From NCBI RefSeq assembly GCF_021917145.1, contig NW_025813938.1:1883998-1947997 (forward strand): 64,000 nucleotides of DNA, read 5' to 3'. The notes under the pieces were generated by a model. It ran no database searches. It was given only the letters and a program-made list of their open reading frames with translations, and was not told the origin of the DNA. Shown piece after piece: positions 1 to 64,000 of this stretch. Position 1 is the stretch's first letter. Each line of letters begins with the position of its first letter. This DNA comes from Hypomesus transpacificus. Its lineage: Eukaryota; Chordata; Actinopteri; Osmeriformes; Osmeridae. The translations under genes and the position numbers were made by a program.

Positions 1-3000
1 CTCTCTCCCTTCAGTCTCTCCTCCCTCCTCCCTCCATCCTCCATCCCTATTCCTCTCCCTCCCTCCTAATTCTCTCATCCTTCCTCCCTCCCTTCTCCAT
101 CTTTCCTCCCTCTCTTCTCTCTCCCTCTCCCCATCCCTCCCCTTTTCCCTTAACCCTCCCTCCCTCCCTCATGTCCCACATGTCCTGTTTCAAGGTCAAA
201 AAGGAACTTGAGGCATCAGCCACATATGCAGCATATTGGAGTAGGAGAACTAGACTCACATCTATGCAGAATCAGATGGCATGAGGATTGTGATGGACCA
301 GCATTGTGATGGACCAGCATTGTGATGGACCAGCATTGTGATGGACCAGCATTGTGATGGAGCAGCATTGTGATGAATGCGTCTGTGTGTAGGTGCGTCA
401 GTTAACCAGAACCACCACAGAACTCCAGTCGAACAGTAGGACAAGCACAACACAGAGACAGATCCTGACAGTCCTGGAACGAGGAAACAGGAGGACTGTT
501 GAGGAGGAGGGAGAGGGAGAGGGAGAGGGAGAAAGATAGAATGTAGTTTGTGCCCCTGTGTGTGTGTCTGGTGTGTGTCTGGTGTGTGTGCGTCTGTGTT
601 CATCTGTGTGTGTGGTCTTTTGTATCTGGTGTTTGTGGTGTGTGTGTGTGTTCCTAGTATGTGTGCTTGTGTGTTAAAAGACAGGGGTAACATGATTCGT
701 TGCTGGTGGTGAGTGTTGCTGAGTGTGCAGTGGGTATTAGAGAGGCTTGCTGGCAGAGACCAACACCATCTCCAGACGTCCAGCTGAGAAGGCCAAAGGA
801 CATCATGTGTATGGGATCTCTCACACCAGAGAGTGTGTGTGTCTGGTGTGTGTGTGTGTCTAGCGTGTGTGTGTGTGTGTGTGTGTAGTGATGATGATGA
901 GTGGAGACGTTGACCCGACCCTCCTGGTAAACAAGACGTGTATAAACACGCAGTAAGTCGAAGCTCACGTACACATACACAGGAAACACACAAAGAAACA
1001 CACACAGGAAACACACACAAAGAAACACACACAGGAAACACACAGAGAAACACACACAGGAAACACACAGAGAAACACACACAGGAAACACACACTGAGA
1101 AACACACACAGGAAACACACAGAGAAACACACACAGGGACGACATCTGGACTTGAAGAAGACGCACTAGGTGAAGGACTGACAGGGAGGAAACAGAGAGG
1201 CAGTGAAACTCACTCGTGAAATACAGTACCTTGGAAAAAAACACACAGGAAACACACAACACACACACAAGTCACCAAGACGAATGGAAGGTTTACATGA
1301 AGTGATGTTGCGAGGACAAGAACCAACCCCCACAGACGTCACTCGCAAGGCACACACACACACACACACACGTTGACCGACAGACAAGGACTGTCACGTG
1401 GCCACACCCACACATGACGGTCGGTCACCGTGCAGAACCGAAGAAGCCCCGGAGGCTTGTTCACCCCCTGGAGAGGAGAGATCGTCACAGATCTCTGTCG
1501 AAGGAGAAGAACAGAGAAGAACGACGGCAGTCTTATGCTCCAGGGCTCGAGGCCACGCCTCTCTTTCTCTGTTAGTCCCATTCTGGCAGGTCACATGCAC
1601 TGCTTCAAGACTACATCTCCCAGAAGACACTTCGGCATGCCCCTCGGTCCGATGCTTCCATGCGAGCATAGGAGAGGCAGGAGATGAGGGTGCTTCTGGC
1701 TACATGCACATGCAGACATGCAGGAGGACAGGGAGGAGGAGGGGCCGGGAGAGGAGAGGAGGGAGGGAGAGAGAGAGAGACAGGGTAGGAGGGAGATGAA
1801 GAGACAGGGATAGGAGAGAGGAGGCAGAGGGGTGGGGAGAGACGGAGTGAGAGAGAGGGACTCCTCTCCCCTTATTCCTGGGGGCTGAGGACGGGTGCGA
1901 GAGGAGGGGGGCTCACGGCAGACGGTTAAAAACGTAGATTTTTCCAGAGTAGGAAACTGAGAAAAAAAATAAAAGAGTTCGGAAAAATGCACAACTCGTC
2001 TTAAAAAAATAAAAAAATAAAATTTATAAAGATGAGGGCCGGAGGTCAACATGAGGTCGGCATGAGGTCAGAGTTTGGAGAGGAGTGAGAAGGAGGAAGA
2101 GGAGACCAGGCTGCAGATGACATGTCCAGAGAAACACAGAGAGACAGAGAGAGAGACAGAGAGAGAGAGGGGGGGGCAGATAGTCAAAGGGAACAAGTAC
2201 GGGATCCCAGAGGGACAGACAGTGCAGCGACCCCTGCCCTCCCAATCAGTCCCTCTCCACCCCCCCAGAGAGATCCCCCCCCCGAACCCATGCACACACA
2301 GGCAGAGAGAGAGAACATTTGGACTGTTACGGTAACCTAGGCTTCATCCTCCCTGCTACGTACTGACCACACCGTTTCTATGACGACCTAGCATGTCGTC
2401 TCAGGGCTGAGAGAGGGGAAGTGACCCGCGCCCGAGTTCGACGAACCGAGCCTGCTTGTGTGCTAGTCTACTGGAGGATTCTGTCTCCACAGGACTGTCG
2501 GGTTTCTCAAATCATCTCGACTGGAGATTCCTCTTCTTCTGGTGCTTTTTCAAGCCAGAGACAAGGAGATCACCTGGGAACACCTGGGATCACCTGAGAT
2601 CACCTTGGATCAGCTGGGATTGGCTGGGATCGGCTGGGATTGGCTGGGATCGGCTGGGTCTGGGAGGGTCAGTCAGAATTCAGTCAGTAAGAGATCCTCT
2701 TGAAACAACCACCTTATCATCATCGAGTGAACAGTGTTTAGAAACAATACACTGGCTGGCTGGCTGGGGGCTGGCTGGGGGCTGGCTGAGGGCTGGCTGG
2801 GGGCTGGCTGAGGGCTGGCTGGGGGCTGGCTGGGGGCTGGCTGGCTGGGGGCTGGCTGGCTGGGGGCTGGCTGGCTGGGGGCTGGCTGGCTGGGGGCTGG
2901 CTGGCTGGGGGCTGGCTGGGGGCTGGCTGGGGGCTGGCTGGCTGGGGGCTGGCTGGCTGGGGGCTGGCTGGCTGGGGGCTGGCTGGCTGGGGGCTGGCTG

Positions 3001-3611
3001 GGGGCTGGCTGGCTGCAGGGATTGTCTGCTAAGCGTGCGACCACCTGGTCACTCAGCGTCAAAGGACAAACCTTTGGGAGTCCGACAGACAGGCGGACAG
3101 CAGACAGATGGACAGACAGGTGTCAGATTCACTGCAGCAGTGATCAGACTGTGCCGTCTTCCTCATGGCCACAGGTCTATGCATCGTTACATCACCTCTC
3201 ATTGCTCCAGTTCTCACAAGGGTGGGCCGCCTTCTCCCTGCCCTGCCCGGACCAGTCCAAACCAGTCCAAACCAGTCCAAACCAGTCCAAACCAGTCCAA
3301 ACCAGTCCAGACCAGGGCTGTTCACAACTGTCCAAGCCCGGAGTGAAACTGGAGTCAATCTGATGTAGGTTATGCATGGGGAACAAACCATGAGACAAAG
3401 GTGTCATAGCCTGAGGTGACCAGCAGGGGGAGTGGCCGGAGGGCAGGTCCAGTCTGGGTGCATGTCGGAGGCGTGGCAGCACTTATCCACACGGTACACA
3501 GCCAACACAAACACACCGGATCTCACATCAACCTCCATCTTTGCGAAGACCGACCGGAATGACGCCAACACCCAACGCTGCATTTATGCTGTAACTGTGC
3601 TGTAATGTGTA

Positions 3612-3711
3612 NNNNNNNNNNNNNNNNNNNNNNNNNNNNNNNNNNNNNNNNNNNNNNNNNNNNNNNNNNNNNNNNNNNNNNNNNNNNNNNNNNNNNNNNN
3701 NNNNNNNNNNN
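3612..3711. other. Assembly gap (100 N)
   Basis: Exactly 100 N, a conventional placeholder, so the true length is unknown. It lies in ebf2 intron 3 near a large minisatellite, the usual place for an assembly break. Confidence 0.99.
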
Positions 3712-3949
3712 ACGTTTGTGTGTGTGGTAGAAGGATCCAGTGCATGTCTTTTATCTCTTCTCCCATGGGTGCCATGGCGATGGCAGGGAAGGGGCAGGGG
3801 GGGCTCATGGGAACTCTGCCACCCTGGGGGGCAGTGTGCCCCTCGTCTCCACGGTGACGTGCCCCCCAGTGCCTGCCCTGTACCAGCCTCCACTAACTCA
3901 ACCATCACGTGGAGACGGGCTGAGAGAGGCAGAGTGATACAGGACGCGG

Positions 3950-4980
3950 GGAGGCAGAGTGATACAGGAAGTAGAGAGAGGAAGGGGGATGTGGGAGGCA
4001 GAGTGATACAGGAAGTAGAGAGAGGAAGGGGGATGTGGGTGGCAGAGTGATACAGGAAGTAGAGAGAGGAAGGGGGATGTGGGAGGCAGAGTGATACAGG
4101 AAGTAGAGAGAGGAAGGGGGATGTGGGTGGCAGAGTGATACAGGAAGTAGAGAGAGGAAGGGGGATGTGGGAGGCAGAGTGATACAGGAAGTAGAGAGAG
4201 GAAGGGGGATGTGGGTGGCAGAGTGATACAGGAAGTAGAGAGAGGAAGGGGGATGTGGGTGGCAGAGTGATACAGGAAGTAGAGAGAGGAAGGGGGATGT
4301 GGGTGGCAGAGTGATACAGGAAGTAGAGAGAGGAAGGGGGATGTGGGTGGCAGAGTGATACAGGAAGTAGAGAGAGGAAGGGGGATGTGGGAGGCAGAGT
4401 GATACAGGAAGTAGAGAGAGGAAGGGGGATGTGGGAGGCAGAGTGATACAGGAAGTAGAGAGAGGAAGGGGGATGTGGGTGGCAGAGTGATGTAGGAAGT
4501 AGAGAGAGGAAGGGGGATGTGGGTGGCAGAGTGATACAGGAAGTAGAGAGAGGAAGGGGGATGTGGGTGGCAGAGTGATACAGGAAGTAGAGAGAGGAAG
4601 GGGGATGTGGGTGGCAGAGTGATACAGGAAGTAGAGAGAGGAAGGGGGATGTGGGTGGCAGAGTGATGTAGGAAGTAGAGAGAGGAAGGGGGATGTGGGT
4701 GGCAGAGTGATACAGGAAGTAGAGAGAGGAAGGGGGATGTGGGTGGCAGAGTGATGTAGGAAGTAGAGAGAGGAAGGGGGATGTGGGTGGCAGAGTGATA
4801 CAGGAAGTAGAGAGAGGAAGGGGGATGTGGGTGGCAGAGTGATACAGGAAGTAGAGAGAGGAAGGGGGATGTGGGTGGCAGAGTGATACAGGAAGTAGAG
4901 AGAGGAAGGGGGATGTGGGTGGCAGAGTGATACAGGAAGTAGAGAGAGGAAGGGGGATGTGGGTGGCAGAGTGATGTAGG
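3950..4980. repeat. 44-bp minisatellite, about 23 copies
   Basis: The unit starts ggcagagtgatacaggaagt and ends with a purine-rich half and tgtgggt or tgtggga. Copies are nearly identical; variants are the last base (t/a) and gatgta for gatacagg, spread along the array. Purine-rich on the plus strand. It lies about 300 bp from ebf2 exon 3, separated by a GGAGA tract. Confidence 0.95.
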
Positions 4981-5284
4981 AGGTGAGGTGGTGAGGAGAG
5001 GAGGAGAGGAGAGGAGGAGAGGAGAGGAGATGAAAGGAGGAGAGGAGAGAAAAGGAGGAGAGGATAAGAGAGGAGGAGAGGAGGAGGAGAGAGGAGGAGA
5101 GGAGAGGAGGAGAGAGGAGGAGAGGAGATGAGAGAAGGAGAGAAGAGAGGAGGAAAGGTGAGGAGGAGAGGAGAGAGAAGAGGAGAGGAGGACAGGAGAA
5201 GAGAGGAGGAGAGGAGGACAGGAGGAGAGGAGAGAAGAGGGGGAAAAAGGAGAGGAGGATGAGGCGGATAGAAGGCATCCTCAC

Positions 5285-6915
5285 CGTTGCTGTAGAGGAG
5301 CTGCAGCTTGTAGTGTGTGCCGTTGTTGGTCTTCTCTCCTGTCTGCTCCTTGGAAGGACAAACACATGGGCAGACACAGGGCATGCAGTCAGGCACGTCA
5401 GGGGCACAGTTAAGCACACTTAAGTACAGCTGGGCTTCCCTAAGCACAGTTAAGCACAGTCAGGCTGCTCTAATCCTCCCGCTCGTCCTTCCTCCGGGGC
5501 GGCATGGAGATCAGAAGGGTGTGGGCTTCAGCCCCCATACGGGACCCCGACTTGGGCTTCTGAGCCCAGTACTTAACCTTGATTTAGCTGCTCCTTTCAG
5601 AGGATGACTTCCACTTATGTCTACTGTCAAATTGTAAGTTCCCGTGATCAATTCGTATTATATATTGTGTCGGAGTGCATGTGTGAGAGTGCATGAGTGT
5701 GCGTGTGCGTGTGTGTGAGCGTGTGTCTGTGGAAACTACAACAGCACCGTGAGAGTGAGCAGCAGTCGACCTTGACGGAGAAACTTCCTTTCCTCCATCC
5801 CTTCCCCCTGGCTTCTACACCCCACTTTCTCCCTCTCCTTCTCTTCCTCTCCTTCCCTCTTTCTCCGTCTCTCTCTAACTGGTCTCAGAGGAATGCTTTG
5901 TGGTCCAATAACCCAGGAGGCCAGCATCACAGAACGAAGAGAGGAGGCGGAAGACAAGAGAGAGAGAGAAAGCAAGAGGAAAAAGGGCGAAAAGGCTGAG
6001 GGAGAAATTAGAAGACAGACAAAGAACTCGGAAATTAATAAAGAGTAACAAAAGTGTGTGTGTGTGGGGGGGTGGGTGGTAGGGTGGGGGAACACCTGAA
6101 AGATTGAGGCAAAGATCAAGACAGCACAGAGAGCCACAGAGGGAAAGGGCGATTGCTGCTGCTGTGTTTTGTAAACGTACACAGAGGAACCTTGCTTCCC
6201 CTCACTGCCCTTTTACCTTCACAGAGCTACAAAGCAGAAACAGATGCCAGGGGAACCAGGCAGAAAACCATGTCCTCCGTGGCCATGGTGTTGCTGTGTC
6301 CTGGGTGACAGGGGGGCAACACTCCCAACTCTGCACCCTGGCAGGAGGCATGAGGCCCCTACCTCCCTCACTCCCTCTGTCTCTCCCTACCTCCTTCACT
6401 CCCTCTGTCTCTCCCTACCTCCCTCACTCCCTCTGTCTCTCCCTACCTCCCTCACTCCCTCTGTCTCTCCCTACCTCCCTCACTCCCTCTGTCTCTCCCT
6501 CCCTCCCTCCCTCCCTACCCCTCTCTCTCCCTCCCTCACTACCTACCCCTCTCTCCCTACCCCTCTCTCTGCCTCCCTCCCTCCCTACCTACTTCTCTCT
6601 CCCTACCATCCCCGCCCCTTTCCCTCCCCCTGCCCTCACAGTATATCTGAAGAGCAGTTGAACTCCTGTTGACAGCACAGTGTCCTCTTGTCTTGTCTGG
6701 GGTGATGGGGGCGGGGGGGATGGGGGGGATTCCAGTTTGATACAGGAGCTTCACACTCCGCCCACTAGAGTTTGACCACACGGCTGAAAACATCCATCAA
6801 CACCGGGCACCAGTCTACCAGCCCCTGGCCCCAACACCACCCCTCTACCACCACCCCTCGCTCTCTCTCTCTCTGTCTCTTTCTCACTCTCTCTCTCTCT
6901 CTCTCTCTCTCTGTT

Positions 6916-6958
<43 letters not shown>

Positions 6959-9893
6959 GTCTGTCTCTCTCTTTCTCTCTCTCTCTGTCTCTCTCTCTTC
7001 CTCTCTTTCTCTTCCTCTCTTTCTCCCTTTCTTTCTCTCTCTTTCTCACACTATCTTTCTCCACCCCCCCCCCCTCTCTGTCTGACCGCCACTCTGCACC
7101 TCATCTTCTCCTTATTTTGGCCACTTGTCTGACCCAAGGAATTCAATCCCCCCTCATCCCAGCCTTGCCGTCAACAGTGTTTAGTACGGGGCGGGGGGGC
7201 AGGAGGAAGACTTTGATGATTTGCTCACTGTATAACTTAACAGAAGCGAGCATAATTTGCATTTTTAAAACCTAGTGATGTCCTGCTAATGAGGCAGGCT
7301 GCTAATTAGTCATTAGGTATTCTTTTTCAATTGCACATCATCGCCTTACTGAAAGTACAGCTTGTGTAAACACGTCGCTCGCTGTCAATCTGCTTTGCTT
7401 TACAGAGGAGCCGGGGGAGGTCAAGTTAACAGGCTCTACGTTGTGGGCTATCTAGTATTATCTTGAAATGTTTTGAGGTGTAGAGTGTTTGTTTTTTGAC
7501 AGAATTATTATTCTGTCAAAAATCACAGAGGCGAAGTAGAAGCCACGTACCCTTCAAACGATGAGGAAGTCAACACACACTCAATCACTGGCGTTGCATC
7601 ACGTACACACACACGCACGCGCGCAAGCAACATTCGTAAACGAACACACGCACCTTGTCGTGCTCTACAAAGTCCACGAAGGCGGTCCTCTCCACCTCCA
7701 CGGGCTGGCCGTGTCTGTCGTAGAGGGCCAGGACGTAGTGGAAGAAGTTAGACTTGCGGAGGTTTGACGGGGGCTGCTTCTCAAAGTGCGCTCTGGAGAG
7801 AGCTACTCCACTGAGAACAGACGGGGAAAAGAATATGAGCTAACACATCACACTGTAGCAACCACAATCATAAACACGCTGAATACTCTGGCCAGCAACG
7901 TGAAAAAACGTCTCCATAAAGTGACTTTAATCATAATAAGCGTCTCACCCAATACAGGAAGTGGTGGCACTATTAGGTGAACTGACTGAAGTCCAGGAAA
8001 AGGAATTTGGTTTTATCCGAAATATATTTTGACTTGATAAACTGTAGGCTACTGTACAGTGTAGAGGTTTAATCAAATGTCTATAACAGATTACGATGTA
8101 AAGCAAGGCCTATTATCAGAAAACAAATTGTCTGTAAAAGCCTAAAAACGTAGCTAATATTTTTTGTTTATTTAGGCTATTTTTTTTCGTTTGCATGACC
8201 AACAAAGCAAATACAACTAGCCTATACGAACTCCTGATTGTCATGATAGGTCAAAGTTGGGCTTTTTTTTCCACAATATCGCCTACAAATGTAGGCTACC
8301 ATTGGCAATTTATGATCTTACTAAATATGGAAATGTATGGTTTAGGCCTAGCAAATTAATAAGCCAATAATTAATTGCAATTGAAAGTCCACACAATAAG
8401 ATTTTCAAAAGTTTGTTCAAATTAATTAGGCCTACTTCACAACTGTACTCCGAGTTGGGCTCAAATAAAAACAATGATTAATTTAAAAAAATCATATTAA
8501 TTTGCTGTTTATCCAAAGATAAATAATATAATTTGATTGTAGCAGAATAAGTGGCATGTAGGTTAGTCTTAGATATGCCGAAGAAACGGTTGAGATCTTC
8601 AATTGCGTACCTTCTTGTGCAAGACACCAGATGTTGGTGTACCTGTTTGAGATCTAGCAAGTTATCAAACAATTCTTTAAGATGACCAGTCCAGCAGGAT
8701 CGAATTAAGTATTTTATTAATCACATTCGATCCAAATACCCAGACGAATCCATGTAACCTGTCATTTATTTTCATTCTTTTTTTATAGTTTATTTTAGTT
8801 GCTGAAGGCTTAACAATTCCATCTCACATCATAACCAGTATGTATTTAGGCTATCTCTGTAGTTGGAATAGAACCCTCTTGTTTTCTTAATTAGCCTACT
8901 TAAAAAATAAATAGTAAGCCTGTGTGTTGTTAAACATATGGTCTAGGCCTATATTTAATTTTTAAATGGTTAAATGAATATTTACCTAGAATATTTGGCA
9001 CCATGTTGAAGATGATTAAAACTTGATTTAAGCACATTAAACAAGTCAACTAAAGCACAAACTATAGCCTACGGCAATAATACGTATTGTAATTCTCACG
9101 GAGTTTTCGCGGATTCTCTCGCGTCCTCATGGAGATACATTTGACTCTGGAGGTCGATTGACGTCGTGTTTCACTTCACTGTGCTGTTCGGTTTAATCTC
9201 TTTCTTGTGGTTCTTGACACTGACAACCCCTGCTAAAGACGATGAGCACCCGCACCTCTCAACACACACAAAGCACGCGCCGCTGGGGTAACTCTTTCCT
9301 GGACAATACTAACTTTATGGCCGGGCCATTTCTCACGAGTTGCAACCTGTTGCTTATTTGTTGCATTCAAAGATGGTTTAATAAGTTTAGAATAAGGACT
9401 CTTGCAGAATCATTTCAAACACAGCCTATACATGTCTGGAATGGGATCTCTAGTTATATTTTGTAATGATCAGCACCTACAGTCAAATCAATGGACCAAC
9501 CTATGAAAATGATTCCTCGGAGAATGGACCGCTATCCACGTTCAGAACAAGAATAGGTATTCACATGACATGTTCATATTTTTACTAATCTGCTAATGAA
9601 TATTTGTCTACCATTAAACTATCTGTGCTGTTGGACTATTGCTGTTTATATAATTTTAGTTAACTGGGACAGACTTATTTCCTAGTTGTAGTTGCCCTCT
9701 TTACAATATGAAACGGCAATGAGAAAAAAAAACAATTTATTCAAAATAAAGACACATACCTTTGAGCCGCTACGTTAGCATCCACAACTCCGACATTACG
9801 CACCCAAGACCGCACCGAATCCATCCCCTCTCCGAGAGTTCTGTCTTTTAATCCGCTAACTTCCCTTATAAGGTGCTCCTGGATCCCGAACAT
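5285..9893 (-). CDS. ebf2: Transcription factor COE2/EBF2, first three coding exons (partial)
   Basis: Helix-loop-helix/zinc-knuckle COE transcription factor acting in the nucleus in neural, muscle and fat development. Exons (minus): 1 = 9760-9893, 2 = 7654-7810, 3 = 5285-5348; phases 2, 0 and 1 join without a stop. The protein starts [12 protein letters not shown]; exon 1 also has the stretch [20 protein letters not shown]. Exon 2 carries [20 protein letters not shown] and the start of the COE DNA-binding domain; exon 3 carries [18 protein letters not shown]. The [16 protein letters not shown] and NNGTHYKLQ wording fits EBF2 better than EBF1, 3 or 4 as I remember them. About 118 residues are present of a family length near 575. 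The next exon was not found in 1-5284, so that stretch is intron and the rest lies beyond the window. Substitutions such as YDRHGQ for YDRQGQ look like ordinary divergence. Confidence 0.9.
6358..7065. repeat. Pyrimidine-rich repeats in ebf2 intron 2
   Basis: A 28-bp unit (cctacctccctcactccctc plus tgtctctc) repeats about five times to 6500, followed by CCCT-type blocks to 6620. A CT/TCTG microsatellite fills 6860-7050. The intervening 6640-6850 shows nothing coding. Confidence 0.9.
7225..7460. promoter_or_regulatory. Possible conserved non-coding element in ebf2 intron 2
   Basis: Non-repetitive stretch between purine/pyrimidine-rich arrays and exon 2. It holds an octamer-like ATTTGCAT (about 7256), a homeodomain-type CTAATTAG (about 7300) and further TAAT cores. 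COE genes are known to carry intronic regulatory elements. The call rests on motif density and contrast with the surrounding simple repeats; no alignment was possible. Confidence 0.3.
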
Positions 9894-10334
9894 TTAAAAT
9901 ATATATCAAACCAACGGTTCCTATATCGGCTATTTCATGTATTTGCTTAAATTCAGAATAAATTGGAAAACGACACCACTTTATGGTAAAATCGGTGGGT
10001 CCGTTCGAAGGTGCTGTCTCTCCTTTGAGGGCACTTGGATGAGAAGTTAAATTTAAGCAATGTGTTTTCTCCCCGATCTTGTATCCTGCAAACTTGTTAC
10101 CAATGTTTCGAAGTCAACATATTATCTTGCACTGCAATCATTGTCCAAGCACATAAGGTTATTTCCAGTGTATGTTCTCCTGCAGAAGATCACCTGTTAG
10201 GTTGCCAACTCTTCGACCATTTCATGCAACCCGAAGCTTGTCAGATAGATAAGCAAGCAAATCTGCTCCAACGATAGATGTCCAAATTTGATAAAACACT
10301 TGAATGACCCTTTCGCGCATAAGGAGAGGACGAG

Positions 10335-10465
10335 GATCTTGCGAAACTGATTCACTGTCCTGGAGCATGAACGTGTCCCTCTCCCAGGATAGAGCTGCGG
10401 GGGGAGGGGCCACACTGCTATATGGGGTACCGATTGTTGAAATGGATGCTCTCTATTGGCGTAAA
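10335..10465 (-). promoter_or_regulatory. Possible ebf2 proximal promoter
   Basis: Read on the minus strand there is an inverted-CCAAT core (gccaatag, about 10455), a TATA-like ccatatagc (about 10420) and a C-rich GC box (about 10395), 450-560 bp upstream of the ebf2 ATG. The spacing is plausible for a 5' UTR of that size. No transcript evidence is available. Confidence 0.3.
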
Positions 10466-12739
10466 AAGCCGCCGTTGATTCCTGATGCTTCGACTAAGCG
10501 TAGCATCCAGCAAGACAACTTTCATGGCTCTTTAACAACTTTTTCTATAGTCAAATATAGTCACGCGAAGAGTGTGTTTGAATCTCAGTAAACACAAGTG
10601 AGGTTTGATTATACATTTGTTAAGCATATCAGAAAATATATTTAAAAATGTTATTAGTACAATCTGCTTAGCTTAATGAGCCTGATAAGTCAGTTTCATC
10701 CCAATGCTTGTTTGATGTGAGAATTTGACTATTTGGGGAGAATTATTCAAATTATTAAGTTGGGCTAGCAGTTATTGACGGCAGCATTTGGTAGCCTATA
10801 TGCATGATAGTTAACCACCTTTTGAAATATTTTTCCTTACAAATGGGAATCCTGAACGCGAGAACTGTGGTTTGTCAATTGTTCATGACATTTAGGTTAC
10901 TTGTCATTCAACTCTGCTAACTTAAAGGCTAAAAGTTGAATTTTTAAAATATTTTACTGCAGAATTTATGAAATGCTCATATTATTAAACGAATAAAGAG
11001 ATTGAAATAATTCATCATGCTCAATTCAATCAGTTTGGTTAAAGAGCACAGTTCTGATGCAATATGGTAAAAAACTAAACATTTCTTTTATTTTATATTT
11101 GGTCTATGCATAGCAAGCGTTGTATTGAGAGTCTTCAAATTGATTGCATCCGTGCACTGAAGGTCTTAAAGCAACAATTCCGAAAATTTAATGTTTTGTG
11201 TCCAGTCATCGAGACACACAAGAGCGCACCCGGCAGGCGCATATTGAACAAGCCCGCGGCTCTCGCGCTCTGTCTGCTCTCCCTGAACAAAGCTCTTGTA
11301 GCGATTGAAAGCGGTGATTCAACAGAGGAGGCAACGCGTCACTGTCATGCTAAACAATAGTTGTCTGGTTGGTCTATCAATCTCCACTAATACTGGACGC
11401 TGCTGCATCCGTGATTGGCTGCAAAGGGTCCGAATTAAAAAGCCAGTTTTTCGAAATTCATCAACAATCTGTCGTTTGTGTTTTCATTATAGGTCAACTA
11501 AAACAACTGCAGTAACATATTTGCTCTTGGCGTTTGAGGACAGTAGCCTAATGTGTCTAATTAGCTAAACATACAGCAGCCCGTAATTGTTGAAGATTTC
11601 TGATAGTCTCAAGTGTAGCAGGCCTACATGATTTGGTCCGTCAGACAATAATATACTTCATAGTCTGGTTATAGAACCAGGCATAGATAGACACGAGTGG
11701 CCTACAGCCAACAAAAAGGACCATGCCAAGGTTTTTAAGTTTTTCCAGAAATATATATATATATACCTAACGATAGGCTACCTAACTGTGTACAATATCT
11801 GTCCCTATACGCCATGATCCGATTCTGAATGAAAAGGAAAGTTTTTTTCCCTTCATCCCTAGCAACTTGCCCCTCGCGAGGCTATTGTCTCTGTTTGGGG
11901 CTCGAGCGCCTGAACAATGAATGTAAATCTCCCCCCTTCGATCCCGCTTCTACCGACCATCTGCCAGCGCGCGACACAGTCAGATGTTCTCCCAATTATA
12001 AGAACAGTCTTGCGGAATCCTTGCTACCGAATCTCCGCCCTGTCCTCGTGCTCTCTCAGCGCTCCCTTCATGAATGTGAACTCCTATGATTGACAGCTCT
12101 GCTTAACCCAAAACCATGAAATTACCCTTCTGCAGATGCTCGCGAAGGGACAAACATTTCATAGAATTCCTTCACTTATACGCACAGTTAAAACACCGTA
12201 TTAGGCATTACTTTATTGTCAGATTGTCACCGTAAGAATTTGTTTATTTAGTTTGTGTTGTAAAGGCCTATTTGATGCGCTTTCTCGCAGATATGTTGCC
12301 GATCTGGTCAAAACGTTTTGTCATGGCTGACTTAAGCTACGCAACTGATGTCTATTAGGCTACTTAAAATATGAAGTTGTCCAGCCATGTTTTATAGGCC
12401 AGAAAGTCTTTTTTTAGGCCATCTTCCTGATGTTAGGCTGATAAAGTTTCTCAGGTGAGTGAGTCATACACAGTCAAGCTTCATCTCCAAGGTATAGTGA
12501 AACCAACTTTTTATTGGCATGACATGTTGTCAGTTTTGGGTGCGTGGGTGTGAAGATATTGGCCTATAGGCTACCTAGAAACAACTTGTTCCTTCACTAT
12601 AAAATAGCTGTTGAATGAAGAAACTAATATGCGCGTTTTGTGATATCGAAACGGATGCCCAGGCGAGAATGGGGATTAGTCAAAGCACCTTGAGCGAGAC
12701 AAACGGCTTTCTAATCAATTTAACCCGCTGAGACGGTCA

Positions 12740-12770
12740 GCGCGTGTTTATAGGGGGTGGGGCGGGAATC
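12740..12770 (-). promoter_or_regulatory. TATA plus GC-box promoter-like patch
   Basis: On the minus strand a GC box (cccgccccacccc, about 12754-12766) is followed directly by ctataaaca (about 12746-12753). Transcription would run towards ebf2, whose ATG is 2.85 kb away, so an upstream non-coding ebf2 exon is one possibility. Motif-only call. Confidence 0.22.
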
Positions 12771-13772
12771 AGTGACTGCTAAAACGAACAATGGGGTATC
12801 GTGTGCCACTCGTCTTCTCCAAGCATTACCCCGCTCCCACGGGAGTACCAGCGCCACTCTCTGTGGATGGCAGTCGGTCTGTGGAGGTCACTAGAGGCGT
12901 GTGGGGGGATGGCCCGGAGACATGGCAGCTGGCTCGCGTTCCTTCTTTCCACTGCGCGGAGAACAACGGGCTAATGCGGCCCACCACGTCCATATCGATC
13001 GTCATATATTGCGCACATTTATTTGTTTACTTATTTAAGTAAGGCGGTGAAGTCCCTGGGGGAAACCAGCAACCACAATTAAAGTGGAGAGCCATCGCTT
13101 AGTTTGTTCCCTTGTCTGATCGTGGGAGGCCCGTTGCAAGACCATTTCGGACAGGACGTTCTTATTTAAGTGTTTGATATAAATTATTGACGTGAAATAA
13201 GAAAATAACTAACATGTCAAAATGTGTATGGAAGTTATGTCACTCAATTAAGCAATATTTCTAAATTCTCTGAAACGATTAAAATGTTTCTTCAGGTCAG
13301 ATCTACAAATGCGATGTGTCTCTGAGTTCTGATCATAAGAAAAGGGTATATTATTTAATTACTCGTTCTAATTTCTTGGAATTGTATCTTGAAACGTAGC
13401 CTACTGTCGATTTCCCGTAAAATAACTTAGTTAAGATAACATGTGTAAATTATGGTTATAGCTGTTGCTAAAATGAGAGAAAGAAAAAACATCCGTCTAT
13501 TTTCTTGATAACCGATATTTCTAATTGAGGTGACTTGAAAATCTGAATTGCTTATTTGGAAGTCAAGTCACCAAGTGTTTCTAACAGGTTGTGTTGGTGG
13601 AAACACGATTCCATTCTGGATAGCCCGGCGGCCACGGTGATGTAGAGGTTTAGCGCACTCTTCTGGATCAGGCAGGTAAACACAGGGGATTTTATGAAAT
13701 AACGAATTGGGATTAAGGATGAAAAAAAAAAAAGCAAGCGCAACAAGAGGTGCATGCAAAACAACTAAAATA

Positions 13773-13778
13773 TTTATT
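13773..13778 (-). terminator. Poly(A) signal for the peroxidase gene
   Basis: AATAAA on the minus strand (tttatt on plus), about 270 nt past the stop codon, the first such signal downstream. Confidence 0.5.
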
Positions 13779-14044
13779 TGTTTAATCAATTAAAGGAAAA
13801 TATCAGAAATAATTTTGAATAGCAGTACAACCATATAAGCTGTCTGTGTTCCATCCTTACTTTATCAATTGAATTAAAAACATAAATAAATGTAATCCTA
13901 GAGGCCTGCTCTTGTCTAATCAGTGCAAAGCAGGCCCAGTAAAAAAAAAAATAGTTTTCCTCTGACACACAAACATCTGAAGGATCGCACAAGAGACCTG
14001 ATTTTCCTCTGTGTCACGGTTTGCTCATCCTTGTCCAGGACGAC

Positions 14045-14719
14045 TCAGGGATTGAAAATCAGGTGACCTGAAAAGTAGCTGTAAGAGAGCATGCGGCTGC
14101 TGCTTTGGACGGTGAGCCACACCCGGTCTCCCCGCCTGAGCTGCACCAGGGTTCCGCCCGAGGCGGTGGTGCGGCTGTTTGTGGCCTGCTTGCTGATGTA
14201 GGAGAGTACCATCCGCTTGTTGTTGCGTTTCAGTTCCACGTAGCCCAGGCTATTGGAGAACGTGCAGTGGAACTCAAATTCGTAGACGCCGGGCTCCACG
14301 CAGGTGAACACCCCTGTGCCCGGTTTGTAGTGGTTCTGTCCGTTGTAGATTACCTGACGGAAGGGGATGGGCTTGTTCGGTTTGGGGTAGTTGAAACCAA
14401 GGCCCACAGCAAAGGCGGATTTGACCAAGACGCCCGGAGGCCCGGGAGGTCCAGTTCTGCCCCGGAAACCACGTGGTCCTTGGCTTCCTGGAACAGGAGA
14501 GATTCAAAAAAACAGTCACGCTCCGGAAAAAAGAAAACCCTAACCCACTTAATAAAAGAAGAGGAGGAAGAAGGAGAGAAGGAAGAGGAGGAGGAAAAGG
14601 AAGAAGGATAGGAGGAGGGATAGTAGAGGAGGGTGGCAAAGAGGAGGAGGAAGATGAGAGTTTGATGTTACCTTTGGGCCCTCGTTGTCCTCGTTGTCCT
14701 CGTTGTCCTCGTTGTCGAG
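14045..14719 (-). other. Collagen-like stalk and C1q domain exons of the peroxidase gene
   Basis: Exon 13 (14672-14719, 48 nt, phase 1 on both sides) reads [16 protein letters not shown]. Exon 14 (14045-14487) continues [19 protein letters not shown], making about ten G-X-Y triplets. The C1q domain of about 127 residues follows: [14 protein letters not shown], then [25 protein letters not shown], and it ends [11 protein letters not shown]. This is the usual order in C1q/TNF-family proteins, which trimerise. There is no start codon or signal peptide for a separate C1q gene upstream, and the phase-1 junction from exon 12 fits, so it is read as the C-terminus of the peroxidase. Confidence 0.8.
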
Positions 14720-17700
14720 CTGCAGAGAGACCGCCATGGGAGGTTATCAACCACATTATCATCCACGTTATCACCCACATTATCACCTGCATTATCTTCC
14801 ACATTATCATCCACGTTATCATCCACATTATTATCCATGTTATCAACCACATTATCATCCACATTATTATCCATGTTATCATCCACATTATTATTATCCA
14901 TGTTATCAACCACATTATCATCCACATTATTATCCATGTTATCATCCACATTATTATCCACGTTATCATCCACATTATTATCCACATTATTATCCATGTT
15001 ATTATCCACGTTATCATCCACGTTATCATCCACATTATCATCCACATTATCATCCACATTATCATCCACATTATCATTCACATTAACATTATCATTCACA
15101 TTATCACCTGCATTATCATCCACATTATCATGCACATTATCATCCACATTATCATCCACATAATGATGACTAGATAGCACATTGTCTCCCTGTACTGATG
15201 ACTTGTTCCACTCACCGTCCTCATCCCAGGGGCTCAGGTCCATAGCGGGGATGTCCTTGCAGAGTCGGTACCCCGCCCCGCGAGGTCGGTACTCGAATGG
15301 GTTGTGAGGTACCTCGGTGATGCCGGTGTTGTCGCAGATGATGCGGGCCAGGGAGGTGGCCCTCAGGGAGGCTCTCTGGTCGTTCGTGAACACCCCCGGG
15401 TTCTCCCACCACAATCTGAAACGGAGTTGGCGTCGTCATTGAGGGAACGTTTGGAGTTTGGACGGTGTGGATGGTTCTGCGGGAAACTAAAACGAAGGCT
15501 CCAGGTATATAACCATGGGGGGGGGGGGCAGAAAGTCCCTCATTTACAGGTCTGGCCCCCTTAGATTTCTGATTGTTTACATTAGGAAATGTTGACGTAT
15601 AATTGTTTTAGTGGGTGACGGGTTAGGGAGTCGGGCTATTAATAAAAAGGTTGTTGGTTCGAGCCTAATGACGTTGCGTCCTTGGGCAAGGCACTTCACC
15701 CTACTTGCCTCGGTGGGGGAATGTCCCTGTACTTACTGTAAGTCGCTCTGGATAAGAGTGTCTGCTAAATGACTAAATGTAAAAATGTAGAGGCCTCCTT
15801 TTAAGTCGCACCTGTCTCCCTGACGGATGTTCCGGAACTGCTTGGCAATGAGGCAGGCGAACAGAGGCCCCACGCGACCGTTGGGCACGAAGGGCTCAGC
15901 CACTCCGCCCAGCCACACGTCGATGTTGTCGGGTGTCCCGTACAGCGCTAGCAGGTTGGTAGCCAGCTGGGTGTTGTTCATCACCATAGCCAGCTCTGAC
16001 AGGTTCCTGGGTTGAGACAGGCCACAGAACCCACGCCACTTGTTGTAACCTGCGGATTCAGAGGATGAAGGAGTCAAACCCTCTCGTGGAGAAAAACCTA
16101 GAGTTTTCCTCTGATGTGCTGCCTTACACCTTTACTTTTTTTGTAAAAAACAAAAATTGGGGGAGAGGGGGTTGGAATGTCAAAAGGATGGGAATCTGCT
16201 GATTGGCTCTTGGAGGGAGAGAGGGAGGGGCCTTACCAGGAAGCCCGTGGTCCCGGCCACGCTGCAGGTTGAGGGCGGCCAGGTCCAGGGCCAGGTGGGA
16301 GGTGAACTGGAAGAGGCGTTCCCTCAGCTCGTCAGGCATCATCTGGTCCTGAGTGTTCAGCTTGGCCTGGCGGCCCACCAGACCCCTCAGGATGGGGTCC
16401 AGACCACCTGCAGGACAGCCGGAAAAAGAGTCAGACCGGCCGAAGGAGAAGCTTGTCGCTTGAAGCAAATCCTTCACATTTCGCCGTATCACAAAACATT
16501 CTACCATACATATCATCCGTGTTCTCTTTTTGTGCAAGGTAAGGCGCAATAGACCACGATCCCACTCATTTTCACCCTTACAAACATATGTTGACAATGG
16601 ATTTGTCGATCGATCGGGAAGGTGTGTACCTTCGAAGACGACCCTCCAGGGGGTGAAGAAGGCCCTGTGCAGCAGTGGACTGGGGAACCTGGGGTGCTCC
16701 TGGTACCTCTCGTCCAGACGGAACATGAAGGGCTGGATGGCCAGGTGAGCGAAGCGGTAGGCAGCCGTGGCGAACACGCTGGAGATGCTGGGATCCACAC
16801 GCTCGTTGTAGCCAGGGTAGGTGGACAGCTGCTTGGAAAGCACGTCAGGCCCCACGATGTGACGCAGGTAGTCCCTGAAGGTGATCACCTGTGAGAGGAA
16901 GATCGAACATAGAATCAGAATCAGAATTTGGTTCATTCGCCATGTATGTTACATTTACATTTATGCATTTAGCAGACGCTTTTATCCAAAGCGACTTCCA
17001 AGAGAGCGCTTTACAAAAGAGCATAGGTCACTGATCATAACAACAAGGTAGTCCCAAACATTGCAGGCAGCCAAAACATGAAGCATGTTATACAAACACA
17101 GAATTTACTGTGGTTTTACTCGTGAATTTACTAGGTTTGTGAATTTACTAGGTTTGTGAATTTTTAAGGTTTCACAGCATCGTTAAAGAACAGATGGGTT
17201 TCCGAGGGGCGACATCTTCACGGTAGGGAGACATTAACGACCGTTTAACTGCATTGCGATACATGTAGTGACAATATAAGATAAGGCCTTTATTAGTCCT
17301 TCACTGGGGAACATTGTAGTTACATGGGAACTGCTACTGGGTTAAGATTAGGGTTAAACAAAGTTAGGGTTTGGGGGAAAGGGAGGGTTAGGGAGGGTTA
17401 GGGTGAGGGAGTCAGATGGCTGAGCGGTTAGGGAATCGGGCTATTAATCAGAAGGTTTCCGGTTCGATTCCCGGCCATGCAAAATGACATTGTGTCCTCG
17501 GGCACTTCACCCTACTCTCCTCGGGGGGAATGTCCCTGTACTTATGGTAAGTCGCTCTGGATAAGAGTGTCTGCTAAATAACTAAATGTAAATGAACGAC
17601 CTGGAAGTAGGGTTAGGGTGAGGACCCACCTGGTGTTAGGGTTAGGGTGAGGACCCACCTGGTGGTAGGGTTAGGGTGAGGACCCACCTGGTGGTGGGGT

Positions 17701-20700
17701 TAGGGTGAGGGTGAGGACCCACCTGGTGGTAGGGTTAGGGTGAGGACCCACCTGGTGGTAGGGTTAGGGTGAGGGTGAGGACCCACCTGGTGGTGGGGTT
17801 AGGGTGAGGGTGAGGACCCACCTGGTGGTAGGGTGAGGGTGAGGACCCACCTGGTGGTAGGGTTAGGGTGAGGACCCACCTGGTGGTATGGTTAGGGTGA
17901 GGACCCACCTGGTGGTAGGGTGAGGGTGAGGACCCACCTGATGGTAGGGTGAGGGTGAGGGTGAGGACCCACCTGGTGGTAGGCTCCCATGATCTTCCGG
18001 GCCTCCTGATAAAGCCGTTCTCCGACCCAGCTGGGGTTCAGCTTGGCCAGGGCCCGAGCCAGGCGGTTGTGCTCCCTGAGCATCAGGGTGTGGAGGGAGG
18101 TCAGGCCGATGTGCTCGTTCACCCGTTCGTCACCTGGAAAAACGTAACCGGAAAATACCCAGGATTCGATATTCAATATCAGGGAATTGAAACCGGAATC
18201 GATTCATACTTTGGAATCGGGAAACACTGGAAGATACATTATATACATGTAAAAAAATAGGTATTTCTGATGGTTTGCTCACCTGCTACGAAACAGGGGA
18301 CTTCTGTGGCACTGGAGTCATTGGTGATGCGTGCACGATTGGTACAGATGTTTGACTCCATGCTACTGAAAGGCAGGAGTTCGCGGCCGGAGTCGTTGAA
18401 CATGGTGTTGACCCTCATCAGGCCCTTGTTGTCAGTGAGGCTTCGCAGGCTGCGGGCCTTCACGTCGTCGGCTCCGTACACCTGGCCCAAGTCGATGAAA
18501 GCCGTCAGGGCGTTCATCTGTTGACGCGCGTTGATAGCGCCAAAGAGGAGGCCTGTGTTCCCTGTTCCGCAGGCGGGAGCTGAACGGAAGAAGGGCATGC
18601 ACTGGCTGGAGTTCAGACCAAAACGGGTGTCGTTCATGGGGACCTGTTTCAGACGAAAGAGGAAGCGGTTAGGGTCGCGCTGAAGGATCTCGTTTCGTGG
18701 GTGTGTCTGTGTGTGTTTATCTGTGTGTGTGTGTGTCTGTGTGTGCATATCTGTGTGTGCGCGAGTCTGTCTATGTGTGTATCTGTGTGTGTGTGTTGAG
18801 CTTTGAGAAAGGCACAGACCTCGATGGGGAAGCAGGGCTCTCTGCGGTCGCAGCTGGCGTCACAGTCGATGCCGCCGTTGAAGGAGCGGATGCTGGGGGA
18901 GTGAGGGGTGAAGGTCAGGTCGTGGTCCGTCCACTGGCCGAAGATGGTCACCAGGTGCGTATAGAGCGCATCGTTCTCCACGTCCGCGTTGGCTGTGCTC
19001 AGGATCCGGTTGGACACCTCCCTCACCTGGAGACATGGAGAAAGACATCCCATTGGTCAGAGAGAAGACAATTAAAAAATCTGTCAGGTTACCAATCTGT
19101 GCTTCAACCTTCAGTATATATGATATATATTATTGCCAATCTGTCAGTGCTTCTAGCTTCAGTCTAAGTATAAACCAATAGGACTGCTCTTCCTCGACTC
19201 TGACCACGGGAACAGACCTACGTACTCCTTGTTCTTTCTTTTGTACCTTCTGTGAGCACAACTTCAACATCCCTCTGGATCAAAAGTGTCTACAGCGAAG
19301 GAAGACAATTAAAATGCAGGAAGGAAGACAGGATGGCTGTACCAGGGGAAGCAGGTAGTTGTTGACCCGCCTGTCTGCGTCCCAGCCCTTAGGCTGAGAG
19401 ATGCCGTCCTGGTACTCTGCGGGCAGCCAGAGGGCGAAGGGGGTGTTCGATGAGCCTTTGATGGGGTTTTTCCTGTGAAACAGAAAGAATCGTTCATCAT
19501 TCAACCTGATTGACATTTGCGTGCTTGTTTGATTCATTAAAAAAAACATAAGAGATCCGATCATAACTTTTTTTATGTTTAAATAATTATTGAACATTTT
19601 TTTATTAATTTTAATTATGTTTCATCAGCCCTACCTCAGTACTTAACATATTAATTCAGCACACACTTTTATCCAATGCGGATGTGTAAGATGGGGGGGA
19701 ATTGAACCCGTGACCTGCAGTCAAGCGTTCTGAGGTACACCCACTTTCTTTTTTGTCTATCAGGGAATCAGATGGCTGAGCGGTGAAAATGAGTCGGGCT
19801 AGTAATCAGGATGTTGCCGGATCGATTCCCCGCCATGCCACATGATGTTGTGTGCCTTGCCTTGCAAGTAGGGCAAGGCACTTCACCCTACTTGCCTCGG
19901 GGGGGGAATGTCCCTGTACTTACTGTAAGTCGCTCTGGATAAGAGCGTCTGCTAAATGACAAAATGTAAATATATTATGTCTATGTGACGAGTGTGGTCG
20001 AGCCGTTCAATGGGTCTGGCTTACTGGTCGTTGCAGACACTGGTGGCAGGGCGGAACTTGTCCAGATCCGGGATTAAATTACAGCTGGCACGTGCTCTGG
20101 GTGAGCAGCCAGTCAGATCAGCGATCGTTTTCAGTTGCTCCTTGGAGAGCAGATCTGAGAGGAGACAACAAAGTGTGTGTAAGTGTGTGTGTACATGTAG
20201 TCTGTGTGTGTTTACATTGACATTTATTCATTTAGCAGACGCTTTTATAGAAAAGCGACTTACAAGAAAGAGCTTTACAAACAAGAAAACATTGTGGGTG
20301 GCCAAAACATGAAGCATGCATTGTGAAAAGCAAATAAATGCCAATGAGTAGAACCAGAAGAGCATGTAGTGAAACTAATTACAATTACACAACATGATCC
20401 TTGAAAGTGCTAGAGTGTACCTGGAGGAAAGCAAACAACAATAATATAATTCACAGCGAGTAGCAAGTAGTTAAAGTGCAACAAGTCCCTCAATAAGTGA
20501 CATTGTGTTCCTGGAGGAAATAAACTAACATCTGATCCAACAAATCTTCCTTAAGTATCGTTGTATTCCCGGAACAAGTGCGTAGTGTTTAAGTGTGTCG
20601 TGTTTAAGTGTGTATGAACATGTGTGTGTGTGCGCGTGTGAGAGGGGACTGACCCGTAGCGTTGAGCGAACGCTTCTGGAGGAAGTGGTTGCTTAGGGAC

Positions 20701-22646
20701 CTCTCCTGGATCAGGGTGATGGCTTGCTCCATGTAGTCCGCTGAGCGCACAGCCGTGCGGGTCTGGCCGTTAGGCTGCTTGATGAGACGCAGGATGTCTG
20801 AGGGTGAGATGGAGCTCCTCCTCACCCTCGCCACGCTCCTGCGCAGGAGACAGAGGAAGCATTTTGTTTCTGAATCGAAACCACTTTACATTTACATTTA
20901 TTCATTTAGCAGACGCTTTTATCCAAAGCGACTTCTAAGAGAGAGCTTACAAAAGAGCATAGGTCACTGATCATAACAACGAGATAGTCCCAAACATTGC
21001 AAGTAGCCAAAACATGAAGCATACATTGTGAAAAGCTAAACAAGTGCCAAAGGGAAGACACATCAGAGCATTCAGTTATACAAGTTACAAATTAAACAAC
21101 ATGAACCACAAAAGTGCAGGACTGTACCTGTAGAAGAACAATCAACAGTAAAAATATTTCACAGCGAGTACAAGACTTAACTTCGTTATATCTAACCTAA
21201 AAGAGCAACAAGTCACTCAATAAGAGTCATTGTGATCCTGGAGGAAACTAAACTAGGCTCATCCACTTTCCTGGTTGATGAGCCTACTGGGTGTCTGAGC
21301 AGAGCTTTTTTTTAATGTGAAAATGTCTATTTGCTGTTTCAATGAATTTGAAATGTATAAATAGAATTATAGTTTTTATTTATGAATAGTATAAAACAAG
21401 TTATAATATAGGCAGTTAAATACTTTGTTAAAAAAATCTATCAACACTAATTATTATCTGTAATTAACCGATACAGATTAACGGATGATAACGGTGTATT
21501 TACTGTAAATCACACATTTGATTGTCTACTTACGCTTCTCTGGAGTACTTGTATGCCTCGTCCACTATTACTTTTGCGTCATTCACAGCCCTCTCGATGA
21601 AATCTCTGCTCAAACGAGCTTCTGAGAATCAAATATAAAAAACATAACTCACAAAAAACATTTTTTTCTATGTTACTGAGTATTAGATCAGCCAGAAACA
21701 TATAGAACTTGTAACTGACAAATTAAAGCGGTAAAGGAAAAAATCATGACTTAATAATAAATGCACACTAATTTGAATTTATTTTTTCAACGGTATTCTT
21801 TCAACAACACACTCTTGAAAACGAAATAACTTCATCAAGAAGCACAGAAGTGCTTTAATTTACGAGAAAAAAAGAAGCCAATAAAGCCTTTGAAATAGGC
21901 TTGATAATTGTTTTGTAAAATAAACCAAACAAAACATCTAAAAAAAACCCATCTATATTCTCTATCCTCTCAGGGTGTGCTGAAGTCACCATAAACACAG
22001 GGGCAGGAGAAGAGAGAAGACCCTTACCCCAACCCTTACATACCCTTACCCCAACCCTTACATACCCTTACCCCAACCCTTACATACCCTAACCCCAACC
22101 CTTACATACCCTTACCCCAACCCTTAGATACCCCCAACCCTTACATACCCTTACCCCAACCCTTACATACCCTTACCCCAACCCTTACATACCCTTACCC
22201 CAACCCTTACATACCCTTACCCCAACCCTTACATACCCTTACCCCAACCCTTACATACCCTTACCCCAACCCTTACATACCCTTACCCCAACCCTTACAT
22301 ACCCTTACCCCAACCCTTACATACCCTTACCCCAACCCTTAGATACCCCCAAACCTTACATACCCTTACCCCAACCCTTACATACCCTTACCCCAACCCT
22401 TACATACCCTTACCCCAACCCTTAGATACCCCCAACCCTTACATACCCTTACCCCAACCCTTAGATACCCTTACCCCAACCCTTAGATACCCTTACCCCA
22501 ACCCTTAGATACCCTTACCCCAACCCTTACATACCCTTACATACCCTCCCCTTACCCACACCCACAGGAGAGGAACACTCACCAGCCGCACGCCCACACA
22601 TGCAGAGGCACAGGCCTGCAGCCAGCAGAAACAGAAACCCCTTCAT
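14045..22646 (-). CDS. mpx: Animal heme peroxidase (MPO/EPX type) fused to collagen-like stalk and C1q domain
   Basis: Secreted or granule heme peroxidase using H2O2 to make hypohalous acids. Exons: 22583-22646, 21534-21606, 20654-20838, 20025-20154, 19343-19472, 18820-19026, 18283-18643, 17973-18133, 16630-16888, 16237-16407, 15812-16049, 15216-15415, 14672-14719, 14045-14487. These total 2670 nt, 889 aa, with every phase closing. Residues 1-21 are a signal peptide ([17 protein letters not shown]). Peroxidase domain about 100-720: distal Asp228/His229 (GQWTDHD), Arg387 and Glu390, proximal His485 ([11 protein letters not shown]), Asn570 ([11 protein letters not shown]). MPO Met243 is replaced by His391, and the Ca ligand Ser174 by Gly316. 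Exon 12 does not stop: it splices in phase 1 to a 48-nt GQR-repeat exon, then to a collagen/C1q exon. The exon 2 acceptor is uncertain (21606 or 21622; see findings). The symbol follows the fish mpx family; orthology to MPO, EPX or LPO individually is not resolved. Confidence 0.88.
14728..15165. repeat. 12-bp intronic minisatellite (attatcatccac)
   Basis: About 35 copies of a 12-bp unit with variants (attattatccat/g, attatcaaccac) fill the intron between peroxidase exons 12 and 13. On the minus strand the unit reads GTGGATGATAAT, coding V-D-D-N with no stop, so the unspliced message stays open through the intron. Confidence 0.95.
15612..15785 (+). mobile_element. tRNA-derived SINE (head degraded)
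   Basis: Head resembles a tRNA-Leu-type sequence (here missing the first ~15 nt and with a decayed B box, ggttcgagcc). The body reads ccttgggcaaggcacttcac and the tail is gtaagtcgctctggataaga then gtctgctaaatgactaaatg. In peroxidase intron 11, antisense to the gene. Confidence 0.9.
16945..17130. mobile_element. Interspersed repeat B (partial)
   Basis: Begins tttatgcatttagcagacgc and runs through gcataggtcactgatcataa and agccaaaacatgaagc. The first 35 bp are the reverse complement of the SINE tail (tagcagacgc...gcgactt), so this family shares its end with the SINE. Related copies are at 20207-20540, 20885-21252 and 61941-62044. Confidence 0.7.
17411..17594 (+). mobile_element. tRNA-derived SINE, full length
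   Basis: Intact A box (tggctgagcggttaggg) and B box (ggttcgattcc), conserved body, and the tail ctgctaaataactaaatg. Inserted in peroxidase intron 8, antisense to the gene. Confidence 0.93.
17600..17975. repeat. 29-bp minisatellite carrying copies of the exon 8 splice donor
   Basis: Eleven decoy copies of gtgaggacccacctggtggt followed by agggttagg, the last merging into the real exon 8 end (17973). On the minus strand each unit has CCACCAG/GTGGGTCC, matching the authentic exon 8 donor. The TTAGGG-like half gives it a telomere-like look. Confidence 0.93.
19767..19973 (+). mobile_element. tRNA-derived SINE, full length
   Basis: Recognisable head (cagatggctgagcggtgaaa), body with an extra duplicated gggcaaggca stretch, and the shared tail ending gctaaatgacaaaatgtaaa. 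In peroxidase intron 4. Confidence 0.92.
20207..20540. mobile_element. Interspersed repeat B, long copy
   Basis: About 330 bp in peroxidase intron 3, matching 20885-21252 along its length: shared start (catttattcatttagcagac), middle (ggccaaaacatgaagcat), and end (tgttcctggaggaaa). Its family is not assigned. Confidence 0.7.
20885..21252. mobile_element. Interspersed repeat B, long copy
   Basis: Second long copy, in peroxidase intron 2, about 45 bp from exon 3. Starts tttacatttacatttattca; ends tgtgatcctggaggaaac. Confidence 0.7.
22018..22560. repeat. 22-bp minisatellite (cccttaccccaacccttacata)
   Basis: About 25 copies in peroxidase intron 1, ending about 20 bp from the exon 1 donor at 22583. 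A shortened unit (cttagatacccccaaccc) recurs. On the minus strand each unit contains GTAAGGG twice, i.e. donor-like hexamers. Confidence 0.95.
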
Positions 22647-22809
22647 CTCTGCAGGACAAAGAAGGAATGATTTGTCAAGAACTTTCCAGAAAAACAAGAT
22701 CTCGAAACTGCATCAGGTGAACGAGTTTTCAGTGATTGTTCAGGTCACTGTACGATGAACGCTTGGTATTTCTGGTAGGTTTGGAGAAAAAAAAAACATA
22801 ACTGAATTG

Positions 22810-23080
22810 TAATAATAATAATAATAAATGTTATTTCTAAGGCACTTTTTATTTGAAAACAAATCTCAAAGTGCTACAGTTAAGATTATGAAACAAGGTA
22901 AAACATCAATAGAAAATACAATTAGATAATTAAAACTCATAAGATCTGCTAAAAATAAATGTTTTTAGTCCTTTAAAAAAAATCTCAGTAGTTTGAGCAG
23001 CCATCAGATGGTCGGGGAGGGCGTTCCAGATCCGAGGAGCGGCAGAACAGAAAGCCCAGTCACCCATGGTGTCAAAGAGT
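22810..23080. mobile_element. Probable interspersed repeat upstream of the peroxidase gene
   Basis: An aataataataat run, then ttctaaggcactttttattt and a stretch ending ggagggcgttccagatccga, wording typical of dispersed fish retroelement tails. No second copy in this window, so the call is tentative. Confidence 0.4.
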
Positions 23081-23250
23081 TAGTTAAATTAACCATACAC
23101 AACAGGAATTGGATTCAAATAATTTACAAATTAAACACAACTATGTCTAATTGTAAAATGCTCAGTTGAAGCTGGATGACAGAAGTTCTATAAAAGGGTG
23201 TAAGAGAGGTTCCCATCTGATCAAATACCTTCAACCTTGATGTGTCAGGG

Positions 23251-23449
23251 AGTCAGGTGGCTGAGCGGTGAGGGAGTCGGGCTAGTAATCTAAAAGGTCG
23301 CCAGTTCGATTCCCGGTTACACCAAAAATGACGTTGTGTCCTTGGGCAAGGCACTTCACCCTACTTGCCTCGGGGGAATGTCCCTGTACTAACTGTAAGT
23401 CGCTCTGGATAAGAGCGTCTGCTAAATGACTAAATGTAATGTAAATGTA
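23251..23449 (+). mobile_element. tRNA-derived SINE, full length
   Basis: Head aggtggctgagcggtgaggg, B box agttcgattcccgg, body and tail as in the other copies. In the 5' flank of the peroxidase gene. Confidence 0.93.
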
Positions 23450-24044
23450 TGCTTCTCCAGAATGGACAGGTTAGTGAGCTGTACTGATTGTGGGTATTTA
23501 TAGTCCATCACCTTCAGTATCCAACCCTCTCGTCCCTCCTCCTTCTGAACCCAAAGTATCTCTTGGCAAACAAGATTTTCTTCTAAAGGGGAATGAAACA
23601 AAGTTTCCTGCCAATTATGTTAAAACCATTTACCGTAAACCCCGCCTCCTTGCATAGACGGGACTAATGTGCAAACTATTTTCATGATTTAAAGTTTGTG
23701 GTTGTCATTTACTTGGTAATCAATTCAAAATTCAAAATGTTGTCATCATTCTCCATCCATTGATTAACGGTTGTGTTTGTTCCAGTTTATTATTATTTAA
23801 CATACTTCAGTCTCATCTACTCGTGGATATACAGTTACCCTGCACATCACACAACACTCAGGAAAAGGAAACGTAGGGTGAATTCGGGTGATTTGGGAAA
23901 CTTTTTGCACACATTTTCTCATCAGAGCTTCCTGATTAACTAGTGTCCTGACCCTTCCTGTAACACCACAACAATCACGTTTTGTGATTTCAGTCACATA
24001 ACATCCATGCTAAACCTAGAGTCAAAGTTATGTGGACAAACATT

Positions 24045-24179
24045 TGGCCGGTTTTCCCATATTCGTTAAGAAGCTCTTAACGCTAAGAGCGTCTTAAGAA
24101 CGTTCCAAGGACGCTCTCGAACGCTCTTATGAAGATCTTAGCGTTAAGAGCTTCTTAACGAATCTGAGAAACCCGGCCA
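24045..24179. mobile_element. Fold-back palindromic element, 135 bp
   Basis: Near-perfect long palindrome: tggccggttttcccatattc at the left mirrors gaatctgagaaacccggcca at the right, and the inner arms ttcgttaagaagctcttaac pair with gttaagagcttcttaacgaa. A shorter relative lies at 25092-25163, so it is a mobile family. Confidence 0.8.
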
Positions 24180-24547
24180 TTGTCATAGCAGGGAAGAAAA
24201 CGTTCTGTAGTTTAGGTGTGCCACATAACCCAATGTCCCAGATTACCCAAATTCACCCTATACAAAAAACAAAATAAACATGTATCCTGGAACATTGGCT
24301 ACATCCTGGAGCGGTATGTTTTCTTTGGTCTTTTTTCTTATTCAGACAAAAGGACAAGTGTATGCATTACAAAACATACAAATCATACAAAGTTGACATA
24401 TGTTTTGAACAACTTCCTCGTCATTTGACGACCAGATAGAGCGTTCACTTGTCAAAAAGGTGCCATGAGTCTTGTCTGACGGACATGGCAGATAAAAGAA
24501 TTCAGAGTAACAACATTTTTTTGTGTTGATGCAGACATACTAGTTAA

Positions 24548-24818
24548 ACCTTGTGTTATCTTCGGGTCATTCTGACCCATCAGTCATTGTGACCCACCTT
24601 CGTATTGCGACAAATTTACCTCATACAAAAACAAAGTGAAGCATTTTCTTTTAACCATTGGGCTGTCTCAGACACCCCCCCCCCCCCCCCCCCCCCCCCC
24701 CCCATTGCAAAGGTTAAAAGAAAATAATTTGTGTTTTTGTTTTGGGTAAATTTGGGTAAACACAACAATGGTTTCGTTATGAACCTTTGGGTCATGTGAC
24801 CTGAAGGCAGCACAAGGG
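24548..24818. mobile_element. piggyBac-like MITE with TTAA target duplication
   Basis: Flanked by TTAA at 24544-24547 and 24819-24822. Termini are inverted: left accttgtgttatcttcgggt, right ctgaaggcagcacaaggg. Internal arms form a second imperfect inverted repeat around an uninterrupted 29-C run (24675-24703). No transposase. Confidence 0.85.
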
Positions 24819-25009
24819 TTAAATATTGATGTCAACCACAACGAATGTTAGAAAAAAGTGATGTGGAAGAAGTGTATCTGAAATTTGTCTTCTGAGTCTA
24901 ACTTCAGAAGAATTTTAGCAGATCTGTGGGTTGGGAGGTTCAAGTCTCAATTGCAACTGAACTCCCATAAGATTTTGTTTATAATTTTGAATATTAACTA
25001 CGCATGAGA

Positions 25010-25087
25010 TAAGATGGTTGAGCGGTTAGGGAATTGGGTTATTAATCAGAAGTTTGCCTGTTCGATTCCCGGCCGTGTCATGTGACG
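25010..25087 (+). mobile_element. tRNA-derived SINE, head only
   Basis: Head and B box (tgttcgattcccgg) are present; the copy is cut at tgtgacgtta, where the 72-bp fold-back element sits. A stretch like the SINE tail (ctgtgagtcggctc) resumes after it. Confidence 0.8.
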
Positions 25088-25091
25088 TTAC

Positions 25092-25163
25092 TGGCCGTGT
25101 TTCCCAGATTCGTTAAGAAACTCAACGCTAAGAGCTTCTTAACGAATCTGGGTAACACGGCCA
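25092..25163. mobile_element. Fold-back palindromic element, 72 bp
   Basis: tggccgtgtttcccagattc pairs with gaatctgggtaacacggcca; shorter relative of 24045-24179. It interrupts a SINE, so it moved after that SINE inserted. Confidence 0.8.
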
Positions 25164-26334
25164 CTGTGAGTCGGCTCAATGTAACTGCTGTCACAGATAT
25201 TTTTTGTGTTGTGAATTGGGGCCTCCTTTCACACCCCAGGAAGATGCAAAGTGTCTTTCAGCTCATGATGATTTAGGAAACAGCATTAAAAAAAAAATCA
25301 AAATCTGATTAAAATGAACTGCAATGACCTGAACCTGACAATCCATTATGCCAACGTGGTTGACAGATGATGCAAAATGTTCAAAAAAGAAACCAGCTTC
25401 TAAAACCAGCTTTCTTTCATCCCTGCAAATAAAAGCCGATAACATCGTTTTCACCTACACTAGGAATGCAGTAGGAATGCTTCTAATAATACATAATCCA
25501 AACCATAGAGATATCAGTAAGTCAGCCAGTTTAAAGGCACAATAAATGTGAAAATAAAAAAAGAAACGTTTCTTCCTCTATTAAAATAAGAAACTGTACG
25601 TGATTCCTTAACTCTCATATTGCCATCGTTTTCAACATGTATGTTTGACAACAGCACAATATAATTCAGAAATTCAGTGGATTTAGATTTTGGTGTACCA
25701 CCCCAAGAATTTAATTTGCCCCCCAGCCGCGCCACTGGCACACCGAGTTCCGAACCCCAGAGGAGGGAGAGAAGGTGCGTTGACGAACAACGAGAAGACA
25801 CAGACGGGAAGCCCCGCGACTGCATATTAGATTTCAGATAACGTTAAAGGGAAGACAAGATATGCACGAGGAAGTAAAAGCCTAAAAGTTCCAGTCTGCC
25901 TATTGTTTGCGCTGACACAGAGAGATAAAGAGAGGAATGTTTTTCGCGAGAACAATACTTTGTGTTGGCACCGACGTGTTCATTAGTGTCTGGAATCACC
26001 TAACAAGTTTGTGACATGGCATGTGTCATGTAAAAGCATCACAATTTTTCCAGCGGAAAAAAATATGCGTCTCTATTGGCGCTTGCTCTAATCTGCCACA
26101 AATCCAAACACCCAAAAAAGTTTAGAAAAAACAGACAAAAATGAATGCGTTTTGTAATCATTTATTTTCATTTAAAAAATATTTCCCGAAGCCAGTACAT
26201 ATTTAATTTAGCTTCCAAACGATTCTCCTTTAAAAGGCCCGTCATGTTCCTATGATGAGAAGGAAACATGATTTCACTGTAAAAGCTTCCTTCAAGCTGT
26301 CTAAACAGAAGTCCCTGCTTCTCTCTCTCTCTCT

Positions 26335-26410
26335 TCTGATTGGCTACTATTTAATCTGCGCTTCCGGGCGCACGGGCAGACAGAAAATAGAGAGAGACAG
26401 CCCTATACTG
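26335..26410 (+). promoter_or_regulatory. sftpb core promoter
   Basis: An inverted CCAAT box (gattggct, about 26338) is followed by a TATA-like tatttaa (about 26347) and a short GC-rich stretch, 70-140 bp before the sftpb ATG. Order and spacing suit a TATA promoter. Confidence 0.45.
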
Positions 26411-26476
26411 TAATATCAAGGGCACTGCGTGTATGCCGTAAGTAGGCTAAGGGAAGACAACCGCGTTGACCATTTT

Positions 26477-29400
26477 ATGATGGCTGGTTTGACTTGTATC
26501 CTGGTTCTCTTTATTACCATTTGCCATGGTAAGTTCGTTAGCCCACCTAAGACCAAGGTAATACTGACAACGTTAAGACTCGCTAATGGTTGTTGGGACT
26601 TGTTTACAGGCTTAGGTGAAACTCGCGTTGTTAATGGACCAGCCACCAGGACGGACATCACACTGGCGTCTACGGTGAGTTTTACGTTAGTTTTGTTTCG
26701 CAGTTTCTTACGGTTATTTTGTTCACATTGACGGTTTTAATAGCATGCATATAGCCTACTGTATACCAAGAAATATCTTCTCTTTCACCTTTCTAAAAAC
26801 AGCACCTACGTCGTTTCACTTCTGCTTTTTATTTTTAATTGTATCAAATGTGTCTATGATATCACTGGTTATGTATGCCTGTAGGCTACATGGTATATAA
26901 TAATTGTATCCCTGTGCATGGCTTGAAAACATTTTTTCTGAACTTTATTCTCTAGTCGAACAACATCTGCACGGACTGCCTCCAGATCGTAGAGCTGTTC
27001 AAAGACATGCTTTCTCATGAAGACACTCAGGTAAGCTGTCCCTCGCATTCAACTACGGGCCATTTCAAACAACTTCACTTATATTCTATACCTTAGGGGC
27101 TACTGCATCTACTGGCTGTTGTAGCAGGGGGAGCCCATTGTGATGGCGGTGATGTGAGAATGTTGTGTACTAATTGGTACTACTTTTATATTCCCTCGAT
27201 AACAGATTATTTCTAGATAAATATATTCAAACTTTAACAGTCACAGTCTTGTATGTCTTCAGAAAGAGAAGTGAAAATGGGTGGCAAATCTTGTTCCTCT
27301 TTTTGAAATTGTACCTTACATTTTCATCCATCAGCCTTTAGCCATCTGTGTAGCTGTTCGTGTAGGACCACATCTACGTAACTTTGAGCTGTCTGTGTAA
27401 CTGTTCCTGTAGGGCCACATCTACGTAACTTTGAGCTGTCTGTGTAACTGTTCCTGTAGGACCACATCTACGTAACTTTGAGCTGTCTGTGTAACTGTTC
27501 CTGTAGGGCCACATCTACGTAACTTTGAGCTGTCTGTGTAACTGTTCCTGTAGGGCCACATCTACGTAACTTTGAGCTGTCTGTGTAACTGTTCCTGTAG
27601 GGCCACATCTACGTAACTTTGAGCTGTCTGTGTAACTGTTCCTGTAGGACCACATCTACGTAACTTTGAGCTGTCTGTGTAACTGTTCCTGTAGGGCCAC
27701 ATCTACGTAACTTTGAGCTGTCTGTGTAACTGTTCCTGTAGGGCCACATCTACGTAACTTTGAGCTGTCTGTGTAACTGTTCCTGTAGGGCCACATCTAC
27801 GTAACTTTGAGCTGTCTGTGTAACTGTTCCTGTAGGGCCACATCTACGTAACTTTGAGCTGTCTGTGTAACTGTTCCTGTAGGGCCACATCTACGTAACT
27901 TTGAGCTGTCTGTGTAACTGTTCCTAGGACCACATCTACGTAACTTTGAAGATCTTCTGCGGACGTCTACCAGGGTATGACAAAATAAATATGTGTGAAT
28001 CCCTGCTGCAAGAGCAGCTTCCTAAAGCCTACAAGTACCTGACCAACATGGTGAGTCAGAGGTTGTTGTCCACCAGCTGCGTCAGATTGTCTCTGTTTTG
28101 CGTCTAATCCACCATGTCAGATGGCTGAGCGGGCTATTAATCAGAAGGTTGCCGGTTCGATTCCCGGCCATGCAAATGTCGTTGTGTCCTTGGGCAAGGC
28201 ACTTCACCCTACTTGCCTCGGGGGGAATGTCCCTGTACTTACTGTAAGTCGCTCTGGATAAGAGCGTCTGCTAAATGACTACATGTAAATGTCCTTTTAT
28301 TGGGCTGTAGGTGGCGGGTGACGCTTGTATGGGCCTGGGGATGTGTGCTCTTCAAGCGATGACAGGAGTGTCAGTGATGCTTCCGGACAAGGATGATTCC
28401 AGTCTCATGCCAGAGGCTAGCGCCAGCCTGCAGGTAGGAGACCGACCATGACACGACATAAGCAGATGACATAAGCACACAGCATGGCAACGGGCTGTTT
28501 ATTAACTCAAAGAAAGACTTGCTACTCCTCGAGGTGTCGAAACTTCTATCCTCTGACAGTTTTCTGGCGGGGTTTTGCTTGGCTGCTACAAGGTTTCAGG
28601 CTGGTCGTCGAGGCTTCTGTGAAGCCCTCGGCGACACGGCTTGTGAAAAAGGCTGTGCAAATAAAGTTTTGATTTGACACTAGGTGCAGATCGGCCCCCA
28701 GTGCACCTTCTGTGTCCTGCTCATTAAGAAGCTGGAGAACATGCTACCAAAAGAGAGGACTGAGGTGACTCCATGTTACACAGATAACATTTACTGAACA
28801 CCATCTCAGACACGGTTTTCTATTAAGACTTTCCCCCCCTCTTCCCTCCCCTTCTCGCTTGGCCGTTTTGGCCCTTGCAGGATGCCGTAGTCCAGTTGAT
28901 GGGGGAGGTGTGTGATCTACTACCCGCCAGCTACAAAGACCAGTGCGATAGCTTCGTCGACAAGTACGGCAAGAAACTGATAGACTTCCTGTTGTCGTCC
29001 GCCGCCCCCCACTCCATCTGCGTCCTGCTGCACCTGTGCTTGATCAAGGAGGCCCCCGTCCCAGGTGAGTGGAGGAGCACAGGGGGCAAGTAGGGGATGT
29101 GAAAGTTTCCGTGTCCATCTATAAGGGCTGAACGATTTAGGAAAATATAATTGTCGATTAATTTGACTTATATTGCGATTTAATATGCGATTATTATATG
29201 ATTTATTATTAATAAATAGATATATACTACTGATCTCCAGTCAGCAACATAACACAAAGTTCAGAAAAATTAAGGAGAACATACCGCCTGTACCTCTTTA
29301 AAAATATTTAGGTAAATCAAATCTAAACGTAGGCTAAGAACATGTGCGTTGCACTATCTTAAGGAGTAGCGTCACAAATATGTGATCATTCGAATGCACG

Positions 29401-32175
29401 AGTAACAGTAAAGCAGTTTGCAGACGACGGATCAACTTTATATCCTTAACGAGGGGCATCATATCTTGCGTGATGAACGCTGTTACTGCTTGAGTAATTT
29501 CGTACGTTAGAGTTAGGCTTTGAAACATTTCGATCAGTGATCCTGTCAGGTGGCATTTGACTTATTTGACACACGGTGTTTGGCATTTTAGCTATGCATC
29601 GTACAAGGCTTTGTGGTATTTCGTTAAGGGTCAAAATAGGTTGGTGGTGTTTCCCCGTGAGGTAGCAACGTTAGCCCGGCAGGTTTTGCAAAACACTTGA
29701 CACTGCGCAGCATCTTTAAAGGCAAAATATTCACACACAACTGACTTACTGTGCCTCTTTGACAATAAAGTGTCTGTAGTGTCAGGTTCTGTTGAGCCTG
29801 AGGCCATCGTACAGGTCAAGGTAAAGAGTAAGCGTGCAAGTCGATCCTTCGTCTGCAAACTGTTTTACTCTCGCGTGTCACGTGACCAAAGTAAAATCGC
29901 AACCTTTGCGGTTACAAAATCACGTTGTCACATCGCGATATTATTGCAAATGCAATTAATCGTTCAGCCCTACCATCGATACAAACCTCACTTCCTGTTC
30001 CAGAGATGCCCCTGCCCTCTGACTGCGAGTCCTGCCGCACTCTGGCGGCGTTGGGGCGGCTGCGCCTGAGCGTTAACGCCTCGGCGAGCCACACCTCCTC
30101 CTTCTTGCGGTCCGTCTGCCTGCAGCACCCTGGAGCTATCCCCAAGGTCTGCCCCCGCAACACACATACCTTTCCTCATTTCTGGTGTGTTGTTCACAGT
30201 GCAATTAAATCACCCTGACACAATGTCAGGTAGGCCTATATTTCTATTTATCAAGTAGTGCACACTGCACAGTCGATGAGGTCAAGAAAGTTTTATTTAC
30301 ATGCATAGTCAGATCGCCGATAAAAATTGTCTAAAAGCTTCACAGTAATAGGCAGTTCTTTTATACATGGTTTGAACAAGTTACAGGATAGAGACAAGTC
30401 ACCTGTCACCTTTGAAAGTCAGTTAGTCAGTCTAAAGCAGGGGTGTCAAACATACGGCCCGCGGGCCGGAACCGGCCCCCAAGGAGGTTCGATCAGGCCC
30501 GCAGGATAATTTGAAAGTGGAAAAAATGCATAAAAGACATGGAATTAATATTTTTAATTCGCTGCAATTCTTTGCACTCTTTCCATCAGAGTAGAAGACA
30601 AGCCGCATCACTGAGACAGACTGAAAACAGCAGACGGTATCAATTAATACCCCTCTCTCTCTCTCTACGTCTCTACTAGGGATGGGCGAACGATGCCTTG
30701 TGAAGCTTTGATGGTTTCTTCCGGATTGTGCCGGCCCAAAGAGCCGAACTATCGGCGCTTTGAAAATGAACAGCGTCATCTAGCAGCCGTTTAAACTGGC
30801 TGAATGAGGCGTAGTGGTTGTCTCCGACGGTAGACTACCCTACGTTATTCAATATTTAATTAAGGCTACATGTGTTCATTTTGATCTGATATTAGTGCTC
30901 ACACATTAAAATGTTGTGATACATCCGTAGGCCTTTAGAATTATGTCATTTTCTCACAGTAAAAGTTAAAGAATATCGTACGGGATCCACTGGACTGGGG
31001 CGCGAACTTGGGATCCCAGATTCGCATTAACAATATGTAATCGTACAACGCTTTAACCAACTACACCACCGAAGAGATCATTACTTGTTAAAGCGGTTGG
31101 ACGGACTTTATACGATATGGTCTTTATATCAATTAAACTAGATAACACAGAAGAAAGACATGATATTTTGGTTATTTATAGCAGAGTATGGTATAATTTT
31201 AATGGTCCGGCCCACTTGACATCTCCCTAGGCCGTATGTGGCCCACGATGCGAAATGAGTTTGACACCCCTGGTCTAAAGCTTGTGGAAAGTTTCACGCT
31301 TCATTTGCAACATGTTTTTGACACCCGCTCATACACGCACTGCAAAAGATCAAACAATCAGGCGGCTTGAAGTTGAAGGCAAGAGGGAACATTCCTTGGG
31401 TGTTCCACTTCTGATGATCCACATCTTGGTGCAGTGGTTTCTATTTCTGAGCACAATATGTCACGCACACACACACAGCAGCATTCTTTTCAGCCTGTAT
31501 AACAAACATTTCCAACACACAATGATGACATTGATGATTGATGGGTCATCAGAGTTTCATCAGGGTTTTTTTTTGTTGGGACAACGTAGTCAAGGCGGCA
31601 GGCGTGTGTTGTTAAGGCGACCACGTTAACTGTAAAGTGCTGCGGGGGAACCCTAGTGTCATTGTTCCTTTGTTGGTGCTCTTTACAGTGTGAGGTTTTC
31701 ACCCGGCTGCACTGGTCCAGCCTGCAGAAGGTTCTGGGAAGCCAAAAGAATGAGTGCCAGGTAATTTGTCGTGAGCCGAGACTACACCCACTTTCAAATC
31801 ACAACCTGTAAATCGACAATGGCCACGATGCTCGGAGACGGGTTCAGCAACAACAAACAATTGGAACTACTGTTTCGTCTGGCATGCCCATGTGGTTTAA
31901 CCATATTCAGATCACTTGCTGTTCCTGTGTTGTAGAGGATGGGTCTGTGTGAGTCTGTGGGGCCAGAGAGGCCCTTTGGAGAGGACTCCTGCTCCTGGGG
32001 CCCCACGTACCGCTGCAGAGACATGAAGACAGCTGAGCAGTGTGGCGTGAGTACCACTCCACAGGACAGTTAATAACCATCGTCTTCACAAAAAAAAATA
32101 CTTTTCGTAATTAATTAGGTTTCTTCTCAATCCAACCAGAGTGTAACATTCTGCCAGACATTCATCTGGAAGTGA
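26477..32175 (+). CDS. sftpb: Saposin-repeat protein, surfactant protein B homolog
   Basis: Secreted saposin-fold precursor, processed to small lipid-binding peptides. Exons: 26477-26528, 26610-26674, 26956-27030, 27928-28050, 28311-28433, 28684-28764, 28881-29064, 30004-30146, 31689-31760, 31936-32046, 32140-32175: 1065 nt, 354 aa, phases all closing. Signal peptide MMAGLTCILVLFITICHG. Three saposin-B modules by cysteine pattern: ICTDCLQIVELF to CMGLGMC; CTFCVLLIKKLE to CVLLHLC; CESCRTLAALGR to CQMGLC. A saposin-A-type tail follows (CSWGPTYRCRDMKTAEQCG then VTFCQTFIW). Three B modules and about 350 aa fit SFTPB (human 381) rather than four-module prosaposin, and usp39 and c2orf68 are neighbours as in mammals. 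Unlike human SFTPB the A-type domain is seen at the C-terminus, not the N-terminus. It converges on usp39 1.1 kb away. The first ATG of ATGATGG is used. Confidence 0.85.
27340..27950. repeat. 47-bp minisatellite carrying copies of the exon 4 acceptor
   Basis: About 12-13 units of ctgtgtaactgttcctgtag followed by g(a/g)ccacatctacgtaactttga. The last unit merges into real exon 4 at 27928, where the acceptor reads ttcctag rather than cctgtag. Every unit therefore has a pyrimidine tract, an AG and the first 22 nt of exon 4. Confidence 0.95.
28116..28291 (+). mobile_element. tRNA-derived SINE in sftpb intron 4
   Basis: Head shortened by loss of the D-loop portion (ctgagcgggctattaatcag); B box, body and tail intact. 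Sense to sftpb and ending about 20 bp before the exon 5 acceptor. Confidence 0.92.
29123..29972 (-). mobile_element. hAT-family transposon relic with BED-finger remnant
   Basis: 850 bp with terminal inverted repeats (aagggctgaacg / cgttcagcccta) and a near-perfect 8-bp target duplication (ccatctat 29115-29122, ccatcgat 29973-29980). Minus strand 29631-29858 reads a BED-type zinc finger (VCEYFAFKD, then CKTCRANVATSRGNTTNLF). Downstream pieces of hAT transposase wording (EITQAVTAFITQDMMPL) appear in shifted frames. Inserted about 30 bp before the exon 8 acceptor of sftpb. Confidence 0.85.
29334..29858 (-). pseudogene. Broken hAT transposase N-terminal region
   Basis: After the BED finger ending TTNLF, the reading continues in other frames through stops: a KYHKALYD-like stretch near 29600, then EITQAVTAFITQDMMPL. 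At least one frame change and several stops; the catalytic RNase H and dimerisation parts are absent. Inactive. Confidence 0.7.
30438..31272. mobile_element. hAT-type non-autonomous element, 835 bp
   Basis: Terminal inverted repeats CAGGGGTGTCAAAC and GTTTGACACCCCTG, with an exact 8-bp target duplication gtctaaag (30430-30437 and 31273-31280). No transposase frame. Inside, at about 30980-31080 on the minus strand, is a tRNA-like stretch (ggtgtagttggttaaagcg then aagttcgcgccc). In sftpb intron 8. Confidence 0.9.
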
Positions 32176-32763
32176 ATGGAAAACCAAACTGCGACATGTC
32201 GAAGCTGTTTGAGGAAGTCCTAACTGAAAACAAGTTGTGTAAGATTTTGTTGCGGTTGAATGTTTATGAAATGATATGCGCTATTGTCTTATGCTCTTCC
32301 TTTTGCGGAAGAAACTCATCGATATTGCACTGATGTTTGTGTTGCTGGCTTCTTATTTTCACTGTGATTGATGTATTTTAACTGAATTTTTAAGCGCATG
32401 CTATGCAATCAACATTAACCAGTATTATATCCTATATCCTTCTAACTTTTAAAGCTGGTCTCTTGAAAGAGTTAAAACATTTCACGGTCCATATCTTTTC
32501 ACCAAAATGTTTATTTCTTACAAAGCAGCTCACTATGCAACACAAGTCACTTGGACCTGATCATTGCTTGATACACCATTGAAAAATCAGTATTTTCTAC
32601 ATTATAATGTCCACTTCAACCCACAAGAGGGAATTTGGACTCCTTCAGCATCCCAGGCAGGTTGCTGTCAACTTTGAAAATATTGGCACTTGAAAAACAC
32701 CTGGAGATAGGTCCTGTCAGGCCCCTGTGGAGTGGTGAGTCAAGCGGTCACCAATGATGATGA

Positions 32764-32952
32764 GTCAGATGGTTGAGCGGTGAGGGAGTCGGGCTAGTAA
32801 TCAGAAGGTTGCCGGATCGATTCCCCGCCGTGCAACATGATGTTGTGTCCTTGGGCAAGGCACTTCACCCTACTTGCCTTGGGGGGAATGTCCCTGTACT
32901 TACTGTAAGTCGCTCTGGATAAGAGCGTCTGCTAAATGACTAAATGTAAATG
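32764..32952 (+). mobile_element. tRNA-derived SINE, full length
   Basis: Head gtcagatggttgagcggtga, B box ggatcgattcccc, body and tail intact. In the convergent gap between sftpb and usp39. Confidence 0.93.
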
Positions 32953-33119
32953 TGAGTCAGGTGGCGAAGTCACTGGCGGGCCCCGGAGTTGCAAAGTGTT
33001 TGGTTTAAAACCCCCACCACCCACAGTTGACTGGTGTGACATACTTTTATTTTCAAAAACCAATAACAAAACCTCAAAGCTCATCAACTAGTTACACATG
33101 AATATACTTTTAAAGCAGG

Positions 33120-33125
33120 TTTATT
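33120..33125 (-). terminator. Poly(A) signal for usp39
   Basis: AATAAA on the minus strand about 185 nt past the usp39 stop; a second candidate lies at about 33048. Confidence 0.45.
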
Positions 33126-33309
33126 TGACCATTTCAAGTTACATTTAAAAAGTAGAGTGACAATCAAATCCAAAAAGGAAAAAAAATACATGTTTACATG
33201 TTTCTTGGAATCACAAATAAAATGTTGTGGTTGTCTTGGGACAGTCTTCTTGTGAGTTAATCTACAACGAGTCTACCTTCCCCTCCTTCCAGCTCTTCAC
33301 CCTCGATCA

Positions 33310-36300
33310 TCACGCCCCCGTGTGGTTAGTTGTGTCATCTTCACTCTCCCTTCGCTTCCAGATCTGAAAGGAGAAACACACACAATAACACAAGTAAAAC
33401 ACACACAATAACACAAGTAAGTAAATCATTCAGAAATCACTGAACTTCAGACCAGACTTAAACAGCAGAAGGGATATGAGCTCTGCACCTGAATGTAGGC
33501 CTCTGACAAGGTGATCATCTGAGGCAGGATGTCTGTCACCTGCAGATCCTGCATCTCGTACCACTTCCCAGTTCCCTGCAGAAGAACGCGGAGCATCAGA
33601 ACATCAACATTCAAGATATTTATTGTCATGTGTACAGTTAAAAAAGTTACTCTGTACAATGAAATTGTTATTGTGCAATGTCCTCCTTCCACATAATTAC
33701 AAGAGAGAAAAATATACATAAATATACAGTCAGAATAAAATAAGCCACATAAATGAAAATTTTCCAGTCATAAAAAATACAATTAAAAAAGTCAATGCAA
33801 CTCAGACGCTTACGTGATGCAGGACATGTATTCTGTAGGCTCCCTCGGTCGGCTTCCCATCATGCACCACGTTGGCCACCAGGTCGTAGGTGGTGTGCTT
33901 CTCTGTCACCTGGGCCTCTTCAGTCAGGTACTCACGAAGATCCACGTTGCTATGGAGACGGCAAGTGCAGAGGAGCGATCAGACAAAACCACACTAGTGT
34001 TTAAGAGGGGGGGGGGGGAACGGTCGATGGGTGACGTGCGAAATCCCATTACGTGATGGGGAAGTTGACGATGGTGGGGTTCTTCTCCACAAAGAAGTTG
34101 TTCTTGGTGAATCTCTTGATGCAGAAGATGAGGTAGGGAGGCAGTTTGGTCAGTTGGAATTTTTTGAGGAAATTTTCCTTGTATGTTTTATACTCCTACA
34201 AGCAGAGGGGGGGAGAACATAATCATGTCACAAGGTGGGTCAACCCTTCCCTCCAAATACGATGCTTTGCACTGTGAAGAGGCCTGTCCTTCAACTGCCC
34301 TGTACGTGTGTGTGTGGTACGTGTGTGTTATGTGTGTGTGTGTGTGTGTGTGGTACGTGTGAGATGAATAAATGTCTCTTACATGTACATTTAGTCATTT
34401 AGCAGACGCTCTTATCCAGATCGACTTACAATAAGTACAGGGACATTCCCCCCGAGGCAAGTGCGGTGAAGTGCCTTGCCTGAGGACACAACGTAATTTG
34501 GCACAGCAGGGAATCGAACTGGCAACCTTCTGATTACTAGCCCAATTCCCTCACCGCTCAGCCACCTGACTCCCTCCCTCTTCTAAAAAAAACAAAACAA
34601 GACAGAGTTCCTGCAGGTTAACTGTACCTTCTCCGTGTTGCCGTTGAACTTGCCCAGGATGTTGAAGAGAGGGACCTGAGGGATGATGAGCTGCTCCTTC
34701 TCATCCTTGTAGAGGGGGGCCGTGGGCAGGTCAAGGGTGAGGTACAGGAAGGTGGACTCGGACATCTCCTCTTGGTACTCCTCCTTCAGCAGGAGGGCTT
34801 CCTTCTCCTCGGGCGGCTGGATACAGGACACCAGGTTAGCATCTGTAATGACCGGCTGCGGTCTGATTGGTGTGTAAACTATGTAGGCTACTCACCAAAT
34901 CAGGGTGGGGAAGCTTCTTGGAGAATATTCGCATGGAGCCTTGAAACACTTTGGTGATGCTCGCTTCAATGACATTGAGATGGAGGCAAAGGAGGGGAGG
35001 AGAAAGGACAGACGTTCATTAGTTCCAGACATGTTCCAGTGAGGAGGAGAACAAAGGAGTCCATCTCCCAGCGAGACTCACAGGGCTTCTTCTTGGTCCC
35101 TCCCAGAGCTCCGTGAAGAGCGTTCAGGAACCAGGACAGGAAGTCCACCGAATCTCCTGCAGGAGACAGAGAAGTAGCGGGAACATTTAGGGCCAGGGAG
35201 GCACATTCCGGAACAGGCACATTCCGGAACAGGCACATTCCGGAACAGGCACATTCCGGAACCTTTCCGGAAAAGGGATGAATTCCGGAACATTCGACAC
35301 GACTGCAGCGTCGTCTGTCAGGTGACAGCTGGTGCTCTCACCTTGCTTGGTGATCTGGAAGTTCTTTTTGCTGCAGAGCACCACGGCCTGCAGCATCTCG
35401 TGGGGCGACACGTGGGCCTTGAAGTTCCGGGGGTTCCACAGCTTGCGCATCAACTCCCCGAACCGCTGCACCAGCAGGAACATGATGTCACCGGGCGGCC
35501 GGCGGATATCGCGGTAGTTCTCCTCTTCTAGGAAGTAGTTACGTAGCGGCGGCACGTTGGACAGGGCCTGGTGCGTTGAAGAGAACAAGTATTACAGCAG
35601 TACTATTAATGAGCCTGGTGGTTAGGAGAGGTGTCATACAAATTATGCTTCCAGTCATGTTAAGATCTCAAACTTTGCAATACTGCATGCTAGGCTTTTT
35701 GCCATACTTCAATTCAGAGCCCTTTAAGGATATCATGGTGTACGACAGACATACCTGCAGCACCACATTGGCATAGTCATTGGCTTTGATGTTGTTGAGC
35801 CCTACGATGCCAGGCAGGTAGGTTGTGCCGTCATAGGCTCTGTACAGCTTGCCCTGCTTGTCCAATCCAGAGATGTGTAGTTTGGTGAAAGTGGGCTTCA
35901 GCACATACTGAAAACACAACACAAACCACATCATCACAGGCACATGCCCTGTAACACCAGCAGCTCTCAAATGATCGCTATTTATCTCCTTAGTCCTTAC
36001 TAATGCAACTATGTAAACTGTTGCTCCCTGATAAAACACCAATTAGCCACTTGACTGCATTGAATGCTTCTGTAACCACAACGCAGAATGCTAGACTAGA
36101 ACACTCCAACGCTCACCGTAATGTCTTCCAACGACGAGTCGATGATTTCGTAGTTATCAGGCAGGCAGTAGAACTTCAGTGTGTGGAGGTTTAGGAAAAC
36201 GTGGTGCGTGAACTGCACACTGTGCGTGTAAGCGTGAGACTTCAAACCTCTCCCTGAGAAAGACAAGTACAAGCGATGAGTCTAAACAAGTCGTAATTTG

Positions 36301-37043
36301 GTTGCTATTCTCTTGATCTTCTAAAAACCTGCTTAACTGCAGTAGTCAACATGAGGTAGCTTACCTTGGAAGTATTTACCACAGATGAGGCAAGCATACA
36401 CGTTGATGTGGGAAAGTGAGATGGAGCACAACTTTTCAAAGTCAAAGTCCAACACGCTCCTGGAGAGAGAAGTTTATGATGGATAGATCAGTCAGAAATT
36501 CGAAACATGTTCTTCCATGACGAACATAAGGCTGCACAGAACTAACAAGTTAACCCCATTGAGAAATTAAGGCTAACGTCTGCTACCTGTTTATTGTGTC
36601 AAGGTATGGACAGTGGCGGCTTCTTCGGTCTTCTGAGTCATGAGAGCGGCCAAGTTTGGATGGCACTGTAAAACAAATCACCACGTTGGTAAGCACTCAT
36701 GTAATTGAACACATACATTAGCTCTAGCTTGCTGCACAAACCATGTGAGTTTAGCTAATACTTAAATAAGCTATGAAGCGAACACCAAATTCATCATTTA
36801 AAATACCTAATTTTACTAACTTATGTTAATATCTACTGGTGCAAGTTCCATAAAAACACATTTTAATTGGAAACTGTGTGCTAAGTTTAGTCGGTCCGTG
36901 GTTAACGTAGCTGGCAAGTATTAGCCTAGTTAGCTTGGAAGCTACATTTCACTAGCATAACAAAGTGTAGTATCTAGTAAGCTACCATCGTCGTCATCGT
37001 CGTCTTCAAAGTCAGCTTCTCGTTCTCTCTTTACAGAAACCAT
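33310..37043 (-). CDS. usp39: Spliceosomal ubiquitin-peptidase-like protein USP39 (SAD1/SNUT2)
   Basis: Nuclear factor for U4/U6.U5 tri-snRNP assembly; USP fold without protease activity. Thirteen exons: 36986-37043, 36587-36665, 36365-36459, 36117-36253, 35755-35907, 35342-35567, 35082-35156, 34896-34963, 34628-34816, 34053-34195, 33814-33949, 33489-33575, 33310-33363. Total 1500 nt, 499 aa, all phases close. Starts MVSVKREREADFEDDDDDD; zinc-finger UBP region about 35-120 (HCPYLDTINRSVLDFDFEKL, YACLICGKYFQGRG). The USP domain follows (YDGTTYLPGIVGLNNIKAND) through TDILPQMITLSEAYIQIWKR. The position of the catalytic Cys holds Asp (NNIKANDYAN), as in known USP39. The N-terminal charged region is about 65 residues shorter than human (565 aa). 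The exon 8 acceptor (34963) has a weak tract but the phase fits. Shares a 483-bp head-to-head region with the C2orf68 homolog. Confidence 0.95.
34382..34575 (-). mobile_element. tRNA-derived SINE, minus orientation
   Basis: Only reverse-oriented copy in the window: tail first (tttagtcatttagcagacgc), then body, then B box (ggaatcgaactggc) and head (ctcaccgctcagccacctga). In usp39 intron 9, so sense to usp39. Confidence 0.93.
35195..35300. repeat. 16-bp repeat with ttccggaa palindromes
   Basis: Four to five units of ggcacattccggaaca plus degenerate copies in usp39 intron 6. Each unit contains the self-complementary octamer TTCCGGAA. Confidence 0.9.
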
Positions 37044-37526
37044 TGTGTAATATTAATAAAGATAGATAAGTTATGAAAACAATTGAGTCAAGCTAGCAGT
37101 TTAGCTAACTAGCTAGCTCTAGGACGTTCACAAGTAGCCTAAACGTCTAGCCAATACCCAAAACACCGTGCACCTACTAGTTCCCGGTCATATCTGGGCC
37201 AACCAAACCCAACCCCGACGTTTACTAGAGGCAACTACGTAAAGTTCAATCTAGCCATCTTCATTATGAACACATTTCCTGCTCATTTACGTCTAACAAC
37301 TTGTATATATATAATATATAAAAAATGAATTGATCAGATGATGATTACTGTTGGCGGAACTACCAGATGTTCAACTCAGGGTGCATTTATGTCTGGACAG
37401 AAAAACCCTTTCACAAAGCTTGATTGATGTTGCGATGCAGTTTGTTGGGTTAGGGAACAGCTTCCAAGGGAATAGCCAATAATTCACGTTCAAAATAACA
37501 ACATATTTAAAGTTATATGATTTAGA
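37044..37526. promoter_or_regulatory. Bidirectional promoter region, usp39 / C2orf68 homolog
   Basis: The two ATGs face away from each other across 483 bp with no repeat or other gene between them. No clear TATA box on either side; the same head-to-head pair exists in mammals. Contains a short ctagctag-rich stretch at about 37090-37125. Confidence 0.6.
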
Positions 37527-38781
37527 ATGGATATTTTAGGGGATGACGAAGCTCAAGATCTGAAATTTAAACCTGGGGGTCGTTTGGACATGAGCCATGG
37601 TTTCTTACACCACATCCGAAGGAACCAGATTGCCAGGTGACCGCAGACCGCAGGCTAGCTACCTTGTGTGATAGCAAACATTGAAGACTTATGCAGTATA
37701 CTTTGTGGATGTACCTAGTGAAGTCTTTGATAAGTATGTCTTTGCTAAAACGAACGATTATTTCCCTCACTGCTGGCACCCCGGACATGCGCAGAACGGG
37801 CATAAGGGGGGCCCCTATTTCTGTTCTGATATGGGTTTTCATCAGACAACTTTTAACGATTTGGCGTTTTTATTACAAATAACGTCGTGAATCAGTGATA
37901 CAGGTGTGATAGGGTTTCATATTGACCAAGTGTTGTCTTGTTCGTTAGAGATGATTATGACAAGGCGGTGAAGCAAGCTAAAGAGCTCCAAAACCGCAGG
38001 CAAACAACTCCTAGACGCCCACGTCGACCAGACATCCAAGTTTACCATCCACGAAGAAGCAGTAAGAATAATTCAATATTTTATTCATTTCAAACTGTCC
38101 AATATATCGATCTAGGACTTCCCTCAGTGTGTGTGCTTGTGTGCTTGCAGACGGGTCGGAGACGGGTGTGGGTGGAGCAGATGAGTCGAATGAAAGTGGG
38201 TCAAGTTCGGAGGCAGAGAGCCAGGGAACCGAACTGTTCTGGCTCGACTACCAGTCCGACTCCGGAAGTGTCACATCCTTCATCGTACACAAGGTATGCA
38301 CGTTAGCGTGTGTAACCGGCACCCTGTTATAGTGTTAGTTACTCAGGGCATCAGATGGCTGAGCGGTTAGGGAATCAAGCTATTAATCAGAAGGTTGCCG
38401 GTACGATTTTGGCCGTGCATAATGACGTTGTGTCCTTGGGCAAGGCACTTCACCCTACTTGCCCGGGGGAATGTCCCTGTACTTACTGTAAGTTGTTCTG
38501 GATAAGAGCGTCTGCTAAATGACTAAATGTATTGCATGTAAACAATGTTATTTTTAACCATGTCTAACACTAACATTACATGTAATGTTGTTGTTTTTTC
38601 AACCACATCTTAAGTCCTACAAATAAATGTCCTTGTGTCCCATGTTGACTTACCTCAGGGAGACAAGCCAGAGAGGGTGGTGGAGCGCGTGGCAGAGAGG
38701 AACGACTTGGACAAAGCCATGAGGGTGGCGCTGCAGGCTCGAGTTCGACAGGAAATGGACAAACGAGGGGACAAGCGCTGA
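37527..38781 (+). CDS. UPF0561 protein, C2orf68 homolog
   Basis: Small conserved vertebrate protein of unknown function. Four exons: 37527-37636, 37949-38061, 38151-38293, 38659-38781; 489 nt, 162 aa, phases 2, 1, 0 close exactly. The signature GGRLDMSHGFLHHIRRNQIA is at residues 18-37, followed by RDDYDKAVKQAKEL and a basic stretch (RRQTTPRRPRRPDIQVYHPR). An acidic/serine-rich middle (SNESGSSSEAESQ) leads to FWLDYQSDSGSVTSFIVHK, and the end is basic. The length matches the mammalian protein (about 166). Identification rests on this wording and on the head-to-head usp39 neighbour. No catalytic motif or membrane segment is visible. Confidence 0.92.
38350..38531 (+). mobile_element. tRNA-derived SINE
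   Basis: Head catcagatggctgagcggtt, decayed B box (ggtacgattttgg), body and tail intact. In intron 3 of the C2orf68 homolog. Confidence 0.92.
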
Positions 38782-39765
38782 GCAACGCATCAAAGGGGAT
38801 TGCTTGAGTCGTCACGGAGACAGAAGGGAGAGTGTTGAAGAAGACAGAATTCCTTCAGTGTCCTCGCAAGAGTCCTATAAATACACATATGATGACAGCC
38901 GTATAACTGGGACCAGAGGTACGACTTGAACCTAAGGCACAGAGGATGTTTCAGGAGGTTGGTGGTGTTAACCAGCAAAGCTGAGCCCTATGTGCCAACG
39001 GCTCCCAGGAAGTAAACACACAGCATTTTAACGATGTAGATCACAATAACATAACAATTGTCTGCAGAGAATGCTAGTGAACTGAAACAGGTCCATGCAA
39101 ACTGAACGCATTTGAGGTTTCGACCCTTGAAATTGATCTTCTTGCATCTGAAAATAAGTTGCGAATCACATGATGGGGAAACGGTCATTTTAAAAAGGGA
39201 AAGAAAATCACGGTTTATGCAAATCCTCTTCAGGAGAAGAAGAACAAGACATGGTGTGGTTTGATGTGAGGGGTCCCGACCATGTGACTCGACCATGTGA
39301 CTACTGTTGATCAGCTGACCTGTGACCATCTGGGTGTGTGGACCATGTGGTCTCCCTGATCTGGAGAACAGACTGACACACGGACAGAACACCAACAGGC
39401 TCTAGAGACTGTCACCCTGGAGACTGTTACCCTGGAGACTGTCACCACAGGACAGTCTGTTTCTATATCCTGTACCATAGACTCTGTACAAAACGTACTC
39501 GTGTGTGTGTGTGCGTGTGTGTGTGTGAGTAGGATGTTGGTGCATTTATTTACAGTTCTTTTCAACATTTTAGATTTTTTTTTTGTTCTCTTTGTGATTA
39601 CATGTGTTTGATTTGACTGAAGAGGAAATTCAGCAGCAGTTTTGTCTTGGTGACAAATGTACTTCACTCCGTCCTCCATAAGTTATTATAGATATTTTTT
39701 TGAGAGAGACTTATTTTTGATACTTTTCTGGAAAGTCCTATGATTGTGGTGTCTGTGTTACAGAT

Positions 39766-39771
39766 AATAAA
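39766..39771 (+). terminator. Poly(A) signal, C2orf68 homolog
   Basis: AATAAA about 985 nt after the stop at 38781, giving a 3' UTR of about 1 kb with a GT microsatellite (39500-39530). No closer AATAAA was seen. Confidence 0.5.
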
Positions 39772-39941
39772 GGCATTCATTATGAGAAAAAAGTGAGAAG
39801 TAGCCTAAATGCAAACCGACTGACTAATATTCTGATTGAGCCCAAGGCCCTCTATTGTCTTCTGAATATATACGGTATGAAAAAACTATTTTCTTTAGGG
39901 CCTTACCATCTAATAAGGAGACCTGGCAATACTGCTGTTTT

Positions 39942-40009
39942 ACGCTAGGGGGCAGCACAAGCATTGTTCAACTGAATCTTAGTTTCTTGTTTTGAAGGGG
40001 GCGCTGTTA
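39942..40009 (+). promoter_or_regulatory. Pair of CTCF-like sites
   Basis: acgctagggggcagcac (39942-39958) matches the CTCF core (CCASYAGRKGGCRSY) well; a weaker gaagggggcgctgtt follows at 39994. They lie just past the 3' end of the C2orf68 homolog, in the spacer towards mat2a. Confidence 0.45.
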
Positions 40010-43000
40010 CAGGCTGATATACTGGGAGGGTTGCGTCTTCCTGGGTGACGCTGAGATGCAGCCGTACCTCCGCCCGCTAAGGTTGTAGCTCAGTTTGGAC
40101 ACTTGATAGTTTAGTTACCGATTATATTTCTTTCCCACGACTACAGTTCCAACATTGGCTTGTGGGATGGGCACCCAACAAAACACACACTCAAAAGAAA
40201 AAGTTTTATATATATATATATATAGGGAATTACGTCTGGAAACACAATCTGATTATTCCGAACAAGCCTGGAGATAAGTAATGCATGAAGACGTGCTAGC
40301 TTCCTAGCTTCCTGACTGGGATACATGCTTGACCAAGCCATTACCTCAGTTATGCAAACACTGAACTTGGAGGGGGGAGGGCTCTCTGATGCTATTGGTG
40401 GGATGGAACCACACCTCTTAGTTCCTGTACCCCCTGCTCTTTCTAACCGGCCCACACCCCTTCCCCCGCATGTGACTGCAGTTGTTAGAGAGAAACATTA
40501 CTTTGACGACACAAGTGTTGCAGTTGGTCCCTGTTTTGCATGGGCCCGTTATGCAACATACATTACATAAATAATTGCAAGATTACAGAGGCAGCCGATT
40601 GGGATTTTCTCGACCACCATTTTATGATTAGCTATTGCTGGGTATCTTTTGGTTTGATTGGCATAAATTTATAGGCCATTCTTTTTCAAACACTTTAGTT
40701 CAAAGACTTGAGTCTGACCATGGCATGAGCCACGGCCTCGACATTGTCACCCCAAAGATATTTGCAGAGGTTTTCTATCTTTGTGTCTTTATTCTTTCCA
40801 GTCGTCGTTTTTAGGCCTGAAATCGATTGGTGAACTGTCATTCTGCTAAACGAGAACGCTAACCACAGACAAATCACCTCAGACGTAGCACTGCAGATTT
40901 GGGAATGTTCTCAATATCCCGTAAAAACGGACCATCTCACGTTAAGAGACCTAACGTCAAGACATTAAAGAACAAGAGGGTTTGTTGAGTTTTCCTGTCC
41001 TTCACTGTTGCTGCCGTTTAGCATGTGTGTATCACAACTGTGCTGAGGTGACAACTGCACCGTTGACGCTGTCGCTCCCAACAATATGAACGTGGCACAT
41101 TTTTATCTGCAGCCAAATGCTCTAACGCTGAGCTATATCAATTCCTCGGTGTGACGTCCCCAAAGCCAGAAGTCCATTGACCCCAATATGGCTTGTCTGT
41201 GGTGTACATAACGGTTAGACATCCTTCGATGCCTATATTAACGTGCGCACGTGGTCTTCCTATCTGCGTCCACGCTCCTCTCTAGGATAGCGAGATTTTC
41301 AAGGCTGTAGCCGTTTCCTATCAGTGTGAGAGCGGTTGGTATCTGGAGATGTGTAGCCAACACTTCGCTCCATAGTAGACTGAACACTCGGTGTAATGAT
41401 AAACGGTGTATTTTGCTTTTCGTCTGTGTGCTTGGCACAAAGTATAATTTAAGAAACACAAATTTTATATGTAGGCTATAACACTTGTATAGATGTCAAA
41501 TGTATTTCAGTGCGTGTCTTTAATTCACCCTAAATACCAGCACCAACCTATGCAGGCTACACTGAGGAAAAATCCTTTAAGACGGTAGGCCTAACCAAAA
41601 CTTAATCAGCTTGCAGGTGACATTAGTTAAATTACACACCGGCTGTTCCCCCGTGTTAAAGTCATACGTCTAGGACAAGCAACATGAACTTTGTGGCTCA
41701 GTACTGTACAGCCACAACGCACAGCACACCAACTGGTATGTGTGAGATATAATTAGCGGCTTGACCATGCCGACGTGGTCGTGAGTAACAGCTGCTGCAG
41801 AATGGCTCCAGTATGAACACCGTTTATCCCTCTACAAATACCAGCTTCTCACAGTTATGAATTACTAAATAGTAGCTAGTAAACTTCTAGGTACTTAAGA
41901 TAGTCTTGAACTGTGGGATGTCCACAATATATTTGATTTGTTGAACTAAAAGTTATCTTTTGATATAGCCTATAGGCTACAGTATTGGTGTTATTTGTCT
42001 GGGTGATCAGTGATTTGATGATTCGGTTGGGGACACAAGGCCGCTGGTGACAATATAAACTAGCTTTCCCTACGCTATATTGTTTACTCGATCAATCTTC
42101 ACTGACTGTTATTTTATATCTGGTTGGCCTAGTTCCTCGAAACCAAGGAACATCAAGGAACTTTTCACAGTAAATAATATACAGGCGACCTTAATGCGTA
42201 CTGAAAATGTTGCAAGAAAAATATATTCTGTTCAACTGCTGAGCAGCTGCTTGACTCAGAAGGCGTGCAGGTTACATTGCCTCCAGCAAGTGAATTTCTG
42301 AGATATGTGCAAGGTCGGCGGATGTCATCGTCCCTCGGACTAAAAAAGGTCTTCCTTGTGCTGCTCCTGTGCTCCAGACCTACCGGACCAAGTTAGCCCG
42401 AGGGAACCCGGGTTGCCGGGAATCAAATGTCGCCTCAGTATTTGTGCCAATAGCCAAGGGACCGTTTGAGAGGCTTCGGTGAAGGTTAGACACGTGTCAT
42501 GGCGCGGATATTAGCCCCATCACCTCATAGTTCAAACACTACTCACAGTCCTTAACATGTTGGTCATACAGCCACCAAATCAAATGATCAATCCATCCAT
42601 CAACTTGGGAAATGATTAACTAAACAGGTACGATAGAAACACCATCACCAACATTTTGTTTGTTCAATGGAGTAAGATTAACAGAGCAAATACAATAGAA
42701 CACCGGGCCTCAATGAACAGTCTGTAAACCATGCAGTCAAATCTATAAATCTGTTTCAACAATAAACAATACCCGATTTGTTTCAATGCTAAGAAGCAAG
42801 CTAGTGTTATGGGTAAAGAAAACATGGACTAAATCTACTAACAAATCTTAATATCAAGAGCTAGGCCAAATACACAATGTCCAAAGCTGACTATCGTTTG
42901 TGCCAATGCAAGGTAGTGACTGGTCTACCCAATTAAACTGAGAGGATTCAGCTCATAAGATTACCCATGTAGATTTGAAAGTAAACCCGATTTACTGAAG

Positions 43001-43680
43001 GCTCAGCTGTAGAAAACCTCTGGACAAATCCTGATTTGAATGCATCGCTATATGAATGCATAAATAAAAGGTCGTTGGAAGTGCAGCGGTAAAACCGTTG
43101 CGCAATTTATGCTTACACAATGACAGTCTTAAAACCCAAGTCTCATCCAGTCTGAGAATGCACTTTTCAAGCAAAGACAAAAATACCCTTTTCTAGGCCC
43201 TACTTTTAATCTCACAAGGGGGTCACAGGGTCCGTCAGTACTGTAGTTCTAAACATATAATATAATGTCAAATTCCAGAGCAACTCGTGGGTGCAAGTCC
43301 ATACTTGATTGAACAGTGCTTATGAAAAGTCTGGATGGATTGTTCATCATCAGTTATTTAACCTCTGGTTAACCAGGAAGGGCCAACTATAAGTGTTTCA
43401 AAAGCTTACCAAGCCCCCCAAACTGACTCGTTGTCTAAATTTAAATACCCTTTGTAACTTTGACAAGTGCCTGTTAAATAAGGTTCTGTGAAGGATTGAC
43501 CAGTGCTGGTTCTACATTGTTCTTAACTTACAAGGCCTTGGATACCTCAAGCGGAACATCATTAAAGCACCTCGCACAAACTCACAGGTCCTCATTTAAG
43601 CACCACCACCTCAGTTGACCTGCTATTAAAATAATAAAATAAAACGACACAGGCTACATGCTTCATGATGGAAAGATGCC
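40010..43680. other. Spacer between C2orf68 homolog and mat2a
   Basis: No exon recognised on either strand. A short AT microsatellite (40207-40225) is present; otherwise AT-rich unique sequence. Short open frames, such as a 60-codon one at 40695-40877 minus, lack any family signature. Confidence 0.5.
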
Positions 43681-43681
43681 T

Positions 43682-43687
43682 TTTATT
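43682..43687 (-). terminator. Poly(A) signal for mat2a
   Basis: AATAAA on the minus strand, 1.65 kb past the mat2a stop and about 270 nt past the last METTL16-type hairpin, so the 3' UTR would hold all five. Confidence 0.6.
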
Positions 43688-43954
43688 TCAGGTAATTGAC
43701 AGGAGGAAGAAATATCAAAACCTTTAAAGACAGAAGCATTTTTACAGTACAAGCTACCTGTTCCTCAAGATATTGGACGCACGTAGACAGAGCAAGAGTG
43801 GTTGTGGGGGAGGAAGGGAGTAGAGGAAGTAGAAAAGGCACTCCTACACTCACTGTAGCCCTGCCAGCTGACCTCAGAGTGGTAAAAACTAAAATAAAAA
43901 TGGGGGAAAAATAACCTAAACCCAAACACAGGCAGAGGGTGTCATGTAAACATG

Positions 43955-45309
43955 TCTGGTTTCTCTGTACAACACCAGATAAACTGCCACCCTCCCCCTC
44001 GCGTCACGGTTAAGGACACTGATGAGGAACAGCATCAGGCCCAGAGGCTGTGAACTACATTTACCACGTGAGCCGGCGGCGGATCTCTACAGAGGCACAC
44101 CAAAGCTTTTCTGTAGGACACTTTGGAACCACGAGAGACACGCCGAAAAAGGTTGTCGTTTTATTTTTTCAAAATCAAAAAACGTGATTCAGAAACTCGA
44201 GCCTTTCCCGTTTTAGTCGAAAGCTGCCTTCTGATTCGCTTAGCTTCTGTCTCCACGCCGAGTTTGACAACAAATAAATAATGATCCGTGTCACCTTGTG
44301 CACTTTTAAGAGCTCCTCATCGCGGTGACAGAGTTGTCCTCAGGGATAACGACAGGCCAGGTTTCTCTGTAGCTACACCCGCCGTCGATACCCAACCTGG
44401 GGAGTTCCCTCAACAACCACGTTTTACAAATGTAAAAAAAGACAAGACGGAAAAAAGGAGTTTTTATAAATATAAATTTCAAGGTTAATAACAGACGATC
44501 CAATCCACACCATTGTTCAAACTGTTCAGTATAAACTTAGACGTCCCCTGTAGACCTTAGCAGTGACATAGCAGCTTCTGACTTTTCTGTAGTACGCCAG
44601 AAAACCGCAAAGGCCTGTTCAGGGACTCGAGAGATACTGCTCATCCTGGGGAGAACTTGAACCACATGACTTCCTTGTTCCTCAGCCTGCAATGCATAGC
44701 ATATCTTAACCACTGACCATAAAAAAACGTGCCATTTTTACATCCTCCACAAAGATATGGGGAATAAAGCAGGGAAGGGGAACAAGGACAAATGGGGGAA
44801 GGTTGCTCAGTACCAATAAATTACTGAAACTGGTGGAGGACTCTTAAGCTCCATTTGATCCCACACGAGCAGACTTGTACCATACGGATGCCCGCAAGGT
44901 CCCTTACTAGAGTAGCACCAGTAAATAAACAAGGATGTTGTGTATACGGTCTCCGTCTATCGACACTGATGGTAGGGCGGACCTAGTAAGTATGGACGAA
45001 CTGAAGCTAATTGGATGGTGATGGGGCATTGGTGTAACGAATACAACACAAGTGTGCCATGTTTCATAGAGATGATCTGGTAACATCCAACCATTCTTCC
45101 TATATCCCTTTCCTGGGGAATGTGAAAGACGAGTCAAGAAAGCACTAGACAGCAAAGACTAGAGATGGAGAAGGAGAGGGAGGGGGGGGGTGCAGGAGGG
45201 GGTTGACGAGGCCTCAATGATGCCACTACGAGGGAATTTTTATTTTGAAAAGGGCCTTTTCTCCCCTGTGGACCATGAAGGCTTCTCTGTAGTATACACC
45301 AACAGGCCT
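43955..45309 (-). promoter_or_regulatory. Five METTL16-type hairpins in the mat2a 3' UTR
   Basis: On the mat2a strand the motif UACAGARAA occurs at 45283-45291, 44583-44591, 44363-44371, 44107-44115 and 43961-43969, each flanked by complementary arms. Hairpins: 45279-45309 (AGGC/GCCT), 44576-44602 (TTCTG/CAGAA), 44357-44400 (CCAGGTT/AACCTGG), 44100-44126 (CCAAAG/CTTTGG), 43955-43979 (TCTGGT/ACCAGA). In mammals six such hairpins in MAT2A are methylated or held by METTL16 and link SAM level to intron retention and mRNA stability. Confidence 0.85.
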
Positions 45310-45331
45310 GGGAGAGAAAAGCTTGACAGGT

Positions 45332-48300
45332 TTAGTATTTGAGCTTTTTGGGCACTTCCCACGGGAAGGAGTCTCGGCCAAAGTGACCGTAGGCAGCTGT
45401 CCGCTGGTACATGGGTTTCTTCAGATCCAGCTCCCTGGAATACACAATTAACTCATTTAGCAGCTGTCACACACCAGAAGAGCTCAGAGGCAGGCATCAT
45501 CTCACACAGCCATAACACGCTCAGGTAATCAGCCAGTGGGGAGCGTCGAGAGCCACAAACAAAACGGGGGGGGGGGGGAAATCAAGAAAAAGGGGACAGA
45601 AGTTGAGTCGACTGGCTGGGGAAGGGAAGCAGCATGTGCACTTACCCTGCCTCCCAGCTCAGCCTTGAGCGGTGCGAGGACTGCAGCTGGGAGGGAAAGG
45701 CCATCCATCCCATTTAAAAAAAAAAAATGTCAATACGGCACTATTTCATGTATGCACCTTCCTACAAAAGCTAATTCCTTGTCTGTGCAAACGGCATGGC
45801 GGATAAAACCCATTCTGATTCTGAACTTTTAACAAGTCATGGAACTTCAGTTGGAAACCCCCCCCCCCCCTCCTCTCTCTGGGGTAATAAAACAGACTTC
45901 AGCCTCTAACAGCTGAACTGTGACCTTAGGCACTGCATTTGTTCCGTGGCGCACGGGGGAGGGGGAGCGGGTTGAGAATCGGCGAGCCCTGACTGGCGCA
46001 TTCAAAAGCCACACAGGAAGCAACAGCAGGAGGCGGACAAGGAATGGGTGTGGCCATGCCACTGTCCAGCATCTGCACCGTAGGGTATTAAAGCCCGCCT
46101 CTAGCTGTGATTGACAGCTCAGGCAGACCGTAGAGGAGGCAAGATTAGAAAGAGGGAGGAGCGAGGGGGGAGGGATAGAGAGGGGAGGGTTGTTGATTGG
46201 CTTAAGAGCCACGAACACTGAGAGGGTTCTACATTACCTGACAATGACTCCAGGTCGGAGGTCAAAGTTCTTCTTCACGATGTCCAGCAGCTCCCTCTCG
46301 CTCTTCTGGGAGGTTCCGTAGTGGAAGATGGAGATGGAGAGAGGGTGGGCTACTCCGATAGCATAAGCCACCTGATAGACCACGACAAGGAATTAGCAGG
46401 TTGGACTCTAGGACTTGAGGGAGGCATTATTAAAAATATCAGCTGGCTAGACGAACAAATGTGTTTAAAATTTAAAACAGGTTTGTTTACAAATGTGGGG
46501 TAGAACAGCACCTTTTTTTTTTTTTACTCAGAATGCAGCCGTTAATTATTTTCCTAAGTGGGATGGGCGATATTTCAAAATATTGTTGGCACGTTTTACA
46601 GCTCTCCACCCCCCCCTCACCTGGACCAGCACTCTCTTGCACAGCTCAGCCTTGACCCCCCCCCCCCCCCTCACCTGGACCAGCACTCTCTTGCACAGCT
46701 CAGCCTTGACCCCCCCCCCCCCCCCCTCACCTGGACCAGCACTCTCTTGCACAGCTCAGCCTTGACCCCCCCCCCCCCCCCCTCACCTGGACCAGCACTC
46801 TCTTGCACAGCTCAGCCTTGACCCCCCCCCCCCCCCCCCCACCTGGACCAGCACTCTCTTGCACAGCTCAGCCTTGACCCCCCCCCCCCCCCCCCCCCTC
46901 ACCTGGACCAGCACTCTCTTGCACAGCTCAGCCTTGACCCCCCCCCCCCCCCCCCTCACCTGGACCAGCACTCTCTTGCACAGCTCAGCCTTGACCCCCC
47001 CCCCCCCCCCCTCACCTGGACCAGCACTCTCTTGCACAGCTCAGCCTTGACCCCCCCCCCCCCCCCCCCCCTCACCTGGACCAGCACTCTCTTGCACAGC
47101 TCAGCCTTGACCCCCCCCCCCCCCTCACCTGGACCAGCACTCTCTTGCACAGCTCAGCCTTGACCCCCCCCCCCCCCTCACCTGGACCAGCACTCTCTTG
47201 CACAGCTCAGCCTTGACCCCCCCCCCCCCCCTCACCTGGACCAGCACTCTCTTGCACAGCTCAGCCTTGACCCCCCCCCCCCCCCTCACCTGGACCAGCA
47301 CTCTCTTGCACAGCTCAGCCTTGACCCCCCCCCCCCCTCACCTGGACCAGCACTCTCTTGCACAGCTCAGCCTTGACCCCCCCCCCCCCCTCACCTGGAC
47401 CAGCACTCTCTTGCACAGCTCAGCCTTGACCAGCGACTTGGCCACCCAGCGGGCAGCGTAGGCTGCTGACCGGTCCACCTTGGTGTAGTCCTTCCCTGAG
47501 AAGGCCCCTCCGCCGTGGGCCCCCCAGCCCCCATACGTGTCCACGATGATCTTTCGACCCGTCAGGCCAGCGTCCCCCTGGCAACAGAACACACAGACGT
47601 TTTTAGGAGGAAGAGCACTTCGCAACTGGTTTACTTTTCCGTTCATAAAAAAAGACAACTTGGGACTCCCATTATTACGTTTCATTCAAGTTTACTTTTG
47701 GACTTGGTCAACTTCTTGTCCCTTACGTTAACTGTAGTCAGCTTCTCTCCATTCTTTAGTTCTTCAATGTTCTAAGAATTTACAGTACTTTTGGGGGTAA
47801 AGGCAAAAAAATCCTGACTACAAACGTCAACATGTCCTCCCTGCTAGCGCCGTCCCCGGAGGCGGAGTCTGACGCTCACCTGACCCGGAGGCGGAGTCTG
47901 ACGCTCACCTGACCTGTAGGCGGAGTCTGACGCTCACCTGACCTGTAGGCGGAGTCTGACGCTCACCTGACCTGTAGGCGGAGTCTGACGCTCACCTGAG
48001 GGCCCCCGATGACGAAGCGCCCGCTGGGCTGCAGGTGGTAGATGGTGTCATCGTCCAGGTAGACGCAGGGCACCACGGCCTTCACCACCTTCTCCTTCAG
48101 AGCATCACGCATCTCGTCCAGGCAGATGTCCTCGTCGTGCTGCACGGACACCACGATGGTGTGGACACGCACGGGCAGCATGGCGCCCCGGTCCTGCCTG
48201 TACTGCACAGTCACCTGACGACACAGAAAACAGAGAGAGAGAGTGAGAAGAGGCTCCGGGTTAGAGGTCAAGGTTAAAGGTCGAGAGGGAGGGGAATAGG

Positions 48301-50451
48301 AGACAGATAGTAAGGGGGAGAGAGACAGAAAGAAAAGGGATGTTCCGTCCCTTTTTATCAAGAGAACCATTTAAATAACATGACCTTGACAGAAATAGGC
48401 CAATGGGTTCAAATTCCTGCCCTGGCTCCAGTGAGGAGGTCTACCTGGGTCTTGGAGTCAGGTCTCAGCCAAGGAAGGGTTCCGTTGCGGCGCAGTTCGG
48501 CCATCTTGGCGTTCAGCTTGTGGGCAAGGACGATGGTGAGGGGCATGCACTCCTCGGTCTCGTCCGTGGCGTAGCCGAACATCAGGCCCTGGGAGAGAAG
48601 ACAAACAATCAGTTGCAACAACAACAACAAAACGTGCAACAACAACGCAAAGTATTCGTTTGGCTGCTGCTTTAGGCGTAACTACAGCACAGGAGTGGAT
48701 TTGAACTTCTTGATCCGCAGTCGAAGTGCTCTAACCACTAAGCTGTCCCCCCCTTCCCTTTCTGCGACGTAAACACAGAAAGCTGCTTCGCCTAACAGTG
48801 TTTGCTGCTGGTCGGTTGCCCTCAGGGAGGAGCGACGGACCCAAAACACACCTGGTCCCCCGCCCCGATGTCCTCCTCGTTGCGGTCGATGTGAACGCCC
48901 TGGGCGATGTCAGGAGACTGCTGCTCCAGAGCCACCAGCACGTTGCAGGTCTTGTAGTCGAAGCCTGCGAACGAGGAGGGCCATTAAAAAAAAGGGCACA
49001 GTCAATAGTTTTGAGTGCAGAGTGGATTTGAGGGATGGCTGGGAGGGGAGTGTAGTCGGAGGGAAACGCACCTTTGGAAGAGTCATCGTAACCGATGTGA
49101 CGAATGGTATCACGTACGACCTTCTGATAATCAACTGTGGCTCGAGATGTCACCTCTCCAGCCAGCAGAATCATTCCAGTCTTGGCAACAGTCTCTGCGA
49201 GAGGGAGATACGAAAGTGAAAATGCCTTTTTCGTCATCTGTGGCAGCAGTGTTGTTGCCACAAAACACAATAACCTGCTATGCACACTTTCAATAGAGTG
49301 CTAAATAATGCAGGAAAGAGTAGCTGACTTCATAGCAGGATGAGGTTGCATCACTTTTCTCTTACCACAAGCAACCTTAGCATCGGGGTCCTGCTTAAGG
49401 TGAGCGTCGAGCACAGCATCACTGATCTGGTCGCAAATCTTATCTGTGGAAAGCAAAAAGGTTTGCAGTTATTGATCGGCTGTCTAATGAACCTTGACTT
49501 TTGTTGACGACATCGGCGGCCACACTAATTTTTCACTGCGTACCTGATAGTCAACGTCGGAATATTTCAGTTCCGTTATCCCCAACTATGCATTTTATGT
49601 GATTGATCGGGACCATTAATATTGTGATGTCGAGCGCGCCTCAAATTGAGTGTGAAAACCTACTGTACGGCAGTTTTGAGTTTCCATGACCGCAGCCTGG
49701 GATCACGTGGTTGGTGACCGTTAAAATACATATCAATTAACAGTTGGCAGTCGCCTTAACATTAAAGTTAAGGCTTGTATGTACCGTTTGAACATGTTAA
49801 TCCATGCAATGTTTGTGTAGAGCAAGAACTAATCTAACCATCCCGGCTTGGCGGACCACATTTAGACAAATCTTGGGGCTCGCGGCATCACAAACAATAC
49901 AGTGTACGTATTGTCAAATTCGCATTAGGTTAGCCCATCAGTATTGGCGGGCTATCTTGTCCGTAGGTAAGGTAAAAAGTTATCTAGTGAGCTATGCGCA
50001 CTTCCTTAGTCACAATAGTAGCCTACATTCTAAGCAGGGAGTTTGCCCTCAAGATTGCTAACAGTTGCAAAAATTATGTCAGACCATTTGGCCCACCCCT
50101 CATATGGCCATGCGGCAAGATGCTAGCTAGCTGTAAAACACGAGGCTTGAAATGGACCATTTAACACAGGCAACTAGCATGTCAGGTATCGAAAAATAAC
50201 TAGATCTTTTTAACATGCAACAACATTTTCATAACACTGTTGGTGAATATATAAAACACGTAACTAATAGGCTAAAATGAAAATCGGCACTTCGTAGGCT
50301 TGTGTTTGGCTTGTGGGCTAACCCGGTACTACGGCGTTAGCTACCTAGCTAATATCTTACCGGGATGCCCTTCTCCGACCGACTCCGAGGTGAACAAGAA
50401 GCAGTCCTCCTCAATAAGGGAGTTATGAAAACCGTTAATTTGTCCGTTCAT
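45332..50451 (-). CDS. mat2a: S-adenosylmethionine synthetase (methionine adenosyltransferase 2A)
   Basis: Cytosolic enzyme making S-adenosylmethionine from ATP and methionine. Nine exons: 50361-50451, 49366-49443, 49072-49194, 48852-48964, 48445-48588, 47996-48214, 47395-47577, 46238-46371, 45332-45434; 1188 nt, 395 aa, exactly the length of vertebrate MAT2A, all phases closing. Starts [15 protein letters not shown]. Catalytic signatures keep human numbering: GEGHPDKICDQ with His29 and Lys32, GAGDQG at 131-136, GDAGLTGRK at 257-265, GGGAFSGKD at 278-286. It ends [11 protein letters not shown]. The residues [11 protein letters not shown] at the end of exon 7 replace the mammalian KGGLCRRVLVQ. 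Exons 6 and 7 each end against a minisatellite that copies their donor (see findings). 3' UTR hairpins suggest METTL16/SAM feedback. Confidence 0.97.
46600..47435. repeat. Minisatellite carrying 14 extra copies of the mat2a exon 7 end
   Basis: Unit of 51-60 bp: ctcacctggaccagcactct, cttgcacagctcagccttga, then a run of about 10-20 C. Fifteen copies of the exon 7 end occur, the rightmost being the real exon 7 (ends 47395). Length variation is confined almost wholly to the C run. On the gene strand each unit is 37 nt of exon, the donor CAG/GTGAGG, then poly-G. Confidence 0.96.
47855..48000. repeat. 29-bp minisatellite carrying copies of the mat2a exon 6 donor
   Basis: About five units of gcggagtctgacgctcacct plus gacctgtag, the first with gacccggag. 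The last unit merges into exon 6 (ends 47996). On the gene strand each has CAGGTGAGCGTCAGACTCCG, so the donor CAG/GTGAGC is repeated. Confidence 0.93.
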
Positions 50452-50604
50452 CGTTTCTATAGTTGTTTACAGAATACAAACGCTTTAGAAGTATGAAATG
50501 TATCAACACAATTACAACCGGTGTTTTAAGCTAATGGCTCCGCTTTCTTGCTCTTTCTACCCTGCTGTGGTTCATTCCAGGCATTCGCGCACTGGATGGC
50601 GCAG

Positions 50605-50645
50605 CCTTCCACTATTTATTCTCGGTCGCGCAGACGTCACTGTGG
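50605..50645 (-). promoter_or_regulatory. mat2a: mat2a core promoter
   Basis: On the minus strand a CRE-like gTGACGTCt (50633-50640) is followed 13 bp on by a TATA-like aataaatag (50612-50620). A start about 25-30 nt further gives a 5' UTR near 130 nt before the ATG at 50451. Confidence 0.55.
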
Positions 50646-50719
50646 ACTTTACCATATCAAACGTGGGGGTGGAGGTTGGCCTAAAACATGGACCAGGTAG
50701 ACTTTGAGTTGGAACAACG

Positions 50720-52790
50720 TGTTCTATGTCTTTCTTTCTGTATCTCTGATAAGTATTACGGGACCAAATCAAGGCTTTTGATTAAGTTACAAAGCAGAAA
50801 GCCTAAGTTGATCAGATTTGTCCGGAGGGTAGGGTGGGTGAAAATTGGTATTGAGTTACGTAAGAGATAACGTACACAGTCTAGGCTTTTGACTTCATTG
50901 TACAGCTTTTACTTAGCCATAAATATATTTCAGGTTCATCAGGTGGTTACTGTTGGCAATTCTCCTGGCGTAACAATGTTTCCGGCAGCCGTAAATCAAA
51001 TTGTGAACGTTGGTTGTAGGTCTGTTACACTTCAGTGTATGTTCAAATGGCGGTTTAAGTGGGTTTTATTACACTTTATTGGATGGTGGATTTGATAACA
51101 GCTATGAAACACCGCTCATTAACGTTAACCCCGTCACAGGATACTGGTTTAATGCCCTCCAATGATATGTGAAATCCATGGACAGTTGACATATATGACA
51201 ACACTCAAAATGGACATTGATTGACACATATAGATTTTCAAAATCAGAACCAAAGAGGTTAGGTCCACCATCCAGACGTCACGTAAACTCGCAATATCAA
51301 ACCCTACTTCTACTTCCAGATTATCAGGAAAAAACGACGCACGGGGAATTGGTAGGAATATAGGCCTACAATAACCAACTATTTTTTTTTACTTTAACCA
51401 CATATAGTCAAGCACTATGAAGAGGGATAAACAGTGAAGAGCAGCTCTCAGTAGCTATATACTGATTGTGTTGTGTCACAGCACAGGGCAGATGGATGAG
51501 CGAAGCTTGTCGTGGCTGATGTACGTGTCTGTCTATAGTGTGAGTTACAGGATATGACAACCAGAGCTCACTCAAGCGTCTTTTAGCCTACATTATCTAC
51601 AAAACTGATCTTTGGCCAAATCTGTGCCAGTGAAATCAAACACCATAATTGTATTTTGTTGGAGGGAAAACAGTAAACAAACAGAAGCTGCTGAGTCATC
51701 AAGGATGTTGGTACGGTTTTCCTTTTCTTTACTGAGAGACATGAGTCATTTATCAATGACACAATTAAACAATTTTTTAAGACCAACCCTGCCTGATCCA
51801 ATACGGTCACAATGACAATGCATTTCCCAGCGACAAAGAAGTATGATTTTGATTCTATTCCTTTAACGCGGTTCAAGAATCACACCCTATGGGAAACAGA
51901 GTTGCCTTTGACCGACTTATAGTCATGATGACAATCCTGCAGGATAATAGCAACGTTGTGTTGAATACCAAAAACTCGCTTCCCTGGCTCATCGCAAAAT
52001 GAGGAGATTCTTATCAGGAAAACCATAAGATTGCCATGCCATGCTCTGTCCTACTGAAATGATTTTGATCGCCCCACTCCCTAATGGTAGCAGTTATCAT
52101 CCATCTTATTGTTACACTACAAATGCGCTACGATAAACCGATAAATGTAATCGCTGTGAAATGATTTCGGTGTAGCCTACATTTGCTTTACATGAAAATA
52201 TGCTGTGACCTGTCCAGTCTTTGCTCTTTTATTTCTGTTTGTGTGTTTTGGTGTCACCGGACCATGTCACCCAACATGTCATTGGTATTGCATCAGTGTC
52301 CGACACCGAACGTGACACGTTGGAGGCTAAAAGTTGTTAGGTGGGCGTTTATGTATACAATGAATATGGCATCAGGATATTTGGTCCCTAACAACTATTC
52401 CTTCATAAATCGTGTCATAACAAAATCAGTCAAGGTTACGAAACTACCAATGAAAGGCAAACGTCATTGTGTAACATGACAACACCGTTGTGCATGGATA
52501 GTAGTGCGTCTTTTACTCACCTTTTTATTGGTTACAAAACCCATGCTAATATTAGACAAGACTGAGCTTGCCTATACTATTTGGGGAATTCCCTAAATAG
52601 GGCATTTCAAAGTCCACATCCACATAGTCAATGACCTCTCCACAGAAAATATCCAATACTAGTATGATTGCAATAGTTGCACAGGACCAATACCAGAGCA
52701 GAAGGTAGCAGTGGAAAACGTCTCAGTTTGACACTATAGCTATCACAAACCCCACTTACTCTTAAGTTACTTTCATCAGGTTTCAGTTCT
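50720..52790. other. Spacer upstream of mat2a
   Basis: No exon, repeat family or RNA gene recognised; AT-rich unique sequence with short unsupported open frames. Confidence 0.45.
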
Positions 52791-52854
52791 CATGCTCTTG
52801 TCACTTCCCACCCTGCCAGTCCCTCCTGTGCTGCCGTCACCTCGTTTGGTTTTA

Positions 52855-53640
52855 CTGGCCTACCTCACCTGGACCACCACCTACCTCACCTGGACCACCA
52901 CCTACCTCACCTGCACCACCACATACCTCACCTGGACCACCACCTACCTCACCTGGACCACCACCTACCTCACCCGGACCACCACCTACCTCACCCGGAC
53001 CACCACCTACGTCACCCGCACCACCACCTACCTCACCCGCACCACCACCTACCTCACCCGCACCACCACCTACCTCACCCGCACCACCACCTACCTCACC
53101 TGCACCACCACCTACCTCACCCGCACCACCACCTACCTCACCTGCAGCACCACCTACCTCACCCGCACCACCACCTACCTCACCTGGACCACCACCTACC
53201 TCACCTGCACCACCACCTACCTCACCTGCATCACCACCTACCTCACCCGCACCACCACCTACCTCACCTGCACCACCACCTACCTCACCCGCACCACCAC
53301 CTACCTCACCCGCACCACCACCTACCTCACCCGCACCACCACCTACCTCACCTGCACCACCACCTACCTCACCTGGACCACCACCTACCTCACCTGCAGC
53401 ACCACCTACCTCACCCGCACCACCACCTACCTCACCTGCACCACCGCCTACCTCACCTGGACCACCGCCTACCTCACCCGCACCACCACCTACCTCACCC
53501 GCACCACCACCTACCTCACCTGCAGCACCACCTACCTCACCTGCAGCACCACCTACCTCACCTGCACCACCACCTACCTCACCCGCACCACCACCTACCT
53601 CACCTACCTCACCACCTACCTCACCACCTACCTCACTTGC
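52855..53640. repeat. 21-bp minisatellite (cctcacccgcaccaccacct type)
   Basis: About 37 units of acctcacccgcaccaccacct with c/t and g/c variants. Because 21 is a multiple of three it is open on both strands (TTTYLTR on plus, GAGEVGG on minus). The minus strand reads CAGGTGAGGTAGG, a donor-like core, in many units; no exon was identified next to it. Confidence 0.95.
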
Positions 53641-53827
53641 TTTTCCCCCGAAGCCCTCTCCCTGTAAACAGTCCTCTTCCTCCAGTTGCCTGCCAATGTT
53701 TTGTGGTGCCAAGATTTCTTGCCAAGATGTTTTGCATTCTTCGTTCTTTGTTTTTCTCTCTCCCCAGACTGACTGTTTTTGACCGTGCTGGCCTGCTGTG
53801 CGAGCCTAGGATTCCCTGCCTGCCCCT

Positions 53828-54160
53828 AGTCTGATCTCCTGGCCTGTTTGACTGATCTCCTGGCCTGTTTGACTGATCTCCTGGCCTGTTTGACTGATCT
53901 CCTGGACTGTTTGACTGATCTCCTGGCCTGTTTGACTGATCTCCTGGCCTGTTTGACTGATCTCCTGGCCTGTTTGACTGATCTCCTGGCCTGTTTGACT
54001 GATCTCCTGGCCTGTTTGACTGATCTCCTGGCCTGTTTGACTGATCTCCTGGCCTGTTTGACTGATCTCCTGGCCTGTTTGACTGATCTCCTGGCCTGTT
54101 TGACTGATCTCCTGGCCTGTTTGACTGATCTCCTGGCCTGTTTGACTGATCTCCTGGTTT
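53828..54160. repeat. 21-bp minisatellite (ctgatctcctggcctgtttga)
   Basis: About 16 almost identical units, unrelated in sequence to the 21-bp array 190 bp to its left. Open on both strands for the same reason (LTDLLAC, ARRSVKQ). Confidence 0.96.
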
Positions 54161-54284
54161 GCCTGTTAACGAGTGAACCGAGCTTTCCTTGCAACTCTGT
54201 TTCCTTGTCCTGCTTCAGGGTTCGAACCTGCCAGTCACAGTGAACCTCTCAACTGTCTTACATAAGGTTGTGAGTGTGCTGTCT

Positions 54285-54375
54285 GGCTCACCAGTCTGGC
54301 CCACGTTAGTCTGGCTCACCAGTCTGGCCCACGTTAGTCTGGCTCACCAGTCTGGCCCACGTTAGTCTGGCCCAC
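54285..54375. repeat. 28-bp tandem repeat, three copies
   Basis: Units of gttagtctggctcaccagtc plus tggcccac. Confidence 0.9.
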
Positions 54376-54379
54376 CAAA

Positions 54380-56780
54380 CAGGAACAATAAGACTCTACA
54401 AACAAACCAACTTGAGGAGGAGCTTTATTTTTCCGTCTGGACAGCGTGTGTCTGTTTAGGTGAGTAACCGGAGGGCTTCAAGCTCTGACACGCTCACACC
54501 CTGCCTCCTGGGAAGAGCCTCACGCCTCCCTCAGATGGCAACATTCAACAACCAGTTAGTCTTGTTAGGTTTACGGGAATCGCTCCGCCATGCCAGTCAA
54601 CATCCATCCCAGTTAGTACGTACAGTACAAGCTTGCAGAACCTAATCAATCCACAATAAAAGACAATGAAAGCTAACATTGATCTGCAGATAAAACTTTG
54701 AATTTAAATCATTTTTGCTACCACATAATAGTATGCCGTGTGCGTGGATAAATATATAAAAGTAAAAAGAAACATAATACAGTACATTATGTGAAATGAA
54801 ATATAAAATCAAATGCAATATCACTACACACCATTTTGCATTGAAATGATTGGCCAGCAGGATTCAGGCTCATCGGACACTCATAAGAAAATAAATCTTT
54901 TTGGCTTTGATTGTCATCTTTTCTCTATTTGTCATTTACATACATACTCTTGCCTGTTTTAAACATAAAATACACATATAATCACATTCTTTAGTTAAAG
55001 TTTCTATCCATATATATATATATATATATTATATTTATCATTGCACACGTGATCATATAACATGATTTAAAAAACAAGATTTTAGAACAGTGACAGTCAT
55101 TTGGAAAGCGATCTTCCATCACCATTGATAGTGATATTTTAAACCAACCGACAAGCTATTCCTTCCCTTTTTGCACAGATCTAGTCCCTGAAATGAACTT
55201 CAAGACATGTTCCTATACAGTACAGTAGCAGTTAAGTTCCAGTAAATAATCTAGTTTCTTTTGTCTTGTTTTCAGTTCGATCAGTTGAAAATAATCAAAT
55301 GTGTACAATACACAAAAGAAATTGGCATGAAATACATAAAAGTCCTTCTGGTTTCTGCAAGCACACGTATCCTGTGCTGTTCCTTTTCAGCCGTTATCTC
55401 AGAGGTCAAACTGTCCTCATCACGTTTAATAAGTCTCAACAGCCAAATATTTTACAAAGAGGAGTCAAAAACAGCACTTAACGGCACAAAATCACAGTTC
55501 TGGAATGTTGAGTATGCCCAGCAAACCATGCAATCACATACACACACACAAACACACACACACACCTGCAGACATCCAAATACACAATCACTTCCCTACA
55601 AACCCATTCATATAACACATACACACACACAATTAGGTTACAATACAACAGCACACGCACTCCTAAGTTACAGTAACAGCCCATAGGTAAATAGTCTAGG
55701 ATGGTTGCACTGGAGGTCACAAGCTACCAATCCAACACATTACTTCTAGAAATGACAGAACGGCGTCAGCTAATCACCATGACTACTGATAGAGAAGAGA
55801 GGAGGATGAGAGAGGACGTGTGTATGAGGGGAAGAGAAAGAGAGAGTGTAAAGTGAGAGACGAGGCAGGGAGAGGGAGAGATGATGTGAGACACAAAGAG
55901 AGGGAGAGTGAGAGATACGAGAGAGATAGAGGTTAAAGACCGTAGAACTAGAAAGAGAGGAGTTGAGAGAGAAGGAAAGAGGATTACAGTAATTACAAGG
56001 TACCCTGAAGGTGAACACTGCCCCCTATTGACTAGACACTTTATTGTCATCCTGGCTTTGCTGTACAGCATGTTGAATTCAGTCTAAAACTAAAAAAATG
56101 CTGTTGGAATGGCGTTTTTTATTTAGGTGTGGATGCATGCTTCCTTGGTCCGCGTAGGGCCTTACGTTGTACAATAGAGCCATATGGCTATTTCCATGGA
56201 AACATAAGACAATTCTCTACTGAAATGTAGACCAGACTTAATCGAGGCTCCAAATTCTGTCCGAATACTTTTCGTGGAAGCTAAATCGCTTACCTTGTCA
56301 CAAGACTGTTCTCCAGCCCGGACATGCTAATCTGCAGACTAAGTCTCAAGGGCACAAAGACTAATACACAGTTTCAAAACGTCTGAGAAACAAAGCGTGA
56401 AGTTGTACTGCCCCTGGATCTCGTCGTGTGAGGCTCTTGAAAAGCAGCCAACAAGGCCCTGCCTCGCCTCACCCTGCCTCGCCCCCTGCCTCGCCCTCCC
56501 CAGGGAGGGAGAGGAGGGACAGGAGAGCGAGGAGGCAGAGGAGAGAAACCTACACTTGCATTTTTTTTTTAAGGAGAACGCAAGAAGCTTTTAAAAATAA
56601 ACCAAGACGAGGGTTCCCCTCCGACCAGAGCCCTGGCCCTGGCCTTGAAGACATGGCATCAGAGAATGTGCATTTTCACTAAAGGAAACATACAATACAG
56701 TGCATGTGTAAAACAAACCACACTGAGGAGTTAGCCATGTGGCCCCGTGACAGCAGACCAACAGACAGGGGGGGGACTCA
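54380..56780. other. 3' flank of inpp5j
   Basis: No exon recognised. A possible AATAAA on the minus strand (56118-56123) could end the inpp5j transcript with a 3' UTR of about 660 nt; another lies at 54424. Contains AT (55012-55030) and CA (55538-55565) microsatellites and a purine-rich tract (55790-55975). Confidence 0.4.
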
Positions 56781-56781
56781 A

Positions 56782-57464
56782 TCACAACCCTGCGTCCTCG
56801 GCCCCAGCCCCAGCCCCTGCCCCGGCCTTCTCCCCTGGACTGGAGGCCTCGTCAGCGCCCCCCACTGGCCCGTTGGGGGCGTCGTCCTGGGCGGAGTGCA
56901 GACTGAGGCCCTCCACCGCTGGAGGTTTGGGGCTTCCGCTCCGGCTGTTGCTGCGGCGACCGCGGCGCTTGCGCTTGCTGGGGCTGGGGCTGCGTGAACC
57001 CTTCATGCTGTCGTCCTCGGAGCTGAATTCAGAGCTGTCGGAGGGGCTGGCTTCAGGGCTGGAGGTGGGCAGCTGGATCTGCAGCAGGGAGGGGGTGGAG
57101 GAGAAGGGGAGGGGGGAGGTCGAGGAGGAGGAGGAGAGGGGGTAGGGTGGAGGAGGAGAGGTGGGGGGAGAGAGATAAGGAAGAGTAAGTAAAGGTTCCG
57201 GAGCCCTGGCGGAGGCTCTGGAACCTTCTCTCCTCCTCCTCACCTGGAACGGCTCGGTCACTCCTACGATGCTGCTCATATTGTTGCTATAGTAACCCAA
57301 GAGGAAGTCTCCGGAACCCTTGGGCAGTTCTTCCTCGGTGAAGGTGACCTGCAAGAGGTTACGGACAAACAGACAGGAAGAGACAGAGAGAGAGACAGAG
57401 CGAGAGACAGAGAGAAACAGAGAGAGCGAGAAACAGAGAGAGACAGAGAAACAGAGAGAGCGAG

Positions 57465-57503
<39 letters not shown>

Positions 57504-60500
57504 ACATTAGTAAGACAGTCGTACGACCAATCTCTGTATTTCAGTTGCCTTCTTACGATTCTGTACCTGGTGTTCCTGTCGATGGAAATCTGCCTCGTCC
57601 TGCTTGGCCCACACATAGCCGACGTAGTCCTTGTGATGTTTGAACCCCACCTGGAAACGCAAACGTTTTATTTTTATTTTTTATAACTCAACGTTTCTGT
57701 CATGACCCAGGGCCGTAACTGACAGCCCGTCAACACCGGAGAAACATGAGGTACCTTGTACAGGGCGATCCAATCCCAGGAGCTACGGGCAAAGTTGGGA
57801 GCAACCTTGAATCTGGCGATGGCATCTGCTACGCTGTTCCACTCGTCCTCCACCATGAGAGTGACCAGGGGCATGTCCACCTTGTAGGGGAACTAGACAC
57901 AGACACAGGACCACTGGTAAAGAAACACTGTATCTGTGTTGAACTTCATTCAGCTTTGATTTACTGATAGGACAGTTGGGGAGAGAGAGGAAAGAAGGGG
58001 GGGAATGTGGGGTCAGATGGCAGAGCGGTTAGAGAATCGGGCTACCAATCAGAAGGTTGCCGGTTCGATTCAACCCGTGCAAAATGACATTGTGTCCCTG
58101 GGCAAGGCACTTCACCCTATTTGCCTCGTGGAGAATGTTCCTGTACTTACTTAGATACGCTGTATCTGTGTTTGCCTATATTCAGCTTTTATTTACTGAT
58201 AGGACAGTTGGAGAGACAGGAAAGAAGAAGTAAAGAGACTACTAGGTCTCTCGTCGCCCTCTAGTGGTGCACACTACACACTGGAGATAGGGTCCAGGGT
58301 GCAGTTTGGGTGGTGGGGGTGGAGGGCGTGGTGAGGTGTCTGACCTGCAGGGTGAAGATGGAGGCGACGGGCTTGTGGTCGCTGACGGTGTACTCCATGT
58401 GGCTGCGGTAGAAGTGCTGCGTCACTCTGGTGCCTGTGCTCAAGCAGGACAAGGAACCGTGCTTGTTCCCGCCACCATCGGGGGCGGGGCCGGCCGGGAC
58501 GGGGGCCCTCAGACGCCACAGGATCCTGTCGGTCCACGCCGGCTTACGCTTCTTACCACTGAGGGGGGGAGGGAGGGGGGATACAGAGAGAGGGAAGGGA
58601 GAGAACAAGGGAGGGGAGAGAGAGAGAGAGTGTGGGGGGAGGGAGGGGGATACAGAGAGAGGGAGGGGAGAGAAAGAGGGAGGGGAGAGAGAGAGGGGGG
58701 AGGGAGGGGGGATAGAGGCATACAGAGAGAGGGAGGGGAGAGAGACGGAGTGGGGGGAGGAAGGGAAGGAGGGAGACAGTGAGAGGGAGAGTCAGAGAGA
58801 GACAGATCATCAAAAGAAGAAGCTACTCATGGCACTCAAGGTTGGAATGAAAAACAAAGTGAGTCTGGACAGCCGAGCGGACAAACCTTGTGTCGTACGT
58901 GTGTGTCCCAGTGTCAAACTTGTACGTGGGAGGAAACTTCAGAGGACCCTCCAGAAATCCTTCCAGAACAATCTCATTTCCTTTGGCCTTGTTCAGCTGA
59001 TTACAGATTTACAGCAAAATTGGTTATTAAACTGAAATAAAGAGTCAATCTGTCACTTTCAAATGTTGGACATAAAGTTTATTTATTTTTTAAACCTAAC
59101 ACACATTATCAAACTGTAATGTTTACTGAAATGATTAAGATAGAGCTCTCGGTGCAAAACTAGCTTGTGTAAAGAGACTACTAGGTCTTTCGGCGCCCTC
59201 TAGTGGCACACACTACACACTGCAGGTAGGCTCCAGGATAAAGATGGACACAGGAAGGGACGAGGTTGAGATGTCTCACCTGGTCTTTCTCCCACAGAAT
59301 AGAATACTTGTTGTTGTCGATGGCTCCCTTCACCACATGCATTTCCAAGTCGTCGATGCGGAAATTCAGATCCCCGAACCAGAACACCACGCTAGGAAGG
59401 AAAATCATATTTATGCGGATGTCTGTACATGTACACGTGTGTATGTGTGTACACATGTGTGTGTGTGTACGTGTGTGTGTGTGTGGGACTCACTCGTGGT
59501 CCAGGACCCCCGTGGCTGCCTGGGCCTCAAACTGCTGCTGCTGCAGGATGCTCTCAAAGTCCTCCATGCGCTGCTCTGAGTTCTCCATGTGAGCTGGGAG
59601 GTGGCAGTTGAGGAAGCACACCGAGTGACCGTACACAGACATACGGGCGCTCACCCCCCCCTTGTTCCCCTGCCATCAGGAGGGAGGGAGGGAGGGAGAG
59701 GGGGGGGGGAGGTCAGAGGTCACAGAGTCAGAGAGGGTGCAGCTGTGAGGAGAGGACTGACTACCCAATGGGGGAGGGAAGGGGCAACTTTGAATGAAAA
59801 CGTGTTCATGTGAAACAGACATTACGGAAATGGAGAGGGGGCGGGGTGAGGGGCAAAATGACTGTCTCTTCATGGGGGCTCAACATTCTTAGCTGCGCCC
59901 CTGACGACCAGGGCGTCCCTGACGACCAGGGCAGGTAGGAGAGGAGGCAGACGTGAGGACGTGACTTTTATCTGCCGACAGGAAGCCCCCCCAGCGGTGC
60001 TAACGACCTGCAGATGCCTATTATCAATATTTAACTTGGATGAATATTTCAGGTGGGTGTTTACTCTGCTCAGTGTGAGGACTGGGCGGATCCCATCTCC
60101 CGCTGGTCTCCCGCTGGTGTCTCTGACCTACGACAGGAGGAACGACACGGGCGGAGAGAAGAGAGACACGGGATGCGCTGATGTTCATCTCACACAGGAA
60201 GGAGAGTTCAGAGACCACGCCTTATCTACGTGTCCCTGAAAGACCCGTCGTTAGGATTCGTCCAGACCGGGGCGCTTGCTTTCTGTTTTCTGTTAAGGGG
60301 GTCAGATGGCTGAGCGGTTATGGAATCAGGCTACCAATCAGAAGGTTGCTGGTTCAATTCCCAGCCATGCAATATGACGTTGTGTCCCTGGGTAAGGCAC
60401 GTCACCCTACTTGCCTCGGGGGGAATGTCCCTGTACTTACTGTAAGTCGATCTGGATAAGAGCGTCTGATAAATGACTAAATGTAAATGTTAAGACAGTT

Positions 60501-61059
60501 CTCAGAAAAATGCCTCCAGTAATTATCTCTACCGCAAAAGGATCCAGCCTGTGAATGCTTGATATGGACGTCTAGGGACATTTGTTTGAGCTTCCCTTGT
60601 CTGGTCTTATCACAGAGCTCAGCGCACGTCTGAAGTCCACACAGAGACTTGACGAGCCAGACGCAGAGAGCGGGAAGAGGAAGGTGTCGGGGTCAAAGGT
60701 CAGGAGAGGCGTGGCATCTGACACCTCCACAGAAACAGTGGGGGCTTTGTGAGACTGTCTGAGACTGTCTGAGACTGTCGTCTCTCTCCAGACCTGGGGG
60801 GCGGGGGGGGGGGGGCAGTCTGTCAGGTGGACCTGTCTCACTGAGCTGGTGATGAGTGTGTGTGTACATGTGTGAATGTTTTGTGTGTTGTGTGTGTGTG
60901 TGTATATGAGTAGTGTCCTGTGTGTGTGTGTGTGTGTCTCACCCAGTAGCCCCCCAGGCCTGTGCGGGTGGTCTGGGTCTGGACTCCTCTCAGGAAGGGC
61001 AGGTGGTAATACTTGGCAAAGACCAACAGCAGCACGCCCTGCATACGCTGAGATGTCAC
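56782..61059 (-). CDS. inpp5j: Phosphatidylinositol 5-phosphatase INPP5J (PIPP), 3' exons
   Basis: Removes the 5-phosphate from PI(4,5)P2, PI(3,4,5)P3 and related inositol phosphates at the plasma membrane. Nine exons: 60943-61059, 59494-59669, 59280-59391, 58887-58996, 58345-58558, 57755-57892, 57567-57650, 57244-57348, 56782-57078, phases closing to the stop. Catalytic part: [96 protein letters not shown] domain follows ([39 protein letters not shown]). The Ser/Arg-rich tail ([20 protein letters not shown]) is like INPP5J and absent in the shorter INPP5K. About 415 codons are present; the 5' exons (proline-rich N-terminus and start of the phosphatase domain) were not found up to 64000. Confidence 0.92.
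57355..57502. repeat. GA/CAGA microsatellite in inpp5j intron
   Basis: Imperfect agagacagagaaacagaga units ending in a pure GA run, directly downstream of the acceptor of the exon starting at 57348. Confidence 0.9.
58012..58152 (+). mobile_element. tRNA-derived SINE, 3'-truncated
   Basis: Head gtcagatggcagagcggtta and B box ggttcgattc; the copy stops at ctgtacttact, lacking the shared tail. Flanked by a ~70-bp direct duplication (57929-58000 and 58161-58230). Confidence 0.88.
58233..58305 (-). promoter_or_regulatory. Duplicated intronic segment with CTCF-like site (copy 2)
   Basis: Matches 59172-59240 along about 70 bp (agagactactaggtct, then gccctctagtgg and acactacacact). Minus strand 58254-58267 reads ccactagagggcga, a near-match to the CTCF core. 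Confidence 0.5.
58560..58800. repeat. Purine-rich tract at an inpp5j acceptor
   Basis: GGGAGGGGAGAGA-type units extending 240 bp from the acceptor of exon 58345-58558. On the gene strand it is one giant pyrimidine tract. Confidence 0.9.
59172..59240 (-). promoter_or_regulatory. Duplicated intronic segment with CTCF-like site (copy 1)
   Basis: Minus strand 59192-59206 reads CCACTAGAGGGCGCC, a full match to the CTCF core consensus. Lies just downstream of the donor of exon 59280-59391. Confidence 0.5.
60301..60489 (+). mobile_element. tRNA-derived SINE, full length
   Basis: Head gtcagatggctgagcggtta, B box ggttcaattccc, body, and tail ending ctgataaatgactaaatg. In an inpp5j intron, antisense. 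Confidence 0.93.
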
Positions 61060-61061
61060 CT

Positions 61062-61258
61062 GGGGAGAGAGAGATGGAGGGATGAGGGGGGGAGAAGGAG
61101 GGATGAGGGGGGAGAAGGAGGGATGAGGGGGGAGAAGGAGGGATGAGGGAGGAGAAGGAGGGATGAGGGGGGGAGAAGGAGGGATAAGGGGGGAGAAGGA
61201 GGGATGAGGGGGGAGAAGGAGGGATGAGGGGGGAGAAGGAGGGATGAGGGAGAGCAGG
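61062..61258. repeat. ~20-bp minisatellite at an inpp5j acceptor
   Basis: About nine units of ggagaaggagggatgagggg directly adjoining the acceptor of exon 60943-61059; on the gene strand it is all pyrimidine. Confidence 0.92.
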
Positions 61259-61299
61259 GTGGGAAGGAGGGCGAGAGAGAAAGAAAGAGGGAGAGAGAG

Positions 61300-62577
61300 A
61301 GAGAAGGAGTGAGAAATCAAATGGAATAGTGTTTGTAAAGCCCTTTTTACAGGCCCTCACAGAGGGCTTCAGCTGTGGCTACAAACAGTAACTGCAGCTC
61401 AACACAGAGAGAACAGAAGATGTGTGCGTGTTGATACAAGAAGAGATCACACCTCAACACACCTCGGGCAGATCTGGTGGTGAGACATACTGTTGGCTTA
61501 TTCAAATATCTGACTTATAATAACCCAGCAAACTGTGTTTATCTCTGTTCTACTCTCTCCCCCTCCCCCTCCCTCTCTCTCTCTCACACAAACACACGTC
61601 CACACACACATTTTCTCTCTCTTTCCCACGCACACATACACAAACACACGCGCCAGACTCTCTCACACACATACACACACACACACACACACACAACCTC
61701 TCTATCTCTCTCGCTCTCTCTCACATTTGCGTCGAGCCCTGAAGGCTGGTGCAGTGTTTTGCATGAAGCAGTGGACATAAAGGAGGCCATGGCCGCCAGT
61801 CTCTCATCTCTGTGTGAGGACTCACTCCACGTGACGGCACACAACACTGACCACAGAGCCTCTGACATCATCAGCAGCCTCAACAGGCAGAGCTGCAACT
61901 CGTGCGGTCTGCACCCAGACCAGACGACACCAGGACCAGCATTTACATGTATTCATTTAGCAGACGCTTTTATCCAAAGTGACTTCCAAGAGAGAGCCTT
62001 ACAAAGTGCATAGGTCACTGATGACAACAAGATAGCCCCCAAAACAGCAGAGCTGCAACTCGTCTGGTGTGCACCCAGACCAGACGACACCAGGACCAGC
62101 AGAGCAGCCGTGAAAGACAAGGCCTTTTTCCCCCTCTCCATATTAAGCCCATCTTATCGTCCCATTAGCTAATTGCTTACACAATGAACCATCGTGAGAG
62201 AGATCACGTCAGGATCAGGATATGACACAGACTGCACTTCCTGTTTTTTTTTCTGATGTAAATACGCCCCCAAGGAACCCCACCCCCCCCCACACACACA
62301 CCTACACACACACACACACATCACCAGCTACTTCCTGCGTTTCCTGTTTTGCCTTCCTCACGTAAATGCCACCCCACCCCCCCACCCCACCCTTCAGAAG
62401 CCTGGTCGCCCCTGCCTGAGCCTCCCTCTGGCCAGTAACACACTCCCCCCACGTGAACAGCCCTCTCTCCCTTTCTGTTCTCCCTGGCTATCTGGAAGAC
62501 GATGTTGCGTAACGGTGTGTCTTGAACCGTGAACTGGACAGAGATTGTGTGCTTTTGTGTGTATGGGCAGTGTGAGG

Positions 62578-62613
<36 letters not shown>

Positions 62614-63758
62614 TAGCCTGCTTGGCCAGTCTGTGCGAGTGTGTGTTAAATATTTTTATGATCAACATCCCTCAAAGCTATGAGATGTCCTGTAGGCTGT
62701 AGTTTACATGTTACCCAGAATAGACTCAACACTGAGCCCCACCAGCACGCAGTGTCTATACAGTGTGTGTACCTGATGTATGCATGCATGATTACGTGTG
62801 TGTTTGTGTGTGTTTACTGTATACACAGTGTGTGATGTGTGGTGTGTATACGCATGATTGTATGTGAGTGATATGTGCATACATGATTACGAGTGTGTGT
62901 GTGCATGATAACGTGTGTGTGTGTGTGACTTAGGGCTAACGTGAGTTGTTAGCCACTGTGTGAACAGGGTTGTCCTGAATACGAACAGCCATGGTCCTGA
63001 CAGTAACATCCATGGTCCTGACAGTAACATCCATGCAAGTCTTCCAGAAACAACATCATCTCATTCAATGGATACCAACCTAGTTTGATCTCCAGAAAAA
63101 GCCATTATCTTATCTAATCATTATCTTTCGTTTACATAAGTGCGTACCTAGCTAGTAATCTCCAGTAGAAGCGTTATTTAATTCAGTGTATACCTCGCTA
63201 ATTTCCCTCAGTATCCCCCAGTGTCCACAACACAAAGTGTAACACGTGTTTTGCTGTTGTCAGACGTCCTCTGGGCTTGTTACACCAGCAGCTGATTAAG
63301 ACAGAAACTGTAGATGCTTCTGGAAGGGGCGGCAGATGTCTTGGGTTAGGATCTGTTTTCAAGACGGACGGTCGATATCTGCCGGCCCTCGCTGCGATTG
63401 GTCTCCAGAAGCCCTCAGGTTCAGGATGGGAGGCGGAGGGGGGGGGACATTGAGAGGGGAGGGAGGATGATTAAGAGGAAAGGTGGAGGGTGGGTTGAGG
63501 GTGTGGAGGGTTGATGGAAGGGGGAGGGTTGAGGGGAGGCAGGGGGAGGCAGGGGGGTGATGGACGAGGAGAGGGGAGCCTATCGCTGACCGAGGGGTGG
63601 AAACTAAGGTGTCTGGTTCCACCTCCCCTTCCTGGAGACGTCGACACCTCACGTCTGCCCAGCATACCCTGGACAGCCAGACAGCCACAGAACACACCTC
63701 ACGTCTACCCAGCACACCCTGGACAGACAGACAGCCACAGAACACACCTCACGTCTGC
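61300..63758. other. inpp5j upstream region or intron, no exon seen
   Basis: No phosphatase or proline-rich exon recognised. Holds CA/CT microsatellites (61560-61720, 62289-62325), GT runs (62578-62610, 62760-62935), a G-rich tract (63425-63560) and ~50-bp units (cacctcacgtctgcccagca then ccctggacag) at 63643-63758 running into the gap. Confidence 0.5.
61941..62044. mobile_element. Interspersed repeat B (short copy)
   Basis: atttacatgtattcatttagc start and gcataggtcactgatgacaa, as in repeat B. Flanked by a ~53-bp direct duplication (61888-61940 and 62047-62100). Confidence 0.75.
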
Positions 63759-63858
63759 NNNNNNNNNNNNNNNNNNNNNNNNNNNNNNNNNNNNNNNNNN
63801 NNNNNNNNNNNNNNNNNNNNNNNNNNNNNNNNNNNNNNNNNNNNNNNNNNNNNNNNNN
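63759..63858. other. Assembly gap (100 N)
   Basis: Exactly 100 N in the middle of a ~50-bp tandem repeat; size unknown. 63859-64000 shows nothing recognisable. Confidence 0.99.
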
Positions 63859-64000
63859 TATCAAAACATCGGCATTCACAGAGCAGGTGCTCCTTTAAGT
63901 GGAGTATTACAATGTTCTACTTTTGGCACTGGCGACATGCATTTCATAAACAAATCATTCACACGACCCTGTCCGCCCTCATCTGTTTAGTAGCGTACTG

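Follow-up and report, generated by a model that had tools for sequence, protein, structure and literature searches.

A putative fusion of an MPO/EPX-type heme peroxidase with a collagen stalk and a C1q head in Hypomesus transpacificus

Main finding

The window, meaning the whole 64,000-nucleotide stretch of Hypomesus transpacificus DNA that was analysed, carries on its minus strand (22646-14045) a single gene that probably, at odds of roughly two in three, encodes a secreted heme peroxidase of the MPO/EPX type extended by a short collagen stalk of basic charge and by a C1q head, with trimerisation and targeting predicted from the domains. The argument is sequence-based and relies on an open frame, on splice dinucleotides and phases, on intact domains, and on a peroxidase part that is followed by neither a near stop codon nor any of the poly(A) hexamers tested. 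The initial annotation had placed peroxidase, stalk and C1q domain in one reading frame, and the frame, the domains, the hexamers and the coding score of the DNA support this well. The fusion, read from the DNA with splicing as modelled, is likewise well supported.

Gene model

Reconstructed exon by exon, the gene consists of 14 coding exons with 2685 nt, which encode 894 residues in a frame whose single stop lies at the very end, and GT-AG dinucleotides border each of its 13 introns. The order originally proposed, a signal peptide, an MPO/EPX-type peroxidase, ten Gly-X-Y triplets and a C1q domain, was found again in the 894-residue chain, with Pfam matches in that sequence and the collagen model below its cut-off; the length of 889 residues given at the time has to be corrected to the 894 counted here.

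Coding exon 1 (22583-22646) holds the start codon and the signal peptide. Just before it stands an acceptor-like tcctgcag, so that a 5' UTR intron is possible, and a TATAAA is located beyond it at 23502. Alignment with MPO assigns coding exons 2 (21534-21621) and 3 (20654-20838) to the propeptide. The peroxidase domain, as delimited by Pfam, begins in exon 4 (20025-20154) and includes exons 5 (19343-19472), 7 (18283-18643) and 11 (15812-16049). The residues of the heme pocket were located through the MPO alignment in four further exons: D233 and H234, which we take to be the distal Asp-His pair, in exon 6 (18820-19026); R392 and E395, presumably the catalytic Arg and the ester-linking Glu, in exon 8 (17973-18133), together with H396; H490, the presumed proximal His, in exon 9 (16630-16888); and N575, presumably its Asn partner, in exon 10 (16237-16407).

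The peroxidase part ends, by the same alignment, in exon 12 (15216-15415), which has a phase-1 donor and no stop codon. Exon 13 (14672-14719), defined by the exon reconstruction and a tandem-repeat search, is a symmetric exon of 48 nt that encodes GQR collagen triplets, and exon 14 (14045-14487; 443 nt, Pfam) contributes the remaining collagen stalk, the entire C1q domain and the stop codon. A hexamer search places a poly(A) signal AATAAA at 13773-13778 of the minus strand, 267 nt past the end of the coding sequence. Within the window, tblastn with the peroxidase part returned 12 matches at E values up to 10, all of them on the exons of the gene itself, and with the tail it returned exon 14 itself and three chance matches (E 8.2-9.6).

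Tandem repeats and a SINE-like element

Intron 1, the first coding intron, contains a minisatellite at 22020-22540 with a 22-nt unit in about 24 copies (91% match), and most of intron 12 is occupied by another, located by the tandem-repeat search at 14744-15161 of the minus strand, whose 12-nt unit is present in 35 copies and leaves two frames open: the frame of exon 12 reads as a VDDN-type repeat up to 14670, and the frame of exon 13 as a Met/Trp/Ile repeat. The intron-8 minisatellite (17599-17983, minus strand) has copied the 5' splice site of exon 8. The sequence CAGGTGGGTCC occurs exactly 12 times in 17580-17990, the real donor included, and nowhere else in the window, and 8 of these 12 copies extend to the longer exact form TACCACCAGGTGGGTCC; each intron-8 copy looks, from its letters, like a usable donor.

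The same window has a second minisatellite seeded at an exon boundary, on the plus strand of the saposin-type gene (27368-27950), where a 47-nt repeat has copied a 3' splice site and the start of a likely exon at 27928; CCACATCTACGTAACTTTGA occurs 13 times, 11 times one base after TGTTCCTGTAGG. Finally, a SINE-like element with versions of tttagcagacgctcttatccagagcgacttacag, of a type that we take to be typical of bony fish, was recognised by eye at 19840-19990, 17500-17600, 15650-15780 and 23300-23450, that is, in several introns and upstream of the peroxidase-C1q gene.

Peroxidase part

The An_peroxidase model (PF03098) is matched over its full length, residues 147-705 corresponding to model positions 2-530 of 530 (612 bits, 1.2e-183), and both this match and that to the C1q domain are far above chance. 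From the propeptide through the heavy chain the protein aligns with MPO chain 6bmt_A (721 bits), and the last aligned residue, 730, corresponds to position 743 of 745 in that chain, in agreement with the earlier suggestion that exon 12 stops about where MPO does. The gene product has in common with MPO and EPX the distal Asp-His pair, the Arg, the ester Glu, the proximal His and the Asn (D233, H234, R392, E395, H490 and N575 are all kept in the MPO alignment) as well as the alignable stretch from propeptide to heavy chain, and it differs from them in its C-terminal stalk and C1q head and in the residue at the position of MPO's sulfonium Met.

At that position, which presumably forms the sulfonium heme link of MPO, the protein has H396 instead of the Met of myeloperoxidase proper; moreover, if spliced as modelled, the chain does not end after the peroxidase domain as that of myeloperoxidase proper does. 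Since a His replaces the Met of the MPO-specific link, the enzyme is likely to have a lower chloride-oxidising power than MPO. A review describes the sulfonium link for MPO, and ester links only for EPO and LPO (PMC9138014). Among the best 60 of 101 sequences of solved structures found with phmmer, the closest is MPO, followed by lactoperoxidase, and none is a thyroid peroxidase; within the same 60, the heavy chain of EPX, which is represented among solved structures by separate chains only, scores 528 bits versus 553-554 for that of MPO.

C1q head and collagen stalk

The C1q domain is complete: residues 772-891 match positions 1-127 of the 127 in PF00386 (99.3 bits, 2.4e-28), exon 14 alone reaches 7e-30, and the PROSITE signature of the family is found at 790-820. 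The best single-head match of exon 14 among solved structures is adiponectin (80 bits), followed by collagen X (75) and collagen VIII (74), and C1q chains score up to 55 bits. D187 and D195, which we take to be the calcium ligands of adiponectin, are replaced in the alignment by I and T. According to a review of C1q proteins, calcium supports the trimer in most heads of this type (PMC10672478). The head has a net charge of +10 over 126 residues. A single-sequence fold of exon 14 as a single chain yielded a mean pLDDT of 43.1, too poor for use. Searches for relatives of the exon-14 protein gave 233 pattern matches in prokaryote genomes and 23 in viral contigs, none of which was confirmed, as expected for a vertebrate gene. 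A pseudogene tail was rejected in view of the open 146-codon exon, its coding score in a single frame and the full C1q domain.

Beside the head stands a collagen stalk, a run of G-X-Y at 736-768 in which ten triplets were counted, the final GVL being left out. Its Pfam collagen match (735-766) scores 24.8 bits, below the cut-off of 27.2, as is to be expected of so short a stalk; for a triple helix, ten triplets are few. The stalk is basic, with a net charge of +9 over 37 residues. The tandem repeat in exon 13 has a unit of 9 nt (14680-14716; 4.1 copies, 100% match). One unit equals one Gly-Gln-Arg triplet, so that a stalk lengthened by slippage would stay in register, and if the exon is skipped, an intact frame of 878 residues is left; the length of the stalk may thus vary through exon skipping or through gain and loss of repeat units. 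The RGQR repeats of the stalk presumably fit the minimal furin motif. Peroxidasin, according to one study, is activated when a proprotein convertase removes its C-terminal domain (PMC5377774). Taken together, the motif and this example suggest that the tail might be shed.

Proposed mechanism

C1q-domain proteins are homo- or heterotrimers, as stated in the same review (PMC10672478), and as heads of this family trimerise, the peroxidase would be assembled as three chains linked C-terminally, the stalk acting as spacer. Once the three heads had come together, the ten triplets of the stalk would zip up in turn and a particle with three enzymes would result, and if the chain is cut into a light and a heavy part as in MPO, the tail would stay on the heavy part. 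The cationic head and stalk could then keep the enzyme attached to surfaces, anionic or microbial, at which peroxide arises, with bacterial envelopes, matrix and released chromatin as the favoured anionic ones. By analogy with the usual behaviour of the C1q family, the product would be a multimer that brings its oxidant production to the surface it has bound.

A rather unlikely reading, which overlaps with the one just described in accepting the fusion as real, is that the tail is structural only, serving folding, storage or matrix anchoring with no specific target. The ranking of adiponectin and then the heads of collagens X and VIII as the nearest solved structures agrees with such a role, as does the basic stalk, but C1q-domain proteins can serve as recognition proteins, one in scallop being an example given in part of a study (PMC3419688).

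Evidence for a single transcript

With splicing as modelled, 163 further residues follow the peroxidase domain in frame. Exon 12 ends in phase 1 (GAG GAC G/gtgagt, donor at 15216), as first described, and the in-phase joins claimed for exons 12, 13 and 14 were borne out: both tail exons enter in phase 1, and the Gly-X-Y pattern with its glycine register is unbroken across the two joins, each of which splits a codon. Scored with generic matrices, the exon 12 donor ranks 4 among the 545 GT sites of the gene and the exon 14 acceptor 3 among its 476 AG sites; by the same generic matrices, exon 13 has weaker sites (donor 69/545, acceptor 54/476), its acceptor being the lowest-scoring of the gene's 13. 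When the six frames of exon 14 were compared with the codon usage of exons 1-12 as reference, its own frame scored +0.243 bits per codon and the other five from -0.377 to -0.608. Read past the exon 12 donor, the frame is open for 546 nt, the first stop lying beyond the intron-12 minisatellite, and none of the eight poly(A) hexamers tested is found in 15420-13867, from exon 12 to the C1q stop; after this stop come GATAAA (13866), ATTAAA (13786) and AATAAA (13778). Given the open frame, the ranks of donor and acceptor, the absence of hexamers, the coding score and the glycine register, a single transcript is therefore the simplest reading.

The gene might instead make both forms, a peroxidase with intron 12 retained, or with an early end, as the main product and a tailed one as the minor product, which is improbable. 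Read-through of the donor, open to 14670, would give such a main form an acidic tail of VDDN repeats, and parts of a flounder study describe an MPO without a C1q domain (PMC9908613). However, the rank of the exon 12 donor argues for its use, none of the tested hexamers falls within intron 12, and the repeat of this intron is open in two frames anyway.

Still less probable are two adjoining genes, of which the first, a peroxidase, would end around exon 12 and the second, a short gene for a collagen-C1q protein, would begin in intron 12 or in another exon. Unspliced, the frame of exon 14 opens only at 14503, and its first Met falls within the C1q domain. The unspliced frame of exon 13, in turn, extends upstream for 119 stop-free codons, which run through the intron-12 minisatellite and include many ATGs, and its Met/Trp/Ile run attains a hydrophobicity of 2.43, versus 2.67 for the signal peptide of the peroxidase (9-residue scale). 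The C1q part could thus, with weak likelihood, have a start of its own in this repeat, but a leader built from a minisatellite would be odd and the peroxidase would be left with no near stop, for which reasons two genes are rated low; the peroxidase would also have to do without any tested poly(A) hexamer, and the match of phase and glycine register at both joins would be chance. That the assembly fused two unlinked places through the minisatellite is barely credible: the 418-nt tandem repeat does sit between the two halves, but 13000-23500 contains no N, near-matches to the repeat unit (at most 1 mismatch) number 1 elsewhere in the window versus 23 in intron 12, and strand, phase and collagen register all agree.

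Comparison with known proteins and locus

The single-gene, tailed peroxidase resembles in its tail adiponectin, C1q, collagens VIII and X and the C1QTNF proteins, all of which have a single C1q domain after a Gly-X-Y stalk, and genes of this kind typically encode the whole head in their last exon; unlike it, proteins of the adiponectin type have no enzyme domain, and here the triplets number ten and the presumed calcium ligands of adiponectin are not kept. Peroxidasin offers a precedent for a trimeric heme peroxidase, but by way of other domains. It is presented in parts of one paper as a secreted, multidomain, homotrimeric enzyme (PMC5377774), with LRR, Ig and VWC domains and a disulfide-linked trimer (passages of PMC3533774 and PMC5377774); the domains named there include no collagen or C1q part, in contrast to the gene described here.

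The MPO of flounder (PoMPO), an enzyme of the same type, is described in section 3.1 of PMC9908613 as a 770-aa protein for which only a signal peptide and a peroxidase domain are given, and thus without the C1q domain that the 894-residue chain carries in its tail. Counted from the start of the heavy chain, the flounder protein, as described in that section, has 522 residues (249-770), and the present one has 480 (252-731) if the tail is left out, or 643 if it is included. On the numbers given there, 522 compared with 480, flounder MPO may therefore carry a short extension.

From left to right, the genes of the window are a COE-type factor, the peroxidase-C1q gene, a saposin-type gene, USP39, an S-adenosylmethionine synthetase and an inositol 5-phosphatase with a SKICH domain. 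In human, GGCX presumably lies near MAT2A, USP39 and SFTPB, and SLC35E4 near INPP5J. Because the human counterparts of genes in the window are neighbours of GGCX and SLC35E4, it is plausible that the gene lies at the MPO locus of teleosts or at a duplicate of that locus. The neighbours of teleost MPO listed in a part of the flounder study, namely ggcx, slc35e4, gmcl1 and others (PMC9908613), differ from those seen in the window.

Novelty and significance

No peroxidase-C1q protein appeared in the titles and abstract openings among the matches listed in a search of the open-access literature, which leaves subscription papers mostly outside. The word C1q is absent from the peroxidase papers PMC2315650, PMC4420034 and PMC3533774, as is the word peroxidase from PMC10672478, which reviews the C1q proteins of invertebrates, and both words occur in a mussel transcriptome (PMC5549309) and a planarian matrisome study (PMC6453901). 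These searches are weak evidence that the domain architecture is new, its parts being known, and the same architecture may well be present among the automatically annotated proteins of other fish.

More tentatively, the gene could represent a class of vertebrate peroxidases with a stalk and a C1q recognition head of their own, in which pattern recognition and oxidant killing would be united in one trimer and the stalk length could be varied in whole triplets by a 9-nt repeat and a skippable exon. If the reading of a single, tailed peroxidase is true, an enzyme that generates oxidants would owe its delivery to a C1q head within its own chain and not to diffusion inside the phagosome, and the gene would exemplify natural domain capture through phase-matched exons. 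It would also serve as a caution that Mpx, which is commonly used to mark neutrophils in fish, does not in every case correspond to the MPO molecule of mammals.
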